The notes under the pieces were generated by a model. It did not search any database, was not told the DNA's origin, and worked only from the letters and a program-made list of their open reading frames with translations. The position numbers were made by a program, and so were the translations under genes. DNA of 64,000 nt from Hexactinellida sp. DTS-2022 (lineage: Eukaryota > Porifera > Hexactinellida): positions 1,550,001-1,614,000 of the forward strand of contig JAPNXP010000006.1 of the NCBI GenBank assembly GCA_028753945.1, given 5' to 3'. Below, one piece after another: positions 1 through 64,000 of this stretch (within the stretch, counting starts at the first letter, position 1; each line of letters starts with the position of its first letter).

Positions 1-432
1 TTATATTTTTAAATATCATGACAATTGGATTTTAAGTTATGTTTATCCAATATCCATGTAGTGGCATCTGTGTCTATGTCACGGGCCACTTGTCCCACAA
101 GTGGCACAAATGGAATTGTGGCTGTATCTCAGTTGAAATAATCGAAATCCTAATGATTGGAAACTATTCACCTCGAGTAATTCGAACATGTGGTATTCAA
201 ATCTAAAATCTTAATTCGTCTATTTTAATTGCTTAACATATCCTTACAGCATTTAAAATGTTATTATGCTGCTAGAAACTTGAATGTATGAATACAAAAT
301 ATTGTTGTCCAATTACTTTTGCCGGTTAGTGTTCTTGTGTCAAGTTGTGTGAGTTGAAGTGGTGTATGTCTATTTATTTACTTATTTATCAAAGTCGTAT
401 TTAAATCATACAATAATAATGGCTTTCTTATA
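1..432. other. AT-rich stretch without a gene
   Basis: I see no supported reading frame, RNA gene or element boundary here. The sequence is AT-rich and ends at the A/T target dinucleotide of the Helitron-like element that starts at 433. Confidence 0.5.
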
Positions 433-455
433 TCTATATTATTAAATCTCGATTG

Positions 456-514
<59 letters not shown>

Positions 515-923
515 TCCGGATTGTATTAAAGTGATGGGCGAATAGAAACCGCAATAATATATGAGATATAAACTAACTGTAAAATGTTATACACGTAATA
601 GGAAAAACAAGTATGCTGAACACGAATTTCGCATTTATAAATTTAGAATATTAAGATTTGTTGTTGTTGTTTACACAAAATAGGTAAACAAATTAATGAA
701 ATTCAAAATCAACCTAGAAGTTAGCTTTCAACGGGTATTATAGGTAAACAAGTATGCTGAACACGAATTTCGCACTCATAAATTTCTAATATGTAAAACA
801 AGTTAAAACTATGGAAATGGTATAAAGGGATGTATATAACGTCCCTTCCTACCATTTTCCATGGTAGAAACTTGAGGTGCGTAGCACCGATCCGTCGCAA
901 AGCGACCGAGACCGAAGGGCTCG
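433..923 (+). mobile_element. Helitron-like non-autonomous element, family A
   Basis: It starts TCTATATTATTAAATC after an A and ends in GGGCTCG before a T, the same boundaries as the copy at 52425-53207 whose insertion point is proven by nesting. A long TG microsatellite (about 459-511) follows the 5' end. The 3' end has three GC-rich hairpins: GGTGC/GCACC, GTCGC/GCGAC and CGAG/CTCG. There is no coding capacity, and the ORFs overlapping its end are noise. The A/T target without duplication fits rolling-circle (Helitron or Helentron-type) transposition, although the end CTCG differs from the usual CTRR. Confidence 0.75.
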
Positions 924-967
924 TTATATTATAAAGGTAAAGACTTGCCATATAGTATGTCAGATGA

Positions 968-1436
968 TGGCGAGCTTGCCAGTTGCCACCTCAACAGCAA
1001 AAGAAACTCCAACCAATACCACCTCCTTCTAAAACGTGGAAACACGTAGGAATGGACCTTATATGCGACCTCCCTGAGAGTGAAGACGGCTATAAACACA
1101 TTATAGTCACTGTAAGCTACCTGAGCAAATATGTTGCAGTACGCCCAGTGCCCGATTAACCATGAGGCACCTGAGGCACAGGCCTCAGGCCCCCAGCCTC
1201 TAGGGGCTCTATCGGGAGGTCTAAGGGGCCCCCAGCCTCTATCGGGAGGTCTAAGGGGCCCCCAAATTGAGCTGTGCCTCAGGCCCCCATCTAGCTTAAT
1301 CGGGCCCTGAGTACGCCCTCTCAAGACTAAGACTTCACAAGAAGTTTTTCAGAATCTGAAGGATATTTACCTCGATATGGGATTACTGATATTATCCAGC
1401 ACGACTAGGGGAAAGAGGTCATAAGCAGTGTGAGTA
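968..1436 (+). pseudogene. Ty3-type integrase core, relic (N-terminal part)
   Basis: The plus-strand frame from 968 reads a linker, then TWKHVGMDL, a two-residue-spaced acidic pair and HIIVTVSYLSKYVAV. This is the first catalytic-Asp block of a retroelement integrase (rve) core. It is broken by a 164-bp hAT MITE with an 8-bp target duplication (1138-1145/1310-1317), after which the frame resumes with LKTKTSQEV. Around 1400 it reaches a degenerate version of the second-Asp block with an in-frame TAG. A GTGAGT at 1437 could be a splice donor, or the following AT-rich 110 bp may be an insertion. This is a dead copy; whether it came from an element or a domesticated integrase gene is not settled. 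Confidence 0.7.
1146..1309. mobile_element. hAT-type MITE, 164 bp
   Basis: The ends are CAGTGCCCGATTAA and, reversed, CAGGGCCCGATTAA. An exact 8-bp duplication AGTACGCC lies on both sides (1138-1145 and 1310-1317). The interior is a GC-rich duplicated segment (CCCCCAGCCTCTA). It interrupts the integrase relic, so it is younger than that copy. Confidence 0.85.
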
Positions 1437-1550
1437 GTATAATGTAATACTGTTTGTTAGATTCTTCTGTTATCTAATTTTAGGTACTAACATTAGAGTA
1501 TTGTTATTTATATATATTTATTGTATTTATTAATTGTATTTAACAATATT

Positions 1551-2091
1551 TCAAGAAATCAACCAGAAATTGGGTGTAGACAATCGTAGCTGACACGACT
1601 TAGTCGAAGCGCACAACAAGATTCTGAAACAGTTATTATTTTGTAATATACAACTTAAGACCCATTTACGAAATTATCCATATAGAAAACTGATTAAAAT
1701 GGAGAGTCAGATAGGGGATCATTGGTTCAAACTGCTCAAACAGGCTGTGCTTGCAATGAACTCCAGTTAGAAAAGATCCCTCGAACAAAGTCCATTCATG
1801 TTTATGTGGGGAAGAGAGTCCCGGCATCAAGATCTCTTGTCCACCATTAACAACCTGCAGACCAACGATGAGGAAGACTTTGATTTGGAAGAATCGATTT
1901 TCTCTGAATTGACAGATCCACTAGATGATATCGAAGGAATAAACGACATATTTTTCCCACCTCCTGATAATCCCCTCGAAGCAGTTAGCAACATTGATGA
2001 ATCTCGAACTTCTACACAGCAATCAGCAATGGACTGTATCAATTTTGAACAACCCAAGCAGAAGATACAATATGATAAGAAAGTTAATTAA
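1551..2091 (+). pseudogene. Ty3-type integrase relic (C-terminal half of core and linker)
   Basis: One frame runs from EINQKLGVDNRS through VEAHNKILKQ (the expected place of the catalytic Glu) and HWFKLLKQAVLAMNSS to SPFMFMWGRES, the 'SPFELMFGRE' region of gypsy integrases. It is interrupted by an in-frame TGA near 1588 and a TAG near 1768. The following 90 residues are acidic (DEEDFDLEES) and end in QKIQYDKK, matching the usual post-core helix. The ATG at 1798 opens the longest uninterrupted piece but is internal to the domain. Two stops plus the missing second-Asp segment mark it as a relic. Confidence 0.7.
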
Positions 2092-2217
2092 TTAATTAAT
2101 TTGACACTAATCGGTTAGTTGAACTGATGACGATATTTAATTCATACATAACACATAATCCATCTTGTTACTAATTTCGATCCATTCTTTCGATTATAAT
2201 TATTCTCCTGTAATTAG

Positions 2218-2495
2218 TGCACCTCTAAAGAAGGATGATAAGATCATATATACCAACATGCCCAAACTAAAACACATGCCCAAAAGCAAAGAAGCAAACG
2301 AAACATCTCGGGCCTTACACGGTGTCGAAAGTAACAGAAAGCCAAGTTACAATTTCTAAAACAGACTTAGGAACGAAGAAGGACAAAAATATTCCAATCC
2401 ATATCACAAGACCCTACTTCGAAAGATCCTCTAGTCCCAAGAATACTAAGAAGAAAGTAAGCCTCGATACTAACATAGGAATCAACACCTCACAG
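2218..2495 (+). pseudogene. GPY/F-like integrase tail, possible exon
   Basis: An acceptor-like site (CTCCTGTAATTAG) precedes 2218 and a donor GTAAAT follows CACAG at 2495. The downstream part of the frame reads HLGPYTVSKVTESQVTIS and then IPIHITRPYF, which resembles the GPY/F module at the C-terminus of Ty3-type integrases. The upstream part is open in a different frame, so a frameshift or an unseen splice site lies near 2270-2310. The frame at the donor is phase 0 and joins the next three exon candidates without a break. Coding status is uncertain. Confidence 0.5.
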
Positions 2496-2562
2496 GTAAA
2501 TTCATTGTGATTGAGTTGTATTTAAAAGATTAAATAGTGTTAGTAAAATATTCCATTTTTAG

Positions 2563-2922
2563 ATGTACCAGAATCTTTTCGGATTTTCTACCGAATCTAT
2601 ATTTCAACACCTTAATAACTTAAAAGTAAGGTTCCGTTCTCACATCTACAAGTCTAATTCATTGAGTGTCATCTTTATTGACACTCATTGTTATTTTAGC
2701 TTTACACCTTCAATCGACGTCAATCCAGAATATTTGTAACATCCAGTAATAATTTTCTTACAATGTTGTCATTTGTAGGAAATCCTAATGCAGAATATAC
2801 GTGGGCAGAAAATCATGACTCCTCTAGATGAAGAGCTGCACCACTTGTTATACAAAACGCACAACTACACTCTCAACATGATGTTATTCGAGTATTTGGA
2901 TGGTGGAAAAGAAGAGGAAGTC
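2563..2922 (+). CDS. Two exon candidates of an unrecognised gene (2563-2625, 2779-2922)
   Basis: The first exon (63 nt) follows TTCCATTTTTAG and ends before GTAAGG; it encodes MYQNLFGFSTESIFQHLNNLK. The second (144 nt) follows TGTCATTTGTAG and ends before GTAAGT; it encodes an acidic helical segment ending LFEYLDGGKEEEV. Both are flanked by phase-0 introns and are open only in the spliced frame. They join upstream to the GPY/F-like exon and downstream to an exon at 3568. The intron after 2922 holds the ribozyme foldback. I do not recognise the protein. The chain may be the tail of a domesticated or intron-bearing retroelement gene. Confidence 0.5.
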
Positions 2923-3089
2923 GTAAGTTAACAATGATTCATAGTTTCATACTGTGACGGATCCTCAGGAGTACACATAGTTGGGAGCCTTGTGTAGGTG
3001 GAAGTACGGGATAGAGTCTGTTAGGAAGCAGGGTCCGGCAGTACGACTGGTAACAGATGCCGACGGGCATAGAGCGCGGAGCGCAGAAT

Positions 3090-3139
3090 GTGGTCGAGGG
3101 TTACCCTCCTGATGAGTCCCTGTGATTGGACGAAACCAC
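3090..3139 (+). ncRNA. Hammerhead ribozyme, type III topology
   Basis: All core elements are present in order. Stem III is GTGG (3090-3093) with CCAC (3136-3139). The cleavage triplet is GTC, with cut after C3095. Stem I is GAGGG/CCCTC with a TTA loop (3096-3108). The core CTGATGA is 3109-3115. Stem II is GTCC/GGAC with an 8-nt loop (3116-3131). GAAA is 3132-3135. Every conserved nucleotide is intact, so self-cleavage of a plus-strand transcript is predicted. Stem III is only 4 bp, as in other minimal hammerheads of retroelements, which often work as dimers. Confidence 0.85.
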
Positions 3140-3331
3140 TCACGTAACATCCCTAGTGGGATGGGGTCAGCCATAGCGGCTAGTCTTCATACTAGGTCGT
3201 GGCCTCATCTCATAACATAATAACTCCGGCTTAATAACGTCGGTAGTTATTATGTTATGAGATGAGGCCACGCACTAGTATGAAGACTAGCCGCTATGGC
3301 TGACCCCATCCCACTAGGGATATTACATGTG

Positions 3332-3385
3332 TGGTTTCGTCCAATCACAGGGACTCATCAGGAGGGTAACCCTCGAGCACATTCT
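3332..3385 (-). ncRNA. Second hammerhead ribozyme copy, with a stem III mismatch
   Basis: This is the reverse-strand counterpart in the other arm. CTGATGA, GAAA, the stem I hairpin and the stem II hairpin are all kept. The stem III strand is GTGC instead of GTGG, so the pair next to the core is C-C. Outer pairs can extend through ACA/TGT. Activity is probably weaker than for the plus-strand copy. Confidence 0.6.
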
Positions 3386-3567
3386 GCGCTCCGCGCTCTA
3401 TGCCCGTCGGCATCTGTTACCAGTCGTACTGCCGGACCAGACTACAGACTACCTCGTCCATATAGTGTCCCGAACTTCCACCTACACAAGGCTCCCAACC
3501 TTATATACTCCTGAGGATCCGTCACAATACGATAACTACAAATTATCATTTTATCCATTTTTTGTAG

Positions 3568-3849
3568 AAGAGAGAGATTATGGATATTATACTCGGATGG
3601 ACAACAGATCTCTACTCCAGTGGTCTTCGAACTTTTTTCTCAGCATACCCCCTGGCTATTTTTTAACTTTACGCGTACCCCCAAGTCCCCAACATCTATG
3701 CTGAGATATTACGTACATACTTTACCGACTCGTCTCAAAGAGTGCTGGCGTACCCCCATGAGAAGCCTCGCGTACCCCTAGGGGTACGCATATCCCAGTT
3801 TGAAGACAACAGATCTCTACTCCACCCAGCTATACAGATACCCAACGTG
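3568..3849 (+). pseudogene. Terminal exon candidate split by a hAT insertion
   Basis: The exon follows TTATCCATTTTTTGTAG and continues the phase-0 frame of the exon ending at 2922. It reads KREIMDIILGWTTDLYS up to about 3617. There a 195-bp hAT-like element begins. The same 20 bases (3600-3619) recur at 3805-3824, after which the host frame would resume and reach a TAG near 3847. With the insertion in place the frame instead ends inside the element. Either this allele is disrupted, or the element supplies an alternative C-terminus. Confidence 0.45.
3618..3812. mobile_element. hAT (Charlie-like) MITE, 195 bp
   Basis: The left end CAGTGGTCTTCGAACT pairs with the right end AGTTTGAAGACAACAG, an imperfect terminal inverted repeat of a widespread animal hAT type. 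The interior has repeated GCGTACCCC motifs. Flanking direct repeats are longer (20 bp) than the usual 8-bp duplication, partly because the element's right end resembles the target. Confidence 0.7.
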
Positions 3850-4062
3850 CTAGATACATACACAAAGTACTGTATTTCGTGGTAAGTTAAAGTAATCTAA
3901 CAATACACTCATACAACTCAAATTCAGTTAAATTAGTATATTTGTACAGTCAATACGTACGTACCTTTCGAAAGCAAGCTATAACATTAAAATTATTCTT
4001 ATATTAATTAAATTGTCAACGAATTAATATTTTAGGGAATGTAGTATCTAAACACAAAGCTA

Positions 4063-4753
4063 AGGGAATCATTTCGCGTCTCAGTTCCGCTCCGTAATCC
4101 ATACGACACACCTATGGACCCAAAGATCAATGTGACAGATGAAAATTGGCAGCGTAGTAAACGCGATATGTCGGGAAAATCATTTGAATCAGTTTGCAGA
4201 CAACCATATAATAGCGTTGGGAAGTTACTTAGCGGTTTTGAACCTTGGGAAACGGAACATATCGAAAGAGATGGTAATTGTCTATATCGATGCCTATCCA
4301 AATTAGTTATTGGGAGTGAAAACAACAACCTACAGCTTCGTTCTATCATCTCTCGCTTATCGCCAGTGAAGGAACAAGGAAACTAGGATAGTATTTCAAA
4401 ACCAAACAAATGACACCGTGAAAATACCTTACCACACATGTACTTATGAATCGTGAATCCGTTTGGGGAACAGATGTGGAAATTTATGCTGCTTCTGCTA
4501 TTCTTGATGCCGATGTCTACGTTGCCAATAACGTTTACAGAACGAAAACTCAATAATTCGCGAGGTGCGTTGGAGTTTGCACAGAGCCACAGATAACCCT
4601 ACAGCCATCCTTTATATCCAAAACTACTTCGATCACTATCAACCTGTTGTATCAATGCTGAACACGAATTACAAGACTTATGGAACAACTTCAGATTATG
4701 TCCAAAATAAATATCTTCGCCAAAAGAGAATTTCATTATATCGATTTCTTTGA
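4063..4753 (+). pseudogene. OTU-domain cysteine protease reading frame, broken
   Basis: The first segment (4063-4386) contains VGKLLSGFEPWETEHIERDG followed by NCLYRCLSKL. The DGNC block is the Asp/Cys motif of OTU deubiquitinases. A second segment (about 4446-4555) reads ESVWGTDVEIYAASAIL, the conserved WGT/E block. A third (about 4575-4753) reads AILYIQNYFDHYQPVVSM, the catalytic-His block. All three lie in OTU order on one strand but in different frames separated by stops. Frameshift decay is likeliest; small introns are possible. Such OTU modules often sit in repeat-borne genes of invertebrates, and it follows the integrase relic directly, so the two may once have been one unit. Confidence 0.7.
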
Positions 4754-5167
4754 CTATAGTATAGTCGAATATAAGGATGTCCGGACCTTTGAACTTGGTT
4801 ATAAGCCGATTTATAGACTACTTGGAGTTCACTGTAATACTGGTTAAATAACTTGCTAAATTAAGTTAATTAAAAAAGGATAAATATTGCAGATAGAATA
4901 CAAAATATACTGTGAGACGTTCAAAACAGGTAATCAAGCCAGAATTGTTATATACCAGCGTCTCAAAACAATATATAATAGCACATCTATGTCTCTATGG
5001 TTTATCTTTACTAGCGTCTCAAAATTATAAATTCATAATAAATAAGTAAAAATAAGCCAAAAATTCCTTTTATAGAGTCTCAAAATATTACTGTATAATT
5101 TCTAATAGCATATCTATGGTTTGCTGTCTCAAAATATCATGCAACAGTACTATAGATAGATTGTAGT
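4754..5167. repeat. Short dispersed GTCTCAAAA repeats
   Basis: No gene is visible. Between about 4910 and 5145 the motif GTCTCAAAA recurs several times, partly within a repeated block TAGCA-CATCTATG. It looks like a decayed tandem repeat. Confidence 0.45.
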
Positions 5168-5952
5168 CAGGGGCGGCCTTAGGGAGGGCGAGTAGGGCGA
5201 CCGTCCGGGGCGCCACTCCTTGGGGGGCGCTTAAGGCCTATTGTCGGCGCCATATGCGCCGAGCCCGAAGGAAATTGGGCCGCTTAAGCCCCACCTGGTT
5301 GGTTGCGATCTCATAAAGCGAGCATACCTCAACAATGTATGAGCTGATTGAATTGATTGTACAATCAAGATTTTACAAAGTTCGGCGCACCTGGTTGCCA
5401 CAAAATATACCAAAATTTCCTTTGCGACTATTGTTTTTGGAGGTTATAACCAGGGTGGAAACTACTCGGATGTTAACAGCAAACAGTAATTTATGTAGCA
5501 ACAATTTTCAGGGCTTTCTACGAATCATTTGATTGACTCAAAGACTCGCGTGTCACCATGAATCATCGAGTGAAATGACTCGGTGACTCGAGTTGAAAAG
5601 ATCTTGATTCATGAAAAGCCCTGCAATTTTAATCATTCATATTCTCGATTATAAAGAGAAGTAACTTTCAAATTGTTTCACTTAGAATTTCGGCACTCGT
5701 GTAACACTAGATTACATATGCTACAGCAAGGTGTTCAAATTACCTTAACAGCTATTAACAAGCTGTTATTAGCAATTTTGAGCCGTTATAACATGAAATA
5801 TGAGCTGTTAACAGCTACACACTAGCTTCTAAGAGCAGATAAGCGCTGTAAACAGTGTGGTAGAATAGGAACTTGGAAAGATTCAATTCCCTTGTAGGGG
5901 GCGAGCGGAAGGTGTCCTCGCCCAGGGCGCCAATTTGGCGAGGCCGGCCCTG
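5168..5952. mobile_element. hAT-type non-autonomous element, 785 bp
   Basis: The left end is CAGGGGCGGCC and the right end GGCCGGCCCTG. It is flanked by ATTGTAGT (5160-5167) and ATTGTCGT (5953-5960), a 7-of-8 match expected for a hAT duplication. It has no coding capacity and contains a second, younger hAT MITE at 5509-5623. Confidence 0.75.
5509..5623. mobile_element. hAT MITE nested in the 5168 element, 115 bp
   Basis: The ends are CAGGGCTTTC and GAAAAGCCCTG, with CAATTTT on both sides. The interior is built of GACTCG/CGAGTC motifs. It belongs to the same family as the copy at 35379-35503. Confidence 0.75.
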
Positions 5953-5984
5953 ATTGTCGTCACTAGATATATGGCGGGTTTTAA

Positions 5985-7470
5985 TTATTTTTATCAGTAA
6001 CATGCATAATTTAGCAATTTGGCTGATAATATGTAATTGCGCTGTTGCAGTCCAAATGCATGGAGTAAGTATAATACAACACACTACTCGTTTATCCTAA
6101 GCTGATATTTTCAATTCTATAATAAGGAGTATATATCTAAGCTATTTTAAGACTACTAGTGCTCTAATATATGGCTTCTAAGCACTGATTTTTTGAAATT
6201 CTATATTTAAGCTCCCATATAGAGAATAATATAGTACTAAAAGCATAGTCTTGAAAAATTGAAAAAGAGCACAGTTCTAATTTTTGGTCTATTCCATTCT
6301 ACCATGTCCCCTTGAGTTCCTCTAGGAGGGTGCTAATATCAAAAAGTCAAATTTTTCATCGGAATTGCTCGATTTTAGAATAAACGGACGGTTTTCCCAC
6401 ATTTGAGCCACTTTTTTGCTCCAAAAGGGCCCCAGTTTGTATATAAAGGACGAATTCGGACAATCGGAACTGTAACAGATCTTAGTTTACTTACTTAGTG
6501 CTATATTCCAAATCTCAGCGATATAACTTCAGAAAATTCCCCAGAACTAAGCTTTAAAAATTGTGGTATGCTATAATTAGATATGGTTGTTTTCAGGTGG
6601 CAGAGGATTTTCGACACGTCTACAGCGAAGAATATTGATTCGGGAAGGAATTAAAATCGGCCATCTTACTGGAATTCAATCACTGATAGTGTCTGAAAGT
6701 TAGAACTAAGCTCTAGTTCACTTTTGAATTTGGATTTTCACTCTTGATGGTCACATGACACCTCCATATATGGACATTCAAGTTTATAGCAAGGTAACCA
6801 TTTGGTTTTGAGTGATTTTTTACTTTGAAATGATTTAGAGATGATATAGCTTTAGAATCTCCCGTTTAGGAGATACAAATTTGCATGTGTCATCAAATTG
6901 GACACATTTACACTACCATATATGACAATGTCGAAAACGGTGCGTCCTAGGCTTATAAAATATATTATTTACATATGGGAAACCATGTGTGCTGATCATT
7001 TTTCACTAGTGCTACTTGAATTTATCTCTTTCCTCTCTGAGTTACAAATTAGTTAAGAATCCGTACCGTAAAGATCGCCGAAGGGCTATAACTTTTACAA
7101 AATCCACTTTCTACAAATAATTTTTGTTGAGTTTTGCAAAAATCTCCTCAGACTATCATATGTCTGAGTATTGAAACTATGTTATCACAATTACTAGTTA
7201 ATTTACCGTGTTTAAGACCTTTGGTGTTATAAAACCGAGTTAGAAAATGATAGGCCGCTCCACTAAAACGTTCATAACTCTGGAAATAATCGTCGAATCG
7301 ATGAAAACCAAAGTCCATCGATAGATAACATCCTCCGCAGTGTGTGTAAAATATTTAAAAAATTCGTAAATTTCGAATTTCACTCATGTTACATGTGGAA
7401 TATGGGCTGCAACAGCGTTATTTTTATAGTAACATGCATAATTTAGCAATTTGGCTGATAATATGTAATT
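5985..7470. repeat. 1.4-kb segment between 54-bp direct repeats with inner inverted ends
   Basis: About 54 bp at 5985-6038 recur at 7418-7470 with a single base missing. Immediately inside the repeats are inverted ends, GCGCTGTTGCAGTCC on the left and GGGCTGCAACAGCG on the right. The interior (6039-7417) has no convincing reading frame. The direct repeat is far too long for a normal target duplication, so this may be an element with composite ends or a recombination product. Confidence 0.55.
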
Positions 7471-7735
7471 TTATATGTAATTTAAACATTAGTATACCAT
7501 TTCAAATAGAAATAAGAATTTAATACCAGGATTAGTATTGTGTAAAAATATTATCAATATTAATTAACAGTTTTTAGACAATCCTAAGTTATTATACGTA
7601 TGTAGAAAGAGGAATACAAGTAGCATTATAATTATCACTAAACCTAACAAACCCCTCAAATCCTATCTATACAGCAGCAAACTTCCTACTATAGTTATAC
7701 ACTAGTATACACGCAAAATGGTTATAAAGGAATTG
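7471..7735. other. 3' flank of the DOMON gene
   Basis: AT-rich downstream sequence of the minus-strand gene that ends at 7736. I see no feature beyond possible AATAAA-like signals. Confidence 0.3.
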
Positions 7736-9094
7736 TTATACTACCAGTAGAATAGCCATTACTACTAGTATTATTAGAGCAGTGCTTGAATGGCTGTTCA
7801 CAGTTCCAGAAGTAGGTGTAGTAGTTAGGGAGCTAGCTGTTGTATTTGAAGGACCAGCTCCTAACGCTTCAGTTATGCGAAGCCTTGAAGCTACACACTT
7901 GTTGTATCCATGGTATGTTATGTCTGTATTGTAGGCACCGCGAGCTAACAGTATGTAGTAACCAGGGGGATCATTTAACATGGGTGATCGTGTGACAGGT
8001 GATGAGAATGTACAATTAAGAACCCCAGCCGAATTGGTGGTAGATATTGCATTCAGATTTGAGGTAACAATGAGAGGCCGTGAGTATGAATCGGACTTTC
8101 TTTCCTCTATAGTAACACCTGTCCCTGAGCCACGGTGACACAAGAATATATTCGAATCTACCATGGTAGCAGTAGTAGAAATTCCAATGGCAATCCAACC
8201 AATACTAGCATCAGTGTACTGCAATTGGAATTCCACTATATTGCTTGCTACAGTGTGGATGCTAGCTATATTTGTATCAGATGGATTTGATGTTAAGGCA
8301 CAATCTGAAAACTGTAGGCAAATAGTACCGGGCATGCCGCACGAATGCATAGGAATAGCAGTGGTAATAGAAATTGAAGTGGAGACAGTACTCATTAAAG
8401 AGTACATAGTAGAAGATGGCATAATATTGGAGGAAGTGGGAATAGTTGAAGGAGTGGCTTCAACTGATTGAGTTGATTCGACTGATGAACTTAGAACAAT
8501 TGTTGAAGAAGGAATAGAACTTGATTCAAAAGGTGTGGCGTCAGCTATTTGCATCTTACTACTTATAACACACTTGCTAGAATGCTTATTAATATCAGTT
8601 GTATATGTACCACGGGCTAGAAGGATGTGGTAGCCAGCAGCAGCATCAAGCTGAGGAGTACGAGTTATTGGAGATGTGAACTTACAGTTAAGCACTCCAG
8701 CAGAATTGGTGGTGGATACTGTATTCAGATTTGATGTCTCAGTGGAAGGACGGCTATAGGAATTTGCAGATTTTCTTTCTTGGACAGTAACACCTCCTCC
8801 AGATGTGCGGTGACATAGAAATATGTATGCATTGGGCATGGAGGCTGAATTGGAAAACCCAATTGCAATCCAATCGATAGAAGCAGAATCAAATTGCAAT
8901 TCAAACTCTACTGTGTCTATCCCTGTTGTTGTTATGGTAGCGATATCACTGTTTGAGGTAGAGGTAGTCACTCCACAGTTTGAAAAGGCTATGCAGGTTT
9001 TGCTGGTAGAATCACAGCCATCAGCAATTTGAGCATCTGATAATGATATGTAGCAGAAAGTTAGGAACATAATATATTCTAGCATCTTGATCAT
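7736..9094 (-). CDS. Secreted two-DOMON protein with C-terminal anchor signal
   Basis: Single-exon frame of 452 residues from an ATG at 9094. Residues 1-21 are a hydrophobic signal peptide. Two homologous modules follow (about 30-175 and 255-405). Each has IDWIAIGF or IGWIAIGI, an IFLCHR strand, ERKS-SYSRP, STTNSAGVLNC and GYHILLARG or GYYILLARG, the pattern of DOMON domains such as those in ferric-chelate reductase-like proteins. A Ser/Thr-rich linker (about 185-245) separates them. A second Ser/Thr tail leads to hydrophobic residues 438-452 at the very end, as in a GPI-attachment signal, though a short membrane anchor is possible. DOMON domains bind heme or sugars; the ligand here is unknown. 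Its first module is almost identical to the frame at 11749. Confidence 0.85.
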   Translation of the reverse strand: MIKMLEYIMFLTFCYISLSDAQIADGCDSTSKTCIAFSNCGVTTSTSNSDIATITTTGIDTVEFELQFDSASIDWIAIGFSNSASMPNAYIFLCHRTSGGGVTVQERKSANSYSRPSTETSNLNTVSTTNSAGVLNCKFTSPITRTPQLDAAAGYHILLARGTYTTDINKHSSKCVISSKMQIADATPFESSSIPSSTIVLSSSVESTQSVEATPSTIPTSSNIMPSSTMYSLMSTVSTSISITTAIPMHSCGMPGTICLQFSDCALTSNPSDTNIASIHTVASNIVEFQLQYTDASIGWIAIGISTTATMVDSNIFLCHRGSGTGVTIEERKSDSYSRPLIVTSNLNAISTTNSAGVLNCTFSSPVTRSPMLNDPPGYYILLARGAYNTDITYHGYNKCVASRLRITEALGAGPSNTTASSLTTTPTSGTVNSHSSTALIILVVMAILLVV

Positions 9095-9989
9095 CTAAAC
9101 TCTGGAGTTTATATGATCTATTAGAGAAGTAAGTAAGTTTTACAGTTTTATTAGATTATCTAATTAATGGAACTAGTTATGGCGTACATGTATTTTTTTA
9201 TTACGAATACAATGTAGAGCCTAATACTAACTATGTAATTGGATTCGGGGAAATATGTTTATTATATATAACGAACTGTTATTTGATGAACTGGAGAAAT
9301 ACCACGAATATTGTAGGTACTCGAGTCATTTACTTAATTCGTTACGTAGTAATTCCCGATAATACAAGTTCTATTAGTAATTTAGTACAAGTTTGAATAT
9401 CAGCGAATCTTCCAAATAGCTTAATTTTTTCAATTGTTCTATGTTTAATACGTAATGCGTTAATACGTATTATACTACGTAATATGCGAGAAAGAATTAA
9501 TGCCCTTTAGTCTCAGTCGCTTCCTGACGGATCACTCAACAGCTATACGGTATTACGGTCTCAATTAAATAATTAAAATATGTCTTATTATTAGTGTTTC
9601 AACTTAACAACAACAAATAATGATAAGTTTCATTCATTATAACCGTCGTAAGCTACTCTATGGGTAAATTATTTTAATACTTGACAACTTGTACGTATTT
9701 TGTCACAAAGTCAACAATGAATTTCCATTTAAATTTGTAAATACAATATTTGGGATCAGTATATCAATTTATCTATTATACCCGCTGGAAGCAATCCCCG
9801 GCCCCTAGGTTGATTTAGAATTTTAATTAATTTGTTTACATATTTTGTAAACAGCAACAATAAATATTCGTATTATAAATTCATAAATTCCCAGTTTTAA
9901 ATCAGACACATGTTTACCCATTATTATAATCCGGACAACTAAACACAACAATCAAGTTTAAATTCTATGGATGTATACACTATAAAGTA
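9095..9989. other. 5' flank of the DOMON gene, no further gene seen
   Basis: AT-rich sequence with several short palindromes (for example GTAATACG runs around 9460). I found no promoter I could defend and no reading frame with support. Confidence 0.3.
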
Positions 9990-10161
9990 CAGTGGAGTTC
10001 GTTTAATAGCAATCCGTGTTTGGCACTAAATCTGGTTGCTAATAGGCGAATGAAATTAACAGTATTGTCACGCTTGGGATCTGAAAAGCGGTTGCTAATA
10101 AAGCAATATATATAATAATATATATTGCTATTAGGGGAGTTGCTAATAAAGCAACTCCCTG
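9990..10161. mobile_element. Tc1/mariner-like MITE, 172 bp
   Basis: CAGTGGAGTTCGTTTAATAGC at the left and AAGCAACTCCCTG at the right form imperfect inverted ends, each next to a TA dinucleotide (9988-9989, 10162-10163). GTTGCTAATA motifs repeat inside. Confidence 0.6.
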
Positions 10162-10785
10162 TATTACGTAAGCTACTGGTCTTGTACTGTAATGCATATA
10201 TAATCTTATTAGTAATGAAATCAATCTTGAGATAGAACTGGGAGGATTAGTTCTGACTAATATGTGGTGCGATTGCACCATGACATAAAAATCTAGTAAG
10301 AAAATAGTGATAAATAAAGGTGTATTTGCCAATTCAAATTAATCGAATTAAGCTATTAAACTTTAATTTTACCATTATGTTGTTACCATTGTAAAAAGCA
10401 AAGATCATATTAATTAGAACTAATTAGTACGGCGATTCCCATCCAACCTACTGTGTTTCAAGTTCATAATGTCAGATTCTTCAATCGTTGAAGTAGAGCT
10501 TTGAATAATATAAAATTTCAGCTTAAAACTGAATTTAATACTCATACTACATTGAATATATATTAGACGTAATAATTCACTAGTACGTACATTGTCTATT
10601 AGACATAATAATTAAAACACTTTTCTAATTAAAAATTAGTGGAACGAATATGTATGGTGTTATCACACATTATTCAATAAATATTTGATGTATTCATTAA
10701 CATATTTAAGTAACCATTAAGGATAGCGTATATGCACGACGGTTATTAATGTCATTTTTATACATACGTATACACTTGCGTGCAT
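10162..10785. other. Intergenic, no gene seen
   Basis: AT-rich sequence without a supported frame. The ORF crossing 10039-10332 on the minus strand lies largely in the MITE and has no protein-like features. Confidence 0.3.
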
Positions 10786-10977
10786 CAGAGTGGAACATGG
10801 GTCAACATTGGATACCCATGAGTCCATGACCCATCTGACCCATCGCATTTGTGACTCATGACACATTGTCCCATCACACAAATTTCAAATATCTAAATAT
10901 GTACTATACTTTCACAGTAAAGGAAAAACAGAATAACAGAATAGAACTACCTCAAGAAAGCTACTTGTTGCTATGTC

Positions 10978-11331
10978 CAGGAGTGGGGTTGGTTAACCGT
11001 TCTGATCCTACGCTTACGATTCGATAGCTCGCCACGGTTAACCGGTTAACCTCCCATCCTACTCAATACATATAACCTATATAACATTGTTTGTACTACA
11101 GAGTCGGATTGCTCATGTATACTTTAATTGATACATTAGTTTAGGTAACTTAGAAATAATAATGTTACAGAAAATATATTATATGGTGGTGGGAAATTGC
11201 TTTACGAATAAATTTTCCACAAAATTCATATAATTTTATGTTTTATACAATAATTCCAAATTATATGCTGGTTTTTAACAAACCGGCTAACTGGTTAATA
11301 AAATGTGTAACCGTTAACCGAATCCAGCCTT
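10978..11331. mobile_element. Nested hAT-type element, 354 bp
   Basis: An exact 8-bp duplication GCTATGTC (10970-10977 and 11332-11339) flanks imperfect inverted ends that share GGTTAAC. The interior has several GGTTAACC palindromes. It is younger than its host element. Confidence 0.75.
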
Positions 11332-11368
11332 GCTATGTCAAATATGTTTAGTAATTTTTGCACATCAA

Positions 11369-11400
11369 TATTATGATGATGATGATGATGATGATGATGA
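11369..11400. repeat. (GAT)n microsatellite
   Basis: An uninterrupted run of about ten GAT/ATG triplets, inside the hAT element at 10786-11518. Confidence 0.9.
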
Positions 11401-11748
11401 GTTATTCGTATTTAATACAGGAGCATACATTGGAATTCCAAATGGGTCACGGAGCCGTGACCCATGACTCATCTCACCTATCAATTTAGGTGACCCATCT
11501 GACCCATGGTCCACTCTGGCGTGCAAATTTACTGTGCATGCGTGCACACTAATCTTGGGTGATAGTAATTTATATTTAATATCCTTTAATTAACAGTATT
11601 CCAAAAATGTTCCTATGTAACATAATTCAAATAGAACCATTGGACTTAACAATCGACTGAATTAACCTCAGAACTATTTATCCTAAATTTCTTCTCTAAA
11701 TCCTTATACTTATCAGAAGTTTAGTAGAGTCTTTCTTTCTTTCGTACA

Positions 11749-12458
11749 ATGTTATTTATTTTCTTATTGACTTATTTACATATTTATATTTCAATATCGA
11801 ATGGGCAGATTGCAGATGGATGTGATTCTACCAGCAAAACCTGCATAGCCTTTTCAAACTGTGGAGTGACTACCTCTACCTCAAACAGTGATATCGCTAC
11901 CATAACAACAACAGGGATAGACACAGTAGAGTTTGAATTGCAATTTGATTTGCTTCTATCGATTGGATTGCAATTGGGTTTTCCAATTCAGCCTCCATGC
12001 CCAATGCATACATATTTCTATGTCACCGCACATCTGGAGGAGGTGTTACTATCCAAGAAAGAAAATCTGCAAATTCCTATAGCCGTCCTTCCACTGAGAC
12101 ATCAAATCTGAATACAGTATCCACCACCAATTCTGCTGGAGTGCTTAACTGTAAGTTCACATCTCCAATAACTCGTACTCCTCAGCTTGATGCTGCTGTT
12201 GGCTACCACATCCTTCTAGCCCGTGGTACATATACAACTGATATTAATAAGCATTCTAGCAAGTGTGTTATAAGTAGTAAGATGAAAATAGCTGACGCCA
12301 CACCTTTTGAATCAAGTTCTATTCCTTCTTCAACAATTGTTCTTTGTTCATCAGTCGAATCAACTCCATCTGTTTCTAGTATTATGTCCACTGCAACAGC
12401 TGATAATGCAGGATTATCAACTGACTCGATTTCTGTGACACTTACACGGTTTTGCTAA
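11749..12458 (+). pseudogene. Truncated, frameshifted one-DOMON paralog
   Basis: From QIADGCDST onward the protein is almost identical to the first DOMON module of the 7736-9094 gene, in the opposite orientation. A one-base deletion near 11950 (GATTCTGCT there, GATTTGCT here) shifts the frame inside the WIAIGF strand; the original frame continues from about 11997 to 12458. The first 19 residues differ but still form a hydrophobic signal peptide. After the Ser/Thr linker the sequence diverges and stops, so the second DOMON module and the anchor are missing. It may be a pseudogene, or the missing base may be an assembly error. Confidence 0.8.
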
Positions 12459-12794
12459 TATTCTGAATTGGCACCCACTAACAACTCTTTCTACAAATGA
12501 TAATTTATATTTTCTACTATTTTATATACGTAATATATTATTTGTGCTATTTATACCCATTCACATTTTAATGACCTATATTTAACAAATAATATTGATG
12601 TAAAGAGTTAAGAGGAGAGTAGTATTTATTAAATTTTACCGGGGACCTGGAAAATTATAATATCTTTCTAATACCATTAAAGTAGAAGAACCAACCACAA
12701 TTAGTAATTTGCAGGGCACCGCTGTTAATAGTATGATTTTAACAGTTTATGGTGCTAAAAGCCAAATGTGTGGTAAATATTCAAATATGTAGTA
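12459..12794. other. Intergenic, no gene seen
   Basis: AT-rich 3' flank of the DOMON paralog, ending at the terminus of the TIR element that starts at 12795. Confidence 0.3.
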
Positions 12795-12933
12795 CTGTTG
12801 TATGACAGTTTTACTACCATGACAAACTTACTACCTCTATTACTAGTACCATGGATGTTCTCTATCCATGACAGTTTACTACCTTACATGACAGAATTAC
12901 TACCCTTTGATCTTTTGACTTGACTATTACTAT

Positions 12934-13116
12934 TGTAAAGTAGTAGGTAATACTAACAAACGTTATAATATAATTGACTAAGTAGCAAGATACAAAAACT
13001 AAGTAAATGCTAGGATACTATTACTATATACTAAATGCGAATCTCTACTATGACTATTGTAGTAAGTGCCCACCCAAGCAGTTGTTATAACGGTGTACCT
13101 AGTTTACTACATGACA
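12934..13116 (-). repeat. 3' LTR of the gypsy element
   Basis: 183 bp, bounded by TG and CA in plus-strand reading, and read as identical to 17461-17643. Confidence 0.95.
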
Positions 13117-13120
13117 ATCA

Positions 13121-13131
13121 CCTTCCCCTTC
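13121..13131 (-). other. Polypurine tract of the gypsy element
   Basis: On the element strand this reads GAAGGGGAAGG, four bases before the 3' LTR. This is the expected primer site for plus-strand DNA synthesis. Confidence 0.8.
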
Positions 13132-13139
13132 AAGAATTT

Positions 13140-14291
13140 CTACACTGCTGTGATTGCCTCGGTTCTAAAGTAACCTTCAAAATCCCCAAATCGATCCGGT
13201 TCCTTTCGCTTTCGGGTTGATCTTCTTGGTCCTCCACTTGCTGCGTCCGTACTCAATAGTGAATCTTCTGTTCCCATATTTTCTGTATCAATTTCTCTGT
13301 ACTCGGATCCCCCGTTATAGCTAGTCGTTAAACTAAATTCCCCTATCAATTCTCTGTTCCGCGGTGATAATTTACACCGGTTTAGATGCGCTATCTTCTT
13401 CCTCTCTGAACTAGGGTCTACCAGATTAAGGTTAACTCCTAATCTTTCCACAACTAACCAAGGCCCCAAGTATAGTGGGGAAAGCGTGCTACTTCTTGTT
13501 TCGTCTCTTACCAGAACCCAGTCCCCCGGTGAGATATTACTAGATCTTGTTTTCTGATCGTATGCGGTTTTCATTTTCTCTTGTGCAAGTTCGATATTAT
13601 CTGCTACTCTCTCATGAAGTTCAAGGTTCTTAGGACTAACAGCTTCACTATAAGAAGCAGGATCATCAAAGGTAGTGTAATCTGTTTGAGGGATGATTGT
13701 GTCAATTTCTCCCCTCAATTTTTCTCCAAACATTATTTCCTGTGGAGTGCATCTAGCATTAACCTGCGAATTGCAGATGAACGCTAATTCTTGAGTTAAT
13801 CTAGGCCAGTCAGTGCTTGAAATATTCCTTTCCTCAAGTAAGCAACGCATACACTGCTTGAAGGTTTGTATAGTCCTCTCAGCTTCCCCATCACCTTCAG
13901 GATGGTAAGCACTTGAATGCAACTTTTGAATTCCATACTTTGAGCAAACACCCCTTATGACCGCGCCATCTACGTTCGGGCATTGATCGGAGAGAAGAGC
14001 CAAGGGATAGCCGTACCTGTGAAACCAACCATATTTCAACGCTTCCGCTATAGTCGAGGCCTCCTGATTTTTCATAGGGATAGCCTCCATATATTTAGAA
14101 AATAGATCAACAATAATCAACACATATCGGTAGCCTTGAGAAGTCCAGGGTAAATATGCTATATCCATGGCGATAAGAGCGCGTGGAAAATTGTAGGGTA
14201 ACTTAAAAGGTTTGAGGGGCTCTTTCCTATCATAAGATCGCTTATTCCTTAAACAGACTTCGCAACATTTGCAAAAATTCTGAGTGTCCAA
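13140..14291 (-). CDS. gypsy pol, integrase part
   Basis: This frame continues pol after the second frame break and has no independent ATG. It holds the zinc-binding CKCCEVC stretch at its start. The catalytic triad is D43 (in AMDIAYL), D102 (in LLSDQ) and E138 (in EAERTIQ), with the classical 35-residue spacing between the last two. A GPY/F-like segment (LGPWLVVERLG) comes late in the protein, followed by a basic STRKRKEPDRFG tail. No catalytic residue is missing. It would be made only as part of the polyprotein. Confidence 0.9.
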   Translation of the reverse strand: MDTQNFCKCCEVCLRNKRSYDRKEPLKPFKLPYNFPRALIAMDIAYLPWTSQGYRYVLIIVDLFSKYMEAIPMKNQEASTIAEALKYGWFHRYGYPLALLSDQCPNVDGAVIRGVCSKYGIQKLHSSAYHPEGDGEAERTIQTFKQCMRCLLEERNISSTDWPRLTQELAFICNSQVNARCTPQEIMFGEKLRGEIDTIIPQTDYTTFDDPASYSEAVSPKNLELHERVADNIELAQEKMKTAYDQKTRSSNISPGDWVLVRDETRSSTLSPLYLGPWLVVERLGVNLNLVDPSSERKKIAHLNRCKLSPRNRELIGEFSLTTSYNGGSEYREIDTENMGTEDSLLSTDAASGGPRRSTRKRKEPDRFGDFEGYFRTEAITAV

Positions 14292-15538
14292 AACATTCCC
14301 CTCCAGAAGAACCTATCCCGAAAATCTTGGTACGTTCTTTGAACTCCTGAATGTGCCACACTATGAACGTTGCAAAGAACCACCTCCCGACAAGATTTAG
14401 GAACCACGATTCTTCTACCCCTATACAGCAACCCAGAACGATTCTTCATCTGGGAATAGCGTTTAAATTGCCCGGATTGGATGCAGCCACTCTCATCAAT
14501 GTCACTTATCGCTTTTGATATCACCAGGTCATTTTTCTGCTCCTCACACAAATTTCTGGTAAAATCAGATACTTTATCACTCTCACTAATTTGGTACACC
14601 TTCCGTTCGAAATGTTCATCCTCATTGTTTAAATCATAATCATAAGTAGTTGCACTTCGGCTTAAATAGTCTGCTACGAGGTTTTCTGATCCCTTCCTGA
14701 ATTGAATCTCGTAACACAACCCCTCTAACTCTATTAGCCACCGCGCGAATTTACCCCTCGGGTCCCTCTGGTGTCTCATCCAAACCAATGGGTTGTGATC
14801 AGAGAGAATGGTTATACCTGGAGCAGCATCTAAATATTTTCGCCATTTACGTGTGGCAGCCACTATGGCCCACGCTTCTCGTTCACCGGCACTATAACGT
14901 TTCTGGGACTCATTTAGTTGACAAGAAAAGAAGGAAATGGGACGCAATCTGCCTTCATTGTCTTTCTGTGCCAACATCCCTCCCACTGCAGAACCTGATG
15001 CATCCACTTCGAGATAATAATGGCCTTTCCAATCTGGATACCCCAGAGTAATCGGATTGTTCGTAAGTGCCTTTGACAATACTTGGTAACTGTTTTCGCA
15101 TTCTTGGTTCCATTTCCACTGAACCCCCTTTTGTGTAAGCCTATACAGTGGCACTGCTGTTTCCGCCATATTGGGAAGGAAATCTCTATAATAGCTGACT
15201 AACCCTAAGAAAGATCGCAGGCGTTTAACATCAGTAGGGCGGGCTTGTTGTTCAATTTTTCCTACAATTGAAGGTAATGGCCGGATTCCGTCTCCGCTCA
15301 AAAGATGACCAAGGAATTCGATTCTTCTATAACCAAAGTGACATTTATCACGTCTCAGTTGCAGGTTCGCTTTTCTGTAACAGTCAAGGGTTAACTGCAG
15401 ATCTCGAAGATGATCACTGAAAGTACGAGAGTGAGTCAGTGTGTCGTCTATATACGGTAATGAGCAGGGAACTTGCTTTAAAGCTTGGTCTATCAAGCGC
15501 TGATAAGTCGATGGTGCATTACATAAGCCAAAAGGCAT
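14249..15538 (-). CDS. gypsy pol, RT C-terminal half and RNase H
   Basis: It begins with MPFGLCNAPSTYQ and the catalytic YIDD at residues 29-32. The RT thumb and connection follow (FLGLVSYYRDFLP). RNase H starts with YLEVDASGSAVGG, with DHNPL later. The histidines of the integrase zinc domain (VHSVAHSG) lie near the end. It is separated from the upstream frame by a one-base break near 15551-15561 and from the downstream frame by one near 14288-14295, the latter at a T run. Both breaks lie in conserved blocks, so they are probably not programmed. Confidence 0.9.
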   Translation of the reverse strand: MPFGLCNAPSTYQRLIDQALKQVPCSLPYIDDTLTHSRTFSDHLRDLQLTLDCYRKANLQLRRDKCHFGYRRIEFLGHLLSGDGIRPLPSIVGKIEQQARPTDVKRLRSFLGLVSYYRDFLPNMAETAVPLYRLTQKGVQWKWNQECENSYQVLSKALTNNPITLGYPDWKGHYYLEVDASGSAVGGMLAQKDNEGRLRPISFFSCQLNESQKRYSAGEREAWAIVAATRKWRKYLDAAPGITILSDHNPLVWMRHQRDPRGKFARWLIELEGLCYEIQFRKGSENLVADYLSRSATTYDYDLNNEDEHFERKVYQISESDKVSDFTRNLCEEQKNDLVISKAISDIDESGCIQSGQFKRYSQMKNRSGLLYRGRRIVVPKSCREVVLCNVHSVAHSGVQRTYQDFRDRFFWRGMFWTLRIFANVAKSV

Positions 15539-17436
15539 TACCAGAAACTCGTATTGACTCTGGGAGTGACAAATGCAGTTTTTTCTATGTCATTTCTGTT
15601 GATCGGTATACTCCAATATGCACTGGCACCATCCAATGTAGAGTACAATTGACTACTTCCTAGTCTGTCTAGGATGTCACGTATATCTGGCAAAGGGTAG
15701 GAATCTTTCTGTGTGCAATTATTGAGCGCCCGAAAATCAACAACGAAACGTTTTGCACCGTCCTTTTTCTGCACTAAGATAACTCTACTCGCCCAGGGAG
15801 AATTTGATTTCTGAGTTATACCATTCGTTAGCATCTGATCCAATTGCCTTTCCATCTCCTGCTCAGTCCATGGACCTACTCTATTATACTTAGCTTTGAC
15901 AGGTCTTGACCTTCCTGTTTCGATAATATGCTCAGTCATATGTGTAGTCTTAGGGCTTTTGGGGTTCACTGCAAATACATCCGAGTACTCCATCAATAAT
16001 CTGAGAATAGATTGGTGTTGTGTGGGATCCAATTCTGTGTTAATGTCCCAAGCCTGACCAGGCGACTCACAAGGCTCTTCGATACCAACACTGTTAACAA
16101 CTTTCGCGCGTGATAAAAGTTCCCCTCCATGCAATGAAGCCTCAGTGGGAAGCCAAATGTGACCGAGACGAACCCTGTAATTTGCCCAATCAAATTCTGT
16201 TGAATTGAATTGCGATAAAAAATCTCTCCCCAAAATTATGGTCAATTCGTATGAATCCAGAATCAGGAATTCGTGGGTAATTGTATTCTTCTGGCCAATA
16301 TCAACCACTAATCGAGCTTTTCCCAAAGTCCCAACAGGAGTTGCCCCCACCACATGAATGCGACTCGGACAAGCAGCAAAGTTCACCCCAAGAGATGACA
16401 GTGTTCCTTTATCCACGATACTAGGCTGTGCACCTGAATCAAGCATCGCAACGAAAGGAGAATTATTCAATTTAATTCGAATCACTACTGCTGACTCACT
16501 AACTTCCTGGGACTGTTCTTTCAAGTTAACCAAATTAACTTTATTTCTAGACTTGCAGTTACGGCGGTCGTGGCCTCTTTTGCCACAATGCTGACAAAAT
16601 TGGTCGGGGCAACCTCGAGCAAAATGTCCTTCAGTCCCACATATGAAACAGCCAGGGTTACGGTTTGTCCAGGCCCCGGAGTTCGTAGTTCCTCGTGGAT
16701 ATCGTCTATTCCATTTTCTTCCACCTTGATATCGGACTGTATTTACACGTTCATTGGGAGGGTTTGTACCTTGCCCGATAGTTTTCCCGATGTCTCTGTG
16801 ATCTTCATGTACCTCACTTGGCAAACTTGCGAGCCCTTTTTCATTCACTCCATCCACTGGCCCTTCGTCATGTACTTGACATACTCGTGAAAAGTCTCGA
16901 TTACCCTTGTCCAAAGCAATTCCTTTTTCGGTAAGAGTATGTCGCACATATTCAATAAACGCGCGGGCTTGTTTTGAATCAATTTCTTCCCTTGTTGCCA
17001 GCCAATCCTTCAAGGATCCTTGAACTGGAGTAGGCAACTGAGCAACTAGGAGAGTACACACCATGCTCAAAGGAGCATATGCGTGATCGCCATCCACTTT
17101 TAGTTGATAGAAGTAATCGTCAACCAATACGCTTGGTTCCCAGTCTTGGCGGCAGAGTGATACCATAGCGTGCGTCCGATCAATTGGAGGGTCCAATGTT
17201 CGGAGTGTTTCAAAAGCTTCGTCAAGTACCTTCGCTTCTTTAACTACTTCACGTACAACTTCACGTTCTGCGGGTCTTCTACAAACGTATGCAGGTAAAA
17301 TACTAATCGCAAACTTCTCCCCTCCTTCCTGAGTCAATAGAGAGGCTACGGAAGCTCTGAAGAAATGTTCCCACTCGGTAATTGTTTGGTCCTTGAGAAG
17401 GGGAGGTATATTCAAGTTACCGAAGCCGGCTGCCAT
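15538..17436 (-). CDS. gypsy gag, protease and RT N-terminal half
   Basis: 632 residues from an ATG only 24 bases after the 5' LTR. Gag occupies about the first 250 residues. Two CCHC zinc knuckles (CFICGTEGHFARGC and CQHCGKRGHDRRNC) lie near 260-295. The aspartic protease has its DSG near 333 and ILGRDF near 400. RT begins around 500 (KKDGAKRFVVDFRALNNC, then LYSTLDGASAYWSIPI). Gag and pol share one frame, so the element needs no gag-pol frameshift, as in Tf1-like elements. The frame ends prematurely at the break just before the YIDD region. Confidence 0.92.
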   Translation of the reverse strand: MAAGFGNLNIPPLLKDQTITEWEHFFRASVASLLTQEGGEKFAISILPAYVCRRPAEREVVREVVKEAKVLDEAFETLRTLDPPIDRTHAMVSLCRQDWEPSVLVDDYFYQLKVDGDHAYAPLSMVCTLLVAQLPTPVQGSLKDWLATREEIDSKQARAFIEYVRHTLTEKGIALDKGNRDFSRVCQVHDEGPVDGVNEKGLASLPSEVHEDHRDIGKTIGQGTNPPNERVNTVRYQGGRKWNRRYPRGTTNSGAWTNRNPGCFICGTEGHFARGCPDQFCQHCGKRGHDRRNCKSRNKVNLVNLKEQSQEVSESAVVIRIKLNNSPFVAMLDSGAQPSIVDKGTLSSLGVNFAACPSRIHVVGATPVGTLGKARLVVDIGQKNTITHEFLILDSYELTIILGRDFLSQFNSTEFDWANYRVRLGHIWLPTEASLHGGELLSRAKVVNSVGIEEPCESPGQAWDINTELDPTQHQSILRLLMEYSDVFAVNPKSPKTTHMTEHIIETGRSRPVKAKYNRVGPWTEQEMERQLDQMLTNGITQKSNSPWASRVILVQKKDGAKRFVVDFRALNNCTQKDSYPLPDIRDILDRLGSSQLYSTLDGASAYWSIPINRNDIEKTAFVTPRVNTSFW

Positions 17437-17445
17437 CCAAAGAAG

Positions 17446-17459
17446 AGTTTTTGTATCTT
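17446..17459 (-). other. Putative self-primer binding site
   Basis: On the element strand the leader starts one base after the LTR with AAGATACAAAAACT. Exactly this 14-mer is complementary to AGTTTTTGTATCTT within the LTR (17514-17527). No TGG start typical of tRNA-primed elements is present at the leader start. This matches the self-priming layout known from Tf1 and sushi-type elements. Confidence 0.7.
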
Positions 17460-17460
17460 A

Positions 17461-17643
17461 TGTAAAGTAGTAGGTAATACTAACAAACGTTATAATATAA
17501 TTGACTAAGTAGCAAGATACAAAAACTAAGTAAATGCTAGGATACTATTACTATATACTAAATGCGAATCTCTACTATGACTATTGTAGTAAGTGCCCAC
17601 CCAAGCAGTTGTTATAACGGTGTACCTAGTTTACTACATGACA
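17461..17643 (-). repeat. 5' LTR of the gypsy element
   Basis: 183 bp. On the element strand, U3 would be about 116 bp, R would start at the self-complementary segment, and the leader follows directly after the LTR. Confidence 0.95.
17551..17557 (-). promoter_or_regulatory. LTR TATA box
   Basis: TATATAG on the element strand begins 30 bases upstream of A17527, the first base of the segment complementary to the leader. This is the standard TATA-to-start distance and places the predicted RNA 5' end at the self-primer. Confidence 0.6.
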
Positions 17644-18456
17644 CTATGCACTTTTAATGGCTTCTTTCTTTCTTCTAATTGACTAAATACAAACAGCATG
17701 TATTCAAAATATTAGGAAATGGTAATTCATTTATATTATTTATTTTACTCATCGATTTAAGAAAGTACACAAATTATAGTCTTGATTCAAGAAATCACAT
17801 ACAATAATGAATATCTCTGAATATTTAAAGCTTGTGAATTTTCTTTCCCATGTAATTTTTCCGACCGATTTATTGAACTCAACAAAATTCGCGAGACGAA
17901 ATTTTAAAATGCGTGTCTCAGGCTATCAACTTGGTGAAGTTATTGACATGATACATAGACTATTAGTCGTACTACAACTTTTTTTACACAGACAGCTTCA
18001 GTGATGCAATGATTATTGAGTAGAGCGTAATATATCATCAGATTTCCCAATAGGTTATGTATTGTTAAATCTATTAAAAGGTCCTATCTCCGATGGTAGA
18101 ATAATTATCTATTTGCTATAACGTTCACAATGCTATACATATTAATTAACCTAGTGAATAATGAATACGGGGAAGGCGGATGTGGAAATGTCAATAATAT
18201 AGATGATTGAGCAAGTCAAATTCAATAAATTTTTTAAAGAACAAGTAAATATTTCCTATATTGAATATGCTGTTTGTATTTAGTCAAGTAGAAGAAAGAA
18301 AGAAGCCATTAAAAATGCATAGAAATAGTCAAGTCATGATCAAAGGGTAGTAATTCTGTCATGTAAGGTAGTAAATCTGTCATGGATAGAGAACATCCAT
18401 GGTACTAGTAATAGAGGTAGTAAGTCTGTCATGGTAGTAAAACTGTCATACAACAG

Positions 18457-18600
18457 CACTAAGACCAATACTGGGTCACTATATAGTCGGCACAGTAAAA
18501 AAATAAATGCAGTGATTTCAATACTGGGCCACTATACTAAAGTACAGTGGCACAGTAAAAACAAACCAACGTGCTTAATACTATGTAAGCAGGCCATCAA
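18457..18600. repeat. Degenerate copies of the ACTGGGCCACTAT repeat
   Basis: Two imperfect copies of CAATACTGGG-CACTATA followed by GGCACAGTAAAAA. They are related to the triplicate at about 27148-27341 and lie between the TIR element and the hAT transposase relic. Confidence 0.6.
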
Positions 18601-20215
18601 AGCCATCAAAGAGTACAACATACAATGGCTTACAATTCTAATCATCAAGATTACAAAGCACACTTAGGGAAGATACGAAAGGATGAAGTACAATCATTAT
18701 AAAGGGAACTTTCGGTAGAACAAATTATTTTTACGATTACAATTTCCGAGTCAGAAAAAGCTGTTCGTGCAAGCTTTTCCATTAGCAAACTTATTGCAAA
18801 TAAATATAAGCCATTTACTGATGGTGAATTAATCAAAGAGTGTGTTCTTAATTCCGTGCAAATTATGTGCCCAGAGAAACAGAAGTTATTTGAAAATATC
18901 AGTCTCAAGAAAGACAATTAGCCGTAGAATAGAAAATTTATCATCAGACCTAAAACTTACTTTAGAAAAACGTGCAAGTGAGTTCGAGTACTATTCTCTA
19001 TCCCTTGATGAGAGCACATATGCCACTGATAAAGCTCAACCTGCTGTTTTTGTAAGAGGAATCGATTCGAAGTTTAATTTTACAGAAGAATTGGCGAACT
19101 TACACAGTCTTCACAATACAACAACTGGAGTTAGTATTTTAAAGCGGTGATGAAAGGAATTGATGCTATCGGACTTAAGTTGCGTAATCTATGTGGGACA
19201 ATCAATGACTTGGAGAGAAAAGGTCTAGTTGCTCTTTTGGAGAAAGAAAATATCAATTCAGGGGGTAGTAGTGTGAAATTGGTCAAAGTGCATTGTATTA
19301 TCCACCAGGAAATCTCTGTTCAAAGTCATTAAGAATGCAGACTGTAATGGAAATAGTAGTGAAAACTGTTAACTTCATTCGTGCTCGAGGACTTAATCAT
19401 CGACAATTCGATAACTTTTGGACGAAATGGATTATCATGATGGATTCTTTACTAGTATACGGAGGTAAGATGGTTAAGTAGGGGTTCGATGCTTCGACGC
19501 TTTTATGAACTTAGAGAGGAAGATTTTCATTTTATGGAGGAGAAGTAAAAACCAGTTTTTCATCTTAAAGATCCCATATGGTTGTGTGACTTGGCATTTT
19601 TGGTCGATATCACTCAACATTTTAATTTCCTCAACTCAAAATTACAAGGAAAAAATCAGCTTATTCACAATTTGTTTGACTTCATTTGCGCCTTTGAAAC
19701 AAAGCTCGAGATATGGGAAAACAATTAATTAAAATAGAAGGAAATCTTTATCACTTTAAAATCTTATCAAACAGTCTCCTCCAGATACAGCTTTATACGT
19801 AATCGAAATCGATTACCTGCGGAAAGAATTCGAGAATAGATGTAAAGATCTTCGTAGCAATAGTGTGAACTTCTCTATATTTTAAAATCCTTTCTCTTTA
19901 GAACCCATTAAACTCCTTGAGCATCTCCAGCTAGAATTGGTATACATGCAATATATAACCAGTACTTGAAAGCGAAATTCAATGATGTAACACTGATGGA
20001 CTTTTACCAGAAGTATTTATCATCAGCAGATCACCACAATATTATCAAGCACAGTAAGATGATGGCTTGCTTATTTGGGAGCACATTTATATGTGAACAA
20101 CGTCTCCCAAATGAAGTTAGTAAAGAGCAGAACTGTTTGAACTGATAGACACCTCGAAGATACATTAAGAATAGCCACGACGGATATCAAACAAAACATC
20201 GACCATATAGTCGGA
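18600..20215 (+). pseudogene. hAT transposase (ZBED5/GTF2IRD2-like type), decayed
   Basis: Colinear pieces in shifting frames match this hAT branch. They are GKIRKDEVQSL (about 18670), YSLSLDESTYATDKAQPAVF then VRGIDSKFNFTEEL (19000-19110), TTTGVSI, GLVALLEK, HCIIHQEISVQS and VVKTVNFIRARGLNHRQF (19290-19410), FLVDITQHFNFLNSKLQGK-like remnants (19600), and the C-terminal dimerisation block FGSTFICEQR (about 20070) followed by LRIATTDIKQN. Numerous stops and frameshifts interrupt it. The first catalytic Asp (DEST) is present. No matching terminal repeats were identified with certainty. Confidence 0.8.
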
Positions 20216-20282
20216 CAAATGCGTCATGCATGTCAAAGTAAAAATATTGTCTGTACTTGTATTGGTGGTAGTATAATTAGTA

Positions 20283-20385
20283 CAGTGGATGCCGGTTATA
20301 AGCACATCGTCGGGAACTGCACTTGATGTGCTTATAACCGACATGTTCTTATAACCGGTGTGCTTATATCCGACATATACTACTG
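20283..20385. mobile_element. Tc1/mariner-like MITE, 103 bp
   Basis: CAGTGGATGCCGGTTATAAG at the left pairs with CTTATATCCGACATATACTACTG at the right, with TA on both sides. GGTTATAAG/CTTATAACC motifs fill it. A half copy of the same family is at 37751. Confidence 0.7.
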
Positions 20386-20621
20386 TATTTAGGTTTTTCT
20401 TGTTAGTTAATATTTTTGATCAATTTGTGCAGTGTATCATGATTTTAGATGTGCTTCTTAACCTATTCTGTTCCATTTCGCTTGATACCCCAACCTATCT
20501 CTCCCTAAATAAATCTGAAATTTATCAATTGGCCTATACGGCCCACTTATATATGTACTTGAGGAACCCAATGTGGCCCGCAATTAAATCGAGTTGGGCA
20601 CCCCTGCGCTATACTCTATAC

Positions 20622-20710
20622 CAGTGGTTCTCAACCTTTAATGGTCCGTGGCCCCCCACCGAGACCCTCAGCACCCGTGCTTCGTGGCTCCCCCCGGTTG
20701 AGAAACGCTG
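20622..20710. mobile_element. hAT (Charlie-like) MITE fragment, 89 bp
   Basis: It starts CAGTGGTTCTCAACCTTTA and ends GGTTGAGAAACGCTG, the ends of one of the commonest animal hAT MITE types. I could not see a clean target duplication. Confidence 0.65.
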
Positions 20711-21628
20711 CTCGACAGTTTACGCGCTCCTAAACGCAAACATATCCAAATTTATACGCCTTTAGGCGTATGGCGGGCTCCTGGATAAAACCGTCAAAGG
20801 TACAACAAAAATTATTATACAACATTAACTGTTTTTGGCATCAATATTACGTTTGTAGATGCTTCTACATTGATATTTACAGTAAGAGACCAAAAGTATT
20901 TAATTAATTAATTAGACAACACTACTTTGTGTTCATATACACTCAGGCTTCTATTAGCATAATAAGTTAATAACATTAGATGCTTCAACATGGATGTTTA
21001 CAATTACATAAGACTTTATGTTAAGTTGTTAACTAAAAATAACCTAATTTTTTTATTTAAATTTTTTATGGTGTTAATCTCATTCATTAACTTAGCCAAT
21101 TAAATATTAATTTCTGAACATCATGAGGTAATTATAATATACAAATTCTGATTTCAGATTTGAATAACACATGATAGAATTACTCTAGTTGCTTAAACGC
21201 CAATCATACTATTATTTTTCACTGAGATACAGCAACGAAGACATTTGTGCCACTTATGCCACAAGTGGGACGTGGCAAAGACACTTATTCCACTTCATGG
21301 ATATTGGATAAAAATGACTCAAAATCAAATTGTTATGAAATTTATATGTATAACAAGATATTTAAATTCATTTCAGAGGAGTTTAGGGAGCCGTTAATAA
21401 GCTTTAAGAAGTCCGTGTGTCTGGGTTCTGGAATAATAATAAAATTATAGAATAAAATTATAATTTCCGATTTGAATAGCACGGGGCCAATTACTAGTAG
21501 TAAATTAAAATGATACAAATGAATTTGATACATATTTTTTTGTAAAATAATCAGAATTAATGATTAATCAACGAATGGGTCGTTATCCACCATCACTTAA
21601 TTTTTGCCCATTTATAGTTTAAAACCTA
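20711..21628. other. Intergenic, no gene seen
   Basis: AT-rich, with small repeats such as GATGCTTC-ACAT-GAT (20857 and 20980). The 67-residue frame at 21247 has no recognisable features. Confidence 0.3.
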
Positions 21629-23192
21629 CGAGCCCTTCGGTCTCGGTCGCTTCGCGACGGATCACTCTCTCACAAAAGTCGCTTTGCGACTTGTGTTCGT
21701 TCGTGTAGGCACTACGCGATACAATTAACGGAAGCTTCGCGGACTTTCCCTCCCCAAAAGCAATCACATTAATAATGAATTTTAGTAGCTCAATAAATTT
21801 CAATTGCACGATAAGAAAGCTAAAGCTCGAATCAAAATAATACTAAAATAAAATCAGGCAATAGAATAGACAAATGATTGATTGGTTAAATTAATTAATT
21901 TTCAATCAATCAAAAAAATTAAATTACTCAAAACAAAGTATCCTACTATAAGGATAAATTGAGAGAAATTAAAATCGAAAGCTCTGAGCCATCCGCTAAA
22001 AATCTTGATATCCTATGTGAAAAAGGTTCGTCATCTTGGCTGACCGCACTACCCCTAAAAGAATATGGTTTCCTACTAAATAAACAAGAATTTATAGATT
22101 CTATCTCGCTGAGATATAACCATCCGTTAAAGAATATACCAAAGATATGTGCATGTTCCTCTCCGAACAGTATAGATCATGCTCTGATATGTAAAAAGGG
22201 TGGTTTCGTATCGCTCCGACACAACCAGATCAGAGATTTAGAAGCACATTGGCTTTCAGAAGTATGTAAAGGAGTCGAAACAGAGCCAAAGTTGATTCCA
22301 TTGACTGGGGAAACATTTGAGCACAAAAGCACTAGCACAGCACCTGAGACTTGATATCCTTGCCAGATGGTTCTGGAGTAGTTTGGATAGGACATTTTTT
22401 GATGTCCGTGTTCTCCACCACGGTTGCAAGTCAAATGATTGTGGGAGCTTACAGCTTAGTTAAGGTATATGAGAAACACGAGACAGAAAAAAAAGATTTG
22501 TATAACCACAGAATCTTAGAGGTAGAAAAATCTTCTTTTACCCCCCTAGTTTTTTCAACCAGCGGTGGCATGGGCAAAGAAGCGGATAAATTTCACAAAA
22601 GGCTTGCATCACTCCTTGTTAGCAAAAGAGGAAACTCTTATAGTGATATAATGGCATACATTAGAAGAAAACTCCGCTTCTCAATCCTTCGCACCACGCT
22701 AATGGCTGTTCGGGGCTATAGAGGTACACCAGGCAGCAGGGATAATAAAAATAGCGATATAAACACTATACCCTATAGCAAGCAATTTTATTAGATGTAG
22801 ATATATTTTAATCTTTACTGTAAATATTCACTTGTCGAGTAATTTTTCCTTTTTCCTTTTTTCCTGTACGCGTATAAATTATTTCACTTATTAAACTTTA
22901 AAAAAAAAAATCAAATTGGAGCCTCAGAAAATATTTCTATTATGCACAATCTATTCATACTAACTGATGAAATCTGCTAATCCATACTAACAAACCCTCG
23001 AATTTAATTGGCTAACATATTTTGTCACCTTCAAATGTGAATATTTCTCTTCAAAAACCAATAGATCGTTGTCGCAGTATAAAATTACCCCTGTATACAA
23101 ATTTTCAGCTTTCTGGGACTCGTAGTCTTTCCAATTAATTCTGGACAAACAAACAAACAAACAAACACACAACAATTCCTCTTTTTATATAC
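21629..23192 (-). mobile_element. Helitron-like element, family C, with a nested LINE
   Basis: The 3' end on the minus strand is the family GGGCTCG end with its three hairpins (plus-strand CGAGCCC from 21629, after an A). The 5' end carries TTGTTGTGTGTTTGTTTG and TTTGTCCAGAATTAATTGG (about 23130-23190). A LINE fragment is inserted at about 21911-22913. A second copy of the central part without the LINE lies at about 45505-45865. A further 3' end (23193-23250) abuts it, suggesting tandem copies. Confidence 0.7.
21911..22913 (+). pseudogene. 5'-truncated LINE with zinc motif and restriction-like endonuclease
   Basis: Two overlapping frames (21959-22354, 22351-22794) with a frame break carry SSWLTALPLKEYGFLLNKQ and KICACSSPNSIDHALICKK (C-x-C-x7-H-x3-C). 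In an intermediate frame comes LDILARWFWSSLDRTFFDVRV, then SFTPLVFSTSGGMG and a basic C-terminus. These are C-terminal features of reverse transcriptases with a restriction-like endonuclease (R2/R4-type group). A poly-A run at about 22903-22913 ends it. The RT domain itself is absent, as expected of 5' truncation. The undisturbed Helitron copy at about 45632 is the empty site. Confidence 0.7.
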
Positions 23193-23250
23193 GAGGCCTT
23201 CGGTCTCGGTCGCTTCGCGACGGATCACTCTCTCACAATACACAAATGTC
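23193..23250 (-). mobile_element. Helitron-like 3' end fragment
   Basis: On the plus strand CGAGGCCTTCGGTCTCGG and the GTCGC/GCGAC hairpin are the family 3' terminus, abutting the 5' end of the 21629-23192 copy. Confidence 0.65.
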
Positions 23251-23604
23251 GCACTAAACTGTACACAACTGTAGCACTCGTCCTGTCACAAATGTCTCGC
23301 TACACAACTGTCGAACTTCCTTATTTCCATACAAAGTATTGGCTAGGAAACCCGGTTTCGACTGTATGGCATGACAGTCCACAACCTGTGGTCCACAGCC
23401 AAAATTTAGGGTTTCAAGTGGTTGATTCGGGTTTTAATTAATTAAACAATTCACTAGTTTTCGAAATATTGAATTGGTGTATGTACAAGTTTAATTATCC
23501 AGAAAAAGGGGTTCACAACTATTTAAATATTCTAAATTAGAAATACTGTGTAGTACGTATATTCGAAATATATTGTGCCAGATCACCAAGCAGGTTGTAA
23601 CAAC
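23251..23604. other. Intergenic, no gene seen
   Basis: Short repeats of 'tgtcgcactacacaactgt' type near 23240-23320; otherwise featureless. Confidence 0.3.
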
Positions 23605-23784
23605 CAGGGATTCATTCATACGTGCGCAGCGCGCCCTCAGGAGCGTAATTTTGAAATGAAACTTTTCTAGGTGCGCGAAAATCGAGACATGCTCTCATAG
23701 ACGTAATACTAATTGAGTATTTTAGACGCGTGTGAGCTAGGTCAACTCTAGGCGCGCAGAAAATTTTGCCTGGATTAAATCCTG
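23605..23784. mobile_element. hAT-type MITE, 180 bp
   Basis: CAGGGATTCATTC at the left and GGATTAAATCCTG at the right, flanked by GTAACAAC and GTAGCAAC (7 of 8). GCGCG-rich motifs lie inside, in contrast with the AT-rich surroundings. Confidence 0.65.
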
Positions 23785-23934
23785 GTAGCAACCCCATAAA
23801 CTGTTTGGCAGTGTTTGCTATTATTACCAGTTTCCCATTGGCTGTTAACAGCTCAGTTTTTTAAGAAGTATAAAACTACATGTAGCTACACGTATCGTTG
23901 AAAACATTTTGGTTCTAACTAAATTTCTCAATTA

Positions 23935-24050
23935 TTGTACTGTTGTATGACAGTTTAACTACCATGACAGTTTAACTACCTTGTATTAGTATAACCATGG
24001 ATATTTCAGCCATGACAGTTTAACTACCAATAACAATTCTACAACTTATT
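23935..24050. repeat. End fragment of the CTGTTGTATGACAG TIR family
   Basis: ACTGTTGTATGACAGTTTAACTACC and two further TGACAGTTTAACTACC units match the arms of the 12795-18456 element. No partner end is visible. Confidence 0.65.
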
Positions 24051-24059
24051 TGTATGACT

Positions 24060-27000
24060 TCCTCAACTTGTAGTTCCTAAATGGGGGTTTGAATTTTTGA
24101 ATAAATGGGGGTTGAAATTTACTTGTTTACTCACACTTCAATTTCAGTAAAGTGTTAAATCTAATTCTATTGTTTCAACTTGTAGCAATTATATTGATTT
24201 AACTTGTTAAATCCTACTCTAGTGATTCAACTTGCGATAATTATAATGATTCAACTTATAAATTCCAGCTGGCTTCTATTTAATTGTAGTATTACTATAC
24301 AATGGATAAAATAATATAATATAATATAAGGAATTTGTTGACTCAACTCAACCAACCGTGGATAACATTGCTAAAATAAATTACTAATAATATATTTTAT
24401 TATCAATACATAATGAATGAATGGCAGTAAACTCAAGATGGTTTATGATAGAAACTAACTTCAAATTTATCTACCGTTCCTTGTGACTCCGACCAATTAA
24501 CAAATGGTTCTTCACACCTTGGGCGTTGATGACTGGGCGAAAAAAATCCAAAATTGCAGCCTGTGCCGAAAGCATGTTCCTTTGGAGGCACTATCAGTAA
24601 ACAACCAAAAAAAAATCCAAAATCGCAGCCTGTGCCGCCGCATGTTCCTTTGGTGGCACTATATTTTTGTGTTGTTTATTGATAGTGCCTCCAAAGGAAC
24701 ATGCTGTCGGCGCAGGCTGCGATTTTGGATTTTTTTTCGCCAAGTCATCAACGCCCAAGGTGTGAAGAAGCATTTGTTATTTGTTCCGAGTCACAAGGAA
24801 CGGTAAATAAATTTGAAGTTTGTTTCTATCTTAAACCATCTTGAGTTTAATGCCATTAATCCATTATGTATTGATAATAAAGTATATTACTAGTTATATA
24901 TTTAAGCAATGTTATCCACGGTTGAGTTGAATTAAGTCAACAAATTCCTTATTTAATTTAATTTGATTTAATTCAGTAAATAGAAGCCAGCTGGAATTTA
25001 TAAGTTAAATCAATATAATTATCGCAAGTTGAATCACTAGAGTAGGATTTAACAAGTTAAATCAATATAATTATTACAAGTTGAAACAATAGAATTAGAT
25101 TTAACACTTTTACTGAAATTGAAGTGTGAGTAAACAAAGAAATTTCAAACCCCATTTATGGCAGAAATTAAACATATTTTTGAAAATATTCTTCTCCCAA
25201 TCAGACGCATAATTTTATGGTGAATCCAAATGTGAAATAAAATTTGGGGGTTTAGTAAAACATATTTTGAGTTATGGACCAGACAAATTTGGAAAGGTGT
25301 TAAAGATGTGTCAAAAATTCGTTAATCAAAAATCGTAACCCCAGGTGCAAATCAGACGTCGACTCCGAACCAACATTCCAAGTTTTAGCCCTCTATGTAT
25401 ATAGGTGTGGCCAGGGCACCTGCTACGGAGAAATAAAAATAAAAAAATCCAAAATTGCAGCCTGTGCCGACGCATGTTCCTTTGGTGGCACTATATTTTT
25501 GTGTTGTTTATTGATAGTGCCTCCAAAGGAACATGCTGTCGGCGCAGGCTGCAATTTTGGATTTTTTTTCGCCAAGTCATCAACGCCCAAGATGTGAAGA
25601 ACCATTTGCTAATTGGTCGGAGTTACAAGGAACTGTAGATAAATTTGAAGTTAGTTTCTATCATAAACCATCAAGAGTTTAATGCCATTCATTCATTATG
25701 TATTGATAATAAATTATATTATTAGTAATTTATTTTAGCAATGTTATCCACGGTTGTTTGAGTTGAGTCAACAAATTCCTTATATTATTATAATTTATTT
25801 AATCCATTGTATAGTAATACTAGAATTAAATAGAAGCCAGCTGGAATTTATAAGTTGAATCAATTTAATTATCGCAAGTTGAAACAATAGTGAAAGATTT
25901 AACAAGTTAAATCAATATAATTATTACAAGTTGAAACAATGGAATTAGATTTCACAGTTTTATTGAAATTGAAGTGTCGAGTAAACAAAGGAATTTCAAC
26001 CCCCATTAATGGCAGAAATTAAACCAATTTTAACAAATTTTCTTCTCCCATCAGACGCAAAATTTTAAGATGAATCTAAATATGAAATAAAATTTTGGGG
26101 TTTATTAAAACATATTTTGAGTTATGGACCAGACAAATTTTGAAAGGTGTTAAAGATGTGTCAAAAATTTGTTAATCAAAAATCGTAACCCCAGGTGCAA
26201 ATTAGACGGTCCCATCGCACCTACATGCCAAGTTTCAGCCCATCAACAATTAAGCTCTTGCCAGGGCACCGTATACGGAGAAAAAATAATAAAAAAAAAT
26301 CCAAAATTGCAGCCTGCGCCGACGCATGTTCCTTTCGTGGCACTATATTTTGTTGATGGTTTATTGATAGTGCCTCCAAAGGAACATGCTGTCGGCGCAG
26401 GCTGCAATTTTGGATTTTTTTTCGCCAAGTCATCAACGCCCAAGGTGTGAAGAAGCATTTGTTATTTGGTCCGAGTCACAAGGAACAGTAGATAAATTTG
26501 AAGTTTGTTTCTATCATAAACCATCTAGAGTTTAATGCCATTCATTCATTATGTATTGATAATAAATTATATTATTAGTTAGTTATTTTAGCAATGTTAT
26601 CCACGGTGATTTGAGTTTAGTCAACAAATTCCTTATATTATTATATTTTATTTAATCCATTGTATAGTAATACTAGAATAAAATAGAAGCCAGCTGGAAT
26701 TTATAAGTTGAATCAATTTAATTATCGCAAGTTGAAACAATAGTGAAAGCTTTAACAAGTTAAATCAATATAATTATTACAAGTTGAAACAATGGAATTA
26801 GATTTCACAGTTTTATTGAAATAAAGTGTTGAGTAAACAAAGGAATTTCAACCCCCATTTATGGCAGAAATTAAACCAATTTTAACTAATTTTCTTCTCC
26901 CATCAGACGCAGAATTTTATGGTGAATCCAAATGTGAAATAAAATTTGGGGGTTTAGTAAAACATTTTTCTAGCTATGGACCAGACAAATTTTGAAAGGT

Positions 27001-28250
27001 GTTAAAGATGTGTCCAAAACGTGTTAATCAAAAATCGTAACCCCAGGTGCAAATTAGACGGTCCATACGCACCTACATGCCAAGTTTCAGCCCATCAACT
27101 ATAAAGCTCAGGCCAGGGCACCGTCTACGGAGAAAAAATAAAAATAATAATAAAAATAAAGGCAGTGATTCCAATACTGGGCCACTATACTATAGTATAG
27201 TCGGCACAGTAAAAATAAAGGCAGTGATTCTAATACTGGGCCACTATACTATAGTATAGTCGGCACAGTAATAATAAAAATAAAGGCAGTAAGATTAGAA
27301 CTGGGCCACTATACTATAGTATAGTCGGCACAGTAAAAATATAGTGCCATCAAAGGAACATGCGTCGGCACAGGCTGCAATTTTGTATTTTTTAATTGTT
27401 TTTCTCCGTAGCAGGTGCCCTGGCCACACCTATATACATAGAGGGCTGAAACTTGGCATGTAGGTTCGGAGTCGACGTTTAATTTGCACCTGGGGTTACG
27501 ATTTTTTATTAACAAATTTTGGACACATCTTTAACACCTTTCAAAATTTGTCTGGTCCACAACTCAAAATATGTTTTACTAATGCCCCCAAATTTTATTT
27601 CACATTTGGACTCACCATAAAATTCTGCGTCTGATGAGATAAGAAATTTTTTAATAATGGGTTTAATTTCTGCCATAAATGGGGGTTGAAATTTCTTTGT
27701 TTACCTACAATTCAGTTTCAATAAAACTGTTAAATCTAATTCCATTGTTTCAACTTGTAATAATTATATTGATTTAACTTGTTAAATCCTACTCTATTGA
27801 TTCAACTTGCGATAATTATATTGATTTAACTTATAAATTCCAGCTGGCTTCTATTTAATTGTAGTATTACTATACAATGGATTAAATAAAATATAATAAT
27901 ATAAGGAATTTGTCGACTCAACTCAAATCACCGTGGGTAACATTGTTAAATTAATTAAACATTATATTATAATTTATTATCAATACATATGGCATTAAAC
28001 TCAAGATGGTTTATGATAGAAACAATCTTCAAATTTATCTACCGTTCCTTGTGACTCGGACCAATTAACAAATGGTTCTTGACGCCTTGAGGCGTTGATG
28101 ACTTGGCGAAAAAAATCCAAAATTGCAGCCTGTGCCGACAGCATGTTCCTTTGGAGGCACTATCAATAAACCACCAACAAAATATAGTGCCACCAAAGGA
28201 ACATGCGTCGGCGCAGCTGCAATTTTGGATTTTTATTATTATCAGTCCGT
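24060..28250. mobile_element. Array of about 0.8-kb TIR elements joined by hairpins
   Basis: At least five copies of one unit occur. One truncated reverse copy lies left of about 24590. Three forward copies start near 24680, 25517 and 26368. One reverse copy spans about 27342-28165, and another starts near 28185. Each unit begins ATAGTGCCTCCAAAGGAACA and ends with the reverse of it. Neighbouring units are separated by about 20 bp, so each junction folds into a hairpin with arms of about 50 bp. Shared interior landmarks are CCAGCTGGAATTTATAAGTT and GTAACCCCAGGTGCAAAT. All ORFs here are non-coding shadows. Tandem amplification of a non-autonomous DNA transposon is the simplest reading. Confidence 0.8.
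27148..27341. repeat. Three tandem copies of a palindrome-bearing unit of about 65 bp
   Basis: Each unit contains ATACTGGGCCACTATA, the perfect palindrome ACTATACTATAGTATAGT, and CGGCACAGTAAAAATAAA. It replaces the right end of the third forward unit in the TIR array. Degenerate copies lie at 18460-18560. Confidence 0.85.
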
Positions 28251-29822
28251 ATCCACCTCACAGGATAGAGTCTAATTAACTAGATGCCCAAATATTCAGG
28301 ATTGTGTCTCAATAGTTACAGATGTGCACCTGGGGTCAGGATTTTAGATTAAAAACTTTTGGACACATTTTTACACCTGTATAATGTTTGAAAACGAACA
28401 ATAAACTGTGCCCGAAAATTAAATTTATATGCATTCGATAGAGAATTAAATTCTACACTTTTTCACAGTGCACGAATTTTTAAATTGGGTTTCGTTAGTG
28501 CCACAATTGAGTTGCAAGTTTCCTTTGTTTACTAACACTTCAGTTCAATTGAAAGTGTTAAATCGAAATCTATTGTTTCAACTTGTGATAATTATATTGA
28601 TTCAACCTGTGAGATCGGTTAGGCTTCTATTTTCCAATTGAAAACTAAGATTCTACATTCCATAACAACGACAGATTATGTGATTATATATACTTCTGCT
28701 TAGAATATTCTTGCACAATGGATACATGACATATTTAATTCTAATTAATTCGCTCTGTGTTAACTTATAGAGACGGTTCCAATTAGATTATTGGGGTTAT
28801 CGAGTGCGGTGAATTCAAATATGATAGTGAAATTAAATTTAGATTAATAATTATTGCAAATAATTGATCAGGTGCCACACTAACAAAGCGTGTTTACAAG
28901 AGTGTTCAGAAAGATAATAGAATTCAAAACCTTAAAGAAGATTTCGTGGTCAACCTGATCACTCTGGGTGACTATCTACAAGGACTTTCATTACTAACTA
29001 TATTTTAAACTCAGATTTTTCTCAATTTACTTTAATTATACTTATACGTATATAGTGGGGCAGCATAACAGCCATATTGGAGTGAATTATTGAATTTTTG
29101 ATACAAGCATGAAAATTGGCACAGACATATATAAATATATTATATAAAGATATGGATATGGAGGCCCCTTGTGCATGTGAAAAAACATCATTGTTTTGTA
29201 TCCCCCAGACTATTCTTTGAATTTTCCCGTTTCCCATTCTCTTTTACATTTCTTTATTTACCCATCTCTTTTACTGCCATTTACCCTATCTTAATATTTC
29301 TTTTTGTATTTTGTTTAGTTCTTGATGTGCTTAAGCCTCTTCAGGCAGTACTTTCTATTATTGTACTTGTTTACTCGCACAAATTATTATTATTATTATT
29401 ATTATTATATATGTACTACAGTATAACTGGGTTAGTACGTACTTCGGCTTAGTAGTTACTAATTTTTTTAGATCATTTAGTAAATTTATATGTATCTCAA
29501 TATAATGTAAAGTCAGTTAGTACTGTATAAATCAAATAATCACATTTCGTTTCTTCTATTTCGGCTATTTTGCCCTAATTTATTTCCCGTTCATGATAAC
29601 AAATTGGTATCAACCGGTGTTATTCGAATTGAAGATTCTTTGAAAGGTCCAAAAATTGTGTTCATAGTAACCGGAAATTCGCATTATCCGTGTTCGTACA
29701 AATGAGGTTATACTGTATATTTCAATTTTTGAATTTCATTAGGATTAATTTAAGTTTAAGCGCTCAAAAATATTTTAGGCGAGAACAATCAGGGGCTAAG
29801 GATTTTAAGAAACTATTGATAA
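28251..29822. other. Degenerate array flank and intergenic sequence
   Basis: To about 28650 the sequence is a diverged relative of the array unit (GTGCACCTGGGGTCAGGATTTT, AACTTGTGATAATTATATTG). Beyond it I see no gene. An (ATT)n run lies near 29386-29408, and GTTAGTACGTACTTCGGCTTAGTA (29431-29453) resembles Tc1/mariner-like MITE ends elsewhere in the window. The frame at 29171 is low-complexity hydrophobic. Confidence 0.35.
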
Positions 29823-30270
29823 ATCTATATTATTAAAACTCGACTGTTGTTTATGTTTGTTTGTGTGTGTGTGTGTGTACCACTTTGTGTGTTTGTTTGT
29901 CCAGGTTGCTTTAAAGTGATTGGGGAATAGAAACTGCATGTATATCCAGATAGAGACTAACTTCCAAATGTTATAATAGGTAAACAAGTATGCTGATTTC
30001 AAATTTCGCATTTTAAAATTTTTAATATGAATAGTATTATTGTTGTTGTTTGCAAAAAATGTAACAAATTATTGTAAATTCAAAATCACCCTAGAAGTTT
30101 GCTTTCAAGTGGTGTTAAATGTAAACAAGTTAATAGTATGGAAATGGTAGGAAGGCATGTTTTACTAACTCTATCAGCAATGATTTAGTGAGGAGTTAGG
30201 CCGCATAGTGGCAGTTAACTTGAGGTGCGTGGCACCGATCAGTCACAAAGCGACCGAGACCGAAGGCTCT
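29823..30270 (+). mobile_element. Helitron-like element, family A
   Basis: It starts TCTATATTATTAAAACTCGA after an A and ends in GGCTCT before a T. It has the TGTTTGT microsatellite, GTAAACAAGTATGCTG motifs, and the GGTGC/GCACC and AAGCGACCGAGACC hairpin region at the 3' end. Confidence 0.7.
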
Positions 30271-30501
30271 TATTTAATAAATAACGACTTAGAAGAATTG
30301 ATGACTGCAACTATTAATAAACGATGATCAGTGGGTAACTCTAATGGCAGGGGGCGTATCGAGCCATTTACCTCCTGGAGGATGCAGTCCCAATCGGTGC
30401 AGACTTTTCTTAGTATAAGAGCCACTATTTTAAGGAAATAGAATACACAATATTGATTTCTATTAAAATATGGATAATATCTTTACATGCATGCCTATAT
30501 A

Positions 30502-30676
30502 CAGTAGTATACCTCGTTAATATGAGCACCAACGGGTTGATAAAATTTTGTTAGCTTTATCCGGAGTTCATATTAACCGGAGTAATACCCAGTGAATAGC
30601 CATTGTAGCTTGTAGGGACCTGATTCTGTGGAACTGTCTGTCTTCTTATCCGGTTCGCACTAACGAGATTCTACTG
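30502..30676. mobile_element. Tc1/mariner-like MITE, 175 bp
   Basis: CAGTAGTATACCTCGTTAATA at the left faces CACTAACGAGATTCTACTG at the right, each next to TA. TTAACCGGAGT and TATCCGG motifs repeat inside. Confidence 0.7.
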
Positions 30677-31118
30677 TAATATGAAAATATCCGTAGAATA
30701 TAAGATAGGTATTGGTGTCGATTTAACGCAGTCGACTCCGCTTTATAGAGCTACCAGTTAATAGATTTCTCCTCTTAATCGAGTAAAAGTTTCATAAGAC
30801 ATTTTGGGTTAAAATAGAATTCGGTTAGCATGTAACCCCTCGGGAGAGAAAATTTGTACATATTATGCAAGTGTAAGTACTACGGAATTTACATTATATT
30901 GAGATACATATAAATTTACTAAATGGTTAAAAAAATCAGTACCTACTAAGCCGAAGTTCGTACTAACCCAGTTATACTGTAGTACATATATGTATACAAA
31001 AGCAAATTAACTCTGTCAATTGAAGTTGAATAAATGTTTAATGCTGATATTCGTAATCAGCATAAGTTTTCCAGTCATTATAGGGGTCACATGACCATGT
31101 TTGGGAGGGAAGACATTC
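30677..31118. other. Intergenic with a half MITE
   Basis: At 30730-30790 CAGTCGACTCCGCTTTATAGA is one end of the family at 42232. From about 30895 the sequence is the reverse of 29440-29510 (TACTAAGCCGAAGTTCGTAC). No gene. Confidence 0.4.
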
Positions 31119-31126
31119 CTTGACAA

Positions 31127-31271
31127 CATAGGCGTCGTAAATGCAAAGGTCAATCCTTCGGGCCGCCCGGAAATTCCGGGTAAACTCCGGGTATAGTATT
31201 AGTAGCATAGGGGCAACCCTTCCGGGCCGCCCGGACATTTCCGGGCACCCGGGCGGGTTACGACACCTATG
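31127..31271. mobile_element. hAT-like MITE, 145 bp
   Basis: Ends CATAGGCGTCGTAA and TTACGACACCTATG, with an exact 8-bp duplication CTTGACAA (31119-31126 and 31272-31279). The interior is unusually GC-rich (GGGCCGCCCGG twice). Confidence 0.85.
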
Positions 31272-31383
31272 CTTGACAACGCTGGAATGTGATACATTCC
31301 ATTCTCAAATATTGTTTCTACCCTATCGAGTGACCCCTATTTCTTCACCGCACAGTCATTTGAGAATAACTATGTGCATACAA

Positions 31384-31419
31384 ACGTGCCTAGTGTGCAC
31401 GCGTGCACACTAGGCACGT
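31384..31419. repeat. 36-bp perfect palindrome
   Basis: ACGTGCCTAGTGTGCACG followed by its exact reverse complement. It is isolated, with no element ends seen around it. Confidence 0.9.
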
Positions 31420-31799
31420 CCATAAACTGCAACGGAGTTACCATATAGAACATTTTAACAAAAAATTTTGTCCATCTTTTTTCAATCGCAAGTTATTGAT
31501 GAGAATACATGTTGACGAAGCAAAATCTTGCGCCGAAATGAAGTACGAAATCCATCGTCCGATTTTGATTTGGATTGAAATAGGTTTCAGATTCAGAAGA
31601 CATCACTTAACACCTTTGTACTAATTTCTACTTTAAATAATTTTCGTACAGTAAACAAAATAAAAATATCGCAAAATGCTTCGTCATTGCGGTAATTATG
31701 GCATATATCAATCGTATACGGTGATGTCCACATCCACATAGTATATGTTCACACCTTCAGGAAATACAGCTGGTCCTGCCGGACATCACGATTTTAGTA
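31420..31799. other. Intergenic, no gene seen
   Basis: The 73-residue frame at 31403 begins inside the palindrome and has no recognisable domain. Confidence 0.3.
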
Positions 31800-31807
31800 G
31801 TGTGCAC

Positions 31808-32227
31808 CAGGCTTGTCAAAAGTTCAGGTCATGACCTTGAACTGACCTGAGGCAATTTTTGTTAAAGACCTGAACTGACCTGACCAGACTGAGTTAACAA
31901 CTAGGGGACTTTTGACAAGCCTGGTGTTATCGTCATTTAGATGAATTTCTATTACACGGTTTGAAAAATCGTGTTAATTTATGGGAAACAAAACAGAACT
32001 AATTTATCACACACTTGATTACCTATATATCCTAAATGATCTGAAATTCTGAATGATCCGAAAAGACTTGAAATGACGTAAAGAAGACATGAAAAGACCT
32101 AAAAAAGGACCTGAAAAAGACCTGGTTCCAATATTTTTTCAAAGGAACTGACTGACCTGACCGGTACAATTTTTTTAAAGACTTGACCTGGCCTGAGTTA
32201 ACAATTAGGGAACTTTTGACAAGCCTG
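31808..32227. mobile_element. hAT-type element, 420 bp
   Basis: CAGGCTTGTCAAAAGTTC at the left and AACTTTTGACAAGCCTG at the right, flanked by an exact GTGTGCAC on both sides (31800-31807, 32228-32235). An internal right-hand end at about 31908-31924 suggests partial internal duplication. TGACCTGA motifs iterate through it. Confidence 0.85.
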
Positions 32228-32235
32228 GTGTGCAC

Positions 32236-32947
32236 CTATACTATATATTGGATTTTCAATCCAATAATAGTATGTATAGGAAGCGCACTAAAAATCTAAG
32301 GAGCAGCCCCAAATTATACATATCAAAATAAATATTTGAGAGGGTCTCCTCCAAATATGGGGAGACTTCCCCCCAAAGTGAGTTACTGTGGGTATTTTGG
32401 GAGGTCCCCACAAATACATATTTATTTGCACAAAATGGGCGGCGATCCCCCAAAAATGGGGGAGTCCACCCCAAACGACTTTTAAAGTTTACAGATTTGG
32501 GGGAGTCCACCCCAAATTAGACCCTACACACCATGGCGCCGTCGATGATTCCCGGATTAAATGTGGTATACCACATTATAGGAAATTTACGGGAATTGCT
32601 CCAAATCACGTCAATTTCTTTCGCGTTAATTTCCTTGAGCGTTAGTTTCCATGACCAAATTTCCGCAAATTTATACAATGGATGGACAAACTTCCAATCT
32701 ACTTATTATTAAAGACGGATGGTCATATTCAGGGATTACTTCCGCAATTATAAATGCCCGAAATGGAGATATGAATTTCCTTAATCTTACAAGGACATAC
32801 GTCATACGTGTATAATTTTTTAGAACCTTATTTTTTATGTTTAAAAAATACAAAATATTTATTCGCGTTAATTTAATGTATTTTAATTTTTTTAGCTCCA
32901 AATAACGTTAATTTCCTATAATAAGGTAGTTAATGGTTCCCTGATAC
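32236..32947. other. Repeat-rich stretch without a gene
   Basis: Contains TTGGATTTTCAATCCAA and a repeated GGGGGAGTCCACCCCAAA (32459-32475 and 32501-32517) with their near-inverted partners, probably MITE remnants. No supported frame. Confidence 0.4.
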
Positions 32948-33652
32948 CAGAGGCGGTTATATAATCTGGCCAGGTAGGACAGGGTGGGGATATCCCGGGG
33001 TGGGATTTGCTTTTACTTTCAACCCAAAAATGGACGTCTAGAGCACAAAATTTCAATTAGATAGATAAGAATTTATACATACTACAGAATCCAATTCAAC
33101 TCTGGGATTGTCCCAGGGTAGGGCCAGAGGCAATCAATAACTAATGATCCAGGGTAGAGCCGAGCGATAAGACACGAACACGACACGACACGAATTCGTG
33201 TTCGTGTCGTGTTAGGCCAAAGTTTTCGTGTTCGTGTCGTATTCGGTTAAAGTTTCATGGGGGTTTTGTTATTAATATTATACAATACTTGTGGTATACA
33301 AGTTATTGTATAATAGTCGTATGTTATGATCTTAATTCATATTTATTCATTAATTTTTCCAACTTTGTATTTCGTGTTGATATTCGTGTTTCGTGTTGAC
33401 GTTCGTGTTTCGTGTTCGTGTTTCGTGTTGACGTTCGTGTTTCAAGTTCGTGTTCGTGTTCGTGTTCGTGTCGTGACATATTAATGTGGTGGAATTCGTG
33501 TTCGTGTCGTGTTCGTGTCACATGTTTCGTGTTCGTGTTAGTCTTAAAGACAAATTTGAACACGACGCTCACCTCTAATCCAGGGGCCTGGAAAGGGAGC
33601 AAACTTTAAACCTGGTTAATTGTCCCGAATGCCCCCCTTGAGACCGCCACTG
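32948..33652. mobile_element. Possible hAT element hosting the CGTGTT element
   Basis: CAGAGGCGGTTATATAATCTGG at the left and CTTGAGACCGCCACTG at the right are partial inverted ends of the CAGTGGCGG hAT type. I see no clean 8-bp duplication. Confidence 0.4.
33155..33577. mobile_element. hAT-type element filled with CGTGTT repeats, 423 bp
   Basis: TAGAGCCGAGCG at the left and CGCTCACCTCTA at the right, with an exact 8-bp duplication ATCCAGGG (33147-33154, 33578-33585). Most of the interior is iterated GTGTTCGTGTTTC and its inverse ACACGAACACG. The overlapping ORFs are artefacts of the repeat. Confidence 0.85.
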
Positions 33653-33984
33653 TACCAGAAAACTATTTGTGTTCACGAATTCGCATGTGAATTAGCTCTT
33701 ACCTTCTGTGTTCGTAAACACAAGGTTTTCTAATACACTGCAAATCTAGAAAGCGACAATTCAATACGTAATCCAAAATGTTTGTATAGAATTGTCGTAT
33801 TTTAAACAGGTGGGTATTACGCGAATTCTTCAATACTTATAACATATTATTCGTATAAAACATTGACAAAATGAAAAAAATTGTGTTACATATTTACAGA
33901 GCATTAAAGGAGCGCGCTCCTTTTTTTTAAATTGAGGAGCGGAAGCTGGCTGGAGTGCGCTCCAATTTTTAAATATCACTAATC
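33653..33984. other. Intergenic, no gene seen
   Basis: Includes GGAGCGCGCTCC and a second GTGCGCTCC (33911-33965), perhaps a decayed MITE; otherwise featureless. Confidence 0.3.
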
Positions 33985-34371
33985 AAATACAAATTTTGTA
34001 CTGCGACAACGACCTATCGGTTTTTGAAACAAAATAACGGGATTATGACGTCATATAGGCACTTATTTGGGAATAACTCTTTCAGTTCTTATCCGATTCG
34101 CCCACAATTTTAGATGGCAAGACACCATGAAATGAGAGTATGAGACACACGTATACCGATTTATGGGTTTATTACGTCACGTGGGAATTAATTATAATAA
34201 TAATTATTATAATTGCTTCAAATTCATTGCACATATTCACAAATTAAATTCACTGTACATAATGCGGCCGTTATTTGTACTACGTGGTGTCTACCACGAA
34301 CGAACAAAGGTCGCGAAGCGGCCTTTGTGAGAGAGTGATCCGTCGAGAAGCGACCGAGACCGATGGGCTCG
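33985..34371 (+). mobile_element. Helitron-like element, family C, 5' truncated
   Basis: It matches the 51113-51946 copy through GGGATTATGACGTCATA, TCCGATTCGCCCACAATTTT and the 3' hairpins, ending GATGGGCTCG. The next element follows without spacer. Confidence 0.65.
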
Positions 34372-34899
34372 TATTATTAAAACTCGATTGTTGTGTGTGT
34401 GTGTGTGTTTGTCCGGATTGTATTAAAGTGATGAGGGAATAGAAACCGCATTTATATAAGAGATAGAAATTAACTTTCAAATGATACAAAAAATAAACAA
34501 GTATGCTGATTAAGAATTTCGCATTTAGAAATTACTAATATGAATATTTATTGTTGTTTACAAAAAAATGTAAACAAATTAATGAAAATTCAAATTGAAC
34601 CTAGAAGTTAGCTTTCAACGGGGGTCCAGGTATAATTTTGGGGGCCCAGGTGCCCCCATGGCTACGCCCATGATTATAGGTAAACAAGTATCCTGAACAC
34701 GAATTTTGCTTTTATTAATTTAGAATATGAAATACAAGTTACAACTATGGAAATCTTCTAAAGGGATGTAAATTACGTCCCTCTCTACCATTTTCCATGG
34801 CAGAAATGGTGATGAGTAAGGCCAAACAGCGGCAGCAGGCTGTTAACTTTAGGTGCGTAGCACCGATTTGTCGCAAAGCGACCGACACCGACGGGCTCG
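34372..34899 (+). mobile_element. Helitron-like element, family A
   Basis: It starts TATTATTAAAACTCGATTG directly at the CTCG of the preceding copy and ends GACGGGCTCG. A short foreign insert (GGGGGCCCAGGTGCCCCCATG, about 34640-34662) interrupts the GTAAACAAGTATGCTG repeat region. Confidence 0.7.
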
Positions 34900-35370
34900 T
34901 TTATAATAAACCTAACATATTCGTTGAAATTTGATTCTCTACAGTCTACAACTATAATTAGATTTCCTCCCACACTATCTTGTTTCTATTAGTTTGATTT
35001 GTTTTTATATAAATGAGAATTGACCTGGTTAAGAATAAAATTCTTTGTTCTATTATTAGAGACGTGGGATTTAAACAGATAAACAATGTTACGTACCATT
35101 ATCCATAATATTTGAAAGTTAATTACTTAATACGATATATAAAGATCTAATTGGAGAACAATCATGTCAATATTAATACTACGTATTAATATTGATGATT
35201 AACTTAAACTGAAGGAGCTCTTACTATACGCATGTTCCTTGTAGAGCCGGTATAACATTGTGTTAGCTGAACAGCTCATTAAGCTCGTTTCGTTAATTGA
35301 AACTGCAAAACTAAATGAAATTCAGCCTGTTAGTGTAAAGGTTTGTTCATACAATAGACAAAATTATTTG
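34900..35370. other. Intergenic, no gene seen
   Basis: AT-rich, with a palindrome TATTAATACTACGTATTAATA near 35168-35188. No supported frame. Confidence 0.3.
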
Positions 35371-35378
35371 GGTTCTAG

Positions 35379-35503
35379 CAGAGCTTTTCTCGAGTCATTT
35401 GATTGACTCGAAGACTCGCGAGTCACCACGAATCAGACTCAGTGACTCGAGTCATTGAATTTTGTCACGAGTCAGGTGACTCGGTGACTCATGAAAAGCC
35501 CTG
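35379..35503. mobile_element. hAT MITE, 125 bp
   Basis: CAGAGCTTTTCTCGAGTCA to TGAGTCACC-type motifs and ATGAAAAGCCCTG, with an exact 8-bp duplication GGTTCTAG (35371-35378, 35504-35511). Same family as 5509-5623. Confidence 0.9.
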
Positions 35504-35511
35504 GGTTCTAG

Positions 35512-37750
35512 CAATAGTGTGCGTTATGTGGGGTATTATAAGTATTTTATGATTGGTCAATTTAGAATATAAACTTATGCACCAACTCTAATTTGGAGGT
35601 TAACAACAACTCGCTATGAGCATTCTGGACAAGGGCGCTCGCAGACCTAGTTTTTGTGGAAGTATACGAGTGAAATAAAGGCAGACTGTCCTACCTCGGG
35701 ACAGTATCTCGTCAGGATTTTGAAGCCCTAGAAAACCAGGGTAAAACTTTGCGACCTTGAGGCCTCAAACCCCATTTCTCGCACTCTCAGATAAATATTT
35801 ATGTCAAATGGTCTGGTAAATCGATCGTCAATTCACTCTTGTTTCCCATTAAAACCATCATTGCAATAAATATTATTGTTTTTCCTATGATATATTCAAG
35901 AAGTTAAAGCTAAAGAATGTCAGAAATTATATCAAGTTAGTATACTTGATATTATGAATCGGCCATCAGATACAGCACATTTAATAATAGATTACTAGGT
36001 ATCTAGATAAATGTAAATACACGTATACAGTGGTTAATGGGTCATATTTTATAAGGGCTAAATACAGTGGACGCACGTGCGTCTAATGCGTGCGCCCCTG
36101 ATTCTGGATTGCAAATCGAAATTTTGGTAGTTTGGCTTAGACCAACAAGTTTTTGAGTTGTTCAGGGAAGTTTATAGCTGCTATTGCCACAGGTCGCCAC
36201 GAAAAGCTCTACATTTGTAGGATGTAGATCACAGAGTGTAGTTCGTATTAATAAATTAAACAAAAGATTAGTATTGTTACTCTTCTGATCACATTAAGCC
36301 CAATAGTTGACGGATAATTGCAGTATAACTCCGATACAACTTAACCAGGTGCTTAATTGACAAAACGGGGGCAGTTTTTTCTATAAGATGTGTAATCATA
36401 AATTCATAATATAACATTAAACAGATGGGAGTGAACATTTTCATATATTCGTGAGATAGTTATACAAGCTAATGTAATAAAATTTCCTACTCAATCTGTC
36501 AACTAACACAGATGTAACGCTGCTTAATTATAATATTTTAGGTATGTTAGTGGCAGATGGTCTAGCTTGATAATAAATTGAAAGGAATTCGTTTGATGAC
36601 TCTTCAAAAGATAACAGCATTCCTAGCTTGTCTTCTTTGAAATGGATAACGTTTTTTGAGGAGTAACTCCTTTTTATTGATATTAAGCCCCTTATTAGCT
36701 CTTATAAATATTCAAATTTACTAGAAGTTGTTAAATTAAACTAATTGGAATTTAATTGGATTTGTAGATAATCAATAAAACAATTGTGTTAAATCTGGTT
36801 AAATTATATTTAATTTAATTTTATACATGTACTCAAAGTATATTAAATTCACTTGTACATATCAACAAATATATCCATTATTTATCTTTAATAGAAATGC
36901 ATAATGAGTAGACAGGTAGATAAATATGAATTGCTTCTCTACTGAAGAACGAGGAATATTATTGTAATCATAAGTAGGGCACTAGGATCCTCAAACCAAG
37001 ATTATAGTATGATCCAGTTAGCGATCCATTTTCCAGGGGTGATTCGTGATGGGGATATTATGGGTGATTTTCTACCAACCAATCTCGATCCTTTTTCTGA
37101 TTTAGAACACAAACATTAATAGCTTGACAGTTTAACTTGTATCTGCTGTAATTTACAACTTTATTATCTGTAGTTCAATCATAAGCTAGAACCTTCAATT
37201 TATAAAACAAAGGGTAAATTTTTGAAAAATATTGAATTACAATACCGACACTATTGATTCATTTGATATGGCAGTTATTTAATAAATTAGATTGGTTACA
37301 CACAATGCTAGACATAAACAACCCATTTAGAATTCTCAACGAGACTTTCTTTGTTGAAAAAGTAATTGTATATATATTTATATTTATAAATTATCAATTT
37401 GAGAGTATTGTATTGTAGTACGTCTTAGACACTATTTAATGGATAGAAATGTATTCATTCTAATTTTTATTAATTTAGAATCCTCATAGCTTTTTGTTGG
37501 GAAAACATAATTTCATCATTTAAATTATCTAAAATAACTCGACGATGTATTGTGTGTATTTGAAAAGTATTTGTAAATTCAAATACTTTTAAATGTCTAA
37601 AGGGGTGTTTAGATAATCGAGAGTTCGGTTAATCGAAGCTTGGATAATCGAGGTACTTATTTGAAAACAAGTACGTATACTATATTACAAATACAAATGT
37701 ATTATACCTCATATCTGCAATTAATAATTAATAATACGATCATTATAATA
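35512..37750. other. Long intergenic stretch, no gene seen
   Basis: No ORF of note on either strand. A MITE-like end CAGTATAACTCCGATACAACT occurs at about 36321. At 37598-37645 there are short GATAATCGAG repeats. I cannot exclude small exons. Confidence 0.35.
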
Positions 37751-37880
37751 CAGTAGATGTCGGATATAAGAACATATCGGATATAAGAACACAATGTTGA
37801 AAAATGGTTGACATATACCCTATATAATTTATGTCGGTTATAAGAACATTAAGTGCAGTTCCCGACGACTTATTTTTGAC
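37751..37880. mobile_element. Half copy of the 20283 MITE family
   Basis: CAGTAGATGTCGGATATAAG after TA, with further GTCGGTTATAAGAACA and the core CAGTTCCCGACGA. The second inverted end is missing. Confidence 0.5.
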
Positions 37881-38154
37881 AATTATTATACGTTATTTAG
37901 GCATGGGTAAGTTCTTTTGGCTCAAAATATTTGTACAAGTTTACTATAGTAGCTACTGTAGGATCGTGATAGGAACCTGGAACTACATAAATTTAGCTAG
38001 GATCTGGTAGGATCCGTTTCTAAGGTCTTTTAATAAATTATTGACCATTTGCCATAGTTTAAATAACGATAATACAAAGTATACCATATATTAATTAATG
38101 AACAGTTTGCAAAATAATACTCAATCTACCCTCATTCATCATACAATACAAAAA

Positions 38155-38784
38155 TCAAATAATCTTGTTTCTACCGCCATACAACAGTCTGTCTTTCTGC
38201 TCAAGCAGGTATTGGGAAATTCCCAAAAAATTAGATCGCGGTTTTCTCTTACACGTGGATAAATTCGGGCCTAAATCTATCTCTTGCAGTGAATCCATGG
38301 TTTGATGTCCTGTTAGCGGTAAACTTGGATCAGTTGTGGTTGCCGAGATAAAGAACGTGAAAGGAGTAAGCCAAAGACAGAATGTGAAGAAAGCTAGTAT
38401 TTCTGAGAACGGACAAATGTGCTCTAGGAAGTATTCGTAGGCCAGATAGTGTTGTAGAAGCAGCAGTGTGGACCCTAGCAGGAATAGCGGATCAGTGAAC
38501 ACCACGTACGGGAAGTGCTTGATGCAAGTGTAATAGCACAAGTGCATCAACACGCCATTAATAATAATCGAGTACGGTATGCCGTCTATAACCAGCGCTA
38601 AATTGCAGAATAGAGAGAACATGAGCATGTAGCGCACATAGCGTCTCGATTTAGTGCTGTACTCCTCTATGAGCTCTGCCAGGTAGTAGAGAGCGGCTGC
38701 TATGCCCAGTGTTATGAACAGGAGTTGGAATAGAGAGCCGGGCCAGCTCAGGAGGTACAGGAATGTGTTGCTCTTGTAGATCAT
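38155..38784 (-). CDS. TEX261: TEX261/SVP26 family membrane protein
   Basis: Single-exon gene of 209 residues; start chosen at the ATG followed by IYKSNTFLYLLSWPGS. The protein closely follows TEX261: a first membrane segment ending LYYLAELIEEYS, several further hydrophobic helices, VVFTDPLFLLGSTLLLLQHY, and YEYFLEHICPFSEILAFFTF with CLWLTPFTFFIS, the most conserved block. Length is close to the family norm (about 196). Relatives sit in the early secretory pathway; yeast Svp26 helps sort type II membrane proteins such as glycosyltransferases into COPII vesicles. The C-terminal 45 residues are divergent and hydrophilic. Third codon positions look richer in G/C than the surroundings. No intron is needed. 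Confidence 0.92.
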   Translation of the reverse strand: MIYKSNTFLYLLSWPGSLFQLLFITLGIAAALYYLAELIEEYSTKSRRYVRYMLMFSLFCNLALVIDGIPYSIIINGVLMHLCYYTCIKHFPYVVFTDPLFLLGSTLLLLQHYLAYEYFLEHICPFSEILAFFTFCLWLTPFTFFISATTTDPSLPLTGHQTMDSLQEIDLGPNLSTCKRKPRSNFLGISQYLLEQKDRLLYGGRNKII

Positions 38785-38929
38785 TATTAATATTGGCAAA
38801 CTTGCCCTGTTGTCTCAAATATAATGCTTAACTAGCACTATATAGGAATATATTCTACGTATATACTATTGCGGTCCTAACTGCATTTTAAAGTGTATCA
38901 ATTATGTTGCTCTAATAATTATGTATATG

Positions 38930-39338
38930 TTATGTCGATTTTGTCAAATGTTGATTTTACAAAATCAACATGAATCAACGGAACTAAAACAAGTGTTCGA
39001 TTGTGGCTATATTACTCGGATAGGCCTTGTTTTATTGCATTTTGTTCAGAATTCGCTTCATCCAAGTAAGTTTATACCTAAGTATACACTTGTATGAAGA
39101 AAAAAATTTACTAGTTTGCAAAATCAACGAATAAAATATGTCGATTTTATAAAATCAACATATTTTATTAGTTGGTTTTATAAAATCGATTATGTCCAAG
39201 TTGATTTTATAAAATCAACATATCGATTTTAAAAATAAACTATTTTACAAATTAAAGTTCAGTTTGTATGTTGATGTTACAAAATCGACATTTTGGATGT
39301 CGATTTTGTAAAATCAACATTTGACAAAATCGACATAA
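38930..39338. mobile_element. Foldback MITE with 37-bp perfect inverted ends, 409 bp
   Basis: The left end starts TTATGTCGATTTTGTCAAAT and the right end is its exact reverse over 37 bp. The interior repeats ATGTTGATTTT/AAAATCAACAT palindromes many times. It lies 150 bp upstream of the TEX261 start. Confidence 0.85.
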
Positions 39339-40316
39339 AATATATATGGGCGTAGCCGATTGTTAGGTAGTATAGCTATTGCTAAACCAATTTGAAAGCA
39401 TGTCGAGCATTATAATAAGTAAAGTATTCAGAGATAGGCCAAATCCCTAGGGAAATAGAGATTTAAGGTAAATCCCAGTCACTTTCAGGATGGGATTGGG
39501 AATTAATCTGAAAATCTCAAACCCCAAGGAGTGGGAATAGGACTTAATCCCAAATATATATTAAGAATGGGAATTAAGAATATAATTCTAATGAAACCCC
39601 TTTCTGACCGTATTTACTCGAATTGTACTAGTAGCCTAGAAGATTGTAAATGTTTAGCCGCCCGCAGGGGGGCTATTATTTGAGCTGAGCTACTATTGGC
39701 TTAGTGGAAATTTTAGCTTTGCTACTCACCTGTTTTAGAATCGATTGGAGTCTCAACATTAAGTTGTTGTGGGGTATTTGGGCTATACCGTAGAATCGGG
39801 ATAGTAGGCACCGAAGCCTAACATACTATAGCACTAATGCAGCGATTTCCAACCTATATTAACTGAGGCCCCCCCCTATAGCAAAATACCAAAACACCAC
39901 TGAACTATATATTGGCTCTACGAGGAGGTCTCGCTCTGGTAGCCCCAGCTCTCGAAATAAGATGAGTTGGAAGAGTTATCGGACGGTGGAGTGATTGATA
40001 CTTACTTACTAATGACATGAGGTTGTTGTGCGTGCCTACTGCCTACATTGACAGGGAGCTTATTTCATCCGTTTATCCCGATTATACGCATGTTATCGAA
40101 AGTAATTATCTAATATATTTCCAATGAATTGAAATAGTAATAGGCATGAAAACATTTTAAACCTCAGGGAACCAAATATGTGTACATTTAAGAAATTTTC
40201 ATGACACGAACACATACAAATACTAAGGAAATGCAATTGAGGCCATAGTTAGTTAATTTAAAAAAACTAATATTAAATAATTTACAAAAATAAACAGATT
40301 GAGAAACAGATATACC
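39339..40316. other. Intergenic, no gene seen
   Basis: Contains GGGAATTAA/AATCCCA short repeats (39450-39580), which resemble a decayed MITE, and a hAT-like single end GCAGCGATTTCCAACC near 39840. Confidence 0.35.
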
Positions 40317-40568
40317 ATGGCCTACTTAATATACGGCCGTGTATGTCACCGAGAAGGCCAAAAAAATAGAAGGCCAGTTTATAAATTTCATTCTAGGATA
40401 AACAATGCCTCCTATTGTTATTATTTTGTATATGGAGTAATCAACCATTGCGAGTCCAATGGAACCACTTTGGAGAATTTCAGATTTGTGGTTAAGCTGT
40501 TTACTAATATAGTGCAAAAAACAGACATAGAAGAGCTGCGAAAACACATTGATAATTACCAGCGATAA
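40317..40568 (+). CDS. Small ORF, 83 residues, function unknown
   Basis: The ATG sits in an ideal ACCATGG context. The peptide (MAYLIYGRVCHREGQKN at the start; ENFRFVVKLFTNIVQKTDIE then ELRKHID near the end) has balanced composition and a charged helical C-terminus, with no signal peptide or membrane segment. I do not recognise the family. It could be a small gene or the last exon of a gene whose upstream exons I have not found. The opposite frame is also open, which lowers confidence. Confidence 0.35.
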   Translation: MAYLIYGRVCHREGQKNRRPVYKFHSRINNASYCYYFVYGVINHCESNGTTLENFRFVVKLFTNIVQKTDIEELRKHIDNYQR

Positions 40569-40837
40569 GTATTCTTTGATGGATAAACATGTGTTTTAAT
40601 GACAATTATATTTAGACGATTTAATCAAGGCAGTTAATATTTAAATTATGTTCCACAATAAATCAATTTAGAGCAGCGGTCTCCAACCGGAATTCATGAA
40701 CTTCTAGGGGTCCACAAGGGTGCATGGGGAATAAGGGGGTATAACAAGAGGATATAATTGTCCTTATTTGCCATTAAGGGTTCAGCAACTTCAGTTATCT
40801 ATTGGGACATATATATATATATATATAAGTTATAACA

Positions 40838-41145
40838 CGAGCCCTTCGGTCTCGGTCGCTTCGCGACGGAGAACTCAAACGCTACGTGGTGTCGATTTTT
40901 CAATAGACAAATAGCAATAAATATTTATAATATAATTTGTAAAGGCGAATTCGAATTCAGCATACTTGTTTACCTATAATATCCGTTGGAAGCTAGCTTC
41001 TAGGTTCATTTTCAATTTTGATGTTTTTACATATTTTTGTAAACAACAACAATAAATATTCATACTAGAAAATTTTAATTGCGACATTCGAATCAGCATA
41101 ATAGTTTACATATAATACCCATTGGAAGCTGGCTTTCCAGTTAAA
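40838..41145 (-). mobile_element. Helitron-like element, family A, 3' part
   Basis: On the plus strand CGAGCCCTTCGGTCTCGGTC follows an A, then the GTAAACAAGTATGCTG-type repeats (reverse) occur twice. The 5' end is not visible. Confidence 0.6.
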
Positions 41146-42011
41146 TTAAGCTGTAACAGCTAATTAGGATGTAGATACTAACTTGGCTATCGGTTGTACA
41201 GCCATTAACAACACAGACTCGTTATTCATTAAATAATGAAATCTTCTTAAATTAAGTAATTTAGTTAATAAAACCGCTGTCTCTAAACTTATCAAGTAAA
41301 CTTGAATTGACTATAGATTTAAATATTTCTCAGTGGGGTAATAAAAACTGTTATAGATCTGAGGATAAGTGAAAAGGTAAGACTTCCTCGGGCCAAACAT
41401 CCTGGTTACGGACACTTAAGTTTTCCTAACATTTTTGAGGAATCCCGTTGATTTAATGCCTTCAACGTTCATGACCAATGCCCGAAAACTAATTGAGCAT
41501 AAATACTTAGGATATGACTCCGGATATTTAATGTATCTGCGGCCCTAAACCGTATATAATAGTAGTCCCCTTGAACCCCCCCCCCCCCAAGTAGCAAATA
41601 AATATATATTATCGTCTCAACACGATTATCAACCGACTATAATAAATAAATTGTAATAACATGTGGTAATCTCGAAAATTCACAAAATATTTGGTTTCAA
41701 ATGGCGAAAAAACACTAAGCGCCTAGGTTACTTACTATTCAAGTAAATACGGTAGTTTCCAAACAAGGAATATAAACTGTATTCTATTTAAAACTCCCGA
41801 AAATATTTATAAGATATATTCTTAAATATAATAATGCCAAAGTTGATATACTAAGGGGATTAGCGAGCTTGAATAAAGACTGGGACCGCTTATAAATACA
41901 GAAATAAATACTAATATATTTCAAATCAAGACAAAGTTAAGGTTTAAACTGGTATAACTCAAAAGGTGATTAGCGGCTCCAATAGCTTATCAGTAAATAT
42001 GAGTGATTTAC
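41146..42011. other. Intergenic, no gene seen
   Basis: Includes a run of twelve C (41577-41588), which may be an assembly-sensitive site. Confidence 0.3.
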
Positions 42012-42170
42012 CCTTCCCAGTATACCGATTATAAATGTTATTCAGAATGTACACGAGAAACAGTGCTGCAGAAGGGAGACCGTACAATAATCCAAATAGT
42101 GAGCAGAAAAAATAATTAAGCCAATCACGTAATTCGGTAAATATTGAATCAAGTAGCATATTTGGAGACT
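42012..42170 (-). CDS. Exon candidate of a multi-pass membrane protein
   Basis: 159-nt segment between TTCAATTTTACAG and GTAAAT on the minus strand. The frame with ELRDWLNYFFCSLFGLLYGL followed by PSAALFLVYILNNIYNRY gives a long hydrophobic segment with a basic end. A second frame is open for nearly the same length, so the choice rests on composition. It lies downstream of the exons at 42480-43216. Confidence 0.35.
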
Positions 42171-42231
42171 CTGTAAAATTGAATTGAATATGAATCCCCA
42201 TTTTCCACAATTATTACTCGTAAGTAAAATA

Positions 42232-42415
42232 CAGTCGACTCCGCGTATAGAGTAACCTCGGGACAATGTTAATTTGATCTAAATAAACGGAGAAATCAAT
42301 TAACCGAAATTATTTTAAGCCAAACTGTCATTCCGTCCTATAAATTCTGGGAAATTTTGATTCCATTAAGCGGAGAAATCTATTAACCGGTGGCTCTATT
42401 AAGCGGAGTCGACTG
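42232..42415. mobile_element. Tc1/mariner-like MITE, 184 bp
   Basis: CAGTCGACTCCGCGTATAGAG at the left and TTAAGCGGAGTCGACTG at the right, next to TA on both sides. It would lie in an intron of the candidate membrane-protein gene. Decayed relatives occur at 30730, 60540-60660 and 61930. Confidence 0.8.
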
Positions 42416-42479
42416 TATTAAAATTACAGCAAGAGAGCTGTTATTAACCAGAAACATGCGCTAATTGTTAAGAACATAA

Positions 42480-43216
42480 CCAATTTGTAGTACTTTAGAC
42501 TCATAGCATAGTTTCTATAGTGAGCTGGGTTCCACTCAAAGAAAGGTTTTCTTTAATTTTATACCGAATAGGTCTCGTCACCTTCCTACTACTTGTAATA
42601 AGGTTGAGCCAATTGGAAATGAATAGTATTACACCGACTGTTAGGAAAAGTAGTTGGTGCTTGGGTATTATGAATATAGTTTAAACTACGTATATGATAC
42701 ATTGAAAGATCCACAACAAATATAGGTACATGTATTTAACTTTGTAATGCAACGAGTACCCAAAATTCGCCCTGCTAGATATGTGTTAAGGGAGGAAATC
42801 AGCATCAACTGAGTTATTACCAACATGGCAAGTAATATTAAGTACAGCAAAGTGGCTGGGTGAAGATACAGGTATCCCATAATAAGAGTTACATGCAATT
42901 AAAATATTCAAAAGTTGAATTTCGTGCTGGAGTGTAGATGTGAATATAGAACTCGTGAGTTATTAGTGTGTAACAGGCAACACCAACCATATCAAGTATA
43001 ATAATGACCAAATGCAGTTTATCTCGGAATTGAACAGTTTGTAAATTGTAGAGTATTTGGTTATCAAAAACATCCCATTCGTAAATGATTGTATTTAGCA
43101 CGAAACGAACACAAACGATAAATAATGATGAACAAATAATTAAGAAAATCAAAGTGAAAGAAGATTCTATAACTGTTTTTATAAAATGAAATGTGTTGGG
43201 GAATACATTGAATAAC
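42480..43216 (-). CDS. Exon candidates of an unrecognised multi-pass membrane protein
   Basis: A strong acceptor (TTATTTATTCTTCAG) opens a frame near 43216 reading LFNVFPNTFHFIKTVIESSF, two hydrophobic helices (LIFLIICSSLFIVCV; LVIIILDMVGVACYTLI) and FYIHIYTPARNS, to a stop near 42895. The next frame (42898-42686) has HPATLLYLILLAMLVITQLM. A third (about 42627-42500) follows CTTTTCCTAACAG and reads GVILFISNWLNLITSS, then a basic tail to a stop. The first two frames overlap without an obvious intron, so a frameshift or a very short intron separates them. At least four membrane helices are predicted. I could not place the family. Confidence 0.45.
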
Positions 43217-45200
43217 TGAAGAATAAATAATCCTATGTACTATAATTAGCAATTTCATGCTATAGTAAGGCTAAGGGGAACTAACAAAAATAGATAAATC
43301 CCAAACAAAGAAAAGGTAATGAAACGAGTAATAATATTATTAAATTTCCGTGTATTATGTAATGGTAACAAATGAAATAATATTATACGTATAACATTAT
43401 CCGTAAGGGAAATATTATTCAGGATAATTTGGGATAACTTCCAATGCTCGCTTGTTCTCTATATGATTGATTGCCATTTTGTAAAAACGTTGTGTAGTAA
43501 TAATATTTTATATTTGAAAATTTTGTTTGTTAGTTGCTAATGAAAATTTTACATAAACCAAATGGCTAGCTCCACTGGGGATAACAGTTAAACAATTATG
43601 GTAATTTCGAAATAACATATAGAAATTTCTAACATGAATATTCAAAATTTATCCAAAGGCTATAATAGGCAAACAAGTATGCTGGTAAAGAGGACTTTTG
43701 TTGTTGTTAATTAAGTTGAAATAACTAATGATAAGAGATCAAGACAGCGTAACAGTTGAGTGAAGCGAAGAGATGGAGAGTAAAAGGGGAGTTGCATATA
43801 AAAAACATTTAAAAACTCCAAATATGTATAACATATAGTTTGCTTCTTACAATTTCACGCGACTGATTAATGAAATGATTATCTTGGTAAAACAGTATAC
43901 TCTCTTTAATACTAAACCAGGGGAACGGAGAAATTTTTTCTTAATATCCGGAGTTACTTCCACTATTTATATAAGCTAGGGAATTTAACTTTATACTCCT
44001 TTACCAATATTTTTCCTTATACGTGTTCGCTTTCATATTAACGAATCTACTGTATTATGAAACATCTTAAAATGTATACATATAGTAGCCCAATAATAAT
44101 AATAATAATAATAATAATATTAATTACTTATCCTTGGTAGACGGACAGTGTAAATCGTGCACCTGACAGGGTTGGGTTAAATTATAATTTTCAATTTCAA
44201 TTACGCTATGCTTAGAATTAAAATTATAATTACAATTACAATTATATGGGTTTGACTTTCCAAATACAATTACAACTATGTCAATAACGTAGTTAATTGT
44301 AATAGAATTATTTAAAATTATAATTGAACCCAACCCGAGATGTTGCTGCATAGAAACCTGAGACTGGTTTCCATACTTGCCAACCGGGGCGTCTGCTTTT
44401 TGGCAAAGATTTTGTAAATTGTCCCGCGTCCCGCTTTTAGACACGTTTGTCCCGCTTTTTGTACCTTGTATTTCATTTTTGTGACAATAACAATAAAATA
44501 TAAAGATCTGACCATTGCTTCTTCCAATTAGGTAATAAATCTGTAGAATTGACTAGCGTCCCGTTTTATTGAAGGGACGTCTCGTTTTATGCAATTGGAG
44601 CAAGGTTCCTTCCGTTGAGATAATGAAATTATTACAATTACTAGTTAATAATAAATCATATATAGTATATGAATCATTATTAACTAGTAATAGTAATACT
44701 ACTTCACTTATTTATGTACTAATGTTCTTTGTCCCGCCAAACTTCCTTATGTCCCGCCAAAATTTATTCCTCCGTCCCGCCAAAGACTTGCTATAGGTTG
44801 GCAAGTGCAAGTATGGGTTTCTTATAGTGCTTACAATTAATTTTGACTGACCGGTAATATTAGCAGCAGTGTTTGAATATATACCCTCATCATAATAAAG
44901 AGAAGCCATTTGTTCATGTAAAATCAACACCTTACTAGAAGTCTAGCAAAAATGTGAAGCCGAAATGGTGCTAACAATAATCAGGGACTTCTTCAATATA
45001 GGGACTGTAAACTTCGTTTTTCGGTAAAATTAGCGAAGGCCGAAAACAGTATTGTGTACTTATTGATATCCCGTAATCCGCTAATGCTAGACACAGGAAA
45101 TGTATTATTGTCGTATAGGAAGTCATATCTTGGGAGTCCAACGGTCATATTGGTGGAATGTAAGTTATGCGATGTTCACATCTTTCCATATATGGTAATA
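43217..45200. other. Intergenic with a GTCCCGC-repeat element
   Basis: Between about 44376 and 44805 inverted ends ACTTGCCAACC and GGTTGGCAAGT enclose iterated GTCCCGC/CCGCCAAA motifs, a probable MITE. Before it lie an (AAT)n run (44093-44120) and AATTATAATTGTAATTG repeats. No gene is supported; the ORFs at 44124-44930 fall in these repeats. Confidence 0.45.
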
Positions 45201-45307
45201 CAGTAGAGCCTCTGAACAACGGACACCTTGACCTTGGGACCGGAACCGTTGTCCGTTATTTAGAGGTTGTTCGCTATTTGGAGTGTCCGTTATGGGAGGC
45301 TCCACTG
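45201..45307. mobile_element. Tc1/mariner-like MITE, 107 bp
   Basis: CAGTAGAGCCTCTGAACAACG and ATGGGAGGCTCCACTG with TA on both sides; internal GTCCGTTAT repeats. Confidence 0.75.
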
Positions 45308-45504
45308 TATTGTTAAAATCTCGAGATCAGTCAACTTTATGCATATTAAATTTATTGTTGGCGAATGGGAAATGGGATATCATATTTAGGGACTCAGTAG
45401 ATCACATTGAATTACCTAAGTGGACCAGTATTAATAAAATTCCTCATAAAGTCCCCTTGTTAAGAATACAATACAATGTAATTTGTTTGGGAAATTCAAA
45501 TTCT

Positions 45505-45865
45505 CATTTAATAGCTCACTTAATTTCAGTTGCACGATAAGGATAGCTCGAATCCAATTAATAATAAAAGAAAAACATGCAATAGAAGAGACAAATTATT
45601 GATTGGTTAAATGAATTTATTTTAACTCAATCAGATTGTAGCCTTAGAAAATATATATATTATGCAGTCTATTTATACTAATTGATAAAGTCTGCTAATC
45701 CACACTAACAAACCCTCGAATTTAATTGGTTAACATATTTTGTCACCTTCAAATGTAAATATTTCTCTTCAAAACGAATAGATCGTTGTCGCAGTACAAA
45801 ATTACCCCTGTATTCATATTTTCAGCTTTCTGGGACTCGTAGTTTTCCCAATTTATTTTAAGTAC
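45505..45865 (-). mobile_element. Helitron-like family C fragment (empty site for the LINE)
   Basis: It is colinear with 21781-21910 plus 22910-23125, but lacks the LINE: TATTGATTGGTTAAAT continues through AACTCAATCAGATTG to GAAAATAT. Neither end is intact. Confidence 0.7.
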
Positions 45866-46541
45866 ACTAGACTGTTTTCCGCCTACGCTAATTATACCGT
45901 AAAACGAAGTTTACAGTTCCTATATTAAAGAAGTCCCTGCAATAATATATTAATAACGAACACTAGAAAACGTATCGGGGTTTCATTCCAGGGGTGGTAG
46001 GGGGGTGCACGTCCTTCAATTGTCCCCCACCTAGAAATACCACTTACACAACGAAGATTTAATTTATGCCCCCCTTAAGAATATATATATCCCAAATTTC
46101 CAACCTTACATGCAAATCCTGTATGAAACACTGTTTACAATCGACAATTTTTCGGTCTCCCAACCCTGGTACCTGATTAATAATAATAATAATTAATTAT
46201 TGGATTATTAAAAATAGTACATATGTACACATATCAGAACATATTTAGAAAATTCTGCGTAAATTGAACAATCAACACAAATAAATAACCTAACCAATTA
46301 ATAACAATATTATAACACTCTAATCTAAATTGGACTAATATAGTAGATCGTGCTAGGAGACAATGGGGCTGTATTAAACTTTGGAGTTTGAAATTCCTGA
46401 ACTGTACAAGTATTTGAATTGTTGATAATATAGGTGGGAGGGAGGGAGGGAAGGAGATAAAAATAATGTTAAAGAGTGTAGCATGGTATAGCAGGTAACT
46501 GTGAATAGGTTATACTCGTGGGAGTGGATATTCATGGATTG
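45866..46541. other. Intergenic, no gene seen
   Basis: Includes a hAT-like CCAGGGGTGGTAGGGGGG end (45990) and a GGGAGGGAGGGAGGG run (46437-46452). Downstream flank of the MAN1-type gene. Confidence 0.35.
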
Positions 46542-48952
46542 TTACATGGGAGGATAAATATACTTTTTAGTCACAGCGTAGTTCTTGAATAAATCGTTGT
46601 ACTTTTCAGATGTCATGTATTTCACAATCAGCATTTGCCCTGAAAAGTATGGTAAGTAATATTAAATCCATTTGAGAATAATGTTGTACAAACAAACATC
46701 TTATGAAGTAATTGACAATGTATAAAACTGAGATCATTGGAGAGTAAAATAAGCTAATTAGAGTTGGTTGTATTTTACAATATATGCAAGCATTCATCAA
46801 TGGTTCATGGTTACAGTATTGGGAAATAAAAGAGCTAAGTTAATGATAACGCACGTTTGTACCAAGCTCCGTGCAGAGCTCTGTAGGCCCCTGCGGCAGC
46901 CTGAATAGACTCCATCTTTACGTAGACACACCCCTGCTGGGATCTCCGGTCTACCTGAATGTCCAACACGCCTCCGTGGGGAATGCATTGGTCTAGAATG
47001 CTGTACTCTGCATAGTAGGTAGTGTCATGATCCAGCAGTCTACAGGAAATCAATTAAAGTATATACGGTAGTTATGTTAAGACCACTTGAACAAGAAATC
47101 ATATATTTTATGTTAATTAACTTATATTAACTCATCAATTGATTTGAAATAATTAGCTATGAGTGAATAAGATATTATCTAATCGATGATATACTAACTC
47201 ACTTGGTGACGTTCTTAAACACATGCTCTACCCGGAAACATTGAGAAGGAGTCCCGTTGGGGGGAGCAACCTTAGAATCCACTCCAGGCGGATAGTCGTC
47301 TAGCGCTGGAAGTAAAACAAAGATAGAAACAGTTACTGGGATCATATTCCTACACTGACGTACGATTGGCTGCATAACACAGACTGGATGGCGCAATAGA
47401 ATGTAAATTAGTACAAGTAAGATAGCTTGCATGATTAGTTCATGATTTGAGGTCTAAGCCAGACTTATAGCATTGCACTGGTGGGATGTTATGTCTGTGT
47501 TATTTGTGAGCTAACTCAAGTCTTGCTAATACATATTTTCACGGAATTTCAAAGCAGAAAGCCAGAAATCGAGATAGTATAGAGATATGTATTTACATAT
47601 GGGCCGGATTTGATTTGAAAACGAAAAAGGACAATTCGCGCATCAATGCGAAGCGTAATTTGAAACATTTCAGCCCTATTTCAATGTTCTAACTCATCAG
47701 GATTAAAAGTTATGCTATTACATTGCATTCTCAAAGAATGATTACTAGACAATTAAAATTCGTTATTTCAGAGAAATAATATAATAATATATAATTCACC
47801 TCTGCCTTGCCAACATGACATTCTCTCCTTCACTTCATTACTCTATCGTAAACAAAAAAACATTAATGGGATTAATATTAATAAACATCAAAACAAGTTA
47901 ATAGAGGAGCACAATTATTGTTGTTCTCTTATGCTTGCGTTACATAAAATAAATCGAATTCGAACGGTTAACAAAGACAGGATCTACTCTAATACTCACA
48001 TTTGTTGGCATCGGTTCTAATTCAACCCATTTCCACACATGCACGTCATTTCCCCCAACCCTCCTGATCTCATTTCTAACTCTGCTCTCGTTACATCTCA
48101 TATACTCCACTGCCTTCCTCCACAGATTGTCTTTAGAAGCTCTAAACAGACAGTTAATATTAGAGTTTGATGAGTATATAAATGTCCAGTTAATAGCAAT
48201 TATAAGAATATACATTGGTGAATCGGCTAGTCTGCCACCGTATTTACAGCTTATTCGCAGGAATATAGATTACCATTCAAAGTAAATACATTAAGTTCCT
48301 ATGGATGGCTTTTGACACATGGCCATAATTATTGACAAGGTAATAGTGTTTAATCGATGTAGAGTTCAATTGCCGGCTAGCCGGGAGAGAATAACCACCT
48401 GCCATCATTACTAGCCATGCTATTGTGTGTGTTATGCATATAATACAGTGTATAGTTAGTAAAGTCGCTACAGCGCAGGAATTACGATGGAATCATGCAA
48501 TTCGTTATAACAAATCGTTATAATGATAAGTGGCTATTGAGGAATAACCGCATATTATTATAATTAACAAAACCATAGGCATATACATATGTTCTTATAT
48601 CTGAATAGATAAACAGTTAGAATGGTTCCCAGAATATGAATCCATAAAATAGATAATTACCTGTTTTTCTCTGGAATAATCTGGTCCCTTATGTGAGTGA
48701 TCATATGGTACTTAGTTATTCCCCCGTGTTGTTTGGTAGCGATATAATCCTTTCGTAATATGTCTGTGAATAAAAGTTAATTATTCCCATTAATTAAATA
48801 GGTTTATGTTGCGAATACATTACAATATACTTACTGTTTATCTTGTGTATTATAACAAACATCTCCTCGAGATCTCCCATTCTTTTCTGGTGTATGAAGT
48901 AGAATAGGTAGAGAATAGCCAGATTAACACACAACACTATAAGAGTACACAT
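46542..48952 (-). CDS. MAN1/LEMD2-3 type inner nuclear membrane protein, C-terminal module
   Basis: Seven exons (48835-48952, 48661-48763, 48000-48141, 47800-47842, 47203-47305, 46855-47039, 46542-46639) join in one frame to 263 residues and a stop, each with GT-AG borders. Residues 2-21 form a membrane helix. The MAN1-Src1 C-terminal winged-helix region follows: HKINNILRK, THIRDQIIPEKN, LWRKAVEYM-CNESRVRNEIRR-GGNDVHVWKW. CWQGR is in a 43-nt micro-exon. The U2AF-homology-type RRM has ILDQCIPHGGVLDIQVDR, QQGCVYVK and ALHGAWYK, ending LIVKYMTSEKYNDLF. In human LEMD3 this module follows the second membrane helix, faces the nucleoplasm and binds DNA and R-Smads. The model has no LEM domain. A TAA abuts the ATG in frame; an alternative acceptor (TCTTATAG, just inside exon 1) could link upstream exons. 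Confidence 0.9.
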
Positions 48953-49049
48953 TTATAAAATATTTAGAAACTAAGCAGTCATCATTTTAATACTGAATTA
49001 ATCAATGCCTGTCATACTAAGGACAGGAATCAATTAAACATATATTTAA

Positions 49050-49527
49050 CGAGCCCTTCGGTCTTGGTCGCTTTGCGACGGATCGGTGCTATGCACCTCA
49101 AGTTAACGGCCGCTGCGCGGCCTTACTACTCTCCATTTTTTCCATGGAAAACGGTAGAAAGGGACGTTATATACATCCCTTTATAAGATTACCATAGTTT
49201 TAAACAACAACAATAAATATTCATATTATAAATTGATGAGTGCGAAATTCGTGTTCAGCATATTTGTTTACCTATAATACTCGTTGAAAAATAGCTTCTA
49301 GGTTGATTTTGAATTTTCATTATTTTGTTTACCTATTTGTGTAAACAACAACAATAAATATTCATATTACAAATATAAAATGCGAAATTCAAAATCAGCA
49401 TACTTATAACATTTGGAACTTAGTATATAACTCAATTATAATTGCGGTTTCTATTCCCCCATCACTATATTACAATCCGGACAAACAAACAAACAAACAC
49501 ACAACAATCCAGTTTTTAAAATATAGA
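49050..49527 (-). mobile_element. Helitron-like element, family A, 478 bp
   Basis: 5' TCTATATTTTAAAAACTGG (minus strand) after an A and 3' GGGCTCG before a T. All three 3' hairpins are present. It starts about 100 bp upstream of the first MAN1-type exon. Confidence 0.75.
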
Positions 49528-49543
49528 TGTATAGATAGATATA

Positions 49544-49975
49544 CTAGCGCCTCGATTTTGCTAGGTCGCTTCGTGGTTGGTGTGTGGTTTATACGGCCTA
49601 AAATATTAAAAAAATAATGATTACGTCATCATGCGATAATCAGAAAGCATATTGACAATCTGGTGTGACCAACGTGTCCGTACTATAAATGTACATAACG
49701 GTCATAACCTATTAAATTTTCAGATTTTATCTTTCTGAGGGCGCTAATTATGTGCGATTAAATGAATTTTCATACACCTCAAAATGTTACAATGACGTCA
49801 TAACTTGGCGAGGTGTGGAAAATTTCAGTGGAAACCTCAACTTGTTGTCGGGGGCCAAAGTTACATATATATGCCAAAAATCAGATTTCGAAACCGTCCA
49901 GTTTCTTCAATCAACTCGGAACACACAAAGAAATATATATATACACACACCCACCTTGTGCTTTAATAGTATAGA
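49544..49975 (-). mobile_element. Helitron, family B, 432 bp
   Basis: On the minus strand it starts TCTATACTATTAAAGCACAAG after an A and ends in CTAG before a T, the canonical Helitron termini. It shares GTGTGACCAACGTGTCC and GGGCGCTAATTATGTGCGATT with the next copy. The hairpin before CTAG is weaker than in the next copy. Confidence 0.8.
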
Positions 49976-49981
49976 TATAGA

Positions 49982-50445
49982 CTAGCGCGCTTCGCTTGCT
50001 AGGTCGCTACGCGGCAGAACACAACCACACACCAATAGCGATATATAGCGTAAATAGACATAAAATAGTCAAATTTAATAATGTAAATTTTAATGATTAC
50101 GTCATCATGCGATAATGAGTCAGCATATTGGCAATCTGGTGTGACCAACGTGTCCCCATCATTAATGTGCATGTTCTATTAAACTTTCAGATTTTTACTG
50201 TTAGAGGGTGCAAATTATGTGCGATTAAGTGAATTTTCATGCTTCTCGAAATGTGACATTGACCTCATAACTTGTCGAGGTGTGAGAAATTTTGAGTGGA
50301 AACCTCAACTTGTTGGCGGGTCCAAAAGTTACCCCTATATGCCAAAAATCACATTTGGAACCGTCCAGTTTCTTCAATCAACTCGGAACATACAAATAGG
50401 ATAGATATACACACACACTACAGGTTTGTGTTTTAATACTATAGA
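49982..50445 (-). mobile_element. Helitron, family B, 464 bp
   Basis: Minus strand 5' TCTATAGTATTAAAACACAAA after an A; 3' AGCAAGCGAAGCGCGCTAG before a T, with a GC-rich terminal stem. It lies 6 bp from the previous copy in the same orientation. Non-autonomous: no Rep or helicase frame. Confidence 0.85.
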
Positions 50446-51112
50446 TAATCATTCAATTGTGATTATAAACACAGGTCACCATATTTATTTATTCAATTAA
50501 ACAATATAATTGAATAAATAAATAACAGATTCAGTTAATCAGCATAAATTTCCATAAAGTTAGGAGGAAGTCGGTTGCTTATCCTGTTAACATAAGGTCA
50601 CATATTAATCAAGAAATCACTAATATCTGTGTTAATGCAGGTTTTCCAATACAGTATATATAATTCAGGATTTTAAGCCAGTAATACCAGTAATCCCAAA
50701 GTCCATATGAAGTGATTGCATTAGAGAATCAGCTAGTTCAGCCATCAAGGCTGTCCCACTGGCTAATAGGAACTCGATTGATGTGAAGCGATTCAATCTC
50801 AAAAGTTACCATAGTTAACCAACTAATCTCTCGCATTCTTAGAAGGGTATCAAAAGTTGAATAATTACAGATAAAATTACAGCCAAATGTACCAAAAAGT
50901 ACTAGAAACCTTACAAATAATTACATTGGAAATTTGATAGAGGTTTGAATATTTATCACATATCGTAACACAAATAAGATTAACATATAGAGTTGAACAG
51001 CTGTTTATTTGAGACAGGACTAAGGACTCCATCGATGCATATAGTCAAACATATCACGAATTCTATTGTGAGACATAAGAGTAACTAAGTATACTAAACA
51101 TTACTTTGAGAA
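50446..51112. other. Intergenic, no gene seen
   Basis: AT-rich, with a short palindrome around ATTCAATTAAACAATATAATTGAAT (50490-50515). Confidence 0.3.
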
Positions 51113-51946
51113 TCTATATAATAAAACACATTTGTTGTCTGTTTGTCTGTTTGTTTGTGTGTTTGTCCAGAATTAGTAAGAAAGACCATAAGCTTTAGAG
51201 ATCTCTTAATTTGCATGCAGGGGTAATTTTACATACTGACAACGATCTAAGGGTTTATAAACGAATTAACGGGATTATGACGTCATAAAGGCACATATTT
51301 GGGAATAACTCTTTCAGTTTTTATCCGATTCGCCCACAATTTTAGATGACAAGACAACATGAAATGAGAGACACGTATACCAATTTATGGGTTTATGACG
51401 TCACAGGGAATAAATTATTATTATTATTTAATTTTTTTAAATTCACTGCACATATTCACATATTAAATTAATTGCACATATTGAGGTTTGCTGACTCCAC
51501 CTACTGACTCCACCTGCACGATTTCACTTTAGTTAGTTCTAATAGTGGTACAGTCGAAACCGGTTTTTTCTAACCAATTCTTTGCATGGAAATAAAGTAA
51601 GAAAAATCCGATAGTTAGAATAAACCGATTCAAAATAACACAAAATTGGAATTTCTTACACGTTTAAAATAAATAATTAGTTAGAAAAAACCGATTAGTT
51701 AGAAAAAACCGGTGTTAGAATAAACCGGTTTCGACTGTATCATATATTAATAGCACACGAAATGCACAAGTTTAGATATTTAGATATGCATAAGTGTTCA
51801 TATTAAATTATTAATTGCTATTGAATTAGATAAATCTTTTCTCTATTCTGTTAGGCTGCGAAGCGGCCGTTAATTGTATTACGTAGTGTCTACTAAGAAC
51901 GAACAAAGGTCGCGAAGCGACGAGAGTCACGAGACCGAAGGGCTCG
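51113..51946 (+). mobile_element. Helitron-like element, family C, 834 bp
   Basis: TCTATATAATAAAACACATTT after an A to GGGCTCG before a T. It has the TTTGTCTGTTTGTTTGTG tract, GGGATTATGACGTCATA and the common 3' hairpin region. A Tc1/mariner-like MITE is nested at 51551-51737. Confidence 0.75.
51551..51737. mobile_element. Tc1/mariner-like MITE, 187 bp, nested
   Basis: CAGTCGAAACCGGTTTTTTC and ATAAACCGGTTTCGACTG with TA on both sides; TTAGTTAGAAAAAACCG repeats inside. Confidence 0.85.
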
Positions 51947-52187
51947 TAAAATTAAAATTCAATTTTAATATGAATATAGAATATCTCGTTATTATGTTAC
52001 AGAGGTTGTACAATACGTAAATTATCCCCGTGTAAAACGTCTCGTATTAACTGTTCTCGATGATAAACTCTTTCATTAGTAAAATAAGGAACGGATAAGG
52101 AACACTGAAGCTGAAATAAATAATATAAATAACTTTAGTCTAGGAAACACGTGCACGTATTTCCGTAACTAAGAACATATTATTTGT

Positions 52188-53311
52188 AACTCGCTTGCTA
52201 GGTAGCTTCGCGGCAGAACACACAACATACCAACCGCAAAGCGGCTGGTATGTTGTTGTGTTCTACTTTATGTCGTTATTTATTGCATAAATAGGCATAA
52301 AATAGTCAAATTTAACAGTGTTAAATTTTAATCATTATATTACGTCATTATTTGATAATGAGTAAGCTATTGATAATCTGGTGTAACCAACTTGTCCGCA
52401 TCATGTCCGCATCATTATTGTACATCTATATTATTAAATCTCGATTGTTGTGTGTTTGTTTGTGTGTGTGTGTGTGTGTTTGTTTGTCCGGATTGTATTA
52501 AAGTGCGGGGGGATAGAAACCGCATTAATATATGAGATATTCACTAACTTTCAAATGTTATAATATGTAAACAAGTATGCTGAACACGAATTTCGCATTT
52601 ACAAATTTATAATATGAATATTTGTTGTTGTTGTTTACACAAAATAGGTAAACAAATTAATGAAATTCAAAATCAACCTAGAAGTTTGCTTCCAACGGGT
52701 ATTATAGGTTAACAAGTATGCTGAACACGAATTTCGCATTTACAAATTTATAATATGAATATTTGTTGTTGTTGTTTACACAAAATAGGTAAACAAATTA
52801 GTGAAAATTCAAAATCAAACCAGGAGTTAGCTTTCAACGGGTATTATATTATAGGTAAACAAGTATGCTGAACACGAATTTCGCGTTTATAAATTTCTCA
52901 TATGAATATTTGTTGTTGTTGTTTACACAAAATAGGTATACAAATTAATGAAAATTTAAAATCAACCTAGAAGTTAGCTTTCAACGGGTATTATAGGTAA
53001 ACAAGTATGCTGAACACGATTTTCGCGTTTAAAAATTGAGAATATGAAAAACAAGTTAAAAAATGGAAATCTTATATAGGGATCTATATAACGTCCCTTT
53101 CTACCATTTTCCATGGCAGAAGGGTGAGGAGTAAGGCCGCATAGCGGCCGTTAACTTGAGGTGCGTAGCACCGATCTGTCGCAAAGCGACCGAGACCGAA
53201 GGGCTCGTGTACTATTAATCTTTCAGATTTGTATCTCGTAGAGGGTGCGAATTATGTTTGATTAGGTGAATTATCACGCTTTTCAAAATGTGACAACGAG
53301 TCTCACCGTTC
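52188..53311 (-). mobile_element. Helitron, family B, interrupted by a family A copy
   Basis: 52188-52424 and 53208-53311 together match the 49982-50445 copy (CTTGCTAGGTAGCTTCGCGG, CAAATTTAACAGTGTTAAAT, then CTTTCAGATTTGTA and GAGGGTGCGAATTATG). The 5' end is missing beyond the hAT element at 53324. The break point is exactly the insertion site of 52425-53207. Confidence 0.8.
52425..53207 (+). mobile_element. Helitron-like element, family A, 783 bp, nested
   Basis: Comparison with the family B copy at 50150-50200 (uninterrupted ATGTGCATGTTCTATT) shows insertion between A52424 and T53208 without target duplication. It begins TCTATATTATTAAATC and ends GAAGGGCTCG. Three tandem modules of about 140 bp (GTAAACAAGTATGCTGAACA to CTAGAAGTTAGCTTTCAACG) make it longer than its relatives. 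It carries all three 3' hairpins. Confidence 0.9.
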
Positions 53312-53323
53312 TACAGATACAGG

Positions 53324-53616
53324 CACGGTTGCCGTGGGAATGGAATTTCCATTCCCATTCCCATCCCATTCCCATAGGAATCCTGTGGGAATCCCATAGG
53401 GGAGTATAATATACATACGTATACATAAAAAACAATTTAATTACTAAAGCAGATTCGTATCAATAGTAAAGCCTATATTAATTAAGGATGGCCTAATGAA
53501 ACCATATTCGAATATCCCATGGGGATCCCCACAGGGGAAAATCTGATTCCCATTCCCATCCCATTCCCATGGGTATGGGGATCCCCATGGGAATTCCCAT
53601 ACCCACGGCAACTCTG
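53324..53616. mobile_element. hAT-type element of CCCATT repeats, 293 bp
   Basis: CACGGTTGCCGTGGG at the left and CCCACGGCAACTCTG at the right, with an exact 8-bp duplication GATACAGG (53316-53323, 53617-53624). Most of the interior is TCCCATTCCCAT and its inverse. Confidence 0.85.
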
Positions 53617-53620
53617 GATA

Positions 53621-54587
53621 CAGGGCCCTGCCACTAATACAAACTGACCAGGTCAAACCTGGACAGAATTTTTCCAGACCAGGTTCTGACCAGGTCAACC
53701 TGGTCATATGACCAGGGGCCTTATTCACTAAACTTCCTAAACTTAGTTTGTGCTTAAACTAAGCATAAACTTAGTTTGTGCTTAGTTCAAACTAAGTTTA
53801 AGCACAAACTAAGCACAAACTAAGCACAAACTAAGTCTGAAACTAAGTCTGTATTCAGAAAGCAAAACTAAGCTCAAACTAAGTCTAAACTTAGTTTGAA
53901 CTTAGTTTGTGCTTAGTTTTGAGATAAAACTTAGTTCTTGCTTAGATTTCTGTTGAAAAGTAAACAAAAAGTTAAGTCTACTTCTTACCAGACTTAACTG
54001 AATATTACACGATAATATACTTGTATTTTACAATTATTCAATATATTTACGAATTATTTATCGTAACTTATCGTGGTTGTGACACTAATAGTGGTTGCAT
54101 CACTCTGAGTTTAGTTTTGAGAAGTTAAGAAAACTTCGCAAAAAGTAGTAATTACTTAGTTTAGACTAAGTTTAAGTTTAAGTTTAAGCAAAACTAAGTC
54201 AATACTTAGTTTAGACTAAGTTTAAGTTTAAGTTTAAGCAAAAACTAAGTTTTTGGATAAGTTTTGTGAAGTTAAATAAACTTAGCATAAACTAAGTCAA
54301 GACTTAGTTTAAACTAAGTTTAAGTTTAAGTTTAAGTTTAAGAAATGTTAGTGAATAAGGCCCCTGCAGGTTCTCACTAACTTGCAGAGTTTAAAACAAA
54401 TAATAAAGATAATATTTAAAGTTTAATTAAACTAGTATAATTTTCTAGCGAAAACTAAAATAAAGGAAACCATGATATTAACAGTTTAAGAAGTTAATAA
54501 TATAAAAAAAATTGACAATGGGTAGCAATGATGCTTACTCTAGTTAGGTTTGACCTGGGCAGGTATCAATAGGCTCGCACGGCCCTG
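53621..54587. mobile_element. Possible outer element with CAGGGCC ends
   Basis: CAGGGCCCTGCC at the left (its first bases overlap the duplication of the neighbouring hAT) and CGCACGGCCCTG at the right. Reading across the neighbouring insertion, AGATA flanks both ends. GACCAGGTCAAACCTGG and GGTTTGACCTGG are further inverted motifs. It hosts 53713-54366. Confidence 0.45.
53713..54366. mobile_element. hAT-type element of AAACTTAGTTT repeats, 654 bp
   Basis: CAGGGGCCTTATTCACTAA at the left and TTAGTGAATAAGGCCCCTG at the right are perfect 19-bp inverted ends. The interior iterates AAACTTAGTTTGTGCTTAG and TTAAGTTTAAG in both orientations. No clean 8-bp duplication was seen. Confidence 0.75.
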
Positions 54588-56382
54588 AGATACTACATTT
54601 ATATTACGAATTAAGTAAAACTCTAGCGAGCGATATATTCGAAAGCCATATACAAGCATAATAAAGGAAATATTAACTGTGTCTAAGAAAAGAGAATTTT
54701 ATCGGTCGCACATTCGCTAGAAAGTAAGCGTATCTTAATTAAAACGGACCATTTATGTTAACTTAACTTTGTGCATCCAAATCCCTACAAAATAAGGATA
54801 ATTGTATAACATAGTTCAAAGCGCCAATGCTGCCAGTCACTAACGTTCGATCGCTACGATTAGATAAGAAACAGAATGCAAATAGTGTAAGAAGCCTCCA
54901 ATCTGTTGAGACAGAGATTAGATTAGAAATGCACTTAACAACTGGACGCTGTTCATAGTTGTCGAGAATTCCCCAGATACCAATTAGTAGTTAGAGAAAG
55001 GTCTTACAATTGGAGGTTAAGAGGGAACAATTGCTACAAGATACAGGATTCAACACATGTGTATTTTCTTGTTACTTTGTATTGGTAAAGTAGGTATGAT
55101 ATTGATGACGTAATTAATCATGTCTACACAAACTTTAGCAAACCAATTCATTGTATAAATATTCAAATAATTGCTCAATACAAAGTGTATTAGCAATATA
55201 TGTTTTATACAAGATTCCTTCGATGTTACAAATTAACTACATGCCAAGATAAAGCTATTGAATATTATAGAATTTTAGTACATGCAATACAAATTAATGT
55301 GTTAAATGTAAATCATAAAAAATGTGAGATCAAGAGTGGGAAGGGAATTTAATAGAATCCGATTCCTATAATATAGTATGGTGTTGAAAAGGTTTTGAAT
55401 GAGACAAATACCCATACAGAAAATAATGTAGCCAATAATAATCTTAGCAATATTCTATAAACACATCCCAATTCTTATACATCCCTCAGTATTGGCAAAA
55501 AGATGTTTTAGAATAATCGAACAATCGTTCCTTAAACTGAATTCGATTTGTTTAAATATCCATGCGATATTCAATACACAGGCAGACAATATATGGTAAA
55601 TATTAGATATCAAGTTCATAAGAATACCTAATTATAGCCAACAATCGTTATAACGAAATGCTTGTGACCAGTAAATTCCTTCGTTATATCCGGATATTCG
55701 TTATAAGCGGATAATAATTAATGAATTTAATGCTCTGGAGGAAAATCTCAATTTCGTTATAAGCGAGTTATTCGTTATAACGGGAGTTCACTGTAGTAGA
55801 ATTCTCTTATGTAGTTACTTAGAATAATGTTTTCTCATGGAGTCATTATCATAAAAATTTATAGAATCAAACATTCCAGTCTAATTCCATAGTCTGAGGT
55901 AATAAAGTTAATCAATTTCACAGATTGAGTTCAAGGTTTAGCTTAATCCTATTAAAATTAGCTACTCAACGCCCTAAGTTAATACTACGTTCACAGACAA
56001 TGCTACTCCCCACTCACTAGAATGAAAAATTCCATCACTTTTAGAATAAGTAAGATAGAATTGACACGCGTTGCACACGTACATCAAACCAGTTGTCAAT
56101 ATATTAATGCTATTAGTCTATCCTAATACGTTTAGATGATATGTTATACTACTATGATATGGTAATCTGTAATACAAATATAAAGTCAGGTGCAATCAAA
56201 AATATTATTTATAATCAATTTGGAAGAAGAATTGGGGTGGGGGAGAAAATAAAATAGTAATTAATATAATTGGGGTCGTGAATTGTCAAAGAAGGAGCTC
56301 ATAATCGAAATTAGTATAAATAATGTTTACAAGCATCGCTATTATTCCAATACCATTAGTAATCATTATACGTATTATAGTA
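54588..56382. other. Long intergenic stretch, no gene seen
   Basis: No supported frame. A decayed MITE lies at about 55640-55794, with CGTTATAACGAAATGC at the left and TTCGTTATAACGGGAGTTCACTG at the right. Confidence 0.35.
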
Positions 56383-56895
56383 CTAGCCGGGTTCCCGCGC
56401 TTCGCCGCGGTATTCAAATTCAGTTTTCCTCTCCAGGACATTCAATTGTTGTTTTCTTTAATACACAATTGGCCCATTTAATTATAGACCAATAAACTCG
56501 AGTCAGAATAATGGGAAAACTCTGCAATCTGATAGGTCAAGGTCGGTACCCTCGCAAAGTGTGAAAAATATGCATATGGTAAATTGCAAATTATGCATTC
56601 TATTGACTTTAAAATATCATATCTGGATTCCTCATACACTGAAACCTAGATTGCATGTTTGAAATGTTTTTCTAGCAGCACTGTGAACTTTTGATAATTC
56701 CGGGAAGGTGCCAAAAAATCACATATTTTGAGTTAACTTCGCGAGGAATGTAAATATCTCTTAAAAACTCCATATTCAGGGTGGTGGGATAACTCATAGA
56801 TGGCATACAAATTTTGGTTCAGATCTGTCGTGAACTCTCGAAGGAGATGTGAGGACAGACAGACAGACAGACAAACCTACTACTTTATATATAAA
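56383..56895 (-). mobile_element. Helitron, family D, 513 bp
   Basis: On the minus strand the 3' end reads CCGCGGCGAAGCGCGGGAAC then CCGGCTAG before a T, a canonical hairpin plus CTAG. The 5' end TTTATATATAAAGTAGTAGG (expected TC, here TT) is followed by TTTGTCTGTCTGTCTGTC. It is unrelated to families A and B inside. Confidence 0.75.
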
Positions 56896-58809
56896 TACAT
56901 GCTAATTAATAAGACATATTAAATTGATAAATCGAGACTGGTTCATATAATATAAAGTAAATAGTTAGTTAAGCTAGAAAGCAAGATTATTTGCCAATTA
57001 ATATAAATCGTTTTAATCTCTGATTCCATCTAATTTGTAAGGGTAAAATTAATCAAATTAATAAAAGACTTCATAAGCTTTAAAGTACTGTGCTTCCTAA
57101 CTGGCTGCCAGATGACTTGTGCTAGTGTTAGCAACACAATTAAACATATGGAATCCTACAATCTTGAATAATATACTATAGTCTATATAAATGCCTAAGT
57201 TCGCTACAGTAGCCCATGAGCCTGGAATAATCAGCTACAGGATTCAATTAACATGTTTCGAAGCGAATGTGAATGATGTATGTATCATAACAACACATTT
57301 CCTTGCATTATTAAACTATGGAGAAACAATGGCATTTCATAGCAGTCGATTTAATGAAGGAAGAAACAACTGGACGCTTACTATTCTGTATCAAGCCGTA
57401 GTAGTAGTGCACATACTACGGCTACAGAAGCTAAATTATGTAAATTCAATTAATGGCGAGTTCAAAATGTGAAGCTAAATAGTTTCTAGATAAATGAATC
57501 GAGGATAATGGTTAATTTATTATAAATTATGTCATAGAATCAGGCAGTCTCTGTATAATAACAGAGTGGTTGTTTGTCGTAATTAGTTTGTTATTAGCGA
57601 TGAGACGAGCAGTTTAATTAGTATTAGAATGGTATTGTAGAGCAAATGAATCCTTAAATTAAAATAAATTCAGTTTATGGTTCATTTGTGAGTTTCGCTA
57701 GATTCAGTTATTTGCTTACGAGCGCTGCGGTATTAGTTTAAAAAAATATATTCATAGTATAAATTTGAATATGCGAAATTCGTGTCCAGCCAACTTGTTT
57801 ACCATAATATCTGTTGGATATAGTATAAAATAAGTGATACCTACATAAATAAGCTACAGGCACTCCGCTTAATTGGAACAAATTGTCTGGAGAGAACACA
57901 GGCAATCACCAGGTGTTAGTATGGCGATTAAATTTTAAAATATTACTTCTTAGAGAATCGATATATCTTAATATGAAAATATTAATATTATAAAAAGGCA
58001 AGATTATTTGAATTTTCCATTTCTCTATAATTTATAATTGGAAGGAAGTCTATAACAAAAGTAATATTTAAGTTTAGATGACGTGACATTTATTATTGAT
58101 TGAAATCAACCAAACCAAAAACTAAATAAGTGACCCTATTCGAGGAAAATGAGTTAGTATTGGAGCTTAAATCTAAATCTAATACAATTCTCTTTTAAGC
58201 TGAGGGGTCAGAGCGACTTTTAATGTTGATTATTTGTCAGTTACTTAAAGGATCCGAAATATTTAAGGTGTATAATGTCATTGTTTAATACAATTTTGTG
58301 GGTTTATCGAATCCAAATGAAATAGACTAAACAATACAAGTTCCACCAAAATATTAAATTCAATAATTGAATTATTGGGCTATTCTAGCTACTGCTATTC
58401 TTATTAGATATGATGTAGACTGCATTTCTCTATGTTGTGAATACAAATAAAACCACATTAAAAATATATTATTTCCAAATCATACAGAGGTGTGGGGTTA
58501 ATAAATACACTTTTTGTCAACTATATTTATTAGCGAAAAGGTATGTTGATAAACTAACTAACCAGCTAGATACTTCCATGTGTGAAAAAGAGAATGGTAG
58601 ACTGAGAGGAATACTAAACACTGAATGGGTTTGTAAGGTTTGTGAGAGAACAAATACTCCACTCGATCAAACGAACTGATAGCTAAAGAATCGTTTTCTT
58701 TGGATACAACTTGGTCCTCTCCAGAATGCAAACTAATTGAGAAACAAACAAGTATAATTATTTAACAAATAAATTAATAAATATCTTTTAATTATTATTA
58801 TTATTTCGT
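56896..58809. other. Intergenic, weak ORFs only
   Basis: Two plus-strand frames (57191-57472, 93 residues; 58437-58679, 80 residues) are open but have no known domain. The second ends with WVCKVCERTN, a lone CxxC, and is preceded by an acceptor-like CATACAG, so it might be a terminal exon. Support is too thin to call either a gene. Confidence 0.3.
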
Positions 58810-59074
58810 TTAAGAGATTGATTCCAAACCCCTCTCTAGAACCTCTTTAATATTTAACATATATAGGAGTATATTCAATGCTGACAGTAGAATAGCAATG
58901 TAGTACGTAGTTATACAAAATAAGAATATCAAAATACCGTAGAAAGTAGGAAACACATAACAGACATACTCACCTGACTCCCCAATGAGAGTTGTGTGCA
59001 AATAACCATATAGCATGGTCGAACGCTTCTGATATCCCATCTCGTGGTATGTAAAATTTGAATTTAGATTCATT
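58810..59074 (-). CDS. Last two exons of an unrecognised gene
   Basis: Exon 58974-59074 (101 nt) follows CTATTCTTTATAG and ends before GTGAGT. After an intron of 129 nt, exon 58810-58844 follows AATATTAAAG and ends in TAA. The phases fit (1 to 2+). The joined C-terminus reads SNFTYHEMGYQKRSTMLYGY, LHTTLIGES, EVLERGLESIS. The intron itself is open in one frame, which produces a misleading long hydrophobic ORF. No family recognised. Upstream exons would lie beyond the Helitron at 59190. Confidence 0.5.
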
Positions 59075-59189
59075 CTATAAAGAATAGAAATAATAACTAT
59101 GGTCCAAATACAAGTGATTACTGGTAGGAAATAAAAATTGATCTTGTGCTACTGCTAAATAAAATACGGTATTCAAATTACAACATTAT

Positions 59190-59879
59190 TTTATAGTAAT
59201 ATTAAAACACAAGGCTGGGTATATTATACACATATATATATATATACAGGTAAACCTCCGAAATGCGACACTTTTAGGAGCAGCGCTTGTGCCGGATATT
59301 CGGAGGTTGTCGCATTTCAGAGGTTGCCCCCACATGCATTATTTATATTGGAAAGTCAATCGGGAGAATGGTTTTGTGCCGTATCTCGGAGGTTGTCGTA
59401 TTTCAGAGGTGCCGCTTTTAGAGGTTTACTGTAAATATTTGTTTGTATGTTCCGAGTTGATTGAAGAAAGTGGACGGTTTCCAAATGTGATTTTTGGCAT
59501 ATAGGGGTAACTTTTGGCACCCGCCAACAAGTTGAGATTTCCACTCAAATTTCTCACACCTCGACAAGTTATGACGTCATTATCACATTTCGGGAACCCT
59601 GAAAATTCACTTAATCGCACATAATTCCCGCCCTCTAAGAGATAAAAATCTGAAAATTTAATAGAACATGCACATTATGGTACACTAGATTGCCAATATG
59701 CTTACTTATTATCGCATGATGACGTCATCACTAAGTTTCACATTGTTAAAATTGACTATTTAGGCATATTTACGCTTTATAATCAATGTTAGAGGTGTAT
59801 AAACCACACATCAACCGCGAAGTGGTTGATGTGTGGTTGTGTTTTTCCGCGAAGCGAGCTAGCAAGCGAAGCGCGCTAG
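59190..59879 (+). mobile_element. Helitron, family B, with nested MITE
   Basis: 3' end AGCAAGCGAAGCGCGCTAG before T59880; 5' end near TTATAGTAATATTAAAACAC (first bases mutated from TC). The interior matches the 49982-50445 copy in reverse (CATATGCTTAC, GATGACGTCATC). A TA-flanked MITE splits it at 59247-59431. Confidence 0.8.
59247..59431. mobile_element. Tc1/mariner-like MITE, 185 bp, nested
   Basis: CAGGTAAACCTCCGAAATGCG at the left, CTTTTAGAGGTTTACTG at the right, TA on both sides. GGAGGTTGTCGCATTTCAG repeats twice inside. Confidence 0.85.
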
Positions 59880-61464
59880 TTGTATAGTAAAATAGCAGAC
59901 AAATTCATCCCAACTTAATATTTTGGAAATGTAATGGGCTATGCAAGCTAATTCAACATTATTGGTGGAATTAAGTTACACTCCAACCATTATAAAGATT
60001 AGGTATCCAAAAAGGCTGTCTACAAATCTAGTCATATTTCCTGTAAATCTATGATTGAAATTTAACCTCCCCAAACTGACTAAACCTCTGTTTGGTTCAT
60101 TGGAGCGTTTAATTTTCTCAACCCACGATTATCTGTGAGGTCATTATCTGATTGAAGAGATAACGATTCTAAATTAAAGTTAGCCTAAATAATTTTAACA
60201 TATTCATTGAGGCACGCAATCATATTCGTAGAATTACGGGAAGGGAATTAAAACAATTTTAAATTAAATCAAGATAAACAAACTCAATGGTATAAACTGA
60301 TGTCATTATGGGTATCCAATCGAGCTATGTTTAAAAAATCAGTCAAAATTTGGGACTTACTAATGGGTAATTCAAATATAACGGTACGTTACGTAATGCA
60401 AAATTCCCGAAAATATGTCACGCTAATCTTACCATTTTGAATATAAAAATCATGGTTGTCACATTGGCTAACTACAGGCTCTTAGAAGCATTATGTACCG
60501 TTTGAATGGGCACTAATTATAACAATGATTAAAACCATCACTTTGGTCCGAAGGAGCAAATTAACCGAAAATATTGAACGCCAAACTGTGGCGAAATTAT
60601 ATTCCAATTAAGCGTAGAACACACCAATTAACCGATGGCTCTAGTAAACGGAGTCTATTGTACATGTAACAATAAAATGGACACACTCTATACAATAAAG
60701 TTTCGAAATAGATTAGCGACTTAGTGGTACAAGCAGTGTTTAATAAATCATTAATTGTAATAGAACTGTACCAAATCTGAGTTACTTAGCAAGCAGCTGT
60801 TCAATCAGCGTTGCAACATCATTAACAGCTGATAATTGGGTATAGGAATCACAATACTTTAATAACGAAAGCATAAACTTGGAATGAAAACAGCATTTAT
60901 AGTACTTGAAACTGATACTAAGCTACAGCGCGAATGTATGCAGATTAATCGTATGCAACAATTAATTAACTGATTTATCTGCTAACATATTCAGCTAGCA
61001 ATGAAGTCCAGTCATTATTTGTTCTTAACTTCAAGAGTAAGCAAATTGTTAGATTTCTATAAAAGCAAATACTAAGTAATAAATAGATTTAGTTATTGAT
61101 ATATACTGTACTGTAAAGTAGAAATCAGTTAAAGACTTATCATCCTTGGGAAATAAGAAAAAGTACGTACTAACGACCGAGGTACGTCTTATCCGTATGC
61201 ATAATCCACAAGTCGAAATACTGACTTGTTCAATCATATGAATACGATGTAGGGTTCAAGTTTTTAACATACTTAATACTTAACGATAAGATTAAAGTAT
61301 TTTAGTTGTCACCAACTCACTTAAACCATACTAACTGAGTTCTGCTGATAGTTTCCTAGAGTACGTACTAACCGAATTAAAATGAATACATCTTATTTAC
61401 TTGGGAATAGAAATTGGACGTATTATCCGAGTACGCATTAACCTAATCATATATAATGGAGTCC
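59880..61464. other. Intergenic, no gene seen
   Basis: A decayed member of the CAGTCGACTCCGC MITE family lies at about 60540-60665. From about 61310 to 61464 the sequence appears to be the left part of a Tc1/mariner-like MITE (AACTCACTTA, GAGTACGTACTAACCGAATT). Confidence 0.35.
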
Positions 61465-61743
61465 CAGAGACGGAACCGGTCGGGTCTGACTGGCACCGGT
61501 CGACCGGTCGGGTCGGGTCGGGTCGGGTCGGGTCGGGTCGGGTCGGGTCGGGTCGGAAGCTTGACCGGCCGGTCGAGATCTCTATATGATCTATTCGATA
61601 TCATAATATCATAATTTGTTTTCTATTATTTATAAATTATTGCTAGCTATGATTGACCGGTCGACCGACCGGCCGGGTCGGGTCAAATTTCCAACTGCAC
61701 CGGTCGGGTCGGGTCATGAAAATCCCGACCGGTTCCATCTCTG
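61465..61743. mobile_element. hAT-like element of GGGTC repeats, 279 bp
   Basis: CAGAGACGGAACCGGTCGGG at the left and CCCGACCGGTTCCATCTCTG at the right. Nine or so tandem GGGTC units lie inside, with further CCGGTCGGGTC near the right end. The flanks share TAATGGA with a small shift, an imperfect duplication. Confidence 0.7.
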
Positions 61744-62996
61744 TAATGGACCAGATAGGAGGAAAAATCCGTTATTAGAGAACAGTATGTAGTATCCGAG
61801 AGTACGTCTTTAAGCCGAGTATGTAGTAAGTGAGTTACACTGTATAACAATGATATTACGAATGCACTAATTGGGTTTTCCGATAAATTGTGTCAAACTA
61901 CCCTAGAACCAAAGTGGCCCAATTAGCGGAGTCGACTGTATTTGGATATTAAACTCTCACAGAAAATGTATACATGTATTGTCCGAATGACATACGTTAT
62001 TTGCTCTCCAATTGCAAATTATCTGTCGAACTGAAATTCATTGTCTTAGTTTACAAGAAAAGAGAATATTTAATTTAATTATAATATACAGTAGACACTT
62101 AAATAACGAGATTATTAGGATTGCAGAATAAGATGCGAGCAGTTCAAAGAGAGATATGGCATTATGCAGCGAGGGGAGGAGTAATACAGTTGCAGAGAAA
62201 AGCTATTAGAATCAACAACAATATTATAAATATTAAGCAAGGCAGAGGTCAAGTTGTAGACAAACTAGGTGGATTTAATTGAGCGAGGAATTAAACTAAT
62301 TAGGTAAACTCAATAGATGGAATAGCAACTATGTACTAAGTATGATACCACCCTACATTGTAAATCAATAAATGATATAATCTAACTCAATTTGTAGTAA
62401 AAATAAAATAAACCATTTTTGTTGTTGTTTCGTTAATTAATAAAGCGAGCAACGAGACATACCTAGTGCAAAAAGGAATGTTTTATGACTTCTGAGATAT
62501 TACAGATACAATTATATCCCTAGACTGTGATAAAACTGCTCGACTAATTAAGCATTTGACATCTAGGTGCTTCTATTGTCAGATAGGTTTACCAAACATA
62601 ACTCATAATCTACATTTATGTTACAGAAAGTTGTCTGATCCATCAAATTATAAAATCTAAATTTTCAGTTATCCATCAATTTTAAATCTGATTCGATAAA
62701 TTACCAGATATGTTTTATCAAGGCTAATTTAGAAAGTTTAACAGGAAGTAGCCTGAATTATAGAATATTTCCCCCAGTAACTAAACTGTCTAGAGAAATA
62801 ACATAAAATATACAAATCTGGATAAAATGCGATTGCGAATTATCAAAGTTCTATATAGTATTTACTTGTAAGAAGCCTGTACTGATAGCATTCAATATAT
62901 TATTGCTATAAAGTATAAGTAACAATACTCGTTTTAGCAAAATAACGTTCAAATAAAATTACCATCAAAGTGCAGAAATAGCGGATAAGAACTCAC
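61744..62996. other. Intergenic, no gene supported
   Basis: 61744-61850 seems to be the right half of the MITE interrupted by the GGGTC element (ends TTACACTG before TA). A MITE end TTAGCGGAGTCGACTG occurs at 61924-61939. A 50-codon plus-strand frame at 62131-62283 has no known features. This region may be an intron of a minus-strand gene with exons at 62997-63280. Confidence 0.35.
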
Positions 62997-63280
62997 CAAT
63001 TTCCTGTTCAACTGTTCTCTGCTGAGCTGAGCTGTAACATAATTCTTGTAACCACACTCGTGGTACCCTATTAACCAATAGAATGATAATTTTGGATATG
63101 CAATAACTAACGCTACGTGTATTACGCCCTAAACGACATATTTTATATTTAATTAAGTTAAGAATAAAATTATAAACCATGCAGCTATACATTTTACATG
63201 CCTGCTTGATTGGAGAGGAATACCTCTATCGTCCTAGCAACCTCTAAGTCGCGCTGGATTGTCTGACGAGTAATACAACA
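62997..63280 (-). CDS. Two internal exons of an unrecognised gene
   Basis: Exon 63198-63280 (83 nt) follows TATATTCCTTAG and ends before GTAAAA. Exon 62997-63067 (71 nt) follows TTGGTTAATAG and ends before GTGAGT. The joined frame reads TRQTIQRDLEVARTIEVFLS, NQAGM, VPRVWLQELCYSSAQQRTVE, QEI, a helical soluble-looking segment. Phases are consistent (2, then 1). I do not recognise it. It may belong with the terminal exons at 58810-59074 on the same strand, but no connecting exon was identified. Confidence 0.5.
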
Positions 63281-63740
63281 CTAAGGAATATAATATTTAT
63301 AGCTATTTATCACGTACATTCACTTGAGTATACGTATAAATTACATAATTTTAACAAAATGAGATCAAATTATATATCTCGTAAGCATTCAATATACTAT
63401 ATCTAAAATCTAGCAAAATCTGTCATTACAGATAAATAGAAAACTGACAGAATAGAAGTTTAGAAATATCATATCCAATGAAACAGAGTATCGCGAATTT
63501 TGTCCCACCTAAAATAGCGTGATGTCTATCTCAAACCAAAACTATTTAGCTTTCAAAGAATTGCAATACGAGACAGTTCAGTATATTCTAACAATAATTG
63601 ATTATAGCGAACTACAGCGGTGAATAAGCGTCTTGATAGCCACAAGCTGCTAAGCAGTTCGAGGAGATAAATTTAGAACCACATCGAATCAATTATTCAA
63701 AATTATTATGATGTACGAATCAGTACGATACATTACATTA
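63281..63740. other. Upstream intron or intergenic, no exon identified
   Basis: AT-rich minus-strand flank of the 63198-63280 exon. I saw no further exon with good splice sites. Confidence 0.3.
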
Positions 63741-63910
63741 CAGTAGAACCTCGTTAGTACGAACACAGTGGACCGTAAAATGTGTTCGCCTTATCCGACA
63801 TTCGTATTAATCGATAACATTTGTATTGAAAAGGCTTTGAAGGGGCTGAAATAGTGTTCGTATTAACCGGAATTTCGTATTAACTGTGTTCGTACTAACG
63901 AGTTATACCG
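63741..63910. mobile_element. Tc1/mariner-like MITE, 170 bp
   Basis: CAGTAGAACCTCGTTAGTACG at the left and CGTACTAACGAGTTATACCG at the right with TA on both sides. TTCGTATTAA-CGG repeats inside. Related to 30502-30676. Confidence 0.75.
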
Positions 63911-64000
63911 TATATTGTCTACCAAATACTTTCAAGAGATTATTTTTAATCCGACAATGAGTCTACCAGGTGAATAGCAGGCTGCAATCAATGAGTATAA

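Follow-up and report, generated by a model that had tools for sequence, protein, structure and literature searches.

The window, a 64-kb stretch of glass-sponge DNA (64,000 nucleotides), contains at 2953-3526 a 574-bp palindrome with one type III hammerhead ribozyme per arm, built of two long terminal repeats (LTRs) that lie tail to tail. It starts with TGTGACGG and ends with CCGTCACA. The boundaries 2953 and 3526 are exact: the ends are homologous to those of related elements, and an exact 4-bp target-site duplication (TSD), ATAC/ATAC (2949-2952 and 3527-3530), lies just outside them and around the whole. The foldback described in an earlier note on this DNA is real, and its limits were given correctly. 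Each arm corresponds to one LTR, TGTGACGG...CATAACA. The left LTR (2953-3217, 265 bp, TGTGACGG...CTCATAACA), with its ends set by homology to solo LTRs, is in sense orientation on the plus strand, and the right LTR (3253-3526, 274 bp), defined by sequence comparison, is inverted on the minus strand. The centre of the palindrome is a hairpin (3211-3259) with a 15-bp stem and a 19-nt loop. It resembles the hairpin located after the LTR in full-length relatives, and we propose it as primer or primer-binding site; beyond its 3' arm follows the reverse complement of the LTR.

The arms 3032-3225 and 3245-3438 are 97% complementary with 19 nt between them, which bears out the 19-nt centre noted earlier, and the outer arms 2947-3011 and 3468-3532 are 89% complementary. 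The two arms could in principle have been an assembly duplication. This was checked and is not the case, since the arms show 16 differences in 276 ungapped columns, plus indels, and since the nearest loci of one U3 block differ between the left arm (L010 and L044) and the right arm (L003). A microRNA in the foldback was considered and rejected: MIR4371 scored 86 and 84.6 against a gathering score of 110, and mir-6096 29.8 against 100. These matches reflect merely a long hairpin.

Several other features lie in the window. An exact 20-bp direct repeat (3600-3619 and 3805-3824) surrounds a 185-bp TACCCC-rich insert with inverted ends and adjoins the foldback. A DOMON gene (7736-9094, minus strand), whose protein has 11 database matches, one of them from a rotifer, is accompanied by a broken inverted copy (11728-12458, plus strand). 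A resident Ty3/gypsy element, recognized from its sequence and Pfam domains (RVT_1, RNase H, integrase, and protease), occupies 12934-17643 on the minus strand and is a candidate source of enzymes. Its LTRs (12934-13116 and 17461-17643) are 183 bp long and identical, and it has the TSD CTAT, the polypurine tract GGGAAGGTGA, and a Tf1-type self-priming site. The element is young, and its pol is split among three overlapping frames. Tandem units of about 52 or 24 bp that are related to one another occur in both orientations at 24153-27836 and recur at 24.2, 25.0, 25.8, 26.7, and 27.7 kb. Finally, the window encodes a TEX261-like protein with 84% identity to its counterpart in the glass sponge Oopsacas minuta and 94% to another database protein; the 88 matches listed for it carry PF04148, and those named to species are animals. 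The protein comparison points to a glass sponge as the very probable host.

Both ribozymes were scored against the Rfam model RF00008 for the type III hammerhead, which has a gathering score of 48.5. The copy at 3088-3141 on the plus strand reached 53.7 bits, with an E value of 4.6e-9 over the 64-kb window, and the full hammerhead motif claimed earlier for this strand was thereby borne out. The copy at 3329-3382 on the minus strand reached 47.3 bits (E 7.1e-9 in a 1.5-kb scan), slightly under the cut-off, because of a C-C mismatch in stem III, adjacent to the cleavage site. The stem III mismatch attributed to this copy is thus confirmed. Cleavage of the plus-strand copy is predicted after 3095, the position proposed earlier, in agreement with a GTC at 3093-3095. 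The core pattern CTGATGAG-N14-CGAAAC was found twice in the 64-kb window, both times in these hammerheads, and not once in 100 shuffles.

The earlier note also supposed that a read-through transcript would have its arms folded together. Indeed, a near-perfect hairpin is predicted for it (minimum free energy (MFE) -522.6 kcal/mol, 89.5% of bases paired). The predicted MFE structure of the left arm alone does not contain the ribozyme fold; the isolated 54-nt plus-strand copy folds as a hammerhead. Judging from these predicted folds, the window copy is probably an inert by-product that is poor at self-cleavage.

Related copies were searched for in the 112-Mb assembly of 18 contigs that contains the window. 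The DNA search gave 116 matches and the covariance search 68 ribozyme matches, of which 64 scored above the RF00008 cut-off. None of 14 control genomes had a match over this cut-off, and sub-threshold matches were present in seven of them. Merging of 150 coordinates, from which duplicates on the opposite strand and some of the short secondary matches had been omitted, resulted in at least 132 places, multimers included. This number is a lower bound, because the searches score only the best candidates. The genome-wide search that the earlier note had called for therefore did reveal further copies. A few places (e.g., L061 and L069) match the internal region only and have no ribozyme. An exact 27-mer of the ribozyme had no match in viral_contigs and none in genome_contigs, from which records of the sponge's own genome were possibly excluded.

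We examined 54 loci of the family. Only 11 of them are palindromic, and the remainder are single LTRs, direct repeats, or fragments; L029, which has two ribozyme units in inverted orientation at a distance of about 1 kb, was left outside the palindrome count. The head-to-head pair is therefore not the standing design of the element. Solo LTRs, such as L051-L054, L041, and L079, measure about 269-328 bp in subfamily A and 231-238 bp in subfamily B. L064 and L088 have the organization LTR-internal-LTR, L086 is a direct LTR-LTR dimer, and L004 is a 2.2-kb multimer with five LTRs that is palindromic as well. The cleanest complete element, L064, is 834 bp long (330-174-330) and has the TSD TACT, LTRs that are identical at 329 of 330 positions, and a polypurine tract, AAAAAGGGAAGGTGA, immediately 5' of the second LTR. 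Its two predicted cleavage sites are separated by 504 nt, which would be the unit released (54% GC). For this predicted unit, the circular MFE has a z-score of -7.3 (60 shuffles), and the predicted paired fraction of 0.67 is barely over the 0.65 of the shuffles.

Two further observations were made among the single LTRs. L084 (C12:5345959-5346215) comprises an LTR and the hairpin and stops there; internal region, fold-back arm, and an exact TSD at these ends are all absent. L080, L081, and L083 (C15:2963812, C14:4210855, and C14:1128223) carry the same solo LTR in the same immediate flanks and apparently represent a single insertion that was duplicated afterwards along with its surroundings.

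For an analysis of constraint, 41 of the 44 distinct ribozyme copies were aligned; the three omitted are L005:1830 with an insertion, L089 with a deletion, and L092, whose left half is replaced. In this alignment, 98.4% of the stem cells are paired. Changes on both sides of a stem affect five pairs and 26 cells, a level as high as this being found in none of 500 shuffles. This stem covariation also supports the assignment of the plus-strand ribozyme of the window. Comparison of seven subfamily LTRs revealed an identity of 0.83-0.98 for the ribozyme versus 0.49-0.86 for the remaining LTR, and the ribozyme value was higher in 21 of 21 comparisons. These sequence patterns indicate that the family ribozyme is under structural constraint. 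Close to the retrozyme palindrome at L005, a hammerhead-like core of another kind, CTGATGAGGCC...GGCCGAAA, was noticed at L005:2693 (plus strand); it scored below the gathering score of every Rfam family.

Well-formed hammerhead motifs and related copies throughout the genome substantiate the suggestion that the foldback belongs to a retrozyme-type mobile element. The other suggestion made earlier, a Penelope-like element or its pseudo-LTR, has in its favor that Penelope-like elements can bear hammerheads, as stated in the available text of PMC7229834. The ribozyme here is of type III, however, the LTRs have TG...CA ends, target duplications are 4 bp long, and some copies possess a gypsy-like polypurine tract. 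Moreover, the reverse transcriptases met at the loci we read belong to elements with LTRs and gypsy-type sites. The Penelope assignment was therefore dropped as the most improbable of all explanations. Instead, we consider the foldback, with a probability of roughly 80%, to be a copy, inserted in an animal genome, of a small LTR retrotransposon that is non-autonomous and bears hammerheads in its LTRs, i.e., an LTR retrozyme.

Target duplications provided information on how the elements were inserted. Element ends at the 54 loci were set by homology, blind to the TSD. L080 and L081, which share their flanks with L083, were dropped from the count, only loci with both ends detectable entered it, and L084, with its LTR plus hairpin, was kept out of the solo LTRs. 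Exact 4-bp duplications were found at 12 of 23 solo LTRs (five of the other 11 match at three of four positions) and at all three full-length or dimeric elements (L064, L088, and L086). Among the eight elements with two inverted U3 ends, six have an exact 4-bp duplication around the whole (the window copy, L004, L008, L042, L087, and L090), and none was found at L013 and L015. Overall, 21 of 34 two-ended loci have an exact TSD, compared to 9 of 1122 combinations in a control that paired left and right flanks across loci. A duplication around the whole element implies insertion as a palindrome; as far as the flanking sequences tell, the elements that have one entered the genome already palindromic.

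This result bears directly on the idea that a solo LTR was inserted in inverted orientation beside another one. Solo LTRs are common, and L013 is compound with no TSD around the whole, which fits nested insertion. The duplication around six of the eight elements with two inverted U3 ends argues against such an origin, and ATAC/ATAC contradicts it for the window copy. In addition, no target duplication was seen when the joints were read by eye, and 7 of the 11 palindromic loci turn at the hairpin. Nested insertion is thus an unlikely source of these palindromes. An inverted repeat with a short target duplication would also be expected of a miniature inverted-repeat DNA transposon (foldback or MITE) that has captured a hammerhead. 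Most loci are not palindromic, however, solo LTRs with the same ends have the exact 4-bp duplication in 12 of 23 cases, and direct LTR-internal-LTR elements with a polypurine tract, such as L064, contradict this explanation, which we regard as very improbable.

A possible link between the LTR retrozyme and resident gypsy elements was found at the polypurine tract. The box GGGAAGGTGA lies immediately or one base 5' of the 3' LTR of the window gypsy, and it borders the 3' LTR on its 5' side in the retrozymes L004 and L064 and in the gypsies A and B. A genome-wide pattern based on GGGAAGGTGA matched 10 sites, compared to one in the reversed control. Four of the 10 are in L004 and L064, three in the window gypsy family, two in gypsy B (L093 and L094), and one is at C1:12881216. 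Among the six retrozyme loci whose tract was read, the box occurs in two (L004 and L064); L088, L090, and L091 have the tract GGAAGGGAACCTGA, and that of L008 is degenerate. A reverse transcriptase (RVT_1, E 2e-29) is encoded by gypsy B, the LTRs of which have the ends TGTGAT...TCATCACA and in this respect look similar to retrozyme subfamily B. One or two bases past their 5' LTR, gypsies A and B carry a 14-nt exact reverse complement of position 117 and 113, respectively, of their own LTR, that is, a self-priming stretch.

The retrozymes differ in this respect. In the four retrozymes compared with their own LTR, the longest complement was 7 nt, and a Tf1-type self-priming site is thus absent from all four. 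A tRNA primer-binding site after the LTR is marked by a TGG start. None was seen by eye in the subfamilies read, in which the sequence after the LTR starts with TAATAAC, TAATATC, TAAGTAC, TTATAAC, TCATAAC, or TTAGTAC. At this position, we found the hairpin. Its 5' arm is formed by the last seven bases of the LTR and the next eight, and its 3' arm lies past a short loop. In seven families, the own arms pair at 14.7 of 15 positions on average versus 12.2 for arms swapped between families (L015, with a 3' arm one base shorter, was omitted from these means). Eight positions have changed on both sides, and position 15 is unpaired in two of the seven families. In the source copies of six of the seven families, the hairpin is followed by internal sequence, which indicates that it did not simply arise as palindromes formed. 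Self-copying of a hairpin could, however, maintain complementary arms in the absence of selection.

We infer a priming role in reverse transcription for the hairpin and a fold-back origin for the palindromes. In such a scheme, the LTRs of the retrozyme would be transcribed, and the hammerheads would cut the RNA into a unit of about 500 nt, which would circularize and be mobilized by the reverse transcriptase and integrase of a gypsy element. Minus-strand synthesis would begin neither at a tRNA nor at the transcript 5' end; the start that we somewhat favor is the hairpin 3' arm just past the LTR, acting either in cis or on another molecule. Where the hairpin stayed attached to the cDNA, a palindrome with two U3 ends would result that could still be inserted by integrase, and the window copy would be a by-product of such hairpin-joined synthesis.

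The position of the turn was determined for all 11 palindromic loci. Seven turn at the hairpin (the window copy, L003, L004, L005, L015, L042, and L089), L005 with a six-base extension and L089 with U5 skipped in one arm. Of the others, L008 and L090 turn inside U3, L087, in which two different U5 types are joined, has its turn in the internal region at a small inverted repeat, and L013 is compound. The different nearest loci of the window arms mean that snap-back of a single molecule is insufficient, and they call for a second template or for gene conversion at a later stage. Some palindromes must therefore involve either two templates, which pair via their self-complementary hairpins, or gene conversion after the event.

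Snap-back of plus-strand DNA is a serious alternative. According to this explanation, a DNA strand that begins at the polypurine tract is extended through the LTR and the hairpin, and its 3' end then folds back and copies to its own 5' end; normal priming takes another route. Exact U3 ends on both sides follow with no further assumptions, and turns elsewhere (L008, L090, and L087) require no primer hairpin. However, snap-back gives no account of a covarying hairpin exactly at the primer-binding-site position, nor of the missing self-priming site in the four tested retrozymes, and the closed hairpin end would still have to be opened or copied. We regard plus-strand snap-back as possible, though not as the probable course.

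Returning to the hairpin as a primer, its broadest form is that retrozymes which use neither a tRNA nor Tf1-type 5'-end priming carry a built-in primer hairpin at the LTR border, and that the palindromes are fossils of such self-priming, whether in cis or between two RNAs packaged together. To this we give even odds. If it holds, both priming modes would have been given up because an RNA that is cut by its ribozymes and circular has no transcript 5' end.

One subfamily may provide a view of priming between molecules. In L088, L090, and L091 (C10:1592350-1593080, C15:2980030-2980640, and C16:4738400-4739000), the 5' LTR is without the usual U5 and without the 5' hairpin arm. L088 has a normal 3' LTR and L091 a nearly complete one; L090 is truncated. 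L088 and L090 lie at separate sites with their own TSD each. In L088 and L091, the U5 parts of the 5' and the 3' LTR differ, which is not predicted by a simple circle model. Unequal LTRs that persist through transposition suggest that this subfamily was primed on a different retrozyme RNA.

If the built-in primer reading is true, the palindromes would directly reveal how retrozyme RNA is converted into DNA. In the available text of the retrozyme papers, the priming of this RNA for reverse transcription is given as a model only (PMC4918200, PMC7229834). A covarying hairpin at the primer-site position, together with self-priming gypsies as candidate partners, bears on the question, and the palindromic insertions with TSD would record fold-back products. 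The same papers, as far as their available text goes, assign type III LTR retrozymes to plants and LTR-less type I retrozymes to animals. An LTR retrozyme family in a glass sponge either removes this divide between plants and animals or implies a second origin. Our literature search (titles and abstracts, best matches, with subscription journals mostly and preprints wholly outside its range) yielded no animal LTR retrozyme, and the two papers it listed for palindromic or inverted LTR cDNA both deal with adeno-associated virus.

Type III hammerheads as such have precedents in animals, being known from HDV-like circular RNAs and from termite and dipteran genomes (PMC7936874). Those ribozymes share with the sponge copies the type and the location in animal genomes. 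In the text available, they are described as having a pseudoknot and greater lengths of helices I and II, and an LTR context is not mentioned; helix I of the sponge ribozyme has 5 bp and a 3-nt loop. Penelope-like elements, for which a minimal type I hammerhead is reported in the accessible part of PMC7229834, carry it in pseudo-LTRs, unlike the type III ribozyme in TG...CA LTRs found here. Metazoan non-LTR retrozymes are described, in the parts of PMC7229834 and PMC7761336 available, as type I tandem repeats without LTR, primer-binding site, or polypurine tract, and with longer TSDs when present (PMC7229834). The sponge family resembles them in its animal host, its hammerhead, its small unit, and the apparent lack of a protein, and differs in the type III ribozyme, the LTR, the polypurine tract, and the 4-bp TSD (comparison with the available text of PMC7229834).

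With respect to priming, Tf1 and Tj1 are self-priming LTR retrotransposons that use no tRNA and take the 5' end of the transcript as primer, according to the available text of PMC4600332. Gypsies A and B directly fit this pattern. The four tested retrozymes do not, as they lack a complement of their own LTR longer than 7 nt and have a hairpin adjoining the LTR instead. Miniature LTR elements (TRIMs) of bivalves are likewise animal elements in which the tRNA site is unclear and the inner domain sometimes holds a hairpin, as far as described in PMC6934838, the main text of which contains neither "hammerhead" nor "retrozyme". As nearest precedent for the sponge hairpin, fungal GalEa/Copia elements have a Conserved Hairpin Site, which lies at the same position, directly after the 5' LTR, and was proposed as a substitute for the primer-binding site (PMC5445492). 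GalEa is a fungal Copia element, its hairpin has 9-nt arms with a fixed mismatch, and the text of PMC5445492 available mentions neither a ribozyme nor palindromic insertions.

The closest relatives by organization are the plant LTR retrozymes. As described in the available text of PMC4918200, these have a type III hammerhead in LTRs of about 330 bp, a short internal region, a 4-bp TSD, a polypurine tract resembling that of resident Ty3/gypsy elements, and a tRNA-Met primer-binding site, and their RNAs hold the ribozyme in a blocked conformation. The sponge family agrees with this description in ribozyme type, LTR size, TSD length, and short internal region, in the gypsy-like polypurine tract of some copies (two of the six read), in the occurrence of solo, dimeric, and multimeric copies, and in a ribozyme that is predicted to be blocked. 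It differs in its animal host, in a unit of 504 nt compared to about 600-1000 nt, in the recurrent palindromic insertions, and in the hairpin that replaces the tRNA-Met primer-binding site after the LTR. Since no TGG site is present and a hairpin takes its place, the sponge element is a variant LTR retrozyme and not a plant-type member. It appears to be a mobile RNA of the kind described in plants that was copied back on itself before insertion.
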